From: Mycolicibacterium aichiense
GTDB lineage: Bacteria; Actinomycetota; Actinomycetes; Mycobacteriales; Mycobacteriaceae
Reading direction: 5' to 3'
Length of the DNA stretch: 64,000 nt
Assembly (NCBI RefSeq): GCF_010726245.1
Contig: NZ_AP022561.1
Span: forward strand, 5,861,483 to 5,925,482
The position numbers were made by a program, and so were the translations under genes. This document shows, one piece after another, positions 1 through 64,000 of the stretch. Numbering within the stretch: the stretch's first letter is position 1; the number at the start of each line of letters is the position of its first letter. The notes beneath the pieces were generated by a model, which saw only the letters and a list, made by a program, of their open reading frames with translations, did not search any database and was not told where the DNA came from.

Positions 1-329
1 AGCGACCACAGCATCCGGCCGCGCCGGTCGACCCGCCCGATGAGGGCGGCCACCTGAGCTTCGGGCGGCCCGTCGATGCCGTCGATGACGAGTCCGCCCG
101 CCGAGGTTTCGTGGACGGTGCGCAGCCGCGCGGGCGCCCTGCGGGGGCGGCCCGGTTTGCCCGGCCGGGGCTGACCGTTGCTGCCGTCGACGGCGGGGGA
201 TCCGGTGGTGGCGTCCGGGGTTTCGGTGCCGCCGGCCTCCGCTGCGATGGGATTTGCCGGACCGGCCGCGCGACGGCCGCGGCGACGCCCTCGGCGTCGT
301 CGTGGTTTGGCCTGTTCGCCGTCCGACAC
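1..329 (-). CDS. mutT4: MutT4-like NUDIX hydrolase, N-terminal part (runs off the window)
   Basis: The reading frame starts at a GTG at 327-329 and stays open to the window edge (109 codons). The N-terminus is an Arg-rich tract ([14 protein letters not shown]), followed by a Pro/Gly linker and then the sequence [14 protein letters not shown], which begins the NUDIX fold. The catalytic Nudix box itself lies outside the window. I recognise the start of mycobacterial MutT4 (Rv3908), a nucleotide-pool or RNA-cap type pyrophosphohydrolase. It is divergent from pcnA, exactly as in M. tuberculosis. The start choice is supported by a -10 element seven bases upstream. Confidence in family is high, in substrate low. 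Confidence 0.85.
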
Positions 330-336
330 CCAAGCG

Positions 337-342
337 ATAGTA
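337..342 (-). promoter_or_regulatory. -10 element of mutT4 (leaderless)
   Basis: TACTAT on the minus strand, 7 bases before the GTG start of mutT4. There is no Shine-Dalgarno sequence, so transcription should begin at or next to the start codon. Confidence 0.55.
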
Positions 343-386
343 GCTGGCACGGGATGGTGTCCCGACCGCACTCGCCGGTACACGAC

Positions 387-392
387 TAGGCT
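387..392 (+). promoter_or_regulatory. -10 element of pcnA (leaderless)
   Basis: TAGGCT, 8 bases before the GTG start of pcnA, with no ribosome binding site. The two divergent -10 elements of mutT4 and pcnA are only 44 bases apart, so the two promoters may influence each other. Confidence 0.5.
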
Positions 393-400
393 TCTGCCAC

Positions 401-1861
401 GTGTCCGAAGCCACCCACGACGTCGAACTGCTCGCCCGGGCGCTCGTCGCGCTCAATCGGCAAGGTGCGTTGTTGCGCGAAGTCGGTGCACTGTTCGACG
501 CCGCCGGCCACGAGCTCTACCTGGTCGGCGGCAGTGTGCGCGACGCCGTCCTCGGCCGGCTGAACCCGGACCTCGACTTCACCACCGACGCGCGGCCGGA
601 GGTTGTTCAGCGGATCGTGCGGCCGTGGGCCGACGCGCTGTGGGATACCGGCATCGAGTTCGGCACGGTCGGTGTCGGCAAGCACGGCGAGCGGCTGGAG
701 ATCACCACCTTCCGCGCCGACAGCTACGACCAGGTGTCCCGCAACCCCCAGGTGCGCTACGGCGACCGGCTCGAGGACGATCTGGTGCGCCGCGACTTCA
801 CGGTCAACGCGATGGCGGTGCGCATCACCGCCGACGGACCGGGCGACTTCATCGACCCCCTGGGCGGCCTGACCGCGTTGCGGCAGCGGATCCTGGACAC
901 CCCGGCGGCGCCCGAGGTGTCGTTCGGCGATGACCCGCTGCGCATGCTGCGGGCGGCGCGCTTCGTCTCCCAGCTGCGCTTCGGCGTCTCGGATCGGGTC
1001 CGTCGCGCGATCGTGGAGATGGCGCCGGAACTCGGGCGGATCACGGTCGAGCGGGTGGCCGTCGAATTGGACAAGATGCTGCTCGGCGAGGATCCGGTCG
1101 CCGGTATCGACCTCATGGTGCAGACCGGGATGGGCGAAGTGGTGTTGCCCGAGATCGGTGGCATGCAGATGGCCATCGACGAACATCATCAGCACAAGGA
1201 TGTGTATCAGCATTCGCTGACCGTGCTGCGACAGGCGATGGCTCTCGAAGAGCCGGACCAGCGGGATCTGGTGTTGCGCTGGGCGGCGCTGCTTCACGAC
1301 ATCGGCAAGCCGGCGACCCGCCGCCACGAATCCGACGGCGGCGTGAGCTTCCATCACCACGAGGTGGTCGGGGCCAAGATGGTCCGCAAGCGGATGCGCG
1401 CGCTCAAGTACTCCAAGCAGATGGTCGACGACGTGTCGCAGCTGGTGTATCTGCATCTGCGGTTCCACGGCTACGGCGAAGGCAAGTGGACGGACTCGGC
1501 GGTGCGTCGCTACGTGGCCGACGCCGGGCCGCTGCTGCCCAGGCTGCACAAGCTGGTCCGCGCCGACTGCACCACCCGGAACAAGCGGCGCGCGGCGCGG
1601 CTGCAGGCCAACTACGACGAGCTCGAGGCGCGGATCGCCGAGCTGGCCGCCAAGGAAGATCTGCAACGGGTACGCCCGGACCTGGACGGCAACGAGATCA
1701 TGCGGTTGCTCGACATCCCGCCCGGCCCACAGGTGGGGCAGGCCTGGTCGTTCCTCAAGGAGCTGCGCCTGGACCGCGGCCCGCTCGAGCACGACGAGGC
1801 CGTGGCCGCACTGTTGGCGTGGTGGAACGAACGGAACCCGGAGGACCAGCCCGGCGTCTGA
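401..1861 (+). CDS. pcnA: CCA-adding tRNA nucleotidyltransferase
   Basis: A 486-residue protein that adds or repairs the 3' CCA end of tRNA. The N-terminal class II nucleotidyltransferase domain has the LVGGSVRD motif followed by DLDFTTDA, which carries the metal-binding aspartates. The [10 protein letters not shown] motif follows, then the tRNA-nucleotidyltransferase linker. A C-terminal HD domain is visible at [12 protein letters not shown]. Length and domain order fit actinobacterial PcnA (Rv3907c). The GTG start at 401 is set by the -10 spacing. The next gene begins 7 bases after the stop, so the two are probably cotranscribed. Confidence 0.93.
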
Positions 1862-1868
1862 GGTAGGT

Positions 1869-2381
1869 ATGGACTACTGCCTGGGACACGGGGACGGCAC
1901 CGCGGCGATGTTCAGCGGTCATCCCGAGGTGGACGTCGACGGTGACGGCGAGCTCGACGGGCTGCGCCTGGACCTCGACGGCGACGGTGCCTTCGACGAT
2001 GCGCTGGCCGATTTCGACGACGACGGCCTGGCCGACCATGCTGCCTTCGACCTCGGGGACGGGGCCGCGGAGCACGTGTTCACCGACGACGGGTCGGGGA
2101 CGTGGGCGATGACTCCGGCGGGACCGGCGGGCCCGCTGCGCTGGTTCGGCCTCGACGGCGTCGAGCACACCGCCGACGGACCGATCGACGTCGACCGGGA
2201 TGGGCGCCCGGACCGGCTGCTGGACGTCGACCGCGACGGGCTGGCCGATCGGGCGCTGCGCAGCGGACCCGACGGCGGGTTCGACACCGGTTACGTCGAC
2301 ACCGACGGGGATGGCCGCTGGGACGTCACACTCGTCGACTCCGATGGCGACGGACTCTCCGACGACGCCAGTCCGGTGTAG
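1869..2381 (+). CDS. Asp/Gly-rich calcium-repeat-like protein (Rv3906c-type)
   Basis: A 170-residue, very acidic protein of unknown function built from many DxDGDG-type repeats (VDVDGDGELDG, LDLDGDGAFDD, VDRDGRPDRLLDVDRDG, VDTDGDGRWD, VDSDGDGLSDD). Such loops resemble EF-hand or thrombospondin type-3 calcium sites, so Ca2+ binding is plausible but inferred. No signal peptide is visible. It sits directly after pcnA, as does Rv3906c in M. tuberculosis. Its last 91 bases overlap the convergent GGDEF-EAL gene. The start at 1869 is an ATG after AGGTAGGT. Confidence 0.7.
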   Translation: MDYCLGHGDGTAAMFSGHPEVDVDGDGELDGLRLDLDGDGAFDDALADFDDDGLADHAAFDLGDGAAEHVFTDDGSGTWAMTPAGPAGPLRWFGLDGVEHTADGPIDVDRDGRPDRLLDVDRDGLADRALRSGPDGGFDTGYVDTDGDGRWDVTLVDSDGDGLSDDASPV

Positions 2382-4759
2382 CCGCCGTCCGACGGCACTG
2401 TGCACACCCCGCCCGACTCGAGCAGCTCTCGGGCGGCATCCCACAGCACGGGGTGGTGATAGAGGAAGCCCTGCCCCTTGTCGGCACCGAGATCCAGCAG
2501 GGTGTCGCGCTCGGCGACAGTCTCGATGCCTTCCACCACAAGGTCCAGCGACAGTGCGCTTGCGAGGGCGACCACCGACTGCACCACGGCGCGTTGTTTG
2601 TCGTCGCCCTCGTCCAGTGCGGCGGCGAACGAGCGGTCGAGCTTGATCTGATCGACGGGCAGTGTGCGCAGCTGGGTCAGCGACGAATAGCCCGTGCCGA
2701 AATCGTCGAGGGACACCTTGACGCCGGCCTCGCGCAGCCGGGCCAGGGTCGGATGGGCGACCCGCAGGTCGACGAGTGCGTGTTCGGTGAGTTCGATCAT
2801 GAGTGTCTCGGGCGGCAACCCGGCCGCCGCCAGCATCTGCAGCACCTCTTCGGCGAAGCCGGCTTCCCGCACCTGGCGGGGTGACACGTTGACCGACATG
2901 GTCAGGTCCAGCGCCAGCCCGTCGGCGCGCCACTGCGCAAGGGTCTGGATGGTTTCGCGCAGCACCCAGCGGCCGATGTCGACGATCAGCCCGTTGTCCT
3001 CGGCCAGCGGGATGAACGCACCGGGATACAGGACGGGCAGTCCGGGCCGGTGCCACTGCAGCAACATCTCGAAGCCGGTGATCACTCCGGTGTCGAGCAC
3101 GACGATCGGTTGGGCGGAGACCCGAAGCTCGCCGCGCTCCACGGCGTGCCGCAGTGCGGCGTCCAGGTCCAGGCGCTGGGCGACCTCGGCTTCAAGGGTG
3201 GAGTCGAAGACATTGATGTGGTGGCCGTCGGTGAGCTTGGCCCGGTACATCGCCACGTCGGCTTCCCGCATCAGCTCGTGACCGGAGACGGTGGATTCGT
3301 CGGCGAAGGTGATGCCGATGGAGACGTCGACGAACGCTTCCTTGCCGTCGATGGTGTACGGCACGCTGAGTGCGGCGCGGATCCGCTCGGCCAGTGCGAG
3401 AGCCTGGGCGCGGTCGGGCAGCTCCGGGCAGAGCACCACGAATTCGTCGCCGCCCAGCCGTGCCACGGTGTCGCTTTCGCGCACGGTGGCCGACAACCGC
3501 CGCGCCGCTTCGATCAGCAGCTGGTCGCCGCCGGCATGTCCGATCGAGTCGTTGACCATCTTGAAGCGGTCCAGATCGCAGAACAGCAGCGCCAGCGGCG
3601 TTCCGCGGCGGCGGGACAACAGCAGGCTTTTCGACAGCCGCGTGAGCAGCAGGCTGCGGTTGGCCAAGCCGGTGAGGGCGTCGTGGCTGGCTTGATAGGA
3701 CAGCCGGCGCGCGGACGCATCACGTTCGAGCGACAGCACCGCCAGGTCCCGGCACCGCACCAAGGCGGTGTGGGCGAGTTCGTCGAGGGCTTCCGCGTCG
3801 CCGAACACCTGGAGCGTCCCTGACCCGTCGACGTTGTCGGTGACGACACCGGACCACGCCGGCGTGCCCGACACGTCGGCGCCCGGCGGGTAGATGACCG
3901 TTCGCCTGCCGATCGACAGTCGGACGGCCGGCGCCCCGGAGACGTCGGCGGCCAGCTGCACGATGTGGCGCAGGACTGACGACACCGGGCCTGCAGTGGC
4001 GATGCGTTCCAGGATCTGCGCTTGGCCGCGTTCCAGCGCCGAAACGCGGTCGAGTCGAAACTCGGTCTGGCGCAGAACTTCTCGCTCGTCGTCGAAAGCT
4101 TTGCGGGCGCTTCGGTATTGGCGTACCACGTTGGCTGCGACCCACCACAGCAGAATCGCCGCCAGCACCAGCGCGGCGATCAGCATGGCCAGCTGGACCA
4201 CGCGCCCGCGCAGCAGATTTCGCTCGGCGAGGCGATCCATCCGGTGCTGTTCGACCTGGTTGTCGGCGGCCAGCTCGTGCGCCCGCTCGAAGAGGGCCTC
4301 CGCGCGCGGCAGGATGGTGCCGGCCCAACGGTCGCGTTGCCCGACGGGGAGCAGACCGGGTGGTGCTTTGGCGACGACGGCGTCCAGTGCGGCCAGCGCC
4401 GCGCGATAGTCGGGTCCGGTGCTGTCGGCGGCGCTGACACCGTCGGCCGCGATCACCCGCAGACGCTGAGCCAGCATCGCCCTGGACAGCTGGACCTCGC
4501 GCCGGGGAACGACGCCGAGCAGATACTGCTGCGCGCGATCGATGTAGGTGAGCGAGTCGCGGACGGTGAAGAACGTGTTGGTGGCCGCGGCTTCGCTGCG
4601 GGCGCTGTGTTGGCTGTACGCGTTCTGATCGGCCGAGGACTGAAAGCCGATCGCGACCAGCGCGATGAGAAGCAGCACCAACACGGTCGCCACGATCTGC
4701 TGGCCGCGGTTGAGGGTCAGCCGAGGGCCGGGCGGGGTGAGCCAGCGGTCGGTGATCAC
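2291..4759 (-). CDS. Membrane-bound GGDEF-EAL cyclic-di-GMP enzyme
   Basis: An 822-residue protein predicted to make and/or degrade c-di-GMP. A membrane segment near residues 23-38 and another near 188-208 flank an extracytoplasmic sensor region. A GAF-like stretch (about 240-340) comes next. The GGDEF motif is at 436-440, with an RESD inhibitory site five residues before it. The EAL domain begins near 525. Its signature reads EML (564-566) instead of EAL, but the other metal and catalytic motifs are present (NVSPRQ, ELTE, DDFGTG, KLD, EGIET). The Ser/Pro-rich tail is encoded antisense to the neighbouring Asp-rich gene. It overlaps the upstream lipoprotein gene by ATGA, so the two are translationally coupled. 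Confidence 0.9.
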   Translation of the reverse strand: MITDRWLTPPGPRLTLNRGQQIVATVLVLLLIALVAIGFQSSADQNAYSQHSARSEAAATNTFFTVRDSLTYIDRAQQYLLGVVPRREVQLSRAMLAQRLRVIAADGVSAADSTGPDYRAALAALDAVVAKAPPGLLPVGQRDRWAGTILPRAEALFERAHELAADNQVEQHRMDRLAERNLLRGRVVQLAMLIAALVLAAILLWWVAANVVRQYRSARKAFDDEREVLRQTEFRLDRVSALERGQAQILERIATAGPVSSVLRHIVQLAADVSGAPAVRLSIGRRTVIYPPGADVSGTPAWSGVVTDNVDGSGTLQVFGDAEALDELAHTALVRCRDLAVLSLERDASARRLSYQASHDALTGLANRSLLLTRLSKSLLLSRRRGTPLALLFCDLDRFKMVNDSIGHAGGDQLLIEAARRLSATVRESDTVARLGGDEFVVLCPELPDRAQALALAERIRAALSVPYTIDGKEAFVDVSIGITFADESTVSGHELMREADVAMYRAKLTDGHHINVFDSTLEAEVAQRLDLDAALRHAVERGELRVSAQPIVVLDTGVITGFEMLLQWHRPGLPVLYPGAFIPLAEDNGLIVDIGRWVLRETIQTLAQWRADGLALDLTMSVNVSPRQVREAGFAEEVLQMLAAAGLPPETLMIELTEHALVDLRVAHPTLARLREAGVKVSLDDFGTGYSSLTQLRTLPVDQIKLDRSFAAALDEGDDKQRAVVQSVVALASALSLDLVVEGIETVAERDTLLDLGADKGQGFLYHHPVLWDAARELLESGGVCTVPSDGGYTGLASSESPSPSESTSVTSQRPSPSVST

Positions 4760-5331
4760 GGGCCGCCCGGGTGCTTCACCGTGATCGACGTGAGGCTCCA
4801 GTTCCAGGCTTCGAGCACCGACGACAGCGGGGAGCGGTCGGGGAACACGATCCGGATGGGCCCGCCCTGGTCGTAGGGAATGGGCGCGCCGTCACGTTCG
4901 GTGGCTATCAGGGCCTGCGAGTCGACCATCGGTTTGACGACGCTGACGTAGTGGTAGTGGTCGATCGCGTCGGTGTCGATCGTTGCGGTATCGGAGATCC
5001 CGGCTTTGGCGAGCACGATGGCCAGCGGCACACCGCTGTAGGTCTCGCGCTTGTTGACGAAGGGCTCGTCGATCGAGATCGTCGCGTGGCCCATCGCATT
5101 CAGCTGGTCGATGGTCAGCGACAGCGGGGTCGTCCCGCCGGTCACGGTGAGCACCGGTGCGTTCGGAGCGGGCGGATCGACGGTCCCGGCGGTGTAGGGG
5201 TTGCGGCCCTGCCCGGACTCCGAGTGCGCTGCGGCCGAGGAGGGGTGGTTGGGGGTGGGGCCGGTCGTACACCCGCCTACCGCAATGCCGACCGTCCCCG
5301 CCGCGATGGCGGCCAGGAGGCGGTTGCGCAT
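4756..5331 (-). CDS. Lipoprotein with a molybdopterin-oxidoreductase-like fold
   Basis: A 191-residue lipoprotein. A short signal peptide ends in a lipobox (VGGC), and a Pro/Ser linker follows. The mature part (LTVTGGTTPLSLTIDQL, then YSGVPLAIVLAKAG, IPYDQGGPIRIVFP) resembles the sulfite-oxidase/molybdopterin-dependent family domain. The Cys that would bind the cofactor in true enzymes is not seen, so it is more likely a ligand-binding relative. I chose ATG 5331 because the longer TTG form puts nine residues before the signal peptide. The ATGA overlap with the GGDEF-EAL gene suggests it may sense something for that enzyme (inference). Confidence 0.7.
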   Translation of the reverse strand: MRNRLLAAIAAGTVGIAVGGCTTGPTPNHPSSAAAHSESGQGRNPYTAGTVDPPAPNAPVLTVTGGTTPLSLTIDQLNAMGHATISIDEPFVNKRETYSGVPLAIVLAKAGISDTATIDTDAIDHYHYVSVVKPMVDSQALIATERDGAPIPYDQGGPIRIVFPDRSPLSSVLEAWNWSLTSITVKHPGGP

Positions 5332-5373
5332 GAAGGGCGATGATACTGCCCAAAGCAACGATCGGTCGGTACG

Positions 5374-6147
5374 TCAGCGTCCCTGGCCGGGCGGCCCGGC
5401 GAAGGCCTGCGCGATGCCGAGCCACCTTGTGGCATCGGCTCCTTCGGCGACGACGTCGAGCTCGCGGCTCGGCCTGCGCTGGGTGACCAGATAGCAGAAG
5501 TCGAGTGCCGAGCCGGTCACGCGTTGGGCCGCGTCCTCGGGTCCCCACGCCCAGCAGCTCCCGTCGGGAGCCGTCAGTTCGACGCGGAACGGCTCGGCCG
5601 GCGGGGTGAGCCCGTGCACGGTGAACGCGAAGTCGCGGGTCCGCACACCGAGGTGGGCGATCGACTTCAGCCGGGCGGACGCCGCGACCGCGACACCGAG
5701 GCCGTCGGCCACGTCCAGGCCGTGCGCCCAGGTCTCCATCAGCCGGGCGGTGGCCATCGACGGCGCGCTCATCGGCGGCCCGAACCAGACCAGCTTGCGG
5801 CCGTCGGCCACCCCGCGCAGCGCGGCGTGCAGCTGAGTGCGGGTGGCTCGCCACTGCGCCAGCAGTTGATCGGGAGGGGTGAGCGCGAGCTCTTCGGCGG
5901 CCTTGTCGACAAAGCCCGTCGGGTCGGCCTGCGCCGCCGCGAGCAATGCACCGAACGCGGGCTCGTCGGTGATCGACAGCAGCGACGCCCGATCGGTCCA
6001 CAGCAGATGCGCGATCTGATGGGCGATGGTCCAGCCGGGTGCCGGCGTGGACAGCGCCCACCCGGACGGATCCAGCGGCGCGACGAGGGCGTCGAGGGCG
6101 TCGCTTTCGTCGCGCAGGTCGTCGATGATCGGGTCCGCGGCTGCCAT
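5374..6147 (-). CDS. TIGR03084-type DinB-fold metal-binding protein (Rv0036c-like)
   Basis: A 257-residue cytoplasmic protein of the DinB/mycothiol-dependent maleylpyruvate isomerase superfamily. The N-terminal helical bundle shows the metal-ligand pattern: His43 and His47 in [11 protein letters not shown], and Glu plus His in [12 protein letters not shown]-terminal domain of SCP-like type follows ([23 protein letters not shown]). Members are thought to be mycothiol-linked S-transferases or isomerases, but the substrate of this subfamily is unknown. It corresponds in order and length to Rv0036c (257 residues). Confidence 0.82.
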
Positions 6148-6172
6148 GGATCGAACCTAGCCCCAGCCTCAC

Positions 6173-7444
6173 TCAGGCGCGGCGGCCGACCGCGCTGTGC
6201 ACGGCAAGGCCGACCAGATAGACCACCGTGCCGGTCAACGCCAAGACCGCCGAGTGACCGTCGGCCGGGACCACCGCGGCGGCAACCGTGATGGCGGCGA
6301 TGAACGACACCCAGAACAACGAATCCTGTACGGCGAACACATGTCCGCGCAGCGCGTCGTCGACGTCGATCTGCATGGCGGTGTCGGCGCACAGCTTGAC
6401 GATCTGGCCGGCCAGCCCGAGCAGGAACCCGCACACGATCATGACCACCAACTGCAGGGTGGCCCCGGCCAGCTGAATGACCGCCGCACACACCAACGCC
6501 CCGTTGGCGGTCGCATACCGGCCCCACCGCTTGATCGACATCGGGGTCAGCACGTTGGCCAGGAAGGCGCCGCCGCCGGTGGCCGCGACGAAGATGACGG
6601 CGGTGCCCAAACCAGCGACGGCCTGGGTGTCGCTGTGCCGCACGATGACCAGCACCAGCAAGGTGTTGATGCCGAACACCATCCGGTGGCTGGCGAGGCC
6701 GGACAGCGTCGCCGCGACGGTTGGTGTGCTCAGCACTGTGCGTGCGCCGTAGATCCACCCGGTGGTGACGGCGTAGAACACCGAACCGTGCACGGCGCGG
6801 GCGGTGTCGTCAGGCCCGAGGACGTGCCGCGGAAAGCGCAGGGACAGCACGAACGCGACTGCGATCGGTACCGCCACCATCAGCATGATGGTGGCCGCGC
6901 CGGCGTCACCGGAGCCGAACAGCCAGCGCGGCAAGAGCATGAAGTTCGCCCCGAGGAACGTGGCGGTGGCCCCGGTGGCGGTGGCGACAGAGTTCATCAC
7001 CACGACCGACTGGCGCGGCACCACGTGCGGCAGCGCAGCCGACAGTCCTGAGGTGACGAAGCGGCTGAACCCGTTGACGATCAGCGCGCCGCACAGCACG
7101 GTCAGGTCGCTGGCGCCGATGGCGAGCAGCACCGCCACGCCGACGACCAACAGCAGCCGGGCCAGGTTCGCCCCGACCAGGACCGCCCGGCGATCCCAGC
7201 GGTCCAGTAGGGCTCCGGCGAACGGTCCGACGATCGAGTACGGCAGGAACAGCACCGCGAACGCCCCTGCCACCGCCCACGGATCGGCCGCCCGTTCCGG
7301 GTTGAACAACAGCCCGCCGGCGAGCCCGGCCTGAAACAGCCCGTCACCGAACTGGCTGGCGGTCCGCAGCTCGAGCAACCGCCAGAACTCGGGCAGGCTG
7401 CGCACGGATCGCCAGAGCGAACCGGGTGCGCGGGCGTCGACCAT
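6173..7444 (-). CDS. MFS transporter (Rv0037c-like)
   Basis: A 423-residue major facilitator superfamily protein with about 10-12 hydrophobic segments. The MFS loop signature appears as [13 protein letters not shown] between the second and third helices. The family usually exports drugs or metabolites; the substrate is unknown here. I prefer the ATG at 7444 to the GTG at 7468 because TACTGT lies 7 bases before the ATG, as in other leaderless genes of this window. It follows the same order as Rv0036c-Rv0037c. The stop is 25 bases from the Rv0036c-like start. Confidence 0.88.
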
Positions 7445-7451
7445 CGGACCA

Positions 7452-7457
7452 ACAGTA
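7452..7457 (-). promoter_or_regulatory. -10 element of the MFS gene (leaderless)
   Basis: TACTGT on the minus strand, 7 bases before ATG 7444. It lies inside the extended reading frame and therefore argues for the shorter protein. Confidence 0.45.
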
Positions 7458-7515
7458 CAAATATCCACACGCGCCCGTTACCACAGCAACACCTACCTGA
7501 TGCCATGATGGTGGG

Positions 7516-8121
7516 GTGGCACAGTCTGAGGACCCCGAAGACTTCATCGCGCCTGCGGCGAACCGCGTGCGACCGGGAACGTTGCTGCTGGCCAACACCG
7601 ATCTCATGGAGCCGACGTTTCGGCGCAGCGTGATCTACGTCGTCGAGCACAACGACGGCGGCACTTTGGGTGTGGTGCTCAACCGTCCCAGCGAGACCGC
7701 CGTCTACAACGTGTTGCCGCAGTGGTCGAAACTGGCCGCCAAGCCGAAGACGATGTTCATCGGCGGGCCGGTCAAGCGGGATGCCGCGCTGTGTCTGGGC
7801 ACGCTGCGGGTGGGTACCGACCCGCAGGGCATGCCGGGTCTGCGCCATGTCGCGGGCCGGATGGTGATGATCGACCTGGACGCCGACCCCGATCTGATCG
7901 CCCCGGCGGTCGAGGGGGTGCGGATCTTCGCCGGCTACTCCGGCTGGACCATCGGCCAGCTCGAGGGCGAGATCGAGCGCGACGACTGGATTGTGTTGTC
8001 CGCGTTGCCTTCCGATGTGCTGGTCGAGCAGCGGGTGGACTTGTGGTCGCGGGTGTTGCGCCGTCAGCCGCTGCCGCTGTCACTGCTGGCGACGCATCCG
8101 ATCGACGTCAGCCGGAACTGA
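7516..8121 (+). CDS. YqgE/AlgH family protein (Rv0038-like)
   Basis: A 201-residue member of UPF0301. Recognisable family stretches are PGTLLLANTDLMEPTFRRSV, VVLNRPSE, FIGGPV and FAGYSGWTIGQLEGEI. The fold is known but the biochemical role is not established. Length and position match Rv0038. The GTG start at 7516 is the first plausible one. The 3' end overlaps the convergent transporter gene by 14 bases. Confidence 0.88.
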   Translation: MAQSEDPEDFIAPAANRVRPGTLLLANTDLMEPTFRRSVIYVVEHNDGGTLGVVLNRPSETAVYNVLPQWSKLAAKPKTMFIGGPVKRDAALCLGTLRVGTDPQGMPGLRHVAGRMVMIDLDADPDLIAPAVEGVRIFAGYSGWTIGQLEGEIERDDWIVLSALPSDVLVEQRVDLWSRVLRRQPLPLSLLATHPIDVSRN

Positions 8122-9094
8122 CCGTCGTCGCGCCGCGGCCCAGCCGGGCGGCGATCACCGCGCAGACGAAGAGCTGGATCTGGTGAAACAGCATCAGCGG
8201 CAACATGATCAACCCCACGCTGGCGGCCGGGAACAACACCAGCGCCATGGGCAGCCCGGAGGCCAGGCTCTTCTTCGACCCGCAGAACAACAGCACGATC
8301 GCATCCGCGCGGTCCAGCCGGGCCAGCCTGCCGGTGATCCAGGTGAAGGCAAGCACCACCGCGAGTAACACCCCGCTGACCGCGGCGACCGCCACCACCC
8401 GCCACGGCTGCACGCTGCTCCAGATGTGCTCGGTCATCCCGACCGAGAACGCGGCGTAGACGATCAACAGGATCGAGCCGCGGTCGACCACCTTGGTCAG
8501 CACCGCATGGCGAGCCACCACCGGCGCCAGCCACCGGCGCAGCAGCTGACCGGCGGCGAACGGGGCCAGCAGCTGTAACACGATGTCTCCCACCGCGGAC
8601 GCGTCGATCCGGGGTGACCCACCCAGGGGCATCAGCAGCAGAACGAGCAGCGGGGTGAGAAACACCCCGACGATGTTCGACAGCGACGCACTGACGATCG
8701 CCGCCGACACGTGCCCGCGTGCCATCGAAGTGAACGCGATCGAGGACTGCACGGTCGAGGGCACCAGGCACAGGAACAGCAGGCCGGTGTAGAGATCGTC
8801 GGTCAGCACCGACGGGACCAGCGTGCGCGCCGCGAGCCCGAGCAGCGGGAACACCACGAACGTGGTGGCCAGCACCAGCAGGTGCAGCTTCCACTGCCGC
8901 ACCCCGTGCCAGGCCTGCTGCGGTGAGAGCCGGGTTCCGTACAGCAGGAACAGCAGCGCGATGACGATCTTGGTGATCAGCGACAGGGCGTCGGCCGCGC
9001 CCCCGCGGGCGGGCAGCACGGTGGCCAGCACCACGACCGCGACGAGCAGCAGCAGGAACGGATCGACTCCGAAGCCCCGACGCAGCGCCCCCAT
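8108..9094 (-). CDS. Bile acid:sodium symporter family (SBF-like) membrane protein
   Basis: A 328-residue membrane protein with about ten helices, of the PF13593/BASS type (YfeH-like). Family landmarks are LLYGTRLSP, LCLVPSTVQSSIAFT and the LFCGSKKSLASGLP segment, all typical of this branch. It probably couples uptake or efflux of an organic anion to Na+, but the substrate is unknown. ATG 9094 is preferred because the upstream extension to 9211 is Pro/Ala-rich and runs through the neighbouring gene. The small membrane protein gene ends 17 bases upstream. Confidence 0.85.
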   Translation of the reverse strand: MGALRRGFGVDPFLLLLVAVVVLATVLPARGGAADALSLITKIVIALLFLLYGTRLSPQQAWHGVRQWKLHLLVLATTFVVFPLLGLAARTLVPSVLTDDLYTGLLFLCLVPSTVQSSIAFTSMARGHVSAAIVSASLSNIVGVFLTPLLVLLLMPLGGSPRIDASAVGDIVLQLLAPFAAGQLLRRWLAPVVARHAVLTKVVDRGSILLIVYAAFSVGMTEHIWSSVQPWRVVAVAAVSGVLLAVVLAFTWITGRLARLDRADAIVLLFCGSKKSLASGLPMALVLFPAASVGLIMLPLMLFHQIQLFVCAVIAARLGRGATTVSSG

Positions 9095-9110
9095 CAGGTC
9101 GCCGAGCGAC

Positions 9111-9452
9111 TCACTTGCAGGACAGCGTGCAGCTCGCGCAGCTCCCTGCGCAGCCGCCGGCCTGGGCTTCCCGCCGCGCGGCGTACCGGGCGCCTTGCCA
9201 GGAGCCGGCACCGATCGTTCCGACAGCGCCGATCACGCACACGATCAGGACCAGCAGCCCGGTGCGGGCGGGTGCGGCCAGGGCGACTGCCCCGCCCGCG
9301 GCCAGCATGACGGCGGCGGCCAGTTGGGTCGGCGCGACCGCCCGCATGACCTGCGCAGTGACGTCAGTGCCGGGCGGCCGCGTCAGCGTCCACGCGCCCG
9401 AGCCGCCGACGAGGGCAGCCATTCCCAGGCACACCAGGCCGACGATGAACAT
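9111..9452 (-). CDS. Small membrane protein with a Cys-rich tail (Rv0039c-like)
   Basis: A 113-residue protein with three hydrophobic segments: near residues 2-20, 43-60 and 65-83. It ends in a short tail with five cysteines (GGCAGSCASCTLSCK), which could bind metal or form disulfides (inference). It takes the place of Rv0039c, a conserved membrane protein of about this size and unknown function. The ATG at 9452 gives a first helix right at the N-terminus. Confidence 0.7.
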   Translation of the reverse strand: MFIVGLVCLGMAALVGGSGAWTLTRPPGTDVTAQVMRAVAPTQLAAAVMLAAGGAVALAAPARTGLLVLIVCVIGAVGTIGAGSWQGARYAARREAQAGGCAGSCASCTLSCK

Positions 9453-9475
9453 GGGGCCACAATACGAGCCCGGGT

Positions 9476-10411
9476 TCAGCGCGGCAGAGCGGGCACCGCG
9501 GGAAGGACGGCCGGAGCGGGTGCAGGGGCCGGCGCCGAGGCATCGGCCAGCGGTGCCGCAGCAGGCGCGGGAGCCGGGGCCGGCGCCGCGGTCGGCGACG
9601 CCACCCGGAAGCCGTTGACGATGGCATCGGTCGCGTCCGCGGTGGCGACCACCTGGTTGGCGGCGGTCGTCACGTACAGCGAGACCAGATAGCGGTCCGG
9701 GCCGGACTGGGCGATGACGTGGCGGCGCGAGGTGTTCAACGTCATGTCGTTCTCGCGGTAGGTGCCCTCGATGAGCGACGACGGGAAGCCGCCGAAATCG
9801 GCCAGGGAGGCGTCGGTGGCCTGCCAGTTGAACAGCTGCTGGCTGTCTACATAGCCGTGGGTGATGGCTTCCTTCGGATCGAAGTCGCCGACCAGCTTGT
9901 AGACCTTCAGCTGCGCGTTCGAGGTGTACAGCCCGTCGCCGCCGAGCCGGTCGGCGAGGACGGTGAACGCGTCCGGGACGTTCGGATCGGGCACGACGGT
10001 CCAGCCGCGCGGCATGGGCAGCACCAGGTTGAGCGCGGTGAAGCCGCTGGCCTTCTGCGGCTCCATCTTGACGCCCTTGTCCTTGAAGAAGTCGGCAAGG
10101 GTGCCGGACGCGGCGGGGGCCAGGGTCTCCGGTGCGGCCACGGCCGGCGCGACGGCCGGGGCGGCGACCTGCGGAACAGCGGCTACCTGGGGGACGGCGG
10201 CCGGTGCCGCGGCGGGCGCGGCGGCGGGGACCGCGTTCGCGGCCGCGACCTCGGGGGCGACGGTGACGGTCTGGGTGACGGTGACGGGCGCGGGCAGAAC
10301 GGGAACGACCGGATCCGCTGACGCGTTGGCGCCGGTGAAACCGAGGACGGCGGCCGTACCGGCGGCCATCCCACCTACAACCACCCGCCAATTACGGGCA
10401 TTCGTGATCAT
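9476..10411 (-). CDS. mtc28: Secreted Pro/Ala-rich antigen of the Mtc28/LpqN type
   Basis: A 311-residue secreted protein. A signal peptide ends near ANASA|DPV. It is followed by a long Ala/Pro/Val low-complexity region, then a folded LpqN/Mtc28 domain (from [11 protein letters not shown] to [10 protein letters not shown]), and an Ala/Pro-rich tail. It matches Rv0040c (28-kDa proline-rich antigen) in order and architecture. The function is unknown; related LpqN proteins bind cell-envelope partners. I chose ATG 10411 because AAAGGAC lies 7-8 bases upstream, whereas the GTG at 10432 has no such signal. Confidence 0.85.
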
Positions 10412-10620
10412 CGCAACTGTCCTTTTCGACACGGTCGGGCCAGGTGAGGCCCCTTGTCAGGAGGCCGACTGTATCGGCCTGCCGGGTGGGGCGGATAGGG
10501 CTGGAACAGACCTGGAACCAACCGTCGACCGCACTGCAATCCATCCGAGACCGGGCCGTTGCACAGGGTGCGACCGGGGTCACACAGCGCTATCGCGGGG
10601 GTGGACCCGCGAGCGGCCCT

Positions 10621-10626
10621 TATACC
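10621..10626 (+). promoter_or_regulatory. -10-like element of leuS (leaderless)
   Basis: TATACC, 8 bases before the GTG of leuS, with no Shine-Dalgarno. The last base departs from TANNNT, so this is a weaker match than others here. The rest of the 223-base gap to mtc28 shows no clear element; I found no convincing T-box fold. Confidence 0.35.
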
Positions 10627-10634
10627 CTGTGTGC

Positions 10635-13502
10635 GTGACCGAAACCCCGACCGCCGCACCGCAGGGCAGCGCAGACGCCGACACCCCGCGGTTCCGCTAT
10701 ACCGCCGAGCTGGCCGGCCGGATCGAGCGCACCTGGCAGGACAACTGGCAGTCGTGGGGCACCTTCGATGTGCCGAACCCGGTCGGGTCGCTGGCACCCG
10801 CCGACTCCTCGGCCGTTCCCGACGACAAGATGTTCGTCCAGGACATGTTCCCCTACCCCTCCGGCGAGGGTCTGCACGTCGGACATCCGCTGGGTTACAT
10901 CGCCACCGATGTCTATGCGCGCTACTTCCGGATGACCGGACGCAATGTGTTGCACGCGTTGGGTTTCGACGCTTTCGGCCTGCCCGCCGAACAGTACGCG
11001 ATCCAGACCGGCACCCATCCGCGGATCCGCACCGAGGCCAATATTGTCAACTTCCGCCGCCAGCTTGGCAGGCTGGGCCTGGGACACGACCAGCGGCGCA
11101 GCTTCTCGACCACCGACGTGGACTTCTACAAGTGGACCCAGTGGATCTTCCTGCAGATCTACAACGCCTGGTTCGACACCGAGCAGAACAAGGCCCGTCC
11201 GATCGCCGAGCTGATCGCAGAATTCGGTTCCGGTGCGCGCACTCTCGACGACGGCCGGCAGTGGTCCGCCCTGTCCGAGGGTGAGCGAGGCGACGTCATC
11301 GACGGCCACCGACTGGTCTATCTGGCCGACTCGCTGGTGAACTGGTGCCCGGGGCTGGGCACCGTGCTGGCCAACGAGGAGGTCACCTCCGACGGTCGCA
11401 GCGAGCGCGGCAACTTCCCGGTGTTCCGGAAGCGGTTGCGGCAGTGGATGATGCGCATCACTGCCTACTCCGATCGGCTGCTCGACGATCTCGAGGTGTT
11501 GGACTGGCCGGAAAAGGTCAAGACCATGCAGCGCAATTGGATCGGTCGATCCACCGGAGCGTCGGTGTTGTTCGACGCCGACGGCGCGGACATCGAGGTC
11601 TTCACCACCCGGCCCGACACCCTGTTCGGTGCGACCTACCTGGTGCTGGCTCCTGAGCACGAACTGGTCGACCAGCTCGCCGCCGCGCAGTGGCCCGACG
11701 GGGTGGACCCGCGGTGGACCAACGGCGCCGGCACCCCGGTCGAGGCGGTGGCAGCCTATCGGCGATCGATCGCGGCCAAGTCCGATCTGGAACGTCAGGA
11801 GAACAAGACCAAGACGGGCGTCTTCCTCGGTGCGTACGCGACCAATCCGGCTGACGGCCAACAAGTCCCGGTGTTCATCGCCGACTACGTCCTGGTGGGC
11901 TACGGCACCGGCGCGATCATGGCGGTCCCGGGGCACGACCAGCGGGACTGGGAGTTCGCGAACCAGTTCGGCCTACCGATCGTCGAGGTCATCTCTGGCG
12001 GCGACATCTCCGAGGCCGCGTATTCCGGTGACGGTGCGCTGGTGAATTCGCAGTACCTCGACGGCCTGACCGTCGCGGACGCCAAGAGCGCCATCACCGA
12101 GCGACTCGAGGCGGACGGACGCGGCCGCGCCCGCGTCGAATACAAACTGCGGGACTGGCTTTTCGCGCGGCAGCGGTACTGGGGCGAGCCGTTCCCGATC
12201 GTGTACGACGCCGACGGCCGGGCCCACCCGCTGCCCGAATCGGCGCTCCCGGTGGAACTGCCCGACATCGCCGACTATTCGCCGGTGATGTTCGACCCGG
12301 ACGACGCCGACAGTGAACCGTCGCCGCCGCTGAACAAGGCGGACGAGTGGGTGCATGTCGAGTTGGATCTCGGTGACGGCCTGCAGACCTACACCCGCGA
12401 CACCAATGTGATGCCGCAGTGGGCGGGCAGCTCCTGGTACGAGCTGCGCTATGCGGACCCGCACAACCCGGATACGTTCTGCGCCAAGGAGAACGAGCAG
12501 TATTGGATGGGTCCGCGACCAGCCGAGCACGGCCCGGACGACCCCGGGGGAGTGGACGTCTACGTCGGCGGCGTCGAGCACGCGGTGCTGCACCTGCTGT
12601 ACTGCCGGTTCTGGCACAAGGTGCTGCACGACCTCGGACACGTCAGCTCGCGGGAGCCGTACCGTCGCCTGGTCAACCAGGGGTACATCCAGGCGTTCGC
12701 GTACACCGACTCCCGCGGCGCTTACGTACCGGCCGCCGACGTCGTCGAGCGGGACGGGAAGTTCTTCCTGCCCGGTGACGACGGCGAAATAGAGGTGTCC
12801 CAGGAGTTCGGCAAGATCGGCAAGAGCCTGAAGAACTCGATCTCCCCGGACGAGATCTGCGACGGCTACGGCGCGGACACGCTGCGGGTGTACGAGATGT
12901 CGATGGGCCCGCTGGAGGCGTCTCGGCCGTGGGCGACCAAAGATGTCGTCGGCGCCTACCGATTCCTGCAGCGGGTGTGGCGGCTTGTGGTCGACGAGTC
13001 CACCGGTGAGACAAGGGTTTCCGAGCATGAGGCGCTCGACGAGGACACGCTGCGGCTGCTGCACCGCACGATCGAGGGTGTGTCCGAGGACTACGCCGGC
13101 CTGCGCAACAACACCGCCGCCGCCAAGCTGATCGAGTACACCAACCACCTCACCAAGGAGGGCGTCAGTGCGCGGGCGGCGCTGGAGCCGCTGGTGCTGA
13201 TGGTCGCGCCGCTGTCGCCGCACCTGGCCGAGGAACTCTGGCAGCGGCTGGGCCATGCGAAGTCGTTGGCGCACGGACCTTTCCCGGTGGCCGATCCGCA
13301 GTACCTGGTGACCGACACCGTCGAGTACCCGGTGCAGGTCAACGGCAAGGTCCGCGGACGCATCACCGTTGCCGCCGATGCCGACAAGGCCGGCCTCGAA
13401 GCGGCCGCGCTCGCCGACGAGAAGGTCCAGGCGTTCCTGGCCGGCGCCACCCCCAAGAAGGTCATCGTGGTGCCCGGCCGGCTGGTGAACCTCGTCGTCT
13501 AG
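10635..13502 (+). CDS. leuS: Leucyl-tRNA synthetase
   Basis: A 955-residue class I aminoacyl-tRNA synthetase that charges tRNA-Leu in the cytoplasm. The HIGH-type motif is HVGH at residues 81-84, after PYPSGEGL. The CP1 editing domain includes the [13 protein letters not shown] motif. The KMSKS-type motif reads KIGKS at 727-731. The anticodon-binding and C-terminal domains follow ([11 protein letters not shown]). Length fits Rv0041. The GTG at 10635 is chosen because the frame further upstream runs antisense through the mtc28 gene and reads as noise. Confidence 0.96.
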
Positions 13503-13518
13503 TGATTTCGGCGCGAAG

Positions 13519-14220
13519 TCACCGAGGCCGGACCACCACCTGATGGGTGTGTGCGTCGGGCGGGCTGGCGATCACTTCGGCGACGATCCGCGCGACGGTC
13601 TCGGGCTTGAGGAACTTCGCCGGGTCGTACTGCCCGCCCTCGTAGGCGACCAGGTCCTGTTGCATCTCGGTGTCGACCCGGCCGGGGTGCACGCTGGTGA
13701 CCCGCAGCTCCGGGACGTCGGCGCGCAGCGAATCGGCGAACGCCCGCTGGGCGAACTTGCTCGCCGAGTAGGCGGCCAATCCGGGTGAGGCGTTGAGTCC
13801 GGCGCCGGAGTTGATGAACACGACGTGCCCGCGCGCCGCGCGCAGCGCGGGCAGCAGCGCCTGGGTGAGGGCGACGGCGCCGGTCACGTTGACCTCGAAG
13901 CAGGCCCGCCACTGCTCGGGTGTCGAGTCGTCGAACCGTCCCGGGTATGCGACGCCGGCGTTGTGGACCAGCACGTCCAGTTCGACGAGCGGCTCGGCGG
14001 CGGCCTCGATCCCGTCCGGATCGGTGAGGTCCAGCGGCCAGGTGGTGGCGCCGAGACGGGTGGCCACAGCGTCCAGACGATCGGACGGGCGGCCTGCGAG
14101 CAGCAGCGTGTGGGTGGGGGCCAGTGCATCGGCGATCGCGGATCCGATCCCGCCACTGGCACCGGTGATGAGAGCTGTTTTCTTGCCCGGGTCGCTTCGC
14201 TCATGCCCACCGATCGCCAT
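13519..14220 (-). CDS. Short-chain dehydrogenase/reductase
   Basis: A 233-residue classical SDR. The cofactor-binding TGASGGIG motif is at residues 19-26, HNAGV is in the middle, and the catalytic YSASK follows an INSGAG serine. No substrate can be named. It is convergent with leuS and divergent from ggH. The first codons (HERSDPGKK) are encoded by a copy of the dispersed Ser-Leu-Arg/Ala-rich repeat discussed at 15608. The ATG at 14220 is set by TAGGGT seven bases upstream. Confidence 0.85.
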   Translation of the reverse strand: MAIGGHERSDPGKKTALITGASGGIGSAIADALAPTHTLLLAGRPSDRLDAVATRLGATTWPLDLTDPDGIEAAAEPLVELDVLVHNAGVAYPGRFDDSTPEQWRACFEVNVTGAVALTQALLPALRAARGHVVFINSGAGLNASPGLAAYSASKFAQRAFADSLRADVPELRVTSVHPGRVDTEMQQDLVAYEGGQYDPAKFLKPETVARIVAEVIASPPDAHTHQVVVRPR

Positions 14221-14227
14221 TCCACTT

Positions 14228-14233
14228 ACCCTA
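14228..14233 (-). promoter_or_regulatory. -10 element of the SDR gene (leaderless)
   Basis: TAGGGT on the minus strand, 7 bases before the ATG at 14220, and no Shine-Dalgarno. Confidence 0.45.
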
Positions 14234-14273
14234 CCGACGCGCGTTTCGCAGGTTCGCGCCGCAGAATGAACGC

Positions 14274-15614
14274 GTGGCATACGACCCGAGCTTCGGCCCG
14301 ACACAGTTGGCGGCCCGCGCGGCCTACCTTCTGCGCGGTAACGACCTGGGTGTGATGACCTCCGCGGCGCCGCTGCTGTACCCGCACATGTGGAGTTGGG
14401 ACGCCGCGTTCGTCGCCGTCGGCCTGGCCCCGCTGAGCGTCGAGCGCGCGGTCGTCGAACTGGACACCCTGCTGTCGGCGCAGTGGACCAACGGGATGAT
14501 CCCGCACATCGTGTTCGCCAACGGCGTCGACGGCTACTTCCCGGGCCCGGCCCGCTGGGCCACCTCGGCATTGGCCGCGCACGCCCCGCGCACCCGGCAC
14601 ACCTCGGGGATCACCCAGCCGCCGGTGCATGCCATTGCGGTGCAACGCATTCTGGACCGAGCCCGCACCAGGGGCCGGTCCACCCGCGCCGTCGCCGAGT
14701 CGTTCCTGGACCGCCGGTGGCCGGATCTGGTGCGCTGGCACCGCTGGTTGGCCGAGGCCCGTGATCAGAACGAGCACGGTCGCGTCACGCTGTATCACGG
14801 CTGGGAGTCCGGGATGGACAACTCGCCGCGCTGGGATTCCGCGTACGCCAACGTGATTCCCGGCAACCTCCCGGAGTATCAGCGCGAGGACACCCACATC
14901 GTCACCGACGCCAGCCAGCGCCCGTCGGACACCGAATACGACCGGTATCTGTGGTTGCTCGAGGAGATGAAGTCGGTCCGCTACGACGACGATCTGCTGC
15001 CGAAGGTGATGAGCTTCGCCGTCGAAGATGTCTTCGTGTCGGCAATTTTCGCGGTCGCTTGCGATGTGCTGGCCAATATCGGCGAGGACTACAAGCGGCC
15101 GCACGCCGATGTCCGCGATCTGTATTCGTGGGCCGAGCGGTTCCGGACCGGCGTGGTCGAGACCACCGACCAAAGGACCGGTGCCGCACGCGATTTCGAC
15201 GTCAGAGCGGACAAGTGGATCGCGACGGAGACCGCCGCGCAGTTTGCGCCGCTGTTGTGCGGCGGCCTGCCGCACGACCGGGAGCGGGCGTTGCTGCGTG
15301 TGCTGGAGGGACCGCGATTCTGCGGGCACCCGGACCTGCGGTATTCGGTGATCCCGTCGACGTCGCCGGTGTCCAAGGACTTTCGGCCGCGCGAGTATTG
15401 GCGCGGGCCGGTCTGGCCGGTGTTGACGTGGCTGTTCTCGTGGGCGTTCGCGCGCCGTGGATGGTCGGAGCGTTCGCTGTTGCTGCGGCAGGAGGGCCTT
15501 CGGCAGGCCAGTGACGGCACCTTCGCCGAGTACTACGAACCGTTCACCGGCGAGCCGCTGGGCAGTATGCAACAGTCCTGGACCGCGGCCGCGGTACTCG
15601 ACTGGCTGGGCTAA
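14274..15614 (+). CDS. ggH: Glucosylglycerate hydrolase (GH63)
   Basis: A 446-residue enzyme that hydrolyses glucosylglycerate to glucose and glycerate. This osmolyte accumulates in mycobacteria under nitrogen limitation and is mobilised on recovery. The residues described as catalytic for the M. hassiacum enzyme are present at the same numbers: Asp182 in GWESGMDNSPRWD and Glu419 in DGTFAEYYEPFTGE. The (alpha/alpha)6-barrel signatures MWSWDAAF and YWRGPVWPVL are also visible. It has no signal peptide. It begins 53 bases from the divergent SDR. The gene is known from rapidly growing mycobacteria. Confidence 0.92.
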   Translation: MAYDPSFGPTQLAARAAYLLRGNDLGVMTSAAPLLYPHMWSWDAAFVAVGLAPLSVERAVVELDTLLSAQWTNGMIPHIVFANGVDGYFPGPARWATSALAAHAPRTRHTSGITQPPVHAIAVQRILDRARTRGRSTRAVAESFLDRRWPDLVRWHRWLAEARDQNEHGRVTLYHGWESGMDNSPRWDSAYANVIPGNLPEYQREDTHIVTDASQRPSDTEYDRYLWLLEEMKSVRYDDDLLPKVMSFAVEDVFVSAIFAVACDVLANIGEDYKRPHADVRDLYSWAERFRTGVVETTDQRTGAARDFDVRADKWIATETAAQFAPLLCGGLPHDRERALLRVLEGPRFCGHPDLRYSVIPSTSPVSKDFRPREYWRGPVWPVLTWLFSWAFARRGWSERSLLLRQEGLRQASDGTFAEYYEPFTGEPLGSMQQSWTAAAVLDWLG

Positions 15615-15683
15615 ATCCCCGAGTCGCTGCGCTCCTGCCCGCCGTGGGCTGAATCCCCGAGTCGCTGCGCTCCTGCCCGCCGT
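15608..15683. repeat. 38-bp tandem duplication after ggH
   Basis: Two head-to-tail copies (15608-15645 and 15646-15683) of a 38-base unit, differing at one base, followed by the first few bases of a third copy. The unit contains GAGTCGCTGCGCTCCTGCCC. Related sequence is seen near 14188-14218 at the start of the SDR gene and near 22600-22620. The first copy supplies the ggH stop codon. Confidence 0.85.
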
Positions 15684-15697
15684 GGGCTAAAACCCCT

Positions 15698-16156
15698 CTA
15701 GCTCTCCGCCTGCTCGGCCAACCGCTCGAGCGGCCGCAATGCCTTGGCCAGGGTCTCCCGCTCCTCGTCGCTCAGCTTCGAGAGCAACGCCGCGAGGTTG
15801 GCCCGCCGGACCGCCAGTGCTTCGCGGTGCTGCACCAGCCCCTGCGGTGTGACCTCGACGAGAACGGCCCGCAGGTCCGATGGGTCACGTGACCGCTTGA
15901 CCAGCCCGAGCTTTTCCAGCCGGCGGATCGCCACGGTGGTGGTGGGGGTGCGCACCCGTTCGCGTGCGGCCAGCTCGGTCATCCGGATCGGACCCTGATC
16001 CAGCAGGGTCAGCAGGATGGACAGCTGTGCGAGGGTGAGGTCGGCTCCGGCGGTGGTGGACTTGGTGTCGGCGCGGCGCAAGACCGAAAAGAGCTTCGAC
16101 AGGACCCGCTGCAGGTCCCCGGACAGGTCAGTGACCTGCGGCTCGGCCTCAATCAT
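15698..16156 (-). CDS. MarR family regulator (Rv0042c-like)
   Basis: A 152-residue winged-helix repressor. The HTH is in the central part (MTELAARERVRTPTTTVAIRRLE), followed by the wing (SRDPSDLRAVLVEVT) and C-terminal dimerisation helices. It matches Rv0042c in order. The start at ATG 16156 lies 8 bases after a TAGACT -10 element, and a perfect palindrome sits just upstream, so autoregulation is likely. The ABC transporter gene cluster ends 63 bases upstream and is transcribed toward it; the palindrome in between could also affect that readthrough. Confidence 0.88.
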   Translation of the reverse strand: MIEAEPQVTDLSGDLQRVLSKLFSVLRRADTKSTTAGADLTLAQLSILLTLLDQGPIRMTELAARERVRTPTTTVAIRRLEKLGLVKRSRDPSDLRAVLVEVTPQGLVQHREALAVRRANLAALLSKLSDEERETLAKALRPLERLAEQAES

Positions 16157-16164
16157 AGTTCGCT

Positions 16165-16170
16165 AGTCTA
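16165..16170 (-). promoter_or_regulatory. -10 element of marR (leaderless)
   Basis: TAGACT on the minus strand, 8 bases before the ATG of the MarR gene. Confidence 0.5.
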
Positions 16171-16177
16171 ACCGGTC

Positions 16178-16194
16178 CGCGGTTGTCAACCGCG
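16178..16194. promoter_or_regulatory. Candidate MarR operator (17-bp perfect palindrome)
   Basis: CGCGGTTGTCAACCGCG: 8-base arms around a single central T. It lies directly upstream of the marR -10 element, where a bound dimer would block RNA polymerase. The length is typical of MarR operators. A second partial copy of the arm (GCGGTTTTA) lies at 16201-16209. Confidence 0.6.
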
Positions 16195-16219
16195 CGATAC
16201 GCGGTTTTACGCGCCCGAG

Positions 16220-16960
16220 TTAGAGAACTTGCGACAGGAACCGCTGCAGACGCTCGGTCTCGGCGGCGCTGAAGATCTGCTCGGGAGGCCCAGACTCGAT
16301 CACCTGGCCGTAGTCCATGAAGACCACCGAGGCCGCAGTCGACTGGGCGAACCCCATCTCGTGGGTGACGACCACCATCGTCATCCCGTCCGAACCCAGC
16401 TCGGCGATCAGCGCCAGGATCCCTTTGACCAGTTCGGGATCGAGCGCCGAGGTGGCCTCGTCGAAGAACATCACCTGCGGCGCCATCGCCAGCGCCCGTG
16501 CGATCGCGACCCGCTGCTGCTGACCGCCGGAGAGCGTGGCCGGTCGGACCTCGGCCTTGTGCTTCAACCCGACCCGGTCCAGCTGGGCGAGCGCGAGCTC
16601 GCGGGACTCGTCGGCCGACAGCCGCTTGAGCTTGCGTGGCCCCAGCGCGACGTTGTCCACGACGCTGCGGTGCGGGAAGAGGTTGAACTGCTGGAACACC
16701 ATGCCGATGCGCTGGCGCAGCGCGTCGGGATCATCGTGCAACACCGACTTGCCGTCGAGCAGGATGTCCCCGCGGTCCGGCTCGTAGAGCCGGTTGAGCG
16801 TGCGCAGCAGTGTGGATTTGCCCGACCCCGACGGGCCGATGACTGCTGTCGTACTGCCTGCGGGAACGTCCAGGTCCACGCCGCGAAGCACCTTGTTTGT
16901 GCCGAAGGCGAGGTGAATGTCCTTGCAGGCCAACGACACCGGCTCAGGAAGCGACGCCAT
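16220..16960 (-). CDS. Polar amino-acid ABC transporter ATPase
   Basis: A 246-residue ABC ATPase of the GlnQ type. Walker A is GPSGSGKST, the Q-loop is in VFQQFNLFPH, the signature is LSGGQQQR, Walker B is VMFFDEATSALD, and the switch His is in VVTHEMGFA. It should energise uptake through the neighbouring fused permease/binding protein. Its ATG overlaps the upstream stop codon by one base (TGATG), so the two are coupled. No homologue is expected at this place in M. tuberculosis. Confidence 0.93.
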   Translation of the reverse strand: MASLPEPVSLACKDIHLAFGTNKVLRGVDLDVPAGSTTAVIGPSGSGKSTLLRTLNRLYEPDRGDILLDGKSVLHDDPDALRQRIGMVFQQFNLFPHRSVVDNVALGPRKLKRLSADESRELALAQLDRVGLKHKAEVRPATLSGGQQQRVAIARALAMAPQVMFFDEATSALDPELVKGILALIAELGSDGMTMVVVTHEMGFAQSTAASVVFMDYGQVIESGPPEQIFSAAETERLQRFLSQVL

Positions 16961-18756
16961 CACACCATCTCCTGGCTCGTTGCGCTCGGCGCAAGCGGAT
17001 CCTCGTCGGGCTGCGTTCGGCCGCGGCGCAGCCGGGCGTCGATGTAGTTCACCAAGTGCGTCAACGGGATCGTCAGCAACAGGTAGAACAGACCGGCCGC
17101 CACCAACGGCGACAGGTTGCCGGTCTGGGCGTTGAGGTCGCGGCCCACTTGGAACAGCTCGCGCTGGCTGGCCACCAACCCCAGGAAGTACACCAGCGAC
17201 GACGCCTTGAGCAGCGAGATGAACTGGTTCACCAGGGCGGGCAGCACCCGGCGGATGCCCTGCGGGACCACCACCAACCGCATCGAGGAGGAGTAACTGA
17301 ACCCCAGCGCGCGGGACGCCTCCAGCTGCCCGGCGTCCACACTCTGGATGCCGGAGCGGAAGATCTCGCCGATGTAGGCCGCGGCCATCAGCCCGAGCGC
17401 GGCGATGCCGAGCGGGAAGGGGTTGTTGCCGGTGATGCCACCCACGACGGGCCCGATGCCCAGCCCGATCAGCAGGATGATCACCACCTCGGGCAGCCCG
17501 CGGAAGATGTCGGTGTAGACCCGGGCCGGCCAACGCAGCCAGCGTGAACGGGAGATCCCGGCCACGGCCAGCACCATACCGAGCAGCAGTCCGATCACGC
17601 TGGCGCAGATCGTCAGGATCAACGTGTTGGGCAACCCGGTGGTCAACAGGTCCGGGATGGCCTTCTTGTAGAGATCCCAATCCAGGAACGACTCTCGCAG
17701 CTGGGTCAGCACCGATTTCGGTGCCGCCCCCGTGGACGCGGGTTTCTCGTGCGCGGCGGCGATCGCGGCGAAGTCGGGCAGCTGCGGAGCCGGCGCGGCT
17801 TTCGAGCCCGGCTTCCAGCCCGGCGGCAACGCCCGCGGCACCCAGTCCGAGTACAGCTTCGACCAAGTGCCGTCGGCGATCACCGCGTCCAGTCCGGAGT
17901 TGAGCGCGTCGATCAGCGGCTTGTTCTCGTTCGCGACCGCGTAGGCGACGAAATTGTCCAAGCTGAAGGTGTTTTCGACGATCTGGGCTGGGTCGCCGGG
18001 CTTGACCGTGCCGACCGCCTGCTGAGAGGGCGCGACCCAGGCGTCGATCTGACGGGTCTTCAGGCTGGCATAGACGGTGTTGTAGTCCGGAAACTTCACC
18101 GGCTGCAGGTGCAGGGTATCGACGAGGTAAGCCTCTTGAACGGTGCCCTGCACCACGCCGATTCGCTGTCCGGGCCCGAGCTTCTGAAAGCCGGTGATCG
18201 TCGAACCCGTCGGCACGACCAAAGAGAAGTAACCGAAGTCGTAGCCGTTGGTGAAGCCCACGGTGCGCCGGCGCGCGTCGGTGGTGGTGATCGAGGATGA
18301 CCCGACGTCGAAGCGGCGGGCGGCCACCTGGGCCAGCAGACCGGAGAACTCGGTGCCGACGAACGAGATCTTCAGGCCGAGTTTGTCGGCGATCGCCCGC
18401 AGCAGTTCGTTGTCGAATCCGGTGAACTGCCCCTTCGAGTCGATGCAGATGCTCGGCGGGGCATCCGACAGGGTGCCGACCGTCAGCGTGCCCGGCGTGA
18501 TCAGTCCGAGCGCGTCACGGTTGACCGAGGTCAACGGCTGCGCCGTGGCGGTGGTGTATTTGTCCTCGTCGGGCCCTTTGGCTGCGGCGGCGAGGTTCGT
18601 CGGCAGCGCGCTGGCCGACTCGACTCCCGGCGGGGCGCACTGGTCGGCACCCGCCGGTGCGGCGGCCACCAGGCCGGCGATCATCAACAGGACCGAGAGC
18701 AGTGCCGCCAGACGTATGCCGGCCCGCGGTGTCCGGTCGCAGTGTTCAGCCATCAT
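16960..18756 (-). CDS. Fused amino-acid-binding protein and ABC permease
   Basis: About 598 residues. A signal sequence (ending near PAGAD) leads into a type-3 extracellular solute-binding domain (about 85-330: TLTVGTLSDAPP, GFDNELLRAIADKLGL, RFDVGSSSITTT). A linker of about 35 residues follows, then a HisM/GlnP-type permease with about five helices. The permease carries the EAA loop (EASRALGFSYSSSMRLVVVPQGIRR is the region; key residues EASRALG and QGIRR). Such fusions tether the binding protein to the membrane. Substrate is probably a polar amino acid such as glutamine or glutamate (inference). Starts at 18756 or 18753 (ATGATG) are both possible. Confidence 0.88.
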   Translation of the reverse strand: MMAEHCDRTPRAGIRLAALLSVLLMIAGLVAAAPAGADQCAPPGVESASALPTNLAAAAKGPDEDKYTTATAQPLTSVNRDALGLITPGTLTVGTLSDAPPSICIDSKGQFTGFDNELLRAIADKLGLKISFVGTEFSGLLAQVAARRFDVGSSSITTTDARRRTVGFTNGYDFGYFSLVVPTGSTITGFQKLGPGQRIGVVQGTVQEAYLVDTLHLQPVKFPDYNTVYASLKTRQIDAWVAPSQQAVGTVKPGDPAQIVENTFSLDNFVAYAVANENKPLIDALNSGLDAVIADGTWSKLYSDWVPRALPPGWKPGSKAAPAPQLPDFAAIAAAHEKPASTGAAPKSVLTQLRESFLDWDLYKKAIPDLLTTGLPNTLILTICASVIGLLLGMVLAVAGISRSRWLRWPARVYTDIFRGLPEVVIILLIGLGIGPVVGGITGNNPFPLGIAALGLMAAAYIGEIFRSGIQSVDAGQLEASRALGFSYSSSMRLVVVPQGIRRVLPALVNQFISLLKASSLVYFLGLVASQRELFQVGRDLNAQTGNLSPLVAAGLFYLLLTIPLTHLVNYIDARLRRGRTQPDEDPLAPSATSQEMV

Positions 18757-18797
18757 TAGCAAGGTACTGCCCGCGGCAATCTCGTCGCGCCTTGCGA

Positions 18798-19463
18798 TCA
18801 GACGGAATCCAACTCGGTGAGCACCCCGGTCCGTTGAAGTTCTGCGATGAGCACGTCGGCCATCAGGTCGGTGCGGTCCAGGCAGGCCTGCCGTGCGGCC
18901 GACGGATCGCGGCGATGGATCGCGGCGTATTCGGCTTCGGCGAGCGGCAGGAGCTGGTTCACCGTGTACGGGTAGGTGGCCCAGAATTCCTGGGACATGA
19001 ACCCGCGCGACGCTCGAATGCCCGCGGTCAGTCGGGGGCCGGCGTATTCGTCGAGGACGATGTTCCGGAACAGGTCGGCCGCGTTGAGGAAGGCGCGGGA
19101 GTCGGATGAGGCGCGCATGACGGCCATCGGTTCGGCGAGCCGGTCGAGGACCTCGGGCCGGGGATCGGTGGCGGCTCGCGCGGCGGCCGCTCCGGTCAGT
19201 AGGCCGTGCACTTCGTGGTGTTCGCGTAGGACGTCGGCATCGAAGCGATGGATGAATGCGCCGCGGTGATAGCGCGACTCCAGGATGCCGTCATGTTCGA
19301 GTTGATTGAGGGCTTCCTGCACGGGCACCCGGCTCAGTCCGAGGGCAGCGGTGATCTGGTTGCGGTCCACGCGATCTCCCGACCGCAGCCGCCCGGTGAG
19401 CAACATGTCGAGGACGTGTGCGACGACAAGGTCTTTCTCTTTGACCCCATAGCGTTTGGGCAT
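18798..19463 (-). CDS. GntR/FCD family regulator (Rv0043c-like)
   Basis: A 221-residue repressor. An N-terminal winged HTH (ITAALGLSRVPVQEALNQLEHDGILE) precedes an all-helical FCD effector domain with possible metal ligands (D at LFRNIVLDEYAG, and two His/Asp-rich helices). FCD regulators usually sense small carboxylic acids. It is divergent from the P450. The region between them holds a perfect 25-bp palindrome that may be its operator. GGAGAGGG lies before the ATG at 19463. Confidence 0.87.
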   Translation of the reverse strand: MPKRYGVKEKDLVVAHVLDMLLTGRLRSGDRVDRNQITAALGLSRVPVQEALNQLEHDGILESRYHRGAFIHRFDADVLREHHEVHGLLTGAAAARAATDPRPEVLDRLAEPMAVMRASSDSRAFLNAADLFRNIVLDEYAGPRLTAGIRASRGFMSQEFWATYPYTVNQLLPLAEAEYAAIHRRDPSAARQACLDRTDLMADVLIAELQRTGVLTELDSV

Positions 19464-19542
19464 GTCCCTCTCCAGGGCGTCCAGACGACGTGCACTCGTG
19501 GCAATCCTCCTGGTTACTTGCTGGTATCTCGCGCAATATGAG

Positions 19543-19567
19543 GTAACGAGACTGTGAGTCTCGTTAC
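19543..19567. promoter_or_regulatory. 25-bp perfect palindrome, candidate operator of the P450/GntR pair
   Basis: GTAACGAGACT, three-base centre GTG, then AGTCTCGTTAC. The right arm overlaps the P450 -10 element, so a bound repressor would shut the P450 promoter. As RNA it would be mostly outside the transcript if that mRNA is leaderless, which favours an operator over a hairpin. A half-site GGTTAC occurs at 19512-19517. Confidence 0.65.
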
Positions 19568-19570
19568 TCT
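19565..19570 (+). promoter_or_regulatory. -10 element of the P450 gene (leaderless)
   Basis: TACTCT, 6 bases before the ATG at 19577; overlaps the right arm of the palindrome by three bases. Confidence 0.5.
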
Positions 19571-19576
19571 GCGTCC

Positions 19577-20749
19577 ATGACGACGACGGAAATGCCCGAC
19601 AGCTACTACGTGGCTACACCGGTCTCGAGTGGGCGCACGGCGGCGGTGGACCACCTGCGTAAACCGGGCCCGGTGTACCGGGTCGGCAAGATGTGGTTGA
19701 TCACCAGTTACGAGGGAGTCCGCTTCGCTCAGAAGCACCCCGAGCTGTTCTCTTCGGCGAAGGCCTTCGACGGCGTCGCCAACGCCATCTCGATGATTCC
19801 GATCGCGATCGATCCGCCGAAGCATGCGGATTACCGGCGCGTGCTGGATCCGATGTTCGGACCCAAACGCATGGAAGCGATGGACGGCGAGCTGCGCGAA
19901 CAGCTTCGCGGGCACATCGACAAGTTCGCTCCGCTGGGCCGCTGCGACGTCGTCGCCGACCTGTCCTACAAGTTCCCCACCCAGGCCATCCTGACGTTGT
20001 TCGGGCTGCCCCTGGAGCATCTGCCCACTTTCCTCGGCTGGGTCAGCGGGATCATCAAGGGTGCTGATGTCTCATCACTGGGCAGCGAGCAGTCGCAGTC
20101 GGTAATCGATTGCAGCATCGCGCTTTTCACCTTCTTGGCTGAGCAGCTGGAGATCAAGCGCAGCCATCCGGGCGACGACATGCTCAGCAGCATCCTGGCC
20201 CTCGACGGCGACGAGGCATGGACCGATGCGGAGATCCTGGGGCTGTGCTTCCTGATCGTCCTGGCCGGACTCGACACCGTCACCGGTGCCATCGGCTTCG
20301 CGTTGCTCAACCTGGCCAATGACCCGGTCCTGAGGCACCGGTTGACCGCGAACCCGTCGCTGATCCCACCGTTCATCGAGGAGGTGCTGCGCCTGGACGG
20401 CCCGGTGCCCGGGGTGCCGCGCGTGACGACGGCCGATGTGGAGGTCGAAGGCGTGACGATCCCGGCGAATTCGCAAGTCATGCTGATGCTGTTCACCGCC
20501 AACCGTGACGGGCCGTACGCCCACACCGCCAATGAGATGGACCTCGGCGCCAAGGCCGTGCACCTCGGATTCGGCGGCGGCATCCACCGGTGCCTGGGTT
20601 CACACCTGGCGCGCCGCGAATTGCGGCTCACCATGGAGGAATTCCACGCCCGCATCCCGGATTACCGGTTGGCCGGCGAGGCCACCACGTTGTGGCCCGC
20701 CGGCACCTTCGGCCTGGAATCGCTGCCGCTGGAGTTCGATCCCTGCTAG
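19577..20749 (+). CDS. Cytochrome P450
   Basis: A 390-residue soluble bacterial P450 monooxygenase. The I-helix oxygen-activation motif AGLDT is at 230-234, ExxR is Glu269-Arg272, and the haem loop FGGGIHRC has Cys339 as axial ligand. DPPKH (79-83) precedes the C-helix, as in most bacterial CYPs. The CYP family cannot be assigned by eye. It is controlled from a promoter overlapped by a palindrome and is divergent from a GntR regulator, suggesting substrate-induced expression. No ferredoxin gene lies nearby, so electron donors must come from elsewhere. It is convergent with the next gene (4-base overlap). Confidence 0.93.
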   Translation: MTTTEMPDSYYVATPVSSGRTAAVDHLRKPGPVYRVGKMWLITSYEGVRFAQKHPELFSSAKAFDGVANAISMIPIAIDPPKHADYRRVLDPMFGPKRMEAMDGELREQLRGHIDKFAPLGRCDVVADLSYKFPTQAILTLFGLPLEHLPTFLGWVSGIIKGADVSSLGSEQSQSVIDCSIALFTFLAEQLEIKRSHPGDDMLSSILALDGDEAWTDAEILGLCFLIVLAGLDTVTGAIGFALLNLANDPVLRHRLTANPSLIPPFIEEVLRLDGPVPGVPRVTTADVEVEGVTIPANSQVMLMLFTANRDGPYAHTANEMDLGAKAVHLGFGGGIHRCLGSHLARRELRLTMEEFHARIPDYRLAGEATTLWPAGTFGLESLPLEFDPC

Positions 20750-21531
20750 CGGCTGTCGCGCCAGCGCACCAAAGCCTCGGCGGCGCTCAGGTCGTAGTCC
20801 GGTCCGTCGCAGCCGACGGTCAGCAGGGTCACGCCCAGTCCGGTGAGCGCCTCGGCGTTGGCCACGATCGTGTCGTTGTCGCGGCCCTCGACTCCCGATG
20901 ACCGCTCGATCTTGGCCGGATCGCGGCCGACGTCCGAGCAGTGCCGGTCGAGCACCTCGGCTTTGCCGGGGTAGGTCTCGGCGTTGGTGAATCCGTGCCA
21001 GATGTCGCCGTGCTCGGCGACCAGGCGCAGCGTTTTCTTCTCGCCCTGTCCGCCGATGAGGATCGGGATGTCCCGAGTGGGCGCCGGATTCAGCTTGGCC
21101 AGCCGGGACTTGATCCGCGGCAGCGCGCCCGCGAGGTCGTCGAGGCGGCTGCCGGCGGTGCCGAACTCGTAGCCGTACTCGTCGTAGTCCTTCTGCTTCC
21201 AGCCCGACCCGATGCCGAGGATCAGCCTGCCGCCGGAGATGTGGTCGACGGTGCGGGCCATGTCGGCCAGCAGCTCGGGGTTGCGGTAGGAGTTGCAGGA
21301 GACCAGCGCGCCGATCTCGACGCGGGAGGTCTGCTCGGCCCAGGCGCCCAGCATGGTCCAGCACTCGAAGTGCGCACCGTCAGGGTCGCCGTAGAGCGGG
21401 TAGAAGTGGTCCCAGTTGAAGACCACGTCGACGCCGATGTCTTCACAGCGGCGGACGGCATCGCGGATCTGGTTGTAGTCGGGGGCATGTTGCGGCTGCA
21501 GTTGCACGCCGATGCGAATGGGATAGGTCAC
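20746..21531 (-). CDS. LLM-class F420-dependent oxidoreductase (Rv0044c-like)
   Basis: A 261-residue TIM-barrel of the luciferase-like monooxygenase superfamily. Typical features are VVFNWDHFYPL near the N-terminus, GGRLILGIGSGWKQKDY, and the conserved IPILIGGQGEKKTLRLVAEHGDIW. Mycobacterial members generally use F420 rather than FMN (family knowledge); the substrate is unknown. It matches Rv0044c in order. The GTG start is supported by TACGGT six bases upstream. Confidence 0.87.
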   Translation of the reverse strand: MTYPIRIGVQLQPQHAPDYNQIRDAVRRCEDIGVDVVFNWDHFYPLYGDPDGAHFECWTMLGAWAEQTSRVEIGALVSCNSYRNPELLADMARTVDHISGGRLILGIGSGWKQKDYDEYGYEFGTAGSRLDDLAGALPRIKSRLAKLNPAPTRDIPILIGGQGEKKTLRLVAEHGDIWHGFTNAETYPGKAEVLDRHCSDVGRDPAKIERSSGVEGRDNDTIVANAEALTGLGVTLLTVGCDGPDYDLSAAEALVRWRDSR

Positions 21532-21537
21532 ACCTCA

Positions 21538-21543
21538 ACCGTA
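21538..21543 (-). promoter_or_regulatory. -10 element of the LLM oxidoreductase gene (leaderless)
   Basis: TACGGT on the minus strand, 6 bases before the GTG at 21531. Confidence 0.45.
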
Positions 21544-21583
21544 CGTCGCGTCGTACGCCGATATTCCCGCCTGGCGCGGGCTG

Positions 21584-22510
21584 TCAGCCGGCGAGCACGT
21601 CGCGCAGAATCTCGACCAGTGCGCGTGGCTGGTCGCCCTGTACCGAGTGGCCGGAATCGGGGACCATGATCACCCGCTGGAAACCCGGTGCGGTACGGGC
21701 GAATTCGTCGGCATCCTCGTCGTTGACGAAGAACGAGTTGGCACCCCGCACCAGCGTGGTGGGCATGGTGATCGACGGGACGTCGTTCCACAAACCGGCG
21801 AACGACTCCGGCAGCCCGCCGCCGGAGCCGGCACCCTTGCGGAAGGAGTCGTAGCGCCAGGTCCAGGTTCCGTCGTCGCACTGCTTGGAGTTGTGAAAGA
21901 CGCCGCGGCGCAGCGACTCCCGGCTCCGGGTGGGCGAGGCGGCGATCGTGACGTCCAGCATGGCGGCGAAGCTGCTGAACGTGCGTTCGCCTTGCGTCAG
22001 TGCGACCGCGCCGAGCTGAGCCTGGCTCATCTGCTCATGACGTTCCGGGGCGGACGGTGTGACATCGACCAGGACCAGTTCGGGTACCAGCGCCGGCTCG
22101 ACGGTAGCGATGCGCAGCGCCGTCAGTCCGCCCAGCGACATGCCGACCACCAGGCGCGGGCTGGGCGCCCATTCGTTCAGGACGGGCCGCAGCGTGTCGG
22201 CATTGAGCTTCGGGCCGTAGTCGCCGTCTTCTCGCCAGGCGGAGCGGCCGTGGCCGGGCAGGTCGACGGCCAGCGCCGGAACGCCAAGGCCGAGGATGAC
22301 GGTGTCCCAGGTGTGGGCGTTTTGTCCGCCGCCGTGCAGAAACACGATCCGCGGCGGCTCGGCACCCCACTTCAGCGCGCTCATCGGGCCGGAGGAGATC
22401 CTGGTGACCGGCGGCAATTCGCCGCTCACGCCGGCCTGTTCGGCGTTCTCGGGCAGCAGGGCGAATTCGTCGAGGCCGATCAGCTCGTCATCGGAGATCA
22501 CACAGCTCAT
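21584..22510 (-). CDS. Alpha/beta-hydrolase, probable esterase (Rv0045c-like)
   Basis: A 308-residue alpha/beta-hydrolase. The oxyanion region is FLHGGGQNAHTWD, the nucleophile elbow is GMSLGG (Ser125), and the catalytic His is in PDSGHSVQ near the C-terminus. Rv0045c, its apparent orthologue, has esterase activity with a narrow substrate range. No signal peptide is present. The ATG at 22510 lies 11 bases from a long inverted repeat that separates it from ino1. Confidence 0.86.
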   Translation of the reverse strand: MSCVISDDELIGLDEFALLPENAEQAGVSGELPPVTRISSGPMSALKWGAEPPRIVFLHGGGQNAHTWDTVILGLGVPALAVDLPGHGRSAWREDGDYGPKLNADTLRPVLNEWAPSPRLVVGMSLGGLTALRIATVEPALVPELVLVDVTPSAPERHEQMSQAQLGAVALTQGERTFSSFAAMLDVTIAASPTRSRESLRRGVFHNSKQCDDGTWTWRYDSFRKGAGSGGGLPESFAGLWNDVPSITMPTTLVRGANSFFVNDEDADEFARTAPGFQRVIMVPDSGHSVQGDQPRALVEILRDVLAG

Positions 22511-22521
22511 CTAACGCGAAA

Positions 22522-22567
22522 GTGCGACCAGATCGCGATGGGGCGTCCCATCCGGATCTGGTCGCAC
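22522..22567 (-). terminator. Long interrupted inverted repeat between ino1 and the hydrolase
   Basis: Outer arms of 13 bases (GTGCGACCAGATC and its exact complement) enclose a second stem GATGGG/CCCATC with a four-base loop. In the direction of ino1 the hairpin is followed by TTTCGCG. It could terminate ino1 transcripts, although it lacks a long U-tract. It may also be a mobile palindromic element. Confidence 0.5.
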
Positions 22568-22620
22568 ATTCGGTGAAAAACTATTCGATCCGGTTGATTC
22601 CCGGGTCGCCAGCGCTCCTG

Positions 22621-23721
22621 TCAGCCTTCGATGAACTTCTCGAGCTCCGCGCGCGCGACGTCGTCGGCCAGCTGCTTGGGCGGGCTCTTCATCAAGTAGG
22701 CCGACGCGGGGATGATCGGGCCGCCGATGCCGCGGTCCTTGGCGATCTTCGCGGCGCGCACGGCGTCGATGATGATGCCTGCCGAGTTGGGCGAGTCCCA
22801 CACCTCGAGCTTGTACTCCAGGTTCAGCGGCACGTCGCCGAAGGCGCGTCCTTCGAGGCGGACGTAGGCCCACTTGCGGTCGTCGAGCCACGCGACGTGG
22901 TCCGACGGGCCGATGTGGACGTTCTTGTCCTCAACCTTGCCGGCCAGCGAGCCGGTCAGGTTGGACGTCACGGCCTGGGTCTTGGACACCTTCTTGGACT
23001 CCAGGCGCTCACGCTCGAGCATGTTCTTGAAGTCCATGTTGCCGCCGACGTTGAGCTGGTACGTCCGGTCCAGCGTGACGCCGCGGTCCTCGAACAGCTT
23101 GGCCATCACGCGGTGGGTGATGGTCGCGCCGACCTGGCTCTTGATGTCGTCGCCGACGATCGGAACACCGGCGTCTTCGAACTTCTTGGCCCAGACCGGG
23201 TCGGAGGCGATGAACACCGGCAGGGCGTTGACGAACGCGACCTTGGCGTCGATGGCGCACTGCGCGTAGAACTTGTCGGCCTCGTCGGAGCCCACCGGCA
23301 GATAGGAGACCAGCACGTCGACCTTGTTGTCCTTGAGCACCTTGACGACGTCGACCGGCTGCTCGTCGGAGATCTCAATGGTCTCGGCGTAGTACTTGCC
23401 GATGCCGTCGAGGGTCGGGCCGCGCTGGACGACAACGTCGGTCGGCGGCACGTCGGCGATCTTGATGGTGTTGTTCTCCGAAGCGAAGATCGCCTCGGAG
23501 AGGTCGAAGCCGACCTTCTTGGCGTCGACGTCGAATGCGGCGACGAACTTCACGTCGCGCACGTGGTACGGGCCGAGCTTCACGTGCATGAGGCCGGGAA
23601 CGGTGGCGTTCGCGTCGGCGTCCTGGTAGTACTGCACGCCCTGGACCAGTGAGGACGCGCAGTTGCCGACGCCGACAATGGCGACCCGCACATCTGTCGA
23701 CGCTCCGTTGTGCTCCGTCAT
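22621..23721 (-). CDS. ino1: Myo-inositol-1-phosphate synthase
   Basis: A 366-residue enzyme converting glucose-6-phosphate to inositol-1-phosphate with NAD+, the first step to phosphatidylinositol, PIMs, LAM and mycothiol. The Rossmann motif is [16 protein letters not shown]; further family stretches are [32 protein letters not shown] and [11 protein letters not shown]. Length agrees with Rv0046c (367 residues). A strong AGGAGA lies 8 bases before ATG 23721. The padR gene ends 58 bases upstream in the same direction, as in M. tuberculosis, so they may be cotranscribed. Confidence 0.95.
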
Positions 23722-23779
23722 GGGACGTTCTCCTAACTCGTACTTCTGCTGGCTGCTGTTCAGGTACTTCGGCGGCCGC

Positions 23780-24325
23780 TCAGGCCTGATCTGGATGGCT
23801 CTGAGCCACCCGCTCAGCGGCGATAAGCTCGTTGAGCCACTTGACTTCCCGCTCGCTGGACTCCAAGCCCAGCTGATGCAGTTGTTTCGTGTAGCGGTCG
23901 AACGAATTGCTCGCTCGGGCGATGGCCTCCCGCAGACCTTCGCGACGCTCTTCCACCTGACGCCGGCGGCCTTCCAGGATCCGCATCCGTGCCTCGGCCG
24001 GTGTGCGATTGAAGAACGCCAGGTGCACACCGAAGCCGTCGTCGGTGTAGTTCTGTGGACCGGTATCGGCTACCAGTTCGGCGAACCGCTGGCGGCCGGC
24101 ATCGGTCAGTTGGTACACCCGGCGGGCACGGCGCAACACCGTGGTTCCCGCGGGGGCGGTGTCCTCGACGATCAACCCGTCGGTCTGCATCCGGCGCAAC
24201 GCCGGGTACAGCGAGCCGTACGAAAAGGCGCGGAACGCCCCGAGCAGGCCCGTCAGCCGTTTGCGCAGTTCGTAGCCGTGCATAGGCGACTCGAGGAGAA
24301 GACCCAAGATGGCAAGCTCCAGCAT
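23780..24325 (-). CDS. PadR family regulator (Rv0047c-like)
   Basis: A 181-residue PadR repressor. The N-terminal winged HTH ([21 protein letters not shown], then [19 protein letters not shown]) is complete. A C-terminal coiled-coil dimerisation helix follows ([17 protein letters not shown]). It lies directly upstream of ino1 and probably controls its own operon including ino1 (inference from position). A textbook AGGAGGTGA lies before ATG 24325, unlike the many leaderless neighbours. Confidence 0.9.
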
Positions 24326-24378
24326 CGGGTCACCTCCTTTGCTCAGCCGTTACGACAGTTCGACACCTCCGGCGATAG

Positions 24379-24391
24379 TATCGGAGCGATA
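24379..24391. promoter_or_regulatory. Possible PadR operator
   Basis: TATCGGAGCGATA, a 5-3-5 perfect palindrome 54 bases before the padR start in an AT-richer patch that also contains GATATATTT. Position fits an autoregulatory operator, but the motif is short. Confidence 0.35.
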
Positions 24392-24494
24392 TATTTGGCG
24401 CTACTTGAGTGCGCACGGTCCACATGATTGCCGACGAGTGTCACCCCAGCGTCGCGCTCGGCGCCGAGGGTCACACCAGAGCCGCGTTCGCCCG

Positions 24495-25349
24495 CTAGGG
24501 GTAGTTGATCTGCTTTTCCGAGCCGTCGGGATACAGCTGGATGTAGCCGCTGCCGAAGTCGCTCGAGACGTACACCGAGATGGTCAAAGTCCCGGGGACG
24601 GTCTGGTCGCGGCTGGGCTCGATGATCAGATAAGTGCTCTTGACGTCGCCGGGCTTCATGTTCAGCGTCTCCGGCGCACCCCGCAGGACGCCGACGACCG
24701 CTTTGGCGTCGAACTTGCTCAGGTCCACCAGCTTGGCGTCACTGCTGGCCCCGGAGGGGGTCGGGTCGTCCCAGCCGCCGCGGTAGCTGTAATTGAGTTC
24801 GCGGCGGTCGTCGCTGGGGTCCGGCCGGGTCAGCGACGCATAGTCGGGATAGATCACCAGCCGGTTTCCCTCGGTGTTGCCGAACTTCTTCTTCATCTGC
24901 TCGAAGAGCCCGGTGAGACCACCCAGCGAATGCAGCTGGCGGGGCGGGGTCAGCACAACCGGAGCGACCCCGTCGGACTTGGCGCCTGGGTCGGAGGTGA
25001 AGTTCAGCGGCGAGGGCGTATTGCCGTACAGCCCCCAGCCGATGCCGATGCCGAGCATTACGAGGACGCCCATGATGGCGAGCCGGATACCCCAGCTTCC
25101 GTTGGTGCCCGGGGCGGACAACCGCGGCTTGCGCAGTGTGGGCAGCTGCACCGGCGCGTTCGCGGTTTGCAGGTCGGACACCAGGGCGCGTAGGTCGCCC
25201 AGCGTCATCGCTGTGGTCGCGGCCTTGACCCGCTGCTCGTGCTCGGTCATGGACAGCTGTCCCTCGGACAGCGCGGTGTCCAGAATCTGGCACGTGTCGT
25301 TGCGGTCGGTGTCCTTGGCGCGCGTGCTGGACGTCTGCGATGTCGCCAC
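24495..25349 (-). CDS. DUF1707 membrane protein (Rv0048c-like)
   Basis: A 284-residue protein. The N-terminus is a DUF1707 helical motif (ILDTALSEGQLSMTEHEQRV ... LGDLRALVSDLQ). One transmembrane helix follows at about residues 88-108 (RLAIMGVLVMLGIGIGWGL). The C-terminal 170 residues are probably outside the membrane and end in a beta-rich part (TLTISVYVSSDFGSGYIQLYPDG). No function is established. The GTG start has TACGAT 7 bases upstream. Confidence 0.8.
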   Translation of the reverse strand: MATSQTSSTRAKDTDRNDTCQILDTALSEGQLSMTEHEQRVKAATTAMTLGDLRALVSDLQTANAPVQLPTLRKPRLSAPGTNGSWGIRLAIMGVLVMLGIGIGWGLYGNTPSPLNFTSDPGAKSDGVAPVVLTPPRQLHSLGGLTGLFEQMKKKFGNTEGNRLVIYPDYASLTRPDPSDDRRELNYSYRGGWDDPTPSGASSDAKLVDLSKFDAKAVVGVLRGAPETLNMKPGDVKSTYLIIEPSRDQTVPGTLTISVYVSSDFGSGYIQLYPDGSEKQINYP

Positions 25350-25356
25350 GGCGATG

Positions 25357-25362
25357 ATCGTA
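25357..25362 (-). promoter_or_regulatory. -10 element of the DUF1707 gene (leaderless)
   Basis: TACGAT on the minus strand, 7 bases before the GTG at 25349. Confidence 0.5.
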
Positions 25363-25447
25363 AGAGTTCAGGCGCCAAGAGCGCAGACCAGCCGCATATT
25401 CGGCGGCGCCGCGAGTCGGTTGCGTGTCGTTGCCCAGATCCCCGACG

Positions 25448-25453
25448 TACTCT
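25448..25453 (+). promoter_or_regulatory. -10 element of the DUF5318-ponA1 operon (leaderless)
   Basis: TACTCT, 7 bases before the GTG at 25461. It would drive DUF5318, ponA1, the GT87 gene and the DJ-1 gene, which all overlap one another. Confidence 0.5.
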
Positions 25454-25460
25454 GGTCCAC

Positions 25461-25895
25461 GTGCGATTGCAGCGACAGGTGGTGGACTACGCCCTCCGGC
25501 GACGCTCCCTGCTGGCCGAGGTGTACTCCGGTCGTACTGGGGTTTCGGAGGTCTGCGACGCCAATCCCTATCTGTTGCGCGCCGCCAAGTTTCACGGGAA
25601 GCCCAGTTCGGTGATGTGCCCGATCTGCCGCAAGGAGCCGCTGACTTTGGTGTCCTGGGTGTTCGGCGATCACCTGGGTGCGGTGTCGGGATCCGCGCGC
25701 ACCGCCGAGGAGCTGGTGTTGCTGGCGACTCGGTTCGACGAATTCTCGGTACACGTGGTGGAGGTATGCCGGACCTGCGAGTGGAATCACCTGGTCAAGT
25801 CCTACGTGCTCGGAACGCCGCGTCCCACCAACGGGACGCGAGGACGCCGTGGCACCCAGACGGCGCGCTCCGGCGCGCGTACGGCCAGTGAATAG
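25461..25895 (+). CDS. DUF5318 zinc-ribbon-like protein (Rv0049-like)
   Basis: A 144-residue protein with two CxxC pairs (CPIC at about residue 52 and CRTC at about 105), which suggest a structural zinc site. The N-terminus (QVVDYALRRRSLLAEVYSG) is characteristic of the family. The tail is basic (GTRGRRGTQTARSGART). Function is unknown, but constant linkage to ponA1 suggests a cell-wall role (inference). The last 8 bases overlap the ponA1 start. GTG 25461 is fixed by the -10 spacing. Confidence 0.8.
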   Translation: MRLQRQVVDYALRRRSLLAEVYSGRTGVSEVCDANPYLLRAAKFHGKPSSVMCPICRKEPLTLVSWVFGDHLGAVSGSARTAEELVLLATRFDEFSVHVVEVCRTCEWNHLVKSYVLGTPRPTNGTRGRRGTQTARSGARTASE

Positions 25896-28371
25896 CGAAG
25901 GGCGTCCCGACCGGCCTGCCACTGACAACCGCACGGGATCAGGGGCCGAGAGTGCGTCCGGCGGCTCCGAGCCACCGACGACGCGCTTCCCCGCCGCGGG
26001 CGGCGGTTCTGGGCCCTCCCGATCTGCGCCGCGACGGCAGGTGCCGCCCGACGACCGGTTGACGTCGATCATCGAACCGGTCCGGGACACCCCTCCGCTG
26101 CTGCGGGACCCGGTCGACGTCGTCAAGGCCGCTCTGGATGGCACCCCGCCGCCGAAGCTCCCGCCGCCCCCGCCGCGGCGGCCGGGTGGGTCCGGCGGCC
26201 CGGGCGGCCCGCCGCCGTTCAAGCCGCCGACGTTCTCCCAGCAGGTCAACTGGAAGTGGGTGCGCCGATCGTTGTATCTGGCTGCCGTCGTGTTGATCGT
26301 GCTGCCGCTGATCACCTTCGGGATGGCCTACCTGATCGTCAAGGTGCCTCAGCCCGGTGACCTGCGCACCAACCAGGTTTCAACGATCCTGGCCAGCGAC
26401 GGCTCGGAGCTGGCGAAAATCGTTCCGCCGGAAGGTAACCGGGTCGACGTCAACATCGACCAGGTGCCGGTTCAGGTCCGCAACGCGGTGATGGCCGCCG
26501 AAGACCGGGACTTCTACAGCAATCCTGGCTTCTCGTTTACCGGCTTTGCCCGCGCGCTCAAGAACAATCTGTTCGGCGGTGACTTGCAGGGCGGGTCGAC
26601 GATCACCCAGCAGTACGTGAAGAACGCGCTCGTCGGTGACGCCCGCTCCGGGGTCGGCGGTGTGGTCCGCAAGGCCAAGGAACTGGTCATCTCCACGAAG
26701 ATGACCGGCGAATGGTCCAAAGATCAAGTGCTGCAGGCGTATCTGAACATCATCTATTTCGGTCGCGGCGCCTACGGCATCGCGGCCGCGTCGAAGGCGT
26801 ACTTCGACAAGCCGGTCGAGCAGCTGACCGTCGCCGAGGGTGCGCTGCTGGCCGCGCTGATTCAGCGGCCGTCGACCCTGGACCCGGCGGTTGACCCCGA
26901 CGGTGCTGCCAAGCGGTGGAACTGGGTGCTCGACGGCATGGTCTCGATGGGCGCGCTGTCCAAGGACGAACGTTCCCAACAGGTTTTCCCTCCGACGGTG
27001 TCGCCGGAACAGGCCCGCTCCAATAACGTCACCACCGGGCCGAATGGCCTGATCGAACGCCAGGTCACCAAGGAACTGCTCGACCTGTTCAACATCGATG
27101 AGCAGACGCTGAACACCCAGGGCCTGCAGATCACCACGACGATCGATCCGCAGGCGCAGAAGGCCGCCGAGGACGCGGTGTCGAAGTATCTCGACGGCGA
27201 GATGCCCGACATGCGTTCGGCAGTGGTGTCCATCGACCCGAAAACCGGTGGCGTTAAGGCCTATTACGGCGGCTCGGACGCACAGGGCTTCGACTTCGCG
27301 CAGGCCGGCCTGCCCACCGGTTCGTCGTTCAAGGTGTTCGCGCTGGTGGCTGCGCTCGAACAGGGCATGGGGCTGGGTTATCAGGTCGACAGCTCACCGG
27401 TCACCGTCAACGGCATCAAGATCACCAACGTCGAGGGTGAGGGCTGCGGCGTCTGCAATATCGCAGAGGCGCTCAAGCGTTCGTTGAACACCTCGTACTA
27501 CCGGCTGATGCTCAAGCTCAAGAACGGCCCGAGTGATGTGGCCGACGCCGCGCACCGGGCCGGCATCGCGGAAAGCTTCCCGGGGGTGGAGCACACGCTG
27601 TCCGAGGACGGTAAGGGAGGCCCGCCGAACAATGGTGTGGTGTTGGGCCAGTACCAGTCCCGGGTGCTCGACATGGCGTCGGCCTATGCCACGCTGGCCG
27701 ACTCCGGCGTCTACCACAAGCCGCACTTCGTGCAGAAGGTCGTCAACTCCCGCGGCGAGGTGCTCTTCGACGCCAGCACCGCCGACAACAGCGGCGAACA
27801 ACGCATTCCCAAGGCAGTCGCCGACAACGTGACCGCGGCGATGCAGCCGATCGCCGGCTATTCGCGCGGACACAACCTGGCAGGTGGTCGGCCGTCGGCG
27901 GCCAAGACCGGAACCAATCAGCTCGGCGACACCGACGCCAACCGTGACGCGTGGATGGTCGGCTACACGCCGTCGTTGTCGACGGCCGTATGGGTCGGCA
28001 CCACCGACGGCACACAACCATTGGTCAACTCTTCGGGTGGACCGGTGTACGGGTCGGGCCTGCCGTCGGACATCTGGAAGGCCACGATGGACGGTGCGCT
28101 GAAGGGCACCGACAACGAGTCGTTCCCCAAGCCGACCGAGATCGGCGGATACGCCGGTGTTCCGGCACCGCCGCCTCCGCCGCCCGCGCCGCCGTCGGAG
28201 ACCGTCATCCAGCCCAGTATCGAAGTGGCACCGGGCATCACGATCCCGTTGGGACCGCCGACGACCATCACGATTCCGCCGGGCGGCGGTCCGCCGCCGC
28301 CACCGGGTGGACCAGAACCGCCCCCGCCGGGTGGCGGTGACCCTAACGCGCCGCTGCCGCCGCCGCCGTGA
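25888..28371 (+). CDS. ponA1: Bifunctional class A penicillin-binding protein PonA1
   Basis: An 827-residue peptidoglycan synthase. A cytosolic, Pro-rich N-terminal region of about 120 residues precedes one membrane helix (127-152). The GT51 transglycosylase domain has catalytic Glu205 in AAEDRDFYSNPG. The transpeptidase domain has SSFK (479-482), SLN (532-534) and KTG (673-675). A Pro-rich C-terminal tail ends the protein. In mycobacteria PonA1 acts at the growing pole, and its cytosolic part is phosphorylated (family knowledge). GTG 25888 keeps this cytosolic part; a start close to the helix would remove it. Stop overlaps the next gene by GTGA. Confidence 0.94.
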   Translation: MNSEGRPDRPATDNRTGSGAESASGGSEPPTTRFPAAGGGSGPSRSAPRRQVPPDDRLTSIIEPVRDTPPLLRDPVDVVKAALDGTPPPKLPPPPPRRPGGSGGPGGPPPFKPPTFSQQVNWKWVRRSLYLAAVVLIVLPLITFGMAYLIVKVPQPGDLRTNQVSTILASDGSELAKIVPPEGNRVDVNIDQVPVQVRNAVMAAEDRDFYSNPGFSFTGFARALKNNLFGGDLQGGSTITQQYVKNALVGDARSGVGGVVRKAKELVISTKMTGEWSKDQVLQAYLNIIYFGRGAYGIAAASKAYFDKPVEQLTVAEGALLAALIQRPSTLDPAVDPDGAAKRWNWVLDGMVSMGALSKDERSQQVFPPTVSPEQARSNNVTTGPNGLIERQVTKELLDLFNIDEQTLNTQGLQITTTIDPQAQKAAEDAVSKYLDGEMPDMRSAVVSIDPKTGGVKAYYGGSDAQGFDFAQAGLPTGSSFKVFALVAALEQGMGLGYQVDSSPVTVNGIKITNVEGEGCGVCNIAEALKRSLNTSYYRLMLKLKNGPSDVADAAHRAGIAESFPGVEHTLSEDGKGGPPNNGVVLGQYQSRVLDMASAYATLADSGVYHKPHFVQKVVNSRGEVLFDASTADNSGEQRIPKAVADNVTAAMQPIAGYSRGHNLAGGRPSAAKTGTNQLGDTDANRDAWMVGYTPSLSTAVWVGTTDGTQPLVNSSGGPVYGSGLPSDIWKATMDGALKGTDNESFPKPTEIGGYAGVPAPPPPPPAPPSETVIQPSIEVAPGITIPLGPPTTITIPPGGGPPPPPGGPEPPPPGGGDPNAPLPPPP

Positions 28372-30014
28372 TCGACGGCCGCCCCACCGTCTCACCTGCA
28401 CCGCTGGCCGAGGATCGGCGCAGTGCGGACGATCGTGACATGCCGAGTCGCAATGACGCTGTCGGCGCGGCACTCTCGGAAGTCGTGGGCGGTCCGGTGG
28501 GCCGGCACGCCCTGATCGGCCGGAGCCGGATCTTCACCCCGTTGCGGGTCATGTTCCTGATGGCGCTTGTGGTGCTGGCCCTGGGCTGGTCGACGAAGGC
28601 GCCCTGCTTGCAGACGGTGGGTACCGGCACACCCGACCAGCGGGTGGCCAACTGGCAGAACCAGCGCGCCTATTTCGAGCTGTGCTACTCCGACACCGTG
28701 CCGCTCTACGGTGCAGAGTTGTTGAGCCAGGGCCGCTTTCCCTACAAGTCGAGCTGGATCGAGACCGACTCGAGCGGCCGGCCGCAGATCCGGTACGACG
28801 GCAAGCCCGCGGTGCGCTACATGGAATATCCGGTGCTGACCGGGGTGTACCAGTACGTGTCGATGGCGCTGGCCAAGACTTACACGGCGGTCGCCAAGAT
28901 GGTGTCGCTGCCTGTTGTCGCCGAAGTGGTGATGTTCTTCAACTTCGCGGCGATCGGATTGGCGTTGGCGTGGTTGACCACGGTGTGGGCGTCATCGTGG
29001 CTGGCGGGCCGCCGAGTGTGGGATGCCGCACTGGTGGCCGCGTCCCCGGTTCTGGTCTTCCAGATCTTCACCAATTTCGATGCACTGGCAACAGCTTTGG
29101 CGATCGGCGGCTTGCTGGCGTGGGCACGCAAGAAGCCGGTGCTCGCCGGCATCCTGATCGGGCTGGGGGTGGCGGCGAAGCTCTATCCGGCGCTGCTGTT
29201 GCTGCCGTTGCTGGTGCTGGCGATCCGCACCGACCGGATGCCTGAGGCCGCCAAGACCGTGGTGTCCGCGGTGGGTGCCTGGTTTGTGGTGAACCTTCCG
29301 GTGATGGTGCTGTTTCCGCGCGGCTGGTCGGAGTTCTTCAGGCTCAACTCCCGGCGCGGGGACGACATGGATTCGCTGTACAACGTGGTGAAGTCCTTTA
29401 CCGGCTGGGACGGCTTCGACACGAACCTCGGGTTCTGGCAGCCGCCGGTGATCCTCAACATCTTCGTCGCCGTGGTGTTCGTGTTGTGCTGTGCGGCAAT
29501 CGCTTACATCGCACTGACCGCGCCGCAGCGGCCCCGGGTGGCGCAGCTGGCGTTCCTCACCGTCGCGGCGTTCCTGTTGGTGAACAAGGTATGGAGCCCG
29601 CAGTTCTCGCTGTGGCTGGTGCCGCTGGCGGTGCTTGCCTTGCCGCAGCGTCGAATTCTGTTGGCGTGGATGACCATCGACATGCTCGTCTGGGTGCCGC
29701 GGATGTACTACCTGTACGGCGAGGGCAACAAGGGCCTGCCCGAGCAATGGTTCACCGCCACCGTGCTGCTGCGTGACATCGCGGTGATGGGCCTGATGGT
29801 GTTGGTCGTGCGTCAGATCTACCGTCCCGAACTGGATTTGGTGCGGTGGGATGGCCGAGTGGACGATCCTGCGGGCGGCGTGTTCGACCGCGCCGCTGAC
29901 GCGTATCCGACGTGGTTCCCGCGCTGGCTGCGTCCGCGCGTGACGACCGCTGCGGGTGCGCCCGAAGAACAAGAGGCACCGGATGCAAGTCGCGATAGCA
30001 CTGTTCCCGCGTAA
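28368..30014 (+). CDS. GT87-type polyprenol-dependent glycosyltransferase (Rv0051-like)
   Basis: A 548-residue membrane protein with about ten helices, of the DUF2029/GT-C class. A cytosolic stretch of about 55 residues precedes the first helix (MFLMALVVLALGW). Members use decaprenyl-phosphate sugars to build envelope glycans (family knowledge). The acceptor is unknown here. The GTG start overlaps the ponA1 stop by four bases, so it is translated with ponA1. The last 32 bases overlap the DJ-1 gene. Confidence 0.85.
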   Translation: MIDGRPTVSPAPLAEDRRSADDRDMPSRNDAVGAALSEVVGGPVGRHALIGRSRIFTPLRVMFLMALVVLALGWSTKAPCLQTVGTGTPDQRVANWQNQRAYFELCYSDTVPLYGAELLSQGRFPYKSSWIETDSSGRPQIRYDGKPAVRYMEYPVLTGVYQYVSMALAKTYTAVAKMVSLPVVAEVVMFFNFAAIGLALAWLTTVWASSWLAGRRVWDAALVAASPVLVFQIFTNFDALATALAIGGLLAWARKKPVLAGILIGLGVAAKLYPALLLLPLLVLAIRTDRMPEAAKTVVSAVGAWFVVNLPVMVLFPRGWSEFFRLNSRRGDDMDSLYNVVKSFTGWDGFDTNLGFWQPPVILNIFVAVVFVLCCAAIAYIALTAPQRPRVAQLAFLTVAAFLLVNKVWSPQFSLWLVPLAVLALPQRRILLAWMTIDMLVWVPRMYYLYGEGNKGLPEQWFTATVLLRDIAVMGLMVLVVRQIYRPELDLVRWDGRVDDPAGGVFDRAADAYPTWFPRWLRPRVTTAAGAPEEQEAPDASRDSTVPA

Positions 30015-30621
30015 CACCGCACTCGACGCGATCGGCCCCTACGAGGTCCTGCAGCGCATCCCGTCGATCGACGTGGTGTTCGTCGGCCACCGTCGCGGCG
30101 AGGTCCGCAGCGACAACGGAATGCTCGGGCTGACGGTCGATGCCACCTTCGACGAGGTCACCAAACCCGACGTCCTGGTGTTCCCCGGCGGAATCGGCAC
30201 CCGCACCCTCGTCGAGGACACCACAGTCCTGGACTGGGTCCGCGAGGTGCACCGGCACACCACATTCACCACCTCGGTGTGCACCGGCAGCCTGGTGCTG
30301 GCGGCCGCGGGCCTGCTGACCGGTTTGACCGCCGGGACGCACTGGCGGGCCACCGAGCTGTTGGAGTCCTTCGGTGCGATCTACACCCCTCAGCGGGTCG
30401 TCGAGCATCTGCAGGAGCGCATCATCACCGCGGCCGGGGTGTCCAGTGGCATCGACATGGCGCTGCGGCTGGTCGAACTGCTGGTCGGACGGCGGGCCGC
30501 GGAGGCCAGCCAGCTGATGATCGAGTACGACCCGCAGCCGCCGTTCCACGCCGGCGCGGTGGACCAGGTCTCGGATGCGACCCTGCAGCTGGCCCTGGAG
30601 TACTACGGCCAGCGGAGCTGA
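29983..30621 (+). CDS. DJ-1/PfpI family protein (Rv0052-like)
   Basis: A 212-residue protein with a class I glutamine-amidotransferase-like fold. The nucleophile-elbow cysteine lies in TTSVCTGSLVLAAAGLL. PGGIGTRTL supplies the oxyanion region, and TAGTHW follows. It resembles isonitrile hydratase/AraC-type GATase1 domains without the DNA-binding half. Activity is unknown. ATG 29983 has AAGAGG upstream and overlaps the end of the GT87 gene. Confidence 0.82.
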   Translation: MQVAIALFPRNTALDAIGPYEVLQRIPSIDVVFVGHRRGEVRSDNGMLGLTVDATFDEVTKPDVLVFPGGIGTRTLVEDTTVLDWVREVHRHTTFTTSVCTGSLVLAAAGLLTGLTAGTHWRATELLESFGAIYTPQRVVEHLQERIITAAGVSSGIDMALRLVELLVGRRAAEASQLMIEYDPQPPFHAGAVDQVSDATLQLALEYYGQRS

Positions 30622-30646
30622 TTTCGCTGATCAGCCTGCTCTCCGG

Positions 30647-30652
30647 TAGCCT
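30647..30652 (+). promoter_or_regulatory. Probable -10 element of the rpsF operon
   Basis: TAGCCT about 80 bases before rpsF. A start a few bases downstream would give a leader of roughly 70 bases, enough to hold the hairpin at 30684. Inferred from motif and spacing only. Confidence 0.35.
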
Positions 30653-30683
30653 GGGCAGGTTGCCGACGCAGGCGACCCTTCTG

Positions 30684-30702
30684 CCACGGACACGCCGTGG
30701 CC
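30684..30702 (+). promoter_or_regulatory. Leader hairpin before rpsF
   Basis: GCCACGG and CCGTGGC form a 7-bp stem with a five-base loop, followed 12 bases later by AGGAGGTGATGAGG before the rpsF ATG. S6:S18 complexes control their own mRNA through a leader with a CCG-containing stem in other bacteria; whether this is such a leader is unproven. Confidence 0.3.
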
Positions 30703-30732
30703 GCTACGACCATAGGAGGTGATGAGGTTCCC

Positions 30733-31023
30733 ATGCGTCCATACGAAATCATGGTCATCCTTGACCCCACTCTCGACGAGCGCACCGTTGCCCCGTCCCT
30801 GGAGACGTTCCTGAACGTCATCCGGAGTGACGGCGGATCGGTCGACAAGGTCGACATCTGGGGCCGGCGCCGTCTGGCCTACGAGATCGCCAAGCACGCC
30901 GAGGGCATCTACGCCGTCGTCGACGTGAAGGCCGAGCCGGCCACCGTGTCCGAGCTCGACCGGCAGCTGAACCTGAATGAGTCCGTCCTGCGGACCAAGG
31001 TGATGCGGACCGACAAGCACTGA
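30733..31023 (+). CDS. rpsF: Ribosomal protein S6
   Basis: A 96-residue protein, the same length as Rv0053. Family stretches are [12 protein letters not shown] and [23 protein letters not shown]6 binds S18 on the 30S platform. ATG 30733 is chosen because the extension to 30697 contains the strong AGGAGG ribosome binding site. First gene of the rpsF-ssb-rpsR-rplI operon. Confidence 0.96.
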
Positions 31024-31127
31024 GTCCAGCTCGGACTCACTATCCGCTGAGTGGATAAGCGCGCCGCGCGTCGGAGCTCTTACGTAGGCTTCGCGGTGAA
31101 TCCATCCGCCTATGCCAGGAGGAACTT

Positions 31128-31646
31128 GTGGCCGGTGACACGACCATCACCGTCGTCGGAAATCTGACCGCCGACCCCGAACTGCGGTTCACCCCGTCGG
31201 GTGCAGCCGTCGCCAATTTCACGGTGGCGTCCACACCCCGCACGTTCGACCGTCAGACCAATGAATGGAAAGACGGCGAGGCGCTGTTCCTGCGCTGCAA
31301 CATCTGGCGTGAAGCGGCCGAGAACGTGGCCGAGAGCCTCACCCGCGGTTCGCGGGTGATCGTTCAGGGCCGGCTGAAGCAGCGTTCCTTCGAAACCCGT
31401 GAGGGCGAGAAGCGCACCGTTGTGGAGCTCGAGGTCGACGAGATCGGTCCGTCGCTGCGTTACGCCACCGCCAAGGTCAACAAGGCCTCGCGCAGTGGCG
31501 GCGGTGGTGGCGGCTTCGGCGGTGGCGGCGGTGGCGGAGGCTCCCGTCCGGCGGCAGCGGCGGCCAGTGAGTCGGGCGACGACCCGTGGGGCAGTGCCCC
31601 GGCGTCGGGTTCGTTCGCCGGTGGCGACGACGAACCCCCCTTCTGA
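31128..31646 (+). CDS. ssb: Single-stranded DNA-binding protein
   Basis: A 172-residue SSB. The OB fold occupies the first 110 residues or so ([53 protein letters not shown]). A Gly-rich linker follows, and the tail ends in the acidic DDEPPF that recruits partner proteins. GTG start with AGGAGG 5 bases upstream. It lies between rpsF and rpsR as in all mycobacteria. Confidence 0.96.
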
Positions 31647-31708
31647 TACCCAACGAAATCCTTTGCGCGCCAATGGCGCGACTGTGAAGAACGAAAGAGA
31701 TTGACCCC

Positions 31709-31963
31709 ATGGCCAAGACCAACAAGCGGCGTCCCGCACCGGAAAAGCCGGTCAAGACCCGCAAATGCGTGTTCTGCTCGAAGAAGGGGCAGGACATCGA
31801 CTACAAGGACACCCAACTGCTGCGCACCTACATCAGCGAGCGCGGCAAGATCCGTGCCCGCCGGGTGACCGGTAACTGCGTGCAGCACCAGCGCGACATC
31901 GCGATCGCCGTCAAGAACGCGCGTGAGGTTGCTCTGCTGCCGTTCACGTCGGCGGCGCGGTAG
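31709..31963 (+). CDS. rpsR: Ribosomal protein S18, zinc-binding (C+) form
   Basis: An 84-residue protein, the length of RpsR1 (Rv0055). CVFC near residue 20 and the later Cys in VTGNCVQHQ indicate the zinc-binding form. Mycobacteria replace such C+ proteins with zinc-free paralogues in zinc starvation (family knowledge). GAAAGAGA precedes ATG 31709. Confidence 0.95.
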
Positions 31964-31980
31964 AGAACGGAAGTATCGAG

Positions 31981-32439
31981 ATGAAGCTGATTTTGACCGC
32001 TGAGGTCGAGCACCTCGGAACGGCCGGCGACACCGTCGAGGTGAAGGACGGCTACGGACGTAACTACCTGCTGCCGCGAGGCCTGGCCATCGTGGCCTCG
32101 CGCGGTGCACAGAAGCAGGCCGACGAGATCCGTCGCGCCCGCGAGACCAAGACCGTGCGCGATCGTGAGCACGCCGACGAGATCAAGGCCGCCATCACCG
32201 CGCTGGGTTCGATCCAGCTGCCGGTGAAGTCGGCTGCCGACTCGGGCAAGCTGTTCGGCTCGGTGACCGCCAACGACATCGTCGGGGCGATCAAGAAGGC
32301 CGGCGGACCCAGCCTGGACAAGCGCACCGTGCAGCTGCCCAAGGCACACATCAAGGCGACTGGCGCCCACACCGTCGGAGTGCACCTGCACCCCGAGGTG
32401 AACGTCGACATCACCGTCGACGTCGTGGCCCAGAGTTAG
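31981..32439 (+). CDS. rplI: Ribosomal protein L9
   Basis: A 152-residue protein. The N-terminal RNA-binding domain carries the L9 signature ([19 protein letters not shown]), then a long connecting helix and the C-terminal domain ([15 protein letters not shown]). Length equals Rv0056. Last gene of the operon, followed by a clear terminator. Confidence 0.96.
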
Positions 32440-32449
32440 CCGTCTGCGT

Positions 32450-32494
32450 CAATTCCCCGGGTGGCGGCCCTTCTTGGCTGCCCCCGGGGAATTG
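32450..32494 (+). terminator. Terminator of the rpsF-rplI operon
   Basis: Perfect 12-base arms (CAATTCCCCGGG and complement) with a 21-base loop that can itself pair (GGCGGCC/GGCTGCC). It starts 11 bases after the rplI stop codon and is followed by TGCTGTATCT. Confidence 0.75.
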
Positions 32495-32921
32495 CTGTAT
32501 CTCTGGCGAACACATCCGGGCGGGCTCGCCACAGCTAATCTAACCGTCCGTTAACCTGCCGCATAACCTCCGGCAACACAACACGCCCGGGATCGCAACC
32601 GGGGCCGACACGCCGGTGAACTTGCCATCCACAACACACAACCGGGGCTACCCTGCGTTTAGCTGGGGTAATAACCCAAAAACGGCCGGTCATCCACAGG
32701 TTCTCCCCAACGCCTCAACACCCCTTTCCCCAGCTATCCACAAACCACTAACAGGTTGATGAACAGCCTCGGTTTGCGACGGCTCCAGCAACGTCTAGCG
32801 TGAGCCGTCGGCGGTGCGGTTTGTCAGCGTGACGCCGAGTGCTTGTCGGGGGCGTGGAGTACACCTCTGATAGTGCATCGAACAGAAGTTCGACGAATTC
32901 ACGAGGAGGTGGGGCAGCCCA
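32495..32921. promoter_or_regulatory. Long dnaB leader with DnaA-box-like sites
   Basis: No gene is visible in these 427 bases, although M. tuberculosis has Rv0057 here. The stretch 32530-32770 is AT-richer than its surroundings. It holds three DnaA-box-like 9-mers in the same orientation: CCATCCACA (32625), TCATCCACA (32690) and CTATCCACA (32734). A small palindrome GGGTAATAACCC is at about 32666-32677. The dnaB promoter probably lies in 32840-32875, without a clear match. GAGGAGGTG lies before the dnaB ATG. Confidence 0.45.
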
Positions 32922-35156
32922 ATGGCGGTCGTCGATGATCTCGGTCAGCCCGGGATGGACAGTCCTCCTCCTTCTGAGGACTTCGGTCGCCAGCCTCCCC
33001 AGGATTTAGCAGCCGAACAATCGGTGTTGGGCGGCATGCTGCTGTCCAAGGACGCGATCGCCGACGTGCTGGAGCGGCTGCGCCCGGGTGACTTCTACCG
33101 GCCGGCCCATCAGAACGTCTACGACTCGATCCTGGACCTCTATGGCCGCGGCGAGCCCGCGGACGCCGTCACCGTCGCCGCCGAGCTGGACCGCCGCGGG
33201 CTACTGCGCCGCATCGGTGGCGCTCCCTATCTCCACACGCTGATCTCGACCGTGCCGACGGCCGCGAACGCGGGTTACTACGCGGGCATCGTGGCGGAGA
33301 AGGCATTGTTGCGGCGGCTCGTGGAGGCCGGCACCCGGGTGGTGCAGTACGGCTACGCCGGCGCGGAAGGCGCCGACGTCAACGAGATCGTGGACCGCGC
33401 GCAGGCCGAGATTTACGACGTCACCGAGCGGCGAACAGCGGAGGATTTCCTTCCGCTGGAGGATCTGCTGCAGCCGACGATGGACGAGATCGACGCCATC
33501 GCCTCCAACGGTGGTCTCTCCAAGGGTGTCCCGACGGGCTTCGAGGAGCTCGACGCGTTGACCAACGGCCTGCATCCCGGTCAGATGATCGTGGTCGCGG
33601 CCAGGCCCGGTATGGGCAAGGCTCTGAGTCTGGACACGCCGCTGCCGACGCCGACGGGCTGGACCACGATGGGCGAGGTCAAGGTCGGGGACTACCTGAT
33701 CGACGCCGACGGACGCCCCACACGCGTGGTCGCGGCAACCGACATCATGGTGGGCCGGCCGTGCTACGAGGTCGAATTCTCCGACGGCACAGTCCTTATT
33801 GCGGACGCTGAGCACCAGTGGCTGACGGAGACCCGCGCTTCGCGGAAATCTGCGCTTGTGAGGACGACGCGCGCCATCGCGGAGACATTGCACTGGAACC
33901 ACGCGGTGGCCAATTCGAAGCCTCTCCAGGCGGCGGTCCGTGTGCTCCCCGTACCGGCGTATTCGCTGGGGGCGTGGCTGGGCCAGGGATTCAGCCCGGC
34001 GGAACCCGAGATCGTCATGCGAATCGAGGGCGAGGGCGGCGACATCGGTGCCTTCGACGCCACGCACATTCCCGCGGAGTACCTCCGCGCCGCCGAGTCT
34101 CAGCGGCATGCACTGCTTGGCGGCCTGTTGGATGCCAGCGGAGCGGTGAGTAGCGACGGGTCAGTTGACTTCTCGACGACCAATCATCGTCTGGCTGATG
34201 ACGTGTTCGAATTGATCGTCAGCCTCGGTTACGACTGCCGTCGCGATGAAAAATCAACAGCGTTCATCCTGAACTTCTCCACCGATGACGAGGTGTTCGG
34301 GTTGCCCCGGAAAGCCCTGTTGCACAAAGAACGGCGCGCGAGCGGAAAGGCGCGGGTGTCGTCGCGCTTCATCACCGACGTCCGGCCCATCGCGAGCGTT
34401 CCGGTCCGCTGCGTCGAGGTCGACAACGGTGACCACATGTACCTCGCGGGGCGGGCGATGATCCCGACCCACAACTCGACCCTGGGACTCGATTTTCTGC
34501 GGTCCTGCTCGATCAAGCACCGGTTTCCGAGCATCGTGTTCTCACTGGAAATGAGCAAGTCCGAGATCGTGATGCGACTGCTCTCGGCCGAAGCGAAGAT
34601 CAAGCTTGCCGACATGCGCTCGGGAAAGATGACCGACGACGACTGGACACGCCTGGCGCGCCGGATGAGCGAAATCAGCGAAGCGCCTTTGTATATCGAC
34701 GATTCGCCGAACCTGACGATGATGGAGATCCGTGCTAAAGCGCGCCGGCTGCATCAGAAGGCCGGATTGCGGCTGATCGTGCTCGACTACCTGCAGCTGA
34801 TGACGTCGGGCAAGAAAGTCGAGTCGCGCCAGCAGGAAGTCTCCGAATTCTCAAGGCAAATCAAGCTTTTGGCGAAGGAACTGGAAGTTCCCGTGGTCGC
34901 GATGAGCCAGCTGAACCGCGGTCCCGAGCAGCGCACCGACAAGAAGCCAATGCTGGCCGACCTTCGTGAAAGCGGATCGATCGAGCAAGATGCGGATATG
35001 GTGATATTGCTGCACCGGCCCGATGCCTTCGAAACCGACGACCCGCGTGGTGGTGAGGCGGACCTCATCGTCGCGAAACACCGTGCAGGACCGACGCGTA
35101 CGGTGACGGTTGCGCACCAGCTGCATTTGTCGCGATTTACGAACATGGCGCGCTAG
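32922..35156 (+). CDS. dnaB: Replicative DNA helicase DnaB with one intein
   Basis: The precursor has 744 residues; excising the intein leaves a 459-residue hexameric 5'-3' helicase. The N-terminal primase-interacting domain is at about 25-170. The RecA-like domain begins with FEELDALTNGLHPGQ. Its Walker A loop is split: ARPGMGK ends at residue 233 and STLGLDF resumes at 519. Walker B (RLIVLDYLQLM) and the C-terminal NMAR end are intact. The second intein site used in M. tuberculosis DnaB (before the conserved SIEQD after LRESG) is empty. Helicase activity should depend on splicing because the P-loop is interrupted. Confidence 0.96.
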   Translation: MAVVDDLGQPGMDSPPPSEDFGRQPPQDLAAEQSVLGGMLLSKDAIADVLERLRPGDFYRPAHQNVYDSILDLYGRGEPADAVTVAAELDRRGLLRRIGGAPYLHTLISTVPTAANAGYYAGIVAEKALLRRLVEAGTRVVQYGYAGAEGADVNEIVDRAQAEIYDVTERRTAEDFLPLEDLLQPTMDEIDAIASNGGLSKGVPTGFEELDALTNGLHPGQMIVVAARPGMGKALSLDTPLPTPTGWTTMGEVKVGDYLIDADGRPTRVVAATDIMVGRPCYEVEFSDGTVLIADAEHQWLTETRASRKSALVRTTRAIAETLHWNHAVANSKPLQAAVRVLPVPAYSLGAWLGQGFSPAEPEIVMRIEGEGGDIGAFDATHIPAEYLRAAESQRHALLGGLLDASGAVSSDGSVDFSTTNHRLADDVFELIVSLGYDCRRDEKSTAFILNFSTDDEVFGLPRKALLHKERRASGKARVSSRFITDVRPIASVPVRCVEVDNGDHMYLAGRAMIPTHNSTLGLDFLRSCSIKHRFPSIVFSLEMSKSEIVMRLLSAEAKIKLADMRSGKMTDDDWTRLARRMSEISEAPLYIDDSPNLTMMEIRAKARRLHQKAGLRLIVLDYLQLMTSGKKVESRQQEVSEFSRQIKLLAKELEVPVVAMSQLNRGPEQRTDKKPMLADLRESGSIEQDADMVILLHRPDAFETDDPRGGEADLIVAKHRAGPTRTVTVAHQLHLSRFTNMAR
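33621..34475 (+). mobile_element. Class-3-type intein in the DnaB Walker A loop
   Basis: A 285-residue in-frame intein between Lys233 and Ser519 of the precursor. It begins with Ala, not Cys or Ser, and ends THN followed by Ser. The class 3 triad can be placed: Trp67 in AEHQWLT, Cys264 in VRCVEVDNGDH and Thr283 in IPTHN. His65 is the block B histidine. The middle contains a degraded LAGLIDADG endonuclease: the first motif reads LGAWLGQG, with Gln122 where Asp is needed, and the second (LLGGLLDASGAV) keeps Asp171. So splicing should be active and homing dead. Related M. smegmatis DnaB inteins are reported to respond to zinc or oxidation. Confidence 0.88.
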
Positions 35157-35162
35157 ATCCAC

Positions 35163-36446
35163 ATGGCACTACCCGCGTCGGCGCGAATCCTCAGGGCGGA
35201 CAACGGCGCGGAGACCACGCCGGGCGAGCTGATGCAGGTTTGTGAGCGGGTTTTCGTGTGGACGCTGGATATGCGTAGGCGTATGGTGGGGCGGCCAGTC
35301 GCCCGTGTGATCCATAGCGGTCGCCTGGAGGTATTTCGTCTGCGCCTGGCATCCGGTCGCGAGTTGGAGGCGACGGGCAATCAACCGTTCATGACGCTGG
35401 ATGGTTCAATTCCATTGGCAGCCATGACGACTGGTCAGCGCCTTGCAGTCCCACGCCGAGTTCCCGAGCCGCTTGATGCGTCAGGCATGGTGGACCCCGA
35501 ACTGATTCTCCTCGCCCACATGATCGGTGACGGTTCCTGTGTGAAGCACCAGCCCATCCGTTACGCGAGCATCGATGAAGAGAGTCTGGCTGCGGTCAGC
35601 GCCGCCGCGAGGCACTTCGGCGTCACGGCGATTCGTGATGACTACCCCGCCGCACGAGTGATCACTCTGCGTCTGCCAGCGCCATTCCGGTTGACACACG
35701 GTAAGCGCAACCCGATCGCGGCATGGCTGGACGGCCTCGGGCTGTTCGGCTTAAGGAGCTATGAGAAGTTCGTTCCGCCACGGGTTTTCGCACTTCCCTA
35801 CGAAAAGGTGGGCTTGTTCTTAAGGCACCTATGGGCGACTGACGGGCATGTGAGCTGGGATGCGCGATCCGAGATCGGCAGGGTCTACTATTCATCGACC
35901 AGCCGACGGCTCATTGACGATGTCGCACAGCTACTGCTGCGATTCGGCGTTCTATCGCGGATCAAACGAGTGCAGAAGGAAGGTTATCGGGACGGTTGGC
36001 ACCTGCATATCTACGGCGCCGAGAACCAGTTGCGCTTTCTCCGGCACATCGGCGTTCATGGCGCAAAGGACACCGCAGCTGAGGCGCTGATTTCTAAACT
36101 CGAAGTAGTGCAGCGCAACACGAACCTAGACACGATCCCGATATCAGTGTGGACCAACGTCCGCGCAGCGCTGGTCGAGACGGCAATGACTCAGAGGAAA
36201 TTCGCGGTAGCGATGAACACAAGTTACTGCGGGTCCGCCATGTGGAAGCGCTCGCCGAGCCGCGGCAGGGTCCACCGCGCGGCCGTAGTCCTCGAAGACC
36301 GCTACCTACACGATCTCGCCACCAATGACGTGTTCTGGGACGAGATCGTGGAGATCACCAGCATCGGACAACAGGATGTGTACGACGTGGCGATCGACGG
36401 CGGCGACAACGTCATAGCTCAGGGAATCGTCGCGCACTCCGGCTGA
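35163..36446 (+). CDS. Free-standing DnaB-intein-like LAGLIDADG endonuclease
   Basis: A 427-codon ORF starting 7 bases after the dnaB stop. From ARILRADNGAE to GIVAH it follows the layout of the M. tuberculosis-type DnaB intein as I remember it: Hint N-half, then LAGLIDADG pair, then Hint C-half. Endonuclease motifs are complete (LLAHMIGDGS with Asp123; FLRHLWATDGHV with Asp227). Splicing residues are lost: the N-terminal Cys is replaced by MALPAS, the block B His by Gln74 (TGNQPF), and the terminal His-Asn by His-Ser-Gly-stop. It has no Shine-Dalgarno; translation probably reinitiates after dnaB. Likely a homing endonuclease derived from an intein; whether it cuts DNA is unknown. Confidence 0.85.
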   Translation: MALPASARILRADNGAETTPGELMQVCERVFVWTLDMRRRMVGRPVARVIHSGRLEVFRLRLASGRELEATGNQPFMTLDGSIPLAAMTTGQRLAVPRRVPEPLDASGMVDPELILLAHMIGDGSCVKHQPIRYASIDEESLAAVSAAARHFGVTAIRDDYPAARVITLRLPAPFRLTHGKRNPIAAWLDGLGLFGLRSYEKFVPPRVFALPYEKVGLFLRHLWATDGHVSWDARSEIGRVYYSSTSRRLIDDVAQLLLRFGVLSRIKRVQKEGYRDGWHLHIYGAENQLRFLRHIGVHGAKDTAAEALISKLEVVQRNTNLDTIPISVWTNVRAALVETAMTQRKFAVAMNTSYCGSAMWKRSPSRGRVHRAAVVLEDRYLHDLATNDVFWDEIVEITSIGQQDVYDVAIDGGDNVIAQGIVAHSG

Positions 36447-36826
36447 AATAGCAGGGTCCTTTCGCCGGTGTGGTGTAGGGGTTACGCCTGGACGCACCCG
36501 ATCGGGGGTGGACGACCTGGCACGCTCCGTGGCGTGCGGCGCCGTCCGAACGATGGAGCTAGCAGGGCGAGGATCAGGTAGCCGTAGCGCTCGGAGATTC
36601 CGTGTTCGCGGGCCATGCGGTTGATGGTCAGATCGCGTTCGCGCACATGCACTTTCGTGTAGCGCGCAGGACTCGGATGTCGAGGGTGGCGCCGAGCGGA
36701 TTGCGTGCGCGGGTGTCGTCACCGGCGGTGAAGGCGAACAGAGCATCGATCCGCGGATATCCGGCGGTCCGGACTTCTAGATTCAATCCGAGGGAATCGG
36801 ATGTGCCACTGGACGATTCAGCCCGA
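36447..36826. other. Gene-poor stretch after the endonuclease ORF
   Basis: No convincing complete gene lies in these 380 bases. The minus strand holds a recombinase-like fragment (36482-36664). Upstream of it, in another frame, an open stretch of about 50 codons (36665-36800) reads like a protein but matches no family I recognise. The region looks like the eroded end of a mobile element. Confidence 0.5.
36482..36664 (-). pseudogene. Possible serine-recombinase C-terminal remnant
   Basis: A 60-codon open stretch on the minus strand without its own start. It contains TINRMAREHGISERYGYLIL followed by ALLAPSF, which resembles the helix-turn-helix end of resolvase-type recombinases (S-I-x-x-L-A ... 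I-x-x-x-Y ... LLAP). The part encoding the catalytic serine domain is absent. Weak but suggestive evidence for a past mobile element beside the endonuclease gene. Confidence 0.3.
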
Positions 36827-37183
36827 CTACGCCTCACCCAAACTCGGCCGGTAGTCAGCCGCCTCGGCCTCGGCGGCAAGCAGTGCGCCCAGCTCACCCT
36901 CCTGCTGGGCAACAAACACGCCGATCACCTGCCGGCATACCTCCGGCACGCTCACCCCACGCATATCCGCAATACGTGTCAGCCCGAGCAGCATTGACGT
37001 CGAGACGTGAAACTGCACCGTGAATTGACCGCACGAACCATCCTCCGGCGGTAACCCCGGGCCCACGACCACAGGTTCATCCACCCCGTACTCGTCCACC
37101 TCAGCACGCCGAGCCCGCGCAACGGCCCCACCACCAACGCCGCCGGCCGGATCGGGGAACTCCTCATGACTGAACAAACCCAT
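36827..37183 (-). CDS. Small hypothetical protein
   Basis: A 118-residue protein of unknown function. The C-terminal half (VQFHVSTSMLLGLTRIADMR, then VSVPEVCRQVIGVFVAQQ) could form a ribbon-helix-helix-like unit, but this is only a resemblance. The acidic tail ends in EAEAADYRPSLGEA. TACCGT lies 6 bases before its ATG, as in other leaderless genes, which supports it being real. Confidence 0.5.
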   Translation of the reverse strand: MGLFSHEEFPDPAGGVGGGAVARARRAEVDEYGVDEPVVVGPGLPPEDGSCGQFTVQFHVSTSMLLGLTRIADMRGVSVPEVCRQVIGVFVAQQEGELGALLAAEAEAADYRPSLGEA

Positions 37184-37189
37184 TCGCCC

Positions 37190-37195
37190 ACGGTA
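37190..37195 (-). promoter_or_regulatory. -10 element of the small hypothetical gene (leaderless)
   Basis: TACCGT on the minus strand, 6 bases before the ATG at 37183. Confidence 0.4.
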
Positions 37196-37275
37196 GACCT
37201 CGTAGCATTTTCGGGCGGAGATCGAGACGCCTTGTTTGTACCGGTGCCCCGGACAGCGCGACGCTCACCGGTTGA

Positions 37276-37295
37276 CCTGAAGCCCGTCCTTCAGG
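37276..37295. other. Short inverted repeat in the 37184-37408 gap
   Basis: CCTGAAG and CTTCAGG, exact 7-base arms with a six-base loop, and no T-tract. It could be a weak terminator for the MarR gene at 37409, which is transcribed toward it. Nothing else was seen in this 225-base gap. Confidence 0.3.
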
Positions 37296-37408
37296 GATGC
37301 GGCCCCTGGAGGGACTGATGGACAACCTATATACGTTGAGAACAAAACTGATTACGGCGACCAAGAATGTGGCCTCCGCGTAGTTGTGACGCGTTGACGA
37401 ACCCCGGG

Positions 37409-39696
<2,288 letters not shown>

Positions 39697-39733
39697 CCAC
39701 GTGGGCAGTCGAGTTGCGGAACGTGCCGGCGCT

Positions 39734-39739
39734 TAGCCT
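39734..39739 (+). promoter_or_regulatory. -10 element of the PPOX gene (leaderless)
   Basis: TAGCCT, 6 bases before ATG 39746. It favours that ATG over the GTG at 39740. Confidence 0.45.
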
Positions 39740-39745
39740 GTGCTG

Positions 39746-40186
39746 ATGCCACGCAAACTCAGTGACGACGAAGTCAAGGCCTTCCTGGACAGCCGCCCGG
39801 GCTGGGCGATCCTGACCACCATTGAGAAAGATGGGTTCCCGCACTCGGTACCTCTCGGCTACTTCCGCCTCGGCAGCGACATCGTCATGGGTGTGCGAGA
39901 CGGCACGCGCAAAGTGGCCAACATCGAAAGCAACCCGAACGTGAGTGTCTTGCTCGAAGACGGCTCGACGATGGCAGACATTCGCGGTGTGATGCTTCAA
40001 GGCCGCGCTCGCATCGTTCGCGAATCAGGGGAGGCACTCGAGCTCGCGAGGGAAGGCGCTCGGGCGCGGGGCGTGGCAGAGTCCGACTGGCCCACCGCAC
40101 CCAGACCGGGCGCAGCCTATATCCGCGTGACACCCGTTCGAACCGTGTCCTGGGACTACGGAAATTCGGGCTCGGACCACGCCTAG
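39746..40186 (+). CDS. PPOX-class (split beta-barrel) flavin/F420-binding protein
   Basis: A 146-residue protein of the pyridoxamine-5'-phosphate-oxidase-like fold. Typical stretches are GWAILTTIEKDGFPHSVPLG, SDIVMGVRDGTRKVANIESN and VSVLLEDG. Mycobacterial members often bind F420 and reduce quinones or biliverdin (family knowledge); no substrate can be assigned here. It probably acts as a homodimer. Confidence 0.82.
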   Translation: MPRKLSDDEVKAFLDSRPGWAILTTIEKDGFPHSVPLGYFRLGSDIVMGVRDGTRKVANIESNPNVSVLLEDGSTMADIRGVMLQGRARIVRESGEALELAREGARARGVAESDWPTAPRPGAAYIRVTPVRTVSWDYGNSGSDHA

Positions 40187-40320
40187 TCCGCCGGCGCCGC
40201 AAGGGCGCACCGTCTTGTCGCTGCTCGGCTAGACAACGTTCAGTGCAGTTCGTAGCCTTTCCCGGGACATCGACAGCCGGGCCAGGACCGCTCCATGACC
40301 GAAGGATCGTCACAATCCGC

Positions 40321-41424
40321 ATGACCGGGATTCGCCACTACCTTCGCCGGTCGGTGTGCGGCATCGGGTCCGTGTTGCTTGTGGTCGCCGCGCCGCTGGG
40401 TGCAGTGCATGCGGAGCCTGCCGACGACGCGTTGGGCAGGCTCAACGAGTTGTCTCAACAAGCGGTGCGCAGCCGCGAAGCCGTCACCGCCGCTCAGCGT
40501 GACGCCGACGCCGCGCAAGCCCAGCAGGCCGCGGCGGAGGATCGCCAACGCGCCGACCTTGCCGCGTTGGAGGCTGCCAACAACCAACTGGAGCCCTATC
40601 AGGCCGCGGTCGACCGCCTCGCGTCGATGACCTACATGGGCGGTGGCGAGAGCCAGATGGCGGCGGTGTTCAGCGCGTCGTCGCCGCAACGTCTCATCGA
40701 CAAGCTGGCGCTGCAGCAGATGGTGGACGCCACGACCGCCGATCAGATGAGGGGATATCGAGACACTCGCGAACGTGCCGCGGCCGTCGCCCGAGCTTCA
40801 GAGCAATCAGCCGCGGACGCGCGTGCCGCGGCCGAGCGAGCTGCCGCAATCCGCGCGGATCTGCAAGCCACGTGGCAGGACCTGCTGCGCGAGATCGCCG
40901 CCGCGGAAGCCCAGTACGCAACGTTGACTCCCCAGCAGCAAGCGGTGGTCGACAACGCCGCACCGCCACCCGATCTACGGCCCCCTCAGGACCCGGCGAT
41001 CGTCGCGATGCCCGGCCTGCCTCCCGGCGACCTGGCTCCGCCACCGGAAGCTGCCATCCCGGACGATCCGGCAGCATTACCCGTCGGTGTCGCCAATGAG
41101 GTTGGCTTACAACCCAATACGATCCTCGCTGCGCGGACGATCAGCGCGCAGTTTCCCCAGATCGCCACCATCGACGGGGTACGGCCCGATTCGAAGCCGT
41201 GGCATCCGCGCGGTCTGGCGATCGACATCATGATTCCCAATCCGGAGAGCCCGGAAGGCATTGCGCTCGGCGACCAGATCCGCGCGTTCGCGATGGCCAA
41301 CGCCGCCCGATTCGGACTGCAGGACGTGATCTGGCGGGGCGTCTACTCCACGCCGGCCGGGCCGCAAGCCACGGGTTACGGACACTTCGACCACGTGCAC
41401 ATCACCACCACGCCGCGCGGCTGA
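40321..41424 (+). CDS. Secreted coiled-coil protein with an ARB_07466-type C-terminal domain (paralogue 1)
   Basis: A 367-residue secreted protein. The signal peptide ends near AVHA|EPADD. A RipA-N-terminus-like coiled coil covers about 35-205 (LNELSQQAVRSREAVTAAQRD is in it), with the ASSPQRLIDKLALQQM element. A Pro-rich linker follows, then a C-terminal domain with HPRGLAIDIMIP and GHFDHVHITT, whose His/Asp could bind metal as in DD-peptidase-like folds. It is a paralogue of the protein at 45134. A role in septal wall hydrolysis or its regulation is inferred. Confidence 0.75.
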   Translation: MTGIRHYLRRSVCGIGSVLLVVAAPLGAVHAEPADDALGRLNELSQQAVRSREAVTAAQRDADAAQAQQAAAEDRQRADLAALEAANNQLEPYQAAVDRLASMTYMGGGESQMAAVFSASSPQRLIDKLALQQMVDATTADQMRGYRDTRERAAAVARASEQSAADARAAAERAAAIRADLQATWQDLLREIAAAEAQYATLTPQQQAVVDNAAPPPDLRPPQDPAIVAMPGLPPGDLAPPPEAAIPDDPAALPVGVANEVGLQPNTILAARTISAQFPQIATIDGVRPDSKPWHPRGLAIDIMIPNPESPEGIALGDQIRAFAMANAARFGLQDVIWRGVYSTPAGPQATGYGHFDHVHITTTPRG

Positions 41425-41447
41425 CTCACCGAGCGATCGGCCGTAGG

Positions 41448-42539
41448 TCATGCGATCTTGGCGGCCTCGATGATGTCGTGCGGCACGACGGAGAACGACC
41501 GACCGGTGGGCCGCAGCCCGGCGCCGACCAGCAGGTCGTCGAGTTCGGCCCGGGATCGCAAGCGGCCGCCGTCGCGCTGGGTCAACGTGTGCAGGTCCAG
41601 CAGCGGAGAGAACGGATTCGGCCGATTGCGCGGCTGCAGATACTCGACCACCAGCAGCTTCGCGCCGACGGGCATGCTGGCTGCCACCGCGGCGAGGATC
41701 GTCGCGCAGCGTTCGTCGTCCCAGTCGTGCAGGACGTCTTTGAGAAGGTAGACGTCGGCGGTGGCGTCGATGGACCCGAAGATGTCTCCCGCGACACGCT
41801 CGATGCGGTCGGCGACTCCGCGTTCGGTGAGAAACCGCTCGGCTTCGGCGATCATCCCGGCGCTGTCGACCAGCACCCCGCGCAGATTCGCCTGCGATTC
41901 GGTGACGACGACCGACAACAGCGTGCCGATCCCGCCTGCAACATCACACACCACCGCACCGTCAGGCCACGGATACACCCGGGCGATCCCGTGGGCGATG
42001 ATGCTCGTGGCCTGCCGCATCGTCGCGGCGAAGAGCTGTTGCTCATCGGGATGGGCGGCGTACCAGTCCCATACCGACATGCCGTGCACGATCTCGAACG
42101 CGCTGCGGCCGCTGCGCACACTTTCGGCGAGCCCACCCCACGCCTCGACAGTCGAGCGCATTCCCTTGTAGCGCATCCAGGCTCGCAGCGACGAAGGGTG
42201 ATCGCTGCGGAGCACGGCGCCCATCGGAGTCATCTTCGCCGCCCCGGTCCGGCGGTCCAGGGTGCACAGACCGCATGCGGTCGCGCCTCGCAGCAGGCGA
42301 TGGGTGGTCTCTACGTCGGATCCGATCCGCGCGGCGATCTGCGGGGCGGTCAGCGGTCCATCAGCCAGTACGTCGGCGATCCCGAGTTCGGCGATACTCG
42401 CGGCGATCTGAACGCCGGCGACGCCCTCGCCGACATCGAGCATCGCGAACTGCGGTGGCACCATTTTGTCGGCGAGTCGCTTGAGCGTGCGGCGTAACGC
42501 GAGCGTGGCCAGCACCACGGGCAGGGGCGTCGATGGCAT
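41448..42539 (-). CDS. O-methyltransferase (acetylserotonin OMT-like, family 2)
   Basis: A 363-residue SAM-dependent methyltransferase. An N-terminal dimerisation winged helix (TAPQIAARIGSDVETTHRLLRG) precedes a Rossmann domain with the SAM-binding glycine motif VVCDVAGGIGTLL, the DVYLLKDVLHDWDDE segment with the usual catalytic His, and KLLVVEYL. Family members methylate small aromatic hydroxyl groups or polyketides. No biosynthetic cluster surrounds it, so the substrate is unknown. Confidence 0.86.
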   Translation of the reverse strand: MPSTPLPVVLATLALRRTLKRLADKMVPPQFAMLDVGEGVAGVQIAASIAELGIADVLADGPLTAPQIAARIGSDVETTHRLLRGATACGLCTLDRRTGAAKMTPMGAVLRSDHPSSLRAWMRYKGMRSTVEAWGGLAESVRSGRSAFEIVHGMSVWDWYAAHPDEQQLFAATMRQATSIIAHGIARVYPWPDGAVVCDVAGGIGTLLSVVVTESQANLRGVLVDSAGMIAEAERFLTERGVADRIERVAGDIFGSIDATADVYLLKDVLHDWDDERCATILAAVAASMPVGAKLLVVEYLQPRNRPNPFSPLLDLHTLTQRDGGRLRSRAELDDLLVGAGLRPTGRSFSVVPHDIIEAAKIA

Positions 42540-42677
42540 CCGTGCAGGTTACCCGTGCGGCACCCGCAGGCCCGGCTGATTTGTCATCGCCACGGGCAAT
42601 CGCACTCCACAGTGTCACTGAGTAGCGGAGCGCGGCGGTAACGACGCCGTGAATGTCCTTGCCCAGCAGTAGAAAAG

Positions 42678-43631
42678 CTAGCCGAGAACTCGCTGCGCGT
42701 TCTCGGACGTGACCCGGCGCCAGTCGATGCTCCGATCTGCGTCCAAGGCGGCGACCTGCTTGCCAACGCCGAACTCGGGCGTCCAGCAGAAGTCGCTGCC
42801 GTAGAGGATGCGTTCGGTGCCGACCACATCGGCCAAGACGGACGCCTGGGCGGGCATCGGATATCCGGCGAGGTCGAACCAGAAGCGGCGCAACTGGGTT
42901 TCGGTGCTCAGGGGTCCGGGTGGACTGCCGTCGGGCATCGGCCACAGGCTGCGGAACTGTTCGATACGGGCTGCCAGGAGCGGCAGGGCGGCGCCGCAAT
43001 GCGGGATCAGGAACTTGATATCGGGGTAACGGCCGGCAACGTTGGCGAAGATCAAATCGGTTATGGTGCGGGTGGTTTCGAACATGAACTCGATGACGGG
43101 CCGCGGACGGCCGAGCGCCACGGCATCGGCGTACGGCGGTGACGTCGGGTGAACGAACACAACGGACTGCCGCGCATTCAGACACTCCCACAGCGGGTCG
43201 AGCGCCGCGTCACCGAGGTACTGTCCGCGGTGGTTGCTCAGGACAACCACGCCGGCCGCGGCGTGCCGGTCGATCGCGCGCTGCGCTTCGACGATCGCCG
43301 CGTCGACGTCGGGTAGCGGAAGAGAAGCGAAGTAGGAGAAGCGCTCTGGGTGGGCAGCTACCGTTCTGACGGCGAAGTCGTTGACGTGCCGGGCCAGAGC
43401 GGACGCCTGCGATGAATCGGCGAAGGACACCCCTGGCGAGGACATCGACAGGACTGCGCGGCGAATACGATTGTCCTGCATCAGTTTCAACTGTGCCTCG
43501 ACACTCCATGACGGCCACATGGGCATGCCGTCAGGATGCTCGATCCCCGCGGCGACCGCGGCGCTGACGTACTCGTCGGTGAGGAAGTGGGCGTGAACGT
43601 CGACCAATTCGAAACCGTTCGATCTGGCCAC
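42678..43631 (-). CDS. Amidohydrolase-2 family (ACMSD-like) hydrolase/decarboxylase
   Basis: A 317-residue metal-dependent TIM barrel. Metal ligands are placed in VDVHAHF near the start, FVHPTSPP in the middle, FLIPHCGAALP, and the Asp in ILYGSDFCW. The family includes 2-amino-3-carboxymuconate-6-semialdehyde and resorcylate decarboxylases, so aromatic-acid decarboxylation is likely but not proven. GAGGAGAG precedes the GTG at 43631. Confidence 0.85.
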   Translation of the reverse strand: MARSNGFELVDVHAHFLTDEYVSAAVAAGIEHPDGMPMWPSWSVEAQLKLMQDNRIRRAVLSMSSPGVSFADSSQASALARHVNDFAVRTVAAHPERFSYFASLPLPDVDAAIVEAQRAIDRHAAAGVVVLSNHRGQYLGDAALDPLWECLNARQSVVFVHPTSPPYADAVALGRPRPVIEFMFETTRTITDLIFANVAGRYPDIKFLIPHCGAALPLLAARIEQFRSLWPMPDGSPPGPLSTETQLRRFWFDLAGYPMPAQASVLADVVGTERILYGSDFCWTPEFGVGKQVAALDADRSIDWRRVTSENAQRVLG

Positions 43632-43779
43632 GCGCTCTCCTCAGGCACAGTGCTTGAGCGGTAGATCTGGTCCGCCGCGCTCCAAATCTACGCGCCGTCG
43701 TGGCGCTGCCATGACCACAGCAACACCAATATCGCCGAGCCCGGTAACGGAACATGTATCCGGAAGCGATACTGACGGC

Positions 43780-44091
43780 ATGGTAAAGAAAACTGCTGTT
43801 GTCCTGCTCAGCGCGGCCGCATTGTCGGTAATCCCCGTCGCGATCTCCCCGCTGGCCCAGGCCGACGTGTGCGGAGACATCGGTGGCCGGCACGTGACCG
43901 TCGGCGGGTGCACACCGGGTATCGCGGGCGATGCCGTGGACGCCGCCGTCGCGGGTGATTGGGTTCGGTACGGCTTGCCGGAGACCTATGCGTTCTCGCT
44001 GGTCCCCGCATTCCCCGGCGAACAGCCCTGTATCTCTCCCAACGGGCTGCCGTACTACACCCCCGGCGACGCTCCCTGCTGGGTCGGGTAG
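43780..44091 (+). CDS. Small secreted four-cysteine protein
   Basis: A 103-residue protein. The signal peptide ends near PLAQA|DVCGD, leaving a mature part of about 75 residues with four cysteines (VCGDIGG, GGCTPGIAG, EQPCISP, DAPCWVG), probably forming two disulfides. Function is unknown. A near-consensus GATACT lies 6 bases before the ATG. Confidence 0.65.
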   Translation: MVKKTAVVLLSAAALSVIPVAISPLAQADVCGDIGGRHVTVGGCTPGIAGDAVDAAVAGDWVRYGLPETYAFSLVPAFPGEQPCISPNGLPYYTPGDAPCWVG

Positions 44092-44131
44092 CTCCCGGCT
44101 GGGATTGCCCTTTCCGTCCGAGCGGGTCCCC

Positions 44132-44137
44132 TAGTCT
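44132..44137 (+). promoter_or_regulatory. -10 element of the universal stress protein gene (leaderless)
   Basis: TAGTCT, 6 bases before the GTG at 44144. Confidence 0.5.
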
Positions 44138-44143
44138 CGGAGC

Positions 44144-45019
44144 GTGACCTCCGCTGCCCAAGAACAGTCCGTCGTTGCCGGCATCGATGGATCGGACGCC
44201 TCGCTCGGCGCGGCCCGGTGGGCCGCGGAGTTCGCCACCACCCACGCCCTTCCGCTGACGTTGCTGCATGCGGTCCCGCGGCTCGAATGGCATTTCGCCG
44301 GCGCTGAAGCACCCACCGGACCCGAGGGCAACGGCGACGAGGTGCTCGCCGCGGCGGAAGCGGACGTGCGGTCGGCGCACCCCGATCTGATGATCAGCAC
44401 GGCCATGGTCAAGTCCGCGGTCGCGACTGCCCTGACAGATGCCTCGCCGGAGGCCAGGCTGTTGGTGGTGGGCACCGGCGCGGGGGAGCACCGAGCCCTG
44501 GGAGGCCACGCTGTGCGGATCGTCCACCGTGCGCAGTGTCCGGTGGTGGTCTGGCGGGCGCCCGTCGCGAAGCGGACCGGTAAACCGTTACCGGTCGTGG
44601 TCGGCATCGATGACTCGGAGGCGTCCGGTCGGGCGCTCGCGGAGGCCTTTGACATTGCCCGCGGGTTGCATGCGCAGCTGACGGTGGTGCACATGTGGGA
44701 GATCGACGCGGCTGTCGGGATGGGCGACCTCGGCGGCGAGGGGAACATGGACTGGCAGTTGCTGGATGTTCTCGAGACCCAGCAGCGCCGGCGGATGGAT
44801 GAGCTGGTGCAACCGCTGGCCAGGAAGTATCCGAACGCCCATGTCGTCAAGGTTTTTCAGGACGTCAGCCCGGCGAAGGGGCTCACCGATCTGTCGCGGG
44901 AGGCCCAGCTGGTGGTCGTCGGCAGTCACGGTCGCGGGAGGCTGGCCGGCTCGATCCTCGGCTCGGTCAGCCAGAACCTCATCCATCACGCCGAGTGCCC
45001 GGTGCTCGTGGTCCGGTAA
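44144..45019 (+). CDS. Tandem-domain universal stress protein
   Basis: A 291-residue protein of two Usp domains. The second keeps the ATP-binding loop (GSHGRGRLAGSILGSVS) before the final CPVLVVR strand. The first has a degenerate loop (GTGAGEHRALGGH). Mycobacteria have many such proteins, several under DosR control in slow and fast growers; I see no clear DosR box here. Function is probably in dormancy or stress signalling (family inference). Confidence 0.88.
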   Translation: MTSAAQEQSVVAGIDGSDASLGAARWAAEFATTHALPLTLLHAVPRLEWHFAGAEAPTGPEGNGDEVLAAAEADVRSAHPDLMISTAMVKSAVATALTDASPEARLLVVGTGAGEHRALGGHAVRIVHRAQCPVVVWRAPVAKRTGKPLPVVVGIDDSEASGRALAEAFDIARGLHAQLTVVHMWEIDAAVGMGDLGGEGNMDWQLLDVLETQQRRRMDELVQPLARKYPNAHVVKVFQDVSPAKGLTDLSREAQLVVVGSHGRGRLAGSILGSVSQNLIHHAECPVLVVR

Positions 45020-45133
45020 TTCGCCGCGGTTGGACAACCTCCGTACCGTTTCGTAACCTTGCCGAGACCTGAGCCACAAGGGTCTGCAATTCGACGGAGA
45101 CGACGTCGCCTGGCGGTCAAAGGATGCGCAGTC

Positions 45134-46075
45134 GTGAAGTTTCACCGGCCTTTCGCACCGAAAACTGGTCCGAGCAGGGCAGCGGGAGCGATCGCGATCG
45201 TCGCTGCGCTCTGCGTGGTGTCGGCGGGTTCCGCGTTCGCCGAGCCGGAAGTGGACGAGCTGGCCAAGCTCAACGAACTGACCAAACAGGCGCAGGAGTT
45301 GATCGAGACCGCTCAATCCGTCCAGCTGGACCTCGACAGGAAGTTGCAGCTGCAAAGCGCCGCGGAGCAAAAGCACACCGACGACGTGGCCGCTCTCGAA
45401 TCCACCCGGGCGCAGCTGGCTGATTATCAGGGGACCGTCGACCGAGCCGCGGCCGCGATCTACACCGGCGGCAGCACCGACAGCGTGACGGCGTTCTTCG
45501 CTGCCGCGTCGCCCCAGCGCCTGATCGACCAACTGGCCGTCCAGCGGACGATCACCGACCAGATCACGGGACAGCTGCAGAAGTTCCGTGAGGCCCAGCG
45601 CCAGGCCGCGGTCGCCGCGGCCGCCTCCGCGGAATCCGCCGCCACCGCCAAAGCGGCCGCCGACGCCGCCGCGACGGTGCGGGCCGATCTGGAGACCAAG
45701 CAGTCGGAGGTCGAAGGCCAGGTCAGATTGGTGCGGGCAACCTACTACGCGCTGCCGGCCGCCCAGCAAGCATTGCTGGGCCCCGGCGGCGCGATCCCCA
45801 CCGTCGGTATGAGCGGCCTGACCCCCAACGCCCGAACCCTCGCGGCCTACGTCATCGCGACCTTCCCGGGTGTGCAGTCCATCGGTGGCGTGCGCCCGGA
45901 CCCGATTCCCGATCATCCGAGCGGCCATGCCATCGACATCATGATCGGCTCGGACATGGCGCTGGGCGATGCGATCAACGCCGACGTGCAAAGCCAGGCT
46001 GAACGCTTCGGGGTGTCCTACACGATGTGGCGGGTGGCCAACCACTTCAACCACGTCCACGTCACGGTGTCCTGA
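45134..46075 (+). CDS. Secreted coiled-coil protein with an ARB_07466-type C-terminal domain (paralogue 2)
   Basis: A 313-residue paralogue of the protein at 40321. The signal peptide ends near SAFA|EPEVDEL. The coiled coil (about 35-205) again contains AASPQRLIDQLAVQRT. The linker is short. The C-terminal domain has HPSGHAIDIMIGSD and ends FNHVHVTVS, keeping the His/Asp pattern. AAAGGA lies before the GTG at 45134. The duplication is separated by six unrelated genes. Confidence 0.75.
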   Translation: MKFHRPFAPKTGPSRAAGAIAIVAALCVVSAGSAFAEPEVDELAKLNELTKQAQELIETAQSVQLDLDRKLQLQSAAEQKHTDDVAALESTRAQLADYQGTVDRAAAAIYTGGSTDSVTAFFAAASPQRLIDQLAVQRTITDQITGQLQKFREAQRQAAVAAAASAESAATAKAAADAAATVRADLETKQSEVEGQVRLVRATYYALPAAQQALLGPGGAIPTVGMSGLTPNARTLAAYVIATFPGVQSIGGVRPDPIPDHPSGHAIDIMIGSDMALGDAINADVQSQAERFGVSYTMWRVANHFNHVHVTVS

Positions 46076-46090
46076 GGCGGACTGCCGCGC

Positions 46091-46675
46091 TCAGGACTCC
46101 GCGTCGATCCCCGTGATCGTGATGGCGAACGGCCCCTGCTGTTTGTCGAGAATGAAGACCGATACTTCGGTGATGATCGACGGGTCCAGAGCCGCTGGGG
46201 CCTGCGGCGCCGGATCCATCCGCATCCCCACCGGCTGGAAAGCTGCCACGGGAAGTTCGTATGTCCGTGGAACGCCGGCTTCGGTGGGGAAGCGCTGGAT
46301 GTAGGACCAGGGCTGTCCCGCGGCGCCCACTCTCAACACGTAGGTCTTACCGTCGCCGACGGCACTCACGCGGATCGACATGGCGCCGGCGGCTCGTCGG
46401 CCGATATCGGGGTCTTCCGGACTGCGGGCGGAGGCGAAACCGCCGTTGTTCTCCAGGGAGATGGTTCCCGAAAAGACAAGACCACCATCGGCGTACGCGA
46501 CCTTCGACGTGGATCGACCGCCCATGACGGGGTCATTGACCGTGGTCCAACCGGCGTCGAGGGAGACCAGCGGAACCGCGGGTCCGGCGTGTGCGGCTCC
46601 CTCGATGCTTCCGCAGGACACCAGCAGAAGTGTCGAAAGTGCCGCCATGGTTCCGGCCAGCCCGTATCGCATCAT
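46091..46675 (-). CDS. CIA30-family lipoprotein
   Basis: A 194-residue lipoprotein. The signal peptide ends in a lipobox (LLVSC, Cys about 21). The mature part has the CIA30/NDUFAF1 beta-sandwich signature: DPVMGGRSTS, FSGTISLENNGGFAS and the C-terminal ITEVSVFILDKQ. Bacterial members are often linked to oxidoreductases; no such partner is seen. ATG 46675 overlaps the upstream stop codon by one base, so it is coupled to the DUF4174 gene. Confidence 0.8.
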   Translation of the reverse strand: MMRYGLAGTMAALSTLLLVSCGSIEGAAHAGPAVPLVSLDAGWTTVNDPVMGGRSTSKVAYADGGLVFSGTISLENNGGFASARSPEDPDIGRRAAGAMSIRVSAVGDGKTYVLRVGAAGQPWSYIQRFPTEAGVPRTYELPVAAFQPVGMRMDPAPQAPAALDPSIITEVSVFILDKQQGPFAITITGIDAES

Positions 46676-47145
46676 CAACACCGCCTCGGATTGGCACGAA
46701 TCTCGTTGCCGCGCATCGGCATACCGTCGATCACGGTGTAGATCTGCCGAAGGTCGGGGACCTCGGTGACGCGCAATTTCTCGCCGCCGTCTTTGCCGAT
46801 CAACACCACTGCGAAAGAGTTCGCGTCGACCGTGAACTGCGTCCGCAGCCGCTGCGACTGCTCGGCGTCGACGGGTTGACCATCGAGCGTGCTGCCGCCG
46901 GTGGCCAGCACCTGCCCGAGCACCATGTCGCGGGAGGCGAAGTCACAGCCGGTCGCTTCGATGCGGCTCAACGTCGCGGTGAGTCGTGGGTCGCTCTGCG
47001 CGGGCGCGAACACCAGCAGAGGACGACGTTCCCAGCGATAGTCGCCGAGTTCAGCGGCCATGGCGGTTGCCGATCCGAGGGCGCCACTGATCAGCAGAAC
47101 TGCAAGGACAACCGTCGATCGGAGGATGCTGTGCTTGACGGCCAT
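46675..47145 (-). CDS. Secreted DUF4174 protein
   Basis: A 156-residue protein. A signal peptide ends near ATAMA|AELGD. The DUF4174 domain is recognisable from YRWERRPLLVFAPAQSD at the start to DGMPMRGNEIR at the end. The fold resembles thioredoxin, but no CxxC is present. It is coupled by TGATG to the CIA30 lipoprotein, so the two may act together in the envelope (inference). ATG 47145 was chosen to place the signal peptide at the N-terminus. Confidence 0.75.
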   Translation of the reverse strand: MAVKHSILRSTVVLAVLLISGALGSATAMAAELGDYRWERRPLLVFAPAQSDPRLTATLSRIEATGCDFASRDMVLGQVLATGGSTLDGQPVDAEQSQRLRTQFTVDANSFAVVLIGKDGGEKLRVTEVPDLRQIYTVIDGMPMRGNEIRANPRRC

Positions 47146-47183
47146 GGTGCTTCTCAACTGTAGCGACCGACCGCGGTCGGCGC

Positions 47184-47825
47184 TCAGACCCGCGGCGAGA
47201 GCATTGCGCGCCACGTACTCGGCGGCGTAGGTGATCGCAACCTTGTCGCCACCGTCATTGCACGCTGGCTATCCGGCGAAATGCTCGCAACAAAACCGCT
47301 CTGAGTTCGTGCTGCGGGTGATCTCCGAGTGCCGAGAGCCGGACCCACCGACGTCGCTGAATACACAGCGAATCGCTGGTCCAGGCTTGGATCGGGGCCG
47401 TAGGTGACCTCGATGAGCGTATCGAGCATCCCGGGCCCACCGACCGCGGTGCGCATGGCGTCACGGAATGCGGCCTGCTGCGCCATTATTCGCGCGAACT
47501 CACGGCGTGAAAGAAACAGGTCCGCCAGCCCGGTTACCAGAATCTCGGTGCGTTCCGGCCCAACGGGGTGGGCACGAGCACGATCCAGAAGTGCGGACAG
47601 GGCGGTCCGGGCCGGCTCGGCCAGGTCCTTGAGGATCTCCTGTTTACCGCGGTAGTGGTAGAACACCGCAGGCTTGGTCAGTCCCATTTCGTTGGCAATG
47701 TCTTGCAACGACGTTGCCTCATAGCCCTTTTCGGCGAACAGCGTCAGCGCCACAGTGACGATGCGCTCCCGGGTCTGGCGTACGCGCTCGGCACGAGTCT
47801 TGGGCTCGGCGTCAGGCGGGATCAC
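47184..47825 (-). CDS. TetR family regulator with a possible C-terminal frameshift
   Basis: 213 residues as read. The N-terminal HTH is intact (LQDIANEMGLTKPAVFYHYRGKQEIL contains it). Ligand-domain helices continue to about residue 165. After VGPALG the frame turns into Ser/Pro/Arg-rich sequence. Shifting by one base near 47328-47333 gives ALGDHPQHELRAVLLRAF and a stop at 47255, which looks like a normal TetR end. It is divergent from the MBL hydrolase, and a pair of inverted 16-bp sites lies between them. Confidence 0.8.
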   Translation of the reverse strand: MIPPDAEPKTRAERVRQTRERIVTVALTLFAEKGYEATSLQDIANEMGLTKPAVFYHYRGKQEILKDLAEPARTALSALLDRARAHPVGPERTEILVTGLADLFLSRREFARIMAQQAAFRDAMRTAVGGPGMLDTLIEVTYGPDPSLDQRFAVYSATSVGPALGTRRSPAARTQSGFVASISPDSQRAMTVATRLRSPTPPSTWRAMLSPRV

Positions 47826-47830
47826 GCGTT

Positions 47831-47846
47831 CACTTTACGGCTGTTA
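47831..47846. promoter_or_regulatory. Operator-like site 1 of the TetR/MBL pair
   Basis: CACTTTACGGCTGTTA, an inverted copy (14 of 16 bases) of the site at 47885. It lies 6 bases before the TetR start codon. A separate palindrome GGTGGATCACC follows at 47847-47857. Confidence 0.55.
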
Positions 47847-47884
47847 GGTGGATCACCTTTTCTCGCCGCGCTGGACATTTCATT

Positions 47885-47900
47885 TAACGACCGTAAAGTG
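47885..47900. promoter_or_regulatory. Operator-like site 2 of the TetR/MBL pair
   Basis: TAACGACCGTAAAGTG, in inverted orientation to site 1 and 34 bases before the MBL gene. Two such sites in a divergent promoter region are typical of TetR autoregulation. Confidence 0.55.
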
Positions 47901-47934
47901 AAGTTCGACGACCGCGCGATCGAAAGGTGAACCG

Positions 47935-48867
47935 ATGCTCGAGGAAGCCGGTGGCGTGAACGCCGCCCACACCGGACCGCACGGCAATCAGGAGTTCCGG
48001 TGGATCACGTTGGGAACAATGAGCGGTCCACTTCCGAGCGCCGTACGGCACCAGCCGGCGAACGTGCTCTACGACGGGGCGGAGGCGATCGTGGTCGATT
48101 GCGGCGACGGCGCAGTCGATCAGCTATGCAAGGCAGGGATCCCTCTTTCCGCGGTCCGCACCGTCATACTCAGCCATCTGCATATCGACCACACCGCCGG
48201 ACTCTATGGGCTGTTGGGGCGCAGGCTGCAAGCGCATATCCCTGGCCCGCTGACGATTTACGGGCCACGCGGAACGCTCCGCATGGTCAATGCGATCCGG
48301 TCGTCGTTCGACTTCGTCTCCGGATCGATGTCGCAGGTGCCGGGCTTCGTGAAGCAGTTCGACGCCGACATCACCGCCATCGAGATCACCGACGGGTCAC
48401 GGTTCACCCTAGGCGACATCGACGTTGTCACCGTCACGAATACGCATTACGCGTTTCCCGACGGTAGTCCGGAAGCACTCCGCTACCAATCACTTTCGTT
48501 GCGGTTCGACACTCCCACGCGGAGCATCGCCTATACGGGCGACACCGGCCCCAGTGTGAATGTCGAGCGATTGGCCGACAGCGCGGACGTACTGGTCAGC
48601 GAGATCACCGATCCCGAGGAGATCGTGGCCAGAATATCCCGCACATTTGGCTTTCCGCCGACTGCGCTGGCCGCCATCAAACGACGATTTGAGCTCGAAC
48701 ACCTGACCGCCGACGAGGTAGGCCTGCTGGCAAGCCGGTCAGGCGTCAAATCGATTGTCATTACCCATAATCCGCTCCCGCCGGAAAGCACGACCAAGGC
48801 CCGCAACGCTATCGGCGCGCATTTCGACGGGCCGGTCACGTTTGCCGATGACCTGGACACTCACTGA
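47935..48867 (+). CDS. MBL-fold metallo-hydrolase
   Basis: A 310-residue metallo-beta-lactamase-fold hydrolase. The metal motif HLHIDH is at 81-86; a further His is in TNTHYAFPDG, Asp in AYTGDTGPS and His in VITHNPLP. The layout resembles RNase Z/arylsulfatase-type members, which usually process small molecules. Substrate unknown. AAAGGTG lies before ATG 47935. The next hydrolase follows after 17 bases, so the two are an operon, probably under the divergent TetR. Confidence 0.87.
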   Translation: MLEEAGGVNAAHTGPHGNQEFRWITLGTMSGPLPSAVRHQPANVLYDGAEAIVVDCGDGAVDQLCKAGIPLSAVRTVILSHLHIDHTAGLYGLLGRRLQAHIPGPLTIYGPRGTLRMVNAIRSSFDFVSGSMSQVPGFVKQFDADITAIEITDGSRFTLGDIDVVTVTNTHYAFPDGSPEALRYQSLSLRFDTPTRSIAYTGDTGPSVNVERLADSADVLVSEITDPEEIVARISRTFGFPPTALAAIKRRFELEHLTADEVGLLASRSGVKSIVITHNPLPPESTTKARNAIGAHFDGPVTFADDLDTH

Positions 48868-48884
48868 ACTGATCGGAAAGCGTC

Positions 48885-49862
48885 ATGGCTGTGACATATC
48901 TGGACTACGAGAACCATCCGGAAATATTTGTGCCGCATGAGTATCCGGAGCAGATTGTTGACCTCGGCGAGGTCAGGATGAACTATGCGACCGCGGGCGA
49001 GGCGCACAACCCAGCCATACTGCTCATTCCAGGCCAAACCGAGTCCTGGTGGGGTTACGAGCATGCGATCACGCTGCTTTCGCAGCGCTTCCAGGTCTAT
49101 GCCGTCGACCTGCGCGGGCAAGGACGGTCTACCTGGACGCCCGGCCGTTACAGCCTCGATCTGTTCGGGTCGGATCTTGTTCGGTTCATCGATCAAGTGA
49201 TCGCACGGCCCGTGGTGGTCTGCGGACTGTCGTCGGGTGGCGTCGTCGCAGCGTGGCTGTCTGCCTACGCCGCGCCTGGGCAGATCCGCGCAGCCGTCTA
49301 CGAAGACGCCCCACTCTTCGCATCTGAACTCAACCCCGTACTGGGACCGTCGATTCGGCAGGCCGCCGGCCCGCTCTTCGAGCTCTTCTACAAATGGTTG
49401 GGGGCGCAATGGAGCATCGCCGACTTCGACGGCATGCGCAACGCGCAGGACGTGGAATTACCCGAGTGGGTTCCGGCCGGTCTGATCGGCAATGGTGGAA
49501 CTCCGGGCAAGCCGGGGGGTAATGGCGAGATTCCGCAGAATCTGCGCGAGTACGACCCCGAATGGGGGCACGCGTTTCTTACCGGCGCGGTGGCTCAGAA
49601 CTGTGACCACCAAACGATGCTCGCGCGCGTCAGGGTCCCGGTTCTTTTCACCCACCACTTCCGTATGCATGATCCGGCGACCGGCAATCTCCTGGGTGCC
49701 GTCTCCGACCTGCAGGTTCAGTATGCGCAGCGTCTAGTCGAACGTGCCGGTAACTCATTTCACTACCTGAGCTTTCCGCAGATGCCGCACTCCATGCACG
49801 GGCACCAACCCCAGACCTATGTAGACACCGTGACGACCTGGCTGAACGCGCTGCCATCGTGA
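48885..49862 (+). CDS. Alpha/beta-hydrolase
   Basis: A 325-residue alpha/beta-hydrolase. The nucleophile elbow is GLSSG with Ser116, LIPGQTESWWGYE forms the oxyanion region, and the catalytic His is in FPQMPHSMHGH. It has an insertion of about 60 residues after the elbow as a lid. Together with the MBL enzyme it suggests a small catabolic unit for an ester or lactone (inference). The next gene begins inside its stop codon (GTGA). Confidence 0.87.
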   Translation: MAVTYLDYENHPEIFVPHEYPEQIVDLGEVRMNYATAGEAHNPAILLIPGQTESWWGYEHAITLLSQRFQVYAVDLRGQGRSTWTPGRYSLDLFGSDLVRFIDQVIARPVVVCGLSSGGVVAAWLSAYAAPGQIRAAVYEDAPLFASELNPVLGPSIRQAAGPLFELFYKWLGAQWSIADFDGMRNAQDVELPEWVPAGLIGNGGTPGKPGGNGEIPQNLREYDPEWGHAFLTGAVAQNCDHQTMLARVRVPVLFTHHFRMHDPATGNLLGAVSDLQVQYAQRLVERAGNSFHYLSFPQMPHSMHGHQPQTYVDTVTTWLNALPS

Positions 49863-50565
49863 GTCGACATTCGACGACGGACAAGGCCCGGCGTGGCCAA
49901 CGGTTCCGCCGGCGGCTTCACCACTGGGGGGCCGCGTTTGCCGCGGTGATCACCTCACCCAACGGACGACTGATAGACCTTGGGGCGGCTGGCATGGGCT
50001 GGCTGATGCTCTCGGACCGCACGCCGTCTTTCTTGCTGTCTACCTGGCGACACAACAGATCGGATCGGCCACATGCGCCGCGTTGGCGCTCGCAGTTGTC
50101 CTGGCGCTCATCCGACTGCTCAGTCGGCAGCCCGTGCGGACTGCGCTGGCCGGCGCGGCGTTGATCGGGGTGTCCGCCCTCGTGGTCGTCACCACCGGTG
50201 ACGGGACTGACTTCTATCTCCTGGACATCGTTCGCACGTCGGTCTTGAGCTTCATCTTGATCGCCTCCCTGCTCATCCGCCGCCCGCTGGTCGGAGTCCT
50301 CGTCGGGCCGGTGATTGCCGACCCACGGTGGTACTCCGATCGCGTTCAACGACGGGCCTATGACCTGTGCACCGTCATCTGGGCTGCCGCCGTCGTTGCG
50401 CGCAGCGCCGTCAAGATCCCCTTCTACCTCGACGACAACGTGGTAGCGCTGGGCATCGCCAGCATGGTGATGGGTGTGCCTTTGCTGTTGGTTACGACGT
50501 ATCTGCAGCTGCGGATTCTGCGGGCCACGTATTCGCAGGGTGGTGACGGCTCGGCCACCGCGTGA
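49859..50565 (+). pseudogene. DUF3159 membrane protein, apparently frameshifted
   Basis: From about 49981 the frame reads WGGWHGLADALGPHAVFLAVY followed by four or five membrane helices ending at 50565, typical of DUF3159 proteins. That frame has no ATG, GTG or TTG before 50083. The natural start, a GTG at 49859 overlapping the previous stop, leads into a different frame (MSRHSTTDKARRGQRFRRR) that ends at 50164. One missing base near 49970-49985 would join them. Either a real frameshift, a sequence error, or a shorter protein from TTG 50083. Function of DUF3159 is unknown. Confidence 0.6.
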
Positions 50566-50610
50566 CCCGGCACAACAGGGGTTCTTGCCCAAGAGGGCAC
50601 CATAGAGCGC

Positions 50611-51813
50611 GTGGACGTCTTGGTAGTCGGGGCGGGGCCGGCCGGTATGGCGTTGGCGGCGGCGTGCAGTCAACGCGGACTGACGGTCGGCCTGCTCGAT
50701 CCGAACCCGGAGCGGCGGTGGGTGGCGACCTACGGCATGTGGAGCCCCGAACTGCCCGCCGACCTGCCGGTCTCCGCGGTCGCCGCGCGAGCCGCAGGCC
50801 GGGCCATCGCCCTCACCGAACACCGTCTGGGCTGGGAATATGTGGTGCTCGACGTGGACGCGCTGCGCGCTCACCTTGTTGACCGAAGTGCGGGCGTGAC
50901 CGTCTACGCCGGGCGTGCTGTCGGATCGCCGGCGCGCGGTGTGGTGGCGTTGGCCGACGGTTCGACCCTGCGCGCTTCGGTCGTGGTGGATGCCACCGGC
51001 CGCTCGCGCCCGCTGGATCCGAACCGGACGCGGCGGGTATCCGCCGAGCAAACCGCATACGGCATGATCCTCGACGAAGCGTCGCTGGCACCGCTGGTCG
51101 CCCCCGGCGAAGCGTTGTTCATGGATTGGCGCGGCGATCACGGCGAGCCAGGGTGGCCGACGTTTCTGTACGTCGTTCCGCTGGGCGGCGGGAGGATGCT
51201 CGCTGAAGAGACCTCACTGGCGCGCCGGCCCGGATTGCCATTGGCGACCCTGCGCCGCCGGCTGGATGCCCGGCTCGCACACCACGGCATCTCCGTGCCG
51301 AAAGACGCACGCACGGAAAAGGTTTCATTCCCAGTCGACCAAATCCGACATTCGGGACGAGACGTGCTCGGGTTCGGCGCGGCCGCACCGCTGATCCATC
51401 CGGCAACCGGATTCAGTGTCGCAGCCGCGCTTCAGCTGGCGCCGCAGGTGGCTGGCGCGCTGGCCGAGCATCTGCCCGCGGATCCAGATCGAGCGCTCGC
51501 GGCAGCGCAGGAGACGGTCTGGCCCACCGCCGCGAAGGTGATTCACCGGGTTCGACGCATCGGCCTGGAGGCGTTGTTGCGCATGCCGACCGGTGAAGTC
51601 CCCGGCTTCTTCGAACAGTTCTTCTCGTTGCCAGACGCGCACCGCTGGGCGTACCTCACCGGCCGCGACGACATCGGCGGCACCGTCGCGGCAATGGCGA
51701 GCCTGTTTCGGCAATCGAACTGGCGAATGCGCCGACATCTTGTGCTGCCGGCACTCATGCGCCCGCTGGAAGCCAACGATGAGCTTCCAGCCCTGCCAAT
51801 CCGCGCCAACTGA
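50611..51813 (+). CDS. Lycopene-cyclase-family flavoprotein
   Basis: A 400-residue FAD/NAD(P)-dependent enzyme of the CrtL/CrtY type. The dinucleotide motif is VVGAGPAGMALA at the N-terminus. ATYGMWSPEL, AEQTAYGMIL and FMDWR are the usual cyclase landmarks, and GFGAAAPLIHPATGFS is the C-terminal FAD-binding motif. A lycopene beta-cyclase activity is likely. No crtE, crtB or crtI gene is in the window, so it is either an orphan or serves a pathway encoded elsewhere. Confidence 0.85.
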   Translation: MDVLVVGAGPAGMALAAACSQRGLTVGLLDPNPERRWVATYGMWSPELPADLPVSAVAARAAGRAIALTEHRLGWEYVVLDVDALRAHLVDRSAGVTVYAGRAVGSPARGVVALADGSTLRASVVVDATGRSRPLDPNRTRRVSAEQTAYGMILDEASLAPLVAPGEALFMDWRGDHGEPGWPTFLYVVPLGGGRMLAEETSLARRPGLPLATLRRRLDARLAHHGISVPKDARTEKVSFPVDQIRHSGRDVLGFGAAAPLIHPATGFSVAAALQLAPQVAGALAEHLPADPDRALAAAQETVWPTAAKVIHRVRRIGLEALLRMPTGEVPGFFEQFFSLPDAHRWAYLTGRDDIGGTVAAMASLFRQSNWRMRRHLVLPALMRPLEANDELPALPIRAN

Positions 51814-51845
51814 CAACGGGCGTTGCCAGAAAGTCATGCCCGCGA

Positions 51846-51851
51846 TAACGT
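51846..51851 (+). promoter_or_regulatory. -10 element of the MpaB-type oxygenase gene (leaderless)
   Basis: TAACGT, 6 bases before ATG 51858. Confidence 0.45.
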
Positions 51852-51857
51852 CGCCTC

Positions 51858-53246
51858 ATGACGGTGACTGGTGAACGTCCGGAGATCCTCCTCTCCGACG
51901 TCGACTTCAATCGGCGTGACCATCCCGACCGGCCGTTGCGTCCCATCCCGCCCGGCCGCGACCATTTCGCTGACCAGTGGCGATTCATGCGCGAATTCAT
52001 CTTCGGCGAATGGATCGACATCGACAGAGAGGTCCAACCCAGCGATCTCACGCGCCTGCGGGACGACTATTTCTGGCAACGCGACGAACTCATGATCGGC
52101 GCTGTCGAGGCCTTCGAGCGCCTCGGCTATGAGCAGGGCCGGGCGCTCTTCGAACAAGCGCTGACCCAGGGCATCGACACCCTCGAGGACCCGCCACAGG
52201 AGTTCGTCGACCTCTTCGACCACCTGGATCAACTGCCTTCCCAGTTCGATCTCGTCGCGGCCGAGCGGGGCCGGATGCTGGCGATGTCGGCCACGTTCGC
52301 CGCCACCACGATCATCCGCGGGTGGGCCTTCTACGAGACCGCGATGACGGGCGACATTTCCGCGGCCACCGGAGCCACGGGCCGATTCGCCGACGACGGC
52401 CCGCGCCGATTCATCGAGACCGCAAAGGTTTTCGCGGAGTTCACGCTGCCCGACATCTTCGATCGGCAATCGGATGCGTTCCAGGACGTGGTGCGGGTGC
52501 GGTTGATGCACGCCCTGGCCAGTAAAGGACTGCGGCAGAAGTGGGGTGACGACGTCTACCTCAAGTTCGGTGAGCCGATCCCCGTTACATCCTTGCTCGG
52601 GTTCGGCAGCGGCATGCTGCTCGGCCGACTCGTCGACCACGCCTTCGGCCGCAAGCTCACCAAACAACAGCTCGAGGATCTCGCCGAATACTCGTCCTTC
52701 TCCGGGCGGTTGTGGGGTGCCCCCGAGGCGCTGCACTCCCCGAACGGCATCGAGCTGATCAAATCGTTGAATTACGTTCTCGCCCGCGGCGGCAACCCGT
52801 CTCCGTGGCGCGCCCAACTCGTCGATGCCATCGCGGGTCCGGTGCACCTGACGACCCTGACGGACGCGCTTCCCGGCGTTGTCAAGAAAGTGGTCGCCCG
52901 GCACGTCAACCAGATCACAGCCAGCGTCGCCCTGGCACCGGCCGGAGTCGTGTTCGGGTACAAGCAGATCGAGGCGATGGTGGCGGGCACGCTCTTCGAA
53001 CCGCTCGGCTACAACTTCGAACGGCGCGTGCGAATCTTCACCGAGCTCACGCGGCTCAACGTCGGCATCGCCAGGGTGGCCGACCGGCTGCCGTTCTCCA
53101 ATCCCATCCGGGAGAGCAGGAAGAAGAGCGGGGCCGCCGCACGTGAGCGGATTGCCATGCTCAACAAGATCGCCCGCGGCAAGCACATCCCGCTTACCTA
53201 CAGCCACCACGACCGCTCGACAGCGGGGAAGGGTTTCACCGGCTAG
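51858..53246 (+). CDS. MpaB/latex-clearing-protein-like oxygenase (DUF2236)
   Basis: A 462-residue, mostly helical protein of the DUF2236 family, which includes the b-type haem rubber oxygenase Lcp and fungal MpaB. The conserved VRVRLMHAL segment gives the likely proximal haem ligand His218 with its neighbouring arginines. No signal peptide is visible, unlike secreted Lcp, so cleavage of an intracellular isoprenoid or lipid is more likely than rubber. Neighbouring a lycopene-cyclase-like gene, a terpenoid substrate is conceivable (inference). Confidence 0.82.
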   Translation: MTVTGERPEILLSDVDFNRRDHPDRPLRPIPPGRDHFADQWRFMREFIFGEWIDIDREVQPSDLTRLRDDYFWQRDELMIGAVEAFERLGYEQGRALFEQALTQGIDTLEDPPQEFVDLFDHLDQLPSQFDLVAAERGRMLAMSATFAATTIIRGWAFYETAMTGDISAATGATGRFADDGPRRFIETAKVFAEFTLPDIFDRQSDAFQDVVRVRLMHALASKGLRQKWGDDVYLKFGEPIPVTSLLGFGSGMLLGRLVDHAFGRKLTKQQLEDLAEYSSFSGRLWGAPEALHSPNGIELIKSLNYVLARGGNPSPWRAQLVDAIAGPVHLTTLTDALPGVVKKVVARHVNQITASVALAPAGVVFGYKQIEAMVAGTLFEPLGYNFERRVRIFTELTRLNVGIARVADRLPFSNPIRESRKKSGAAARERIAMLNKIARGKHIPLTYSHHDRSTAGKGFTG

Positions 53247-53249
53247 TAC

Positions 53250-53255
53250 TACCAT
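53250..53255 (+). promoter_or_regulatory. -10 element of the hydrolase at 53264 (leaderless)
   Basis: TACCAT, 8 bases before ATG 53264. Confidence 0.4.
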
Positions 53256-53263
53256 CGGGGTTC

Positions 53264-54211
53264 ATGACCGACGGAGCACCTCAACCGGCGTCGGGGCAGG
53301 GGCAGATCGGCGAGGTCCCCCCGCTCGATGTGGAAGGGTCTGGAATTCTTCCCCCGGTCGAGGACCGGGTGCGCCGACGGTTTGGGCTGCTCGAGCGGTT
53401 CGCGCCGTGGCTTGGATCACGGTGGGCAGTCGAGTTGTGGTGCACCCCACCGGTTCTCGAGTCGGCTATGCGCATGCCGCCGGGTGTGCCCCCCGGCAGG
53501 CCGGTGGAAGCGTTTTGGGATGGGCATCGAGTAGCCGGTGAGGAATGGGGCGAGGGGCCGCCGATCTATCTGGTGCACGGGTGGGGCGGGCAGCGCCCGC
53601 ACCTGGCCATGTTCGTCAAACCGCTGGTGGAAGCCGGGCACCGGGTCGTTGCGTTCGACCTGCCCAGCCACAACGAATCAGATCCCGGTGAGCTCGCTCC
53701 CGGGCGGACCACAGCCACCGAGTGTGCCGACGCGATCGCGGCGATGATCCAGACCCATGGGCCGGCGCACGCGGTGGTGGCTCACTCACTGGGCGCGAAC
53801 GCCACCGCATTGGCGGCGGCGCAGGGCGCACCGGTAGGGCGTCTGGTCTTCTTCGCGCCGATGGCCGATTTTCCGCTCTATCTCGACCTGTTCGCCGCAC
53901 GCCATGGCTTCGGCCGCCGCATCCGCGCGGGACTGCACCGTCGTCTGGAAAAGCGCATCGCCATGCCCCTGCATGAGACCAATATGACCCGGGTCGGTCG
54001 ACGAGCCAACTACCCTCCGCTGCTTCTCATCCACGACCCCGACGACCCGGACAGCCCGTATGTCGCCACCGAGCGACTGGCCGCGTCGTGGGACGGTGCG
54101 CGACTACTGACCACAAAAGGACTCGGCCGGCTGGCCCACTACCGAGTCCTGCGCCACCGCCCAGCGATCACCGCCGGGGTGGAGTTCATCGGCGAGCGAC
54201 CGGACGGTTAG
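53264..54211 (+). CDS. Alpha/beta-hydrolase
   Basis: A 315-residue alpha/beta-hydrolase. YLVHGWGGQRPHLAMFV gives the oxyanion hole, and the nucleophile elbow is AHSLGAN. LLLIHDPDDPDSPY carries the acid, and the C-terminal His is in GLGRLAHYRVL. The N-terminal 70 residues are an additional Pro-rich and helical region. Substrate unknown. It converges on the TetR gene with a 4-base overlap. Confidence 0.84.
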   Translation: MTDGAPQPASGQGQIGEVPPLDVEGSGILPPVEDRVRRRFGLLERFAPWLGSRWAVELWCTPPVLESAMRMPPGVPPGRPVEAFWDGHRVAGEEWGEGPPIYLVHGWGGQRPHLAMFVKPLVEAGHRVVAFDLPSHNESDPGELAPGRTTATECADAIAAMIQTHGPAHAVVAHSLGANATALAAAQGAPVGRLVFFAPMADFPLYLDLFAARHGFGRRIRAGLHRRLEKRIAMPLHETNMTRVGRRANYPPLLLIHDPDDPDSPYVATERLAASWDGARLLTTKGLGRLAHYRVLRHRPAITAGVEFIGERPDG

Positions 54212-54834
54212 TCCGCGGTGCTGGAGCCGTCAGCAACCGATGGCCAGCCCGAGCTGATCAAGTTGGTCACGTCGTCGACCCAGGCCGCGTCCAGCGGGGC
54301 GTCGTGGCGAATGATGATGCGGAAGATCGCGCTGCCCACCACGACCTCGGCGAGCAGCGGTAGGTCACCATCACCGGGCGATGGACTGTATTGCTGGTCG
54401 ATTCGGGTTCGGAAACTGGTGAGACTGCTGGCGAACCGCGAGATCATCTTGCTGTGAACTTCCGGGTCGGCAACCGTATCGGCGATCAGCGCCGGTAGGG
54501 CGATCCGGACCTCGGGCCGGTCGAACATCGTCCGCGTCGCCTCCACCAGCGCTCGGATGTCCTCCACGACGTCACCGGAGGCGCTGGGCATCGCCATGAT
54601 CTCGGCGGGCAATATCGCTTCGTGAACCAGCTGCGCCTTGCCGGACCAGCGCCGGTAGATGGCGGCGGTGGTGGTCCCGGCCCGAGCGGCGATGGCCGAC
54701 AGCGACAGAGCCGGATAACCCGTCTCGAGAAGCTCGCGAGTCGCCCGGATGATCGCCGCGTCGATCTTCTCGTCGCGAGGCCGCCCCGGCGACCGGGAGG
54801 GTCCCTTGTCATCGTCGGGCGGATCTGTTCTCAT
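54208..54834 (-). CDS. TetR family regulator
   Basis: A 208-residue TetR. The HTH is in LSLSAIAARAGTTTAAIYRRW, and a C-terminal ligand domain of the TetR_C_16-like type follows. It is divergent from the unknown gene at 54880 and probably controls the 54880-59372 cluster. A perfect -10 (TATATT) lies 7 bases before ATG 54834. The intergenic region contains repeated CGATACGATGCG-like sequence that could be an operator. Confidence 0.87.
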   Translation of the reverse strand: MRTDPPDDDKGPSRSPGRPRDEKIDAAIIRATRELLETGYPALSLSAIAARAGTTTAAIYRRWSGKAQLVHEAILPAEIMAMPSASGDVVEDIRALVEATRTMFDRPEVRIALPALIADTVADPEVHSKMISRFASSLTSFRTRIDQQYSPSPGDGDLPLLAEVVVGSAIFRIIIRHDAPLDAAWVDDVTNLISSGWPSVADGSSTAD

Positions 54835-54841
54835 CATTTCC

Positions 54842-54847
54842 AATATA
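54842..54847 (-). promoter_or_regulatory. -10 element of the TetR gene at 54208 (leaderless)
   Basis: TATATT on the minus strand, 7 bases before ATG 54834; the best -10 match of the set. Confidence 0.55.
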
Positions 54848-54879
54848 GCTCGCATCGTATCGTTATTAGGGAGAGCCCG

Positions 54880-56004
54880 TTGATCCTGAGCCCGCTCGAC
54901 GAATACCCGATCCACCAGGCGCCGGTGCCGATGAGTGCTCCAGCGACCTCGGACCGCAACTTCTACGACCGCTCCTACTTCAACGTGCTCGACCGCGACG
55001 GCCGCTTCATGGCGCTGACGGGCATCGGTTACTACCCACGACTGGGCGTCAAGGACGCCTACCTGCTGATCCGCCGCGGAGACACTCAGACCGCCGTCCG
55101 GTTCAGTGACGCGATCGACGATGATCGTCTTCACCAGAACGTCAACGGGTACCGGCTCGACGTCGTCGAGCCCCAGGAACTGCACCTCACCGTCGCCGAG
55201 ACCGAGGGCGTCTCGGCTGACCTCAGATGGCGCGGGTTGTTCCCCGCGGCGTTGGAGCATCCGCATCAGATGCACTCGGATCGACGAGTGACGTTGCACG
55301 CGTGCCGGTTTGCTCAACTCGGCAGCTGGGAGGGATGGATCGACGTCGACGGTGAACGGTTGAGTGTCGACGCGACGACTTCAGTGGGCAGCCGCGACCG
55401 GTCCTGGGGAATCCGGCCCATCGGCGAGCCCGAACCCGCCGGCCGACCGGACACCGCATTCGGCGGCATGTGGTGGCTGTACCTGCCGCTGGCCTTTGCC
55501 GACTACCAGATCTTCCTGATCATCCAGGAGGACCCGGACGGCCACCGCAGTCTCTACGACTGCAGCCGGCGCTGGCCCGACGGCAGGGTCGAACAGCTCG
55601 ACGGCGTGCGCGCGACGATCCACTACACGCCCGGCACTCGAATCCCGCACGGCGCACACATCGAGATGATGACCCGCGACGGAAGCCGGCTGCAGCTCGA
55701 TGTCGAGTCGAAGCTGTTCGCGCCCATCGCGTTCGGGTCCGGCTACGGCGGGGACTCCACCTGGGCGCATGGCACGTGGAAGGGCGGGCCGTCCGCCGAG
55801 CGCGTCTCCTACGACATGACCGATCCCGAGGTGCTCGCTCGGGCCCCGTTCAGTCTGATCGACCATGTGGGCCGGGCGGTCTGCACCGAACCCGACGGCA
55901 GCACACACCAGGGCGCGGGTCTGTTCGAGCACGCCGTCATCGGCCCGCACCACCCGTCGGGCTTGCACGACTGGACCGACGTCCAGGAAGCGGTCACGCC
56001 GTGA
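54880..56004 (+). CDS. Unknown protein, possibly AttH/lipocalin-like
   Basis: A protein of about 374 residues that I do not recognise with certainty. It is beta-rich with many Trp/Gly turns (FMALTGIGYYPRLGVKDAYL, SVGSRDRSWGIRPIGEPEP, GGMWWLYLPLAFADYQIF). This pattern resembles AttH-like double lipocalin folds of the carotenoid 1,2-hydratase type. No signal peptide is present. The TTG at 54880 has AGGGAG six bases upstream; an ATG at 54931 is an alternative. Its stop codon overlaps the next gene (GTGA), so they are cotranslated. Confidence 0.65.
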   Translation: MILSPLDEYPIHQAPVPMSAPATSDRNFYDRSYFNVLDRDGRFMALTGIGYYPRLGVKDAYLLIRRGDTQTAVRFSDAIDDDRLHQNVNGYRLDVVEPQELHLTVAETEGVSADLRWRGLFPAALEHPHQMHSDRRVTLHACRFAQLGSWEGWIDVDGERLSVDATTSVGSRDRSWGIRPIGEPEPAGRPDTAFGGMWWLYLPLAFADYQIFLIIQEDPDGHRSLYDCSRRWPDGRVEQLDGVRATIHYTPGTRIPHGAHIEMMTRDGSRLQLDVESKLFAPIAFGSGYGGDSTWAHGTWKGGPSAERVSYDMTDPEVLARAPFSLIDHVGRAVCTEPDGSTHQGAGLFEHAVIGPHHPSGLHDWTDVQEAVTP

Positions 56005-56978
56005 AGGTCATGACAGCCCTGTTCGGCCCGACCGATGCGGTGGAGCGCGCGGCCGTGCTACGCGAAGCCGGAGCGTCCGGGGTGTTCACCTTCGAGGGGC
56101 CGCGGGAGGTCTTCACACCTCTGGTCCTGGCATCGACGGTCAAGGGCCTGGACCTGATGACGAACGTCGCGATTGCGTTCCCCCGCAATCCGATTCAGCT
56201 GGCACATGAGGCGAATGACCTGCAGGAGATTTCGCAGGGCCGGTTCATCCTCGGCCTCGGCACTCAGATCCGGGCGCAGATCGAGAAACGCTACGGCGCC
56301 CAGTTCGATCGACCGGTGGCCCGGATCAAGGAGATGGTCGGTGCGCTGCGGGCGATCTTCGCCGCGTGGAACACCGGTGAGCGCCTCGACTTCCGCGGTG
56401 ACTTCTACCGGCATACCCTGATGACGCCGACGTTCAATCCGGGCCCGAATCCCTTTGGGCCGCCGCCGATCTATCTCGGCGCGCTCGGTCCGCAGATGAC
56501 CCGCGCGACGGCCGAAGTGGCCGACGGTCTGCTGGTGATGCCGTTCGGGTCCAAGCGGTTCCTGCACGAGAAGACCATGCCGGCTGTCCGTGCCGGGCTG
56601 GCCGCGGCCGGCCGCGCCACCGCCGACTTCGCGGTGGTACCCGAGATCATCGTTTCGGTGGGCGAGGATCACACGTCGACGCGGATGCTGCTGTCGTTCT
56701 ACGGATCCACCCCGGCGTACCGCCCGGTGCTGGAGGCGCACGGCTGGGGCGATCTGCAGCCGGAACTCAACGCCATGTCCAAGCAAGGCCGATGGCAGGA
56801 GATGGCGACCTTGATCGATGACGAAATGCTCCACACGATTGCCGCATGCGGAACTCCAGCCGAGGTGGCCGCACACATCCGCGATCGTGTCGACGGTGTT
56901 TCGGACCGAATCTGCCTGTATCAACCCGGACCCATCGATGCCGGGGCGCTGGCCGAGATCATCGACGCGTTGGGCTGA
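56001..56978 (+). CDS. LLM-class F420-dependent oxidoreductase (TIGR03617-like)
   Basis: A 325-residue luciferase-like TIM barrel. Features include TNVAIAFPRNPIQLAHEANDL, the GRFILGLGTQIRAQIEKRYG stretch, and PPIYLGALGPQMTRATAEVADG. F420 use is inferred from the mycobacterial context. GTG 56001 overlaps the upstream stop; ATG 56010 is an alternative. The dikinase gene follows after three bases, so the three genes form one unit. Confidence 0.86.
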   Translation: MKVMTALFGPTDAVERAAVLREAGASGVFTFEGPREVFTPLVLASTVKGLDLMTNVAIAFPRNPIQLAHEANDLQEISQGRFILGLGTQIRAQIEKRYGAQFDRPVARIKEMVGALRAIFAAWNTGERLDFRGDFYRHTLMTPTFNPGPNPFGPPPIYLGALGPQMTRATAEVADGLLVMPFGSKRFLHEKTMPAVRAGLAAAGRATADFAVVPEIIVSVGEDHTSTRMLLSFYGSTPAYRPVLEAHGWGDLQPELNAMSKQGRWQEMATLIDDEMLHTIAACGTPAEVAAHIRDRVDGVSDRICLYQPGPIDAGALAEIIDALG

Positions 56979-56981
56979 CAC

Positions 56982-59372
56982 GTGCAGACCACCACGATCG
57001 AATTCGCGGACATCATCGACGACCGGTTCGGCGGCAAAGCTTTGGGTCTGGCCGAGCTCACCCGGATCGGGCTCTGCGTCCCACCGGGTTTCGTCATCGC
57101 CAATGCCTCCCTGCTGCCTCTTCCGGACTCGGTGACGGACCGCTTCGCCCAGATGCAGGCGACGGGCGCCTGCCCGGTCGCCGTCAGGTCCTCGGCCACC
57201 GGAGAGGACGGCGCCGAGCAGTCGTTCGCCGGGCAGTACGACACCGTCCTCGGCGTCGATTCGCTGGATGCGTTCGCCGCGGCCGTCCGCAGATGTGCCG
57301 CCTCGGTCGGCTCCGACCGAGCGTCCTCCTACAGCGGCCACGATGCCGGCGCCGGCAGGGTCACCATGCACGTTGTGGTCCAGCAGATGGTCGATGCACG
57401 TTCTGCCGGAGTGGTATTCACCGCGGACCCGACGACCGGCCGCCGGGATCTGATGGTGATCGACGCCGTCGCAGGGTTGGGCGAAGCACTGGTCGACGGC
57501 TCTGCCATCTCCGACCATCTGGTGCTGACCGCCGCCGGCACCCAAGCGGTCCGCGAGGTCGGAGAGAATCCCGTGCTCTCCGACGAGGAAGTCGCGCAGA
57601 TCCGCGCCGGCGCGCTGCACGCAGCCCGGCACTGGGGCCGGCCGATGGACCTGGAATGGGCGATCGACACCAGCGGGCAGCTCCGATGGTTGCAGGCTCG
57701 GCCGATCACCACACTGCCCGGGGACCTCAACGAAATGGACACCCCGCTGGCCGGCCCGTCCCACGTCTACACCCGATGCAACATCGGCGAGATGATGCCG
57801 GGGGCCTTCTGTCCGCTCACCGCGTCGGTATCGGGATACGCGATCGACTACGCCATGCAGACCACGCAGGTGGTGGCGCGGGCACAGGACAGCTACGCGA
57901 CGCCGTGGCTTCAAGTCGGCTACTTCTACGGGCACATGTTCTTGAACATGACCGAAGGCACGGCACTGAGTTCGGGCATACTCGGGAACTCGCTGGAACA
58001 GTTCTCCATGTCGATCTGCGGGCGGGTGGTCGACGAACTCGAGGCCAAACCACCAAAGCCGTTCATCCCCAAACTGATCAACACGATCCGGCTCAGCTCG
58101 CATGCATTGTCGGCCGGTCCGGCCATCCGGCGGCTCGGCGACCGGATCGCCGCGTATCCGATTCCCACCAGTCGCGACGCCAAACACGTTCTGCAGCAAC
58201 TGGAAGCGGGCGTCGAACTGTACTGCTATGTCACGCTGGTTCACGTGCGGTCGTCGTCGCGAGCTGCGGTGGGCGCGAACATTCTGGAGAGCTACCTGGT
58301 GCGCAACGCCGTCAAGAACGGCCTCGATGAGCACGAGGGTCAAGCCGAGGCGGCTCGCCTGATGGCCGGCGCCGCCGACGTCGAGAGCGCCATGATGGTC
58401 GATGAACTGCATGCGGTAGTTCGCGAGATCGCGGCCGACGACGACACCGCCGAACAGTTCCTCGCCGCGGCGCCGTCGGATGCTGTCATCGGCTTACGCG
58501 CAGGTGACAGCCGCGGGGGTGCGGCGTTGCGGCAGTTCCTGATTCGGCACGGCCACCGCGGTTACCGCGAACTGTGCATGCGCGACCCCGCCTGGGCCGA
58601 GGACGCCGACGGACTCGGGTCGATGATGCAGGTCATGGTGCAGTCTGCCCGGAGTTCGGTTGGCGAGCAGTCACGGCGCACAGCTGCCGATGCACCCCGG
58701 TCGCGGACAGTTCGGCTGCTGGCCCGGTTGGCTCAGGGCGGTGCCCGCGGGCGCGAGGAGACCAAGTCCAAGATGGCGCTGATGGCCCACCGCCTCAAGC
58801 TCGGATACCACCACCTGGGCGAGGTGCTGGCCGATTCCGGACGCCTTCCCGACGCGGACCTTGTCTTCTTCTTCGATCGGGCCGAGTTGCCGTTGGTCGT
58901 CGGCGACGACGACATCGCCGGCCTCGTGCACCGTGCGCAGCAGCGTCGCGATGCGCTGCCGTTTCAACAGGCACTGGAATTCGACGACGTGTCGGTGGGT
59001 CGGCCCACCCCTATCCTCGCGCGGGTTCACGGTGCTCTCACCGACGATCAACTCACCGGCCGGCCGGCCAGCCGGGGCATCGCCGAAGGCACTGTGCGCG
59101 TGGCCAAGTCGATACACGATGCCCGCGAGGTGCAGCGTGGCGAGATCCTCGTCGCACCCGTGACAGACGTCGGCTGGACACCGTACTTCACCGTGATCGC
59201 GGCCTTGGTCACCGACATCGGGAGCTCGGTGTCGCACGGCGCGGTCGTAGCGCGGGAGTACGGGCTACCCTGCGTGGTCAACACGCTGGTGGGTACCCAG
59301 GTGCTCAAGACCGGTGATCGAGTCAGAGTGGACGGCGACAAGGGGCTGATCACCCGGCTCCCGACCAGCTGA
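56982..59372 (+). CDS. PEP-synthase/rifampin-phosphotransferase-like dikinase
   Basis: A 796-residue three-part enzyme. The N-terminal ATP-grasp half has GGKALGLAEL, AVRSSATGEDGAEQSFAGQY and SAGVVFTADPTTG, and ends with LQARPIT near residue 246. A long middle domain (about 250-700), mostly helical, is the substrate region. The C-terminal swivelling domain has the phosphohistidine in SHGAVVARE (His752). This order matches rifampin phosphotransferase rather than true PEP synthase, whose PEP domain is a TIM barrel. ATP would phosphorylate His752 and then an unknown acceptor. Rifamycin is possible but not shown. Confidence 0.83.
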   Translation: MQTTTIEFADIIDDRFGGKALGLAELTRIGLCVPPGFVIANASLLPLPDSVTDRFAQMQATGACPVAVRSSATGEDGAEQSFAGQYDTVLGVDSLDAFAAAVRRCAASVGSDRASSYSGHDAGAGRVTMHVVVQQMVDARSAGVVFTADPTTGRRDLMVIDAVAGLGEALVDGSAISDHLVLTAAGTQAVREVGENPVLSDEEVAQIRAGALHAARHWGRPMDLEWAIDTSGQLRWLQARPITTLPGDLNEMDTPLAGPSHVYTRCNIGEMMPGAFCPLTASVSGYAIDYAMQTTQVVARAQDSYATPWLQVGYFYGHMFLNMTEGTALSSGILGNSLEQFSMSICGRVVDELEAKPPKPFIPKLINTIRLSSHALSAGPAIRRLGDRIAAYPIPTSRDAKHVLQQLEAGVELYCYVTLVHVRSSSRAAVGANILESYLVRNAVKNGLDEHEGQAEAARLMAGAADVESAMMVDELHAVVREIAADDDTAEQFLAAAPSDAVIGLRAGDSRGGAALRQFLIRHGHRGYRELCMRDPAWAEDADGLGSMMQVMVQSARSSVGEQSRRTAADAPRSRTVRLLARLAQGGARGREETKSKMALMAHRLKLGYHHLGEVLADSGRLPDADLVFFFDRAELPLVVGDDDIAGLVHRAQQRRDALPFQQALEFDDVSVGRPTPILARVHGALTDDQLTGRPASRGIAEGTVRVAKSIHDAREVQRGEILVAPVTDVGWTPYFTVIAALVTDIGSSVSHGAVVAREYGLPCVVNTLVGTQVLKTGDRVRVDGDKGLITRLPTS

Positions 59373-59415
59373 CGGCTCTAATGCCTGCCCGCTGGCGTCG
59401 TCATCCCGAGACTGG

Positions 59416-59909
59416 TCAGCTGTTCAGCGACCACACCGAGTAGTTCAGGACCGTCGCGAAGAGGCTCCACGCGAAGTACGGAATGAGCAGCGCGGCCGCC
59501 GTGCGGTTGGCCTTCCAGAACAGCGCAAGGGTCGCGGCCAGGACCACGTCGAGCAGCACGATGTCCACGAGCGCCACACCACGCCAGCCGAGGCCGAAGA
59601 ACAACGGTGACCAAACCAGATTCAGGACCAGTTGCGCGGCGTACAGGATGATCGCCGGGTTACCGAATCGGGGGTCGGCCCGCCACACGAGCCAGGCGGC
59701 GATCGCCATCAGCGCGTACAAGACGGTCCACACCGGTCCGAAAACGTTGGCGGCGGCGCCCAATCGGGTTGTGCAAGCCGTCCGTACTGGCTCGCGGCAC
59801 TAGCAGAGGCAAGCCCGCCCAGGGCGGCCACCGCGGCGACCGCGACGAGCGATGCGACCAGCGCGGGGATATGCCGTGAGCGCGCCGTGGCCGGGATCTC
59901 CGAGGTCAT
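59416..59909 (-). pseudogene. tspO: TspO/MBR family protein, frameshifted
   Basis: Two adjoining frames together encode a TspO of about 164 residues: an N-terminal part from ATG 59909 to QPDWAPP, and the rest from NVFGPVWTVLYALMAIAAW to the stop at 59416. Five membrane helices are visible, along with the WxPP and FGPVWT motifs that mark the porphyrin/cholesterol-binding site. The frames switch within a GCC-rich run at about 59750-59760, consistent with one missing base. It is a decayed gene or a sequencing error. Confidence 0.7.
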
Positions 59910-60129
59910 CTGCGTCCATTTCTGTCGGAAGCGTTAGCTCCACACAAGGTATCTGTCGGCGGGTACGTCATCTGGCGACGTTGTCGCCGCCGAACTGCCG
60001 GGCCCTGTCTGCCCCACGTCGGGCCAGGCTACGAAACGGACACGGCGTTGTCCAACAGCAGGTCAACCGCGATCCCTACCGGCACCCTCGCGGCCTACAT
60101 CGTCGCCACTACGGCGGTCGCTCGGGCCG
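59910..60129. other. Gap between tspO and glpD
   Basis: No gene is recognised in these 220 bases. GGCGAC-GTT-GTCGCC at about 59973-59987 is a short inverted repeat. It might serve as a terminator for glpD, which is transcribed toward it, but lies some 150 bases beyond the glpD stop. Confidence 0.4.
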
Positions 60130-61846
60130 TTACCCGACTGGCACGATGTCGGCGGCCCCGAGCCGTGCACCATCGGCTGTCTCGTCGTCGGGCATCGACT
60201 GACTTTCCCGCTCGGCGGCGACCCGCGCCAGATAGTGTGCGACCTCCCGGGCCTTCTGTTCGTCAGACCAACCCAGCACCGGCGCCATCAAATCGGCGAC
60301 CTCCGAGCAGGATTCGGTTCCCCGGTCGAAGGTCTCGATCGAGATCCTGGTCCGGCGGCACAACACGTCGTCGAGGTGCAGCGCCCCTTCGTGGGTGGTG
60401 CCGTACACGACCTCGGCACGTAGGTAGTCGTCGGCGGCCGGCAGCGGGACGCCCAATGACGGATCATCTCGGATCAAGGCCAACACTTCGCCAATCATTG
60501 AGCCGTACCTGTTCAGCAGCCGAGCGATGCGCGACTCGTTCAGTCCGGATTCGGCCGCGAGCTGGGTCCGTGCGTTCCATCGCCCGGAAGCCTTCGGCTC
60601 CGAGCAGTGGTACGTCGTCGGTGATGCAGACGGGGATTTTGCGGTCGAAGGTCTCACCCAGGCCGTGGACGGCCTCGTCGACCGCGTCCTGGCCATCACC
60701 CGATAGGTGGTGTACTTGCCGCCCGCGATCACCACCAGACCCGGAACACTATGTGCCACCGCGTGTTCGCGCGACAATGCGGAGGTATCGGCGCTCTCGC
60801 CGGCCAGCAACGGACGCAGTCCCGCGAAGACCCCCTCGACGTCGGCTTCGGTCAGCGGCACTCGCAGCACGGAATTCACCTGGTCGAGCAGGTAGCGGAT
60901 GTCACGCTGGCTGGCCGCGGGATGGGCTTTGTCCAGCGACCAGTCGGTGTCCGTGGTGCCGATGATCCAATGCCGGCCCCACGGGATGACGAACAGGACC
61001 GACTTGTCCGTTCGCAGAATGATGCCACTCGACGACCGGATGCGGTCGCGCGGCACCACGAGGTGGATGCCCTTGCTCGAGCGCACATGGAACTGTCCGC
61101 GCTCGTTGGCCAGTGTCTGCGTATCGTCGGTCCACACCCCGGTCGCGTTGATCACCTGCCGCGCCCGAATCATGTACTGGCGGTTGGATTCCAGGTCCAC
61201 CACCCGGGCACCGGTGACTCGCTCTCCTCGCGCAGCAGGTCGACGACCGCGTGCGCGTCGCGATCCTCGCGCCGTAGGCGGCTGCCGTGCGGGCGATGGT
61301 CATCGTGTGCCGGGCATCGTCGACCTGCGCGTCGTAATACTGAAGAGCACCCACGAGTGCCTCCTTGTTCAGCGACGGCGCAACTCGCAGCGCACCGCGA
61401 CGCGTCAGGTGCCGGTGCAGGGGGACGCCGGCACCGTGCCCGGATGCCTTCGACATCGCGTCATACAGCGCCAGGCCGGCTCCCAGATAGACCCGTTCCC
61501 ACGCCCGATGCTTGAGCGGGTAGAGGAATTTGACCGGCCGCACCAGGTGCGGCGCCAACTTCTCCAGCATCAGCCCACGCTCGGAAAGCGCCTCGGCGAC
61601 CAGCCCGAAGTCGAGCATCTCCAGATAGCGCAGCCCTCCGTGGATCAGTTTGCTGGAGCGGCTGGACGTCCCGGAGGCGAGGTCGCGCGCCTCAACCAAG
61701 CCGGTCCGAAGGCCGCGGGTAGCGGCATCCAGCGCGGCGCCGGCACCGACCACGCCGCCGCCGATGATCAAGATGTCCACCGGCGTCTCGGACATATCGG
61801 CTAGTGCGGTCTCGCGGTTGAGCGGAGACAACGGGAATGATTCCAT
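60130..61846 (-). pseudogene. glpD: Glycerol-3-phosphate dehydrogenase, frameshifted
   Basis: Joined across frames it encodes a full-length FAD enzyme of about 572 residues that oxidises glycerol-3-phosphate to DHAP and feeds electrons to the quinone pool. The FAD motif IIGGGVVGAGAALDAATRG is near the start, and SSRSSKLIHGGLRYLE, IPWGRHWIIGTTDTDW and AGGKYTTYRVMA follow. Four frame changes are needed: about 61248-61253, 61219-61223, 60687-60693 and 60567-60575. Each is a single-base change in GC-rich sequence. AAAGG precedes ATG 61846. Third gene of the glp operon. Confidence 0.8.
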
Positions 61847-61890
61847 GTCACTTGACCTTTCGAGGTTGGGGAGGTCGGTGCACTGCCGGC

Positions 61891-63390
61891 TCAGCCGACG
61901 TCGACCCAGTCGAGCGTGCGCTGGACGGCCTTGCGCCACTGGGCGTGGCCGGCTCGGCGCTGCTCGTCGGACCAGGTCGGATTCCAGCGCTTGTCCTCGA
62001 GCCAGTTCTTGCGCAGCTCGTCGGTGTCCTTCCAGAAGCCGACCGCCAGACCCGCCGCGTAGGCGGCGCCGAGCGCGGTGGTCTCGGCGACCACCGGCTT
62101 GACCACGTCGACGCCGAGGACATCCGCCTGGATCTGCATGCACAAGTTGTTGGCGGTGATGCCGCCGTCGACCTTGAGCACCTCGAGGTGGACCCCCGAG
62201 TCGGCTTCCATCGCCTCGACGACGTCGCGGCTCTGGTAGCAGATCGCCTCCGTCGCGCGCGCCACGTGGGCATTGGTGTTGAACCGTGACAGACCGACGA
62301 TCGCGCCCCGGGCATCCGAGCGCCAGTGGGGCGCGAACAGGCCGGAGAACGCCGGCACGAAGTACACCCCGCCGTTGTCTTCGACCTGACGGGCCAAGAC
62401 CTCTGATTGTGCTGCGCCGCTGATGATTCCGAGCTGGTCACGCAGCCACTGCACAGCGGAACCGGTGACGGCGATCGAGCCTTCCAGGGCGTAAACCGCC
62501 TCGGTGTCGCCGAACTTGTAGGCGACCGTGGTCAGCAGGCCCGCTGAGGGAGCGCGATGTCGTTGCCGGTGTTGATCAACATGAAATTGCCGGTGCCGTA
62601 GGTGTTCTTGGCCTCACCGGGTGCGAAGCACACCTGGCCGACGGTGGCGGCCTGCTGATCGCCGAGCGCGCCGGTCAGCGGCACCTCGCCGCCCAGTGGT
62701 CCGTCGGCCAGGGTGATGCCGTACGGCTCGGGAGGACGACGGCACGATCTCGGGCAGCATCTGACGCGGAATCCCGAAGAGCGCCAGAAGTTCGTCGTCC
62801 CAGTCCAGGGTTTCCAGGTTCATCAGCATGGTGCGACTGGCATTGGTCACGTCGGTCACGTGGACGCCACCGTGGCTACCACCGGTCAGCCGCCATAGCA
62901 GCCAGCTGTCGGTGTTGCCGAACAGCGCATCCCCGCGCTCGGCGGCCTCCCGCACGCCGTCGACGTTGTCGAGAATCCACTTGATCTTGCCGCCGGAGAA
63001 GTCGCCGGCGGCAGACCGTTGCCGGATGGTTTCGCCGTGGCCCGCTGCCTCCAGCGCACTGGCGATGCGGTCGGTGCGGGTGTCCTGCCAGACGATGGCG
63101 TTGTAGTACGGCCGACCGGTCCGCTTGTTCCACACGGTCGTCTCACGCTGGTTGGTGATGCCCAGTGCGGCGAGGTCGCTGCTGACCAGCCCGGCCTTGC
63201 CGAGCGCGGTCTGGATGACCGAGGAGGTGCGCTCCCAGATCTCGACCGGATTGTGCTCCACCCAGCCGGCCTGGGGCAGGATCTGCTCGTGTTCGAGTTG
63301 ATGCGCGGCGATGACATTGCCGCCGTGGTCGAAGACCATGAATCGGGTGCTGGTGGTTCCTTGGTCGACGGAACCGACGAAATCGGGCAT
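61891..63390 (-). pseudogene. glpK: Glycerol kinase, frameshifted
   Basis: Across frames it encodes a glycerol kinase of about 499 residues (FGGY family), which phosphorylates glycerol with ATP. The N-terminus has [16 protein letters not shown], and [20 protein letters not shown] follows, with [13 protein letters not shown] and [14 protein letters not shown] in the C-terminal half. Frame changes at about 62729-62735 (one extra base) and 62541-62552 break it. An in-frame TGA follows the second. CAGGAGAG precedes ATG 63390. Confidence 0.82.
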
Positions 63391-63439
63391 GGGATCACTC
63401 TCCTGAGGGTAGTGGTTGCAAACAAGATGACGAGCAGGC

Positions 63440-64000
63440 TCAGCGGTGGGGAACCGCGGTCGCTTCGGAGACACCGATCTCGTCGGGGCGCGCATCGTCG
63501 GGCGGCAGGAACCGCTCGATGCCGTAGACGAACAGCGCCCCGCCCAGCAATCCGCCGATGATCGGGGCGACGATCGGTAGCCAGAAGTACAACTCGGGAC
63601 CGTTGGCCGAGTACATCGCGTCCTGGTAGCCGCTGATCCAGGAGGCCAGTCGGGGGCCGAAATCGCGTGCCGGGTTGATGGCGTATCCGGCGTTGGTGCC
63701 CACGCCATGCCGATGGCGACCACCAGCAGACCGATGATCACCGGGCCCATGTTGGCCATCGGCGGGTTGATCGCGCTGGTCACGGCGAATATCACCATGA
63801 CCAGCAGGGCGGTGCCCACGATCTGATCGGCGAATGCGGTCGCGATCGACACGCCCTCGCCGGGCGAGGTGGAGAAGATGCCCTGCGTCGCTCGGGTGTG
63901 GCCGGGATCGACGGCGGCGATCTGGTCGGCGTAGACGAACCGCACGATCAGCGCGCCCAGGAAGGCACCCGCCATCTGTGCGCCGATGAAGGCAACACTT
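63440..64000 (-). pseudogene. glpF: Glycerol facilitator (MIP channel), partial and frameshifted
   Basis: The C-terminal two thirds of an aquaglyceroporin; the N-terminus with the first NPA box lies beyond the window. [15 protein letters not shown], a [17 protein letters not shown] helix and the second NPA box in [13 protein letters not shown] are visible, with a final helix and a short tail. One base is missing in a G-run at about 63698-63703, where GMAW should continue [10 protein letters not shown]. It is the first gene of glpF-glpK-glpD, which imports and oxidises glycerol. Confidence 0.8.

Follow-up and report, generated by a model that had tools for sequence, protein, structure and literature searches.

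A free-standing gene derived from a DnaB intein downstream of dnaB in Mycolicibacterium aichiense

Organisation of the dnaB locus

The window analysed here (64,000 nucleotides of the M. aichiense contig NZ_AP022561.1) carries dnaB on the forward strand at positions 32922..35156, an open frame which encodes the replicative helicase (DnaB_C, 7.2e-96; TIGR00665, 1e-154) and which is both the neighbour and the presumed target of the gene described below. Embedded within dnaB is a P-loop intein of 285 aa (33621..34475, forward strand; assigned by its position and named after the excerpted text of PMC6195587), which is distinct from the free gene and has weak LAGLIDADG likeness (E 0.0085); across relatives the P-loop intein is absent or takes mini or longer forms. 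The H4 insertion site with its flanks (34953..34994, forward strand) is empty, as dnaB runs uninterrupted across the junction between 34976 and 34977, and the serine codons at positions -2 and 0 of this site are AGC (34971-34973) and TCG (34977-34979), respectively, both read on the forward strand.

The dnaB stop codon (35154-35156) is followed by a 6 nt spacer (35157..35162), which has the same length in all five loci of the group named clade A below, and then by an ORF of 427 aa on the same strand (35163..36446), with its ATG starting at the seventh base past the stop codon. The ORF lies in a frame of its own (35157-36446) after the dnaB stop, and is not in frame inside dnaB. We assign it as a free-standing, intein-derived LAGLIDADG endonuclease gene on the basis of the NCBIfam model PRK07773 (intein-bearing DnaB), which covers residues 3-426 (E 1.4e-157), matches to the Pfam families LAGLIDADG_3 (PF14528, 1.8e-27) and Intein_splicing (1.1e-11), residue comparisons, and an AF2 model of its product with a complete intein-plus-endonuclease fold. 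The forward-strand gene consists of an N-terminal piece of the former splicing (Hint) domain (residues 1-98, 35163..35456, with Gln74 at 35382-35384), an endonuclease part (residues 105-335, 35475..36167) and a C-terminal piece of that same splicing domain (residues 384-427, 36312..36443) ending in His-Ser-Gly. The endonuclease part contains the cutting residues Asp123 (35529-35531), Lys202 (35766-35768) and Asp227 (35841-35843), so that two motifs with D123 and D227, the PF14528 match and the predicted fold all fit a LAGLIDADG endonuclease; a zf-C2H2 match of 19 residues within this part stays below threshold. When compared to relatives lacking the ORF, the insertion runs from the dnaB stop to approximately position 36713, with likeness resuming at 36714 (locus L138, the earliest), and leaves a remainder of about 267 nt downstream of the ORF (36447..36713) in which we detected no dnaB fragment.

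The sequence-only reading had proposed that this ORF reads as a DnaB intein from end to end while lying outside dnaB, which is borne out by the PRK07773 coverage and the empty H4 site; by homology, the ORF is confirmed as an H4-site (M. tuberculosis-type) DnaB intein over its whole length, now free-standing. A chance ORF is excluded by the full-length homology and the constraint described below, and an in-frame intein hidden by a sequencing error or misassembly is untenable, since the window genome is a single contig with a single match to the ORF and four other genomes share the same arrangement and frame length, with 71-78% protein identity to the ORF.

Distribution, origins and constraint of free-standing copies

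When 396 genomes of the genus were searched with the window protein, 17 free copies of full or almost full length and 98 embedded copies were found, where free copies have their own frame of 429-525 aa (a few matches being slightly short of full length) and embedded copies lie in frames of >600 aa; these 17 copies answer the suggested survey of dnaB downstream regions and include the window ORF and those of the four further genomes with the same arrangement. All but one of the free frames (16/17) lack internal stops, the exception being G054, and one further copy in the 396 genomes is interrupted by a contig end (G048). The loci L006-L110 are all embedded in dnaB save L031 and L066, which are free and were already counted as G322 and G389. 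Broken free copies are present in G280 and G066. Genome G366 (L125, L126) combines an embedded intein with a broken copy beside it and an extra piece approximately 16 kb away, and G179 (L127) has an embedded intein with pieces located elsewhere on that contig, at a distance of approximately 28 kb.

We expanded the search to 301 genomes of the family, which added three free copies from one further genus (L241, L242 and L243) and a truncated free copy in another genus (L236). All 20 free copies lie downstream of dnaB at a distance of no more than 5 kb: the near edge is at most 0.6 kb from the dnaB 3' end in 17/20 and at 2.4, 4.2 and 4.8 kb in the others, and two (L119 and L243) are on the opposite strand. 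At L243 (G654, 4818-7235) dnaB itself contains a diverged embedded H4 intein, and the free copy follows 61 nt downstream. Among the matches listed from public protein sets (120 of 1331), some relatives bear the name 'LAGLIDADG family homing endonuclease' and others 'hypothetical protein'. With regard to a phage origin, a scan with six short peptide patterns gave four matches in viral contigs, with no relative among them.

A quickly computed phylogeny of the endonuclease part, based on the 17 free copies and 45 of the 95 distinct embedded copies chosen for diversity, placed the free copies in clade A (the window, L128, L129, L130 and L031), clade B (L111-L114) and clade C (eight rows), each with an SH-aLRT of 99 and nested among mycobacterial embedded inteins. 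A single origin of the three clades was not rejected (p 0.158), and constraining clades A and B together scored no worse than keeping them apart. With the three copies from the other genus included, four changes are required on the tree, each of them forced by starred branches, and a single clade of all 20 free copies was rejected (lnL difference 76.4, AU p 0.0107). On this phylogenetic comparison, the free-standing form is shown to have arisen more than once.

All 95 distinct embedded copies have Cys1, the block-B His74, the penultimate His and the terminal Asn (each 100% conserved). The window ORF has no Cys at position 1, a Gln74 in place of the block-B His, and ends in AHSG-stop, but retains the penultimate His (H425) together with Asp123, Lys202 and Asp227. 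Among the free copies of the genus, Cys1 and the terminal Asn are lost in 17/17 and the block-B His in 16/17 (L121 has it), and the penultimate His is kept in four of the 17 (the window, L128, L129 and L130). In the three copies from the other genus the Cys1 column is a gap, position 74 is occupied by Gln and the terminal Asn is missing. D123, K202 and D227 are present in all of these, i.e. in 17/17 copies of the genus and 20/20 overall. Clade A can still be read as an intein over its whole length, and the splicing ends are eroded in clades B and C. When measured against a functional class 1 intein of the DnaB H4 site, the window ORF lies outside the host frame and has only H425 left, and judging by these residues its protein is no longer able to splice. 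The earlier claim that every splicing residue was lost holds for Cys1, His74 and the terminal Asn and not for H425, and the claimed retention of both LAGLIDADG aspartates extends from the window to all 20 free copies.

We next compared dN/dS between the three parts (median pairwise NG86, pairs with undefined dS dropped). In clade A the values are 0.26 for Hint-N (9/10 pairs), 0.09 for the endonuclease (10) and 0.15 for Hint-C (10); in clade B they are 0.37, 0.12 and 0.23 (three pairs each, L114 left out), and in clade C 0.27 (19/28 pairs), 0.06 (21) and 0.27 (19). For the embedded mycobacterial copies the corresponding values are 0.11 (300/300 pairs), 0.15 (298) and 0.10 (200); all of these values are rough because synonymous distances are close to saturation, but the order nevertheless flips. 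Constraint is reversed, with the endonuclease being the most conserved part in free copies and the splicing domain in embedded copies, and this comparison shows the free-copy endonuclease to be under purifying selection, as far as such ratios can be read. The proposal that the gene is kept as an endonuclease rather than being a recent relic is supported by the kept cutting residues, the reversed dN/dS (with the endonuclease lowest in clades A, B and C), the repeated presence downstream of dnaB and, outside clade A, the dnaB fragments and the conversion tract described below. Relatives do not display random decay either, as 16/17 frames are open and the aspartates are kept throughout.

Recoding, dnaB fragments and a conversion tract

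Codon usage was surveyed over the last 226 positions of 97 dnaB genes that are either empty or accompanied by a free copy. Seventeen of the 19 serine codons are fixed (at least 95%) as TCN or AGY, and the two exceptions are the pair flanking the H4 junction, with an AGY share of 23% at codon -2 and 30% at codon 0. Similarly, TTA (21% at codon -8) and CTA (29% at codon -5) peak near the junction versus a mean of 2.8% at other leucine positions. The arginine codon at -41, far from the site, also mixes classes (AGR 52%), where CGN-AGR is a single base change. Since switching between TCN and AGY needs two base changes, the serine codons suggest that selection acts on this site at the DNA level.

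Within the genus, AGY at either serine is found in 13/18 carriers of a free copy versus 20/79 empty genes (p 5e-4, ancestry ignored), or in 13/19 carriers when the unmarked carrier G262 is added (p 8e-4, ancestry ignored). In other genera this is 4/4 carriers versus 1/40 empty genes (p 3.7e-5, ancestry ignored), with 2/2 carriers left when one truncated copy and one with an embedded intein are removed (p 0.0035, ancestry ignored). Recoding marks in the left half of the site are present in 12/19 free carriers, 26/79 empty and 1/25 embedded loci, and AGY at codon -2 in 0/25 embedded versus 7/18 free carriers; at codon 0, 12/25 embedded carriers have AGY. Four of the 19 carriers in the genus are without any recoding mark (L114, L121, L124 and L245). 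The 26 gene-less genomes with a recoded left half (e.g. L133, L139 and L140) look as if they were past carriers or recipients of a resistant allele.

The regions beyond the free genes were searched with a profile of dnaB 3' ends (threshold E<1e-3), using 20 close empty loci as controls, of which the best reached 0.3. A dnaB 3' piece lies directly 3' of the free gene at L124 (2.5e-40), L125 (1e-39), L114 (2e-5), L115 (2.8e-5), L121 (3.9e-4) and L113 (5.6e-4), and at L119 (2e-5), where gene and piece are both inverted. These seven loci belong to clades B and C or are relics, and L116 has a weak match (0.16) at the same place. The two with the strongest matches begin 32-33 nt past the H4 junction, continue in frame to a stop, and share 90-92% identity with the dnaB gene that they accompany. 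Of the 18 other loci tested (full-length or broken copies beside or near dnaB, clade A included), 12 have no clear fragment; none was found beyond the window ORF when searched in three ways, or at the five clade A loci. The 267-nt remainder after the window ORF coincides in length with a dnaB 3' end plus its flank, but we gave this no weight. Across the 79 loci that are empty and the 25 with an embedded intein, the sole strong match is L172 (G335), where a dnaB 3' piece lies approximately 2.1 kb downstream (8.5e-25) without a free gene. This region (approximately 4630-5132 in dnaB orientation) holds a partial second dnaB in pieces, from just past the P-loop site to the 3' end, and L172 was not counted as a fragment locus since the piece seems part of a larger dnaB duplicate.

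A possible conversion tract was found between L115 and L116. Over the 400 nt that lead up to the H4 junction these loci have 34 differences, of which the nearest to the junction is at -16, followed by two from the junction to the dnaB stop, 16 from the stop to +657, and none from +658 to +1259 within the free gene, after which likeness drops again toward the gene end. Their synonymous distance is 0.39 in the upstream versus 0.05 in the downstream part of dnaB (p 2.5e-5). This pair had already been picked out by its free-gene likeness before a blind tract scan, in which it ranks first but is not significant after correction for the 7381 pairs. No conversion tract was seen in clade A, and distance correlation along dnaB gave no clear break. 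A rise in synonymous divergence toward the dnaB 3' end was found in 21/23 independent mycobacterial pairs (threshold 0.3) and also in 10/10 Nocardia pairs (looser threshold of 0.45) from loci that hold an embedded intein, and being common to Nocardia it was dropped as support for repeated homing.

A homing model and its alternatives

We consider it probable that the ORF is a homing endonuclease gene derived from an H4-site DnaB intein, which would cut empty dnaB and enter the locus along with the 3' end of dnaB. The protein would act on dnaB genes that lack the intein, cutting them at the H4 site or close to it, and repair of the break from the carrier would copy the whole stretch that begins at the cut, runs over the 3' end of dnaB and reaches into the free gene. 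The carrier's own site would be spared through synonymous changes in place of an insertion. The old dnaB 3' end would be pushed downstream and left as a fragment, as in clades B and C; clade A lacks the fragment, so copying there would need resection beyond the approximately 180-nt dnaB 3' end into the downstream flank, a step which we liken to intronless homing in phage T4. Movement between species would assume DNA transfer, and such a gene need not splice as it is no longer inside a protein.

The most serious competitor, which we nevertheless regard as unlikely, is a domesticated gene that no longer spreads and is kept for a host function, such as destroying incoming dnaB alleles of foreign origin as a guardian, or regulation through DNA binding in the manner of WhiA. 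This would agree with the strong constraint on the endonuclease part, the fixed 6 nt distance from dnaB at 5/5 clade A loci, and the WhiA structures (8dy9 and 3hyi) among the fold matches of the ORF product, WhiA being described in the excerpted text of PMC7282813 as a former LAGLIDADG protein turned regulator. It agrees poorly with the patchy presence (17/396 genomes of the genus), the broken copies in G280 and G066, the catalytic aspartates retained in 20/20 copies, and the dnaB fragments and conversion tract seen outside clade A. The sequence-only reading had left the choice between a selfish gene and an allele guardian; selfish homing fits better, and a guardian role is the less probable of the two.

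There is little probability that the marks on dnaB (recoding and 3' divergence) stem from homing of the embedded intein, with the free gene a by-product without homing of its own. Embedded copies are about six times commoner (98 versus 17 of 396), 12/25 of their carriers have AGY at codon 0, and the 3' divergence is shared by Nocardia, but left-half recoding (1/25 embedded versus 12/19 free) and AGY at codon -2 (0/25 versus 7/18) follow the free gene, the L115/L116 tract takes in the free gene, and the dnaB fragments lie beyond it. Least credible of all is a decaying relic of an intein moved beside dnaB by chance, for while splicing ends are eroding in clades B and C, broken copies exist and one frame in 17 (G054) has an internal stop, 16/17 frames in the genus are open, endonuclease dN/dS is 0.06-0.12 in three clades, and D123, K202 and D227 persist in 20/20 copies.

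Homing by the freed intein, our preferred reading, has its nearest overall model in what would be the yeast counterpart: the excerpted text of PMC7282813 describes the WHO elements at FBA1 and HO as intein-derived free-standing endonuclease genes. As with WHO and HO, an intein-derived LAGLIDADG gene stands free downstream of a conserved, uninterrupted host gene (here the presumed target), and as with WHO there are host 3' fragments beyond the gene (here at seven loci, none in the window's clade), some copies are inverted, and resistance would come through allelic differences and not insertion (all as far as that excerpt goes). The conversion of an intein into an endonuclease at its own host gene was earlier put forward as a possible new class; the step itself is seen, but it has a precedent in yeast HO/WHO, according to the same excerpt. 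Unlike WHO and HO, the lineage is that of a DnaB intein and not VMA1, there is no notable zinc-finger domain, and the hosts are bacteria without meiosis; cutting is demonstrated for WHO in the excerpt and presumed here. Descent from the yeast family (VDE plus zinc finger) is not indicated, as the free copies fall among actinobacterial DnaB inteins in trees without a yeast protein. The embedded H4 DnaB intein (DnaBi2, Mtu type) is of the same family over its full length, has the same endonuclease and is, by its place in the tree, what the free copies arose from, but lies inside dnaB and splices, whereas the free copies lack Cys1, the terminal Asn and all but one block-B His. For clade A the nearest model may be intronless homing in phage T4, where, in the excerpted text of PMC2988022, the genes for SegF, SegG and MobE lie between conserved genes with the target in a neighbouring gene and are inherited by resection and co-conversion, as we propose here; these belong to the GIY-YIG and HNH families, are not intein-derived and move in phage crosses. 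Free-standing endonucleases of intein origin next to dnaB were the subject of none of the matches listed in the open-licence literature, as assessed from titles and the opening lines of abstracts.

The transition from a splicing-dependent to a free-standing selfish element is known chiefly from one yeast lineage, and its repeated occurrence within a single family of bacteria, where the parents are still inside dnaB and the free clades range from intein-like throughout (A) to eroded at the splicing ends (B and C), makes it comparable and testable. The balance of the evidence tips slightly toward bacteria having their own, repeatedly invented WHO counterpart, in which freed DnaB inteins overwrite the dnaB 3' end and hosts escape by synonymous recoding. 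If true, this would add a structural class of homing element in bacteria, the pressure that an endonuclease puts on an essential gene would be legible from codon switches where it cuts, and silent sites in dnaB would record an arms race.
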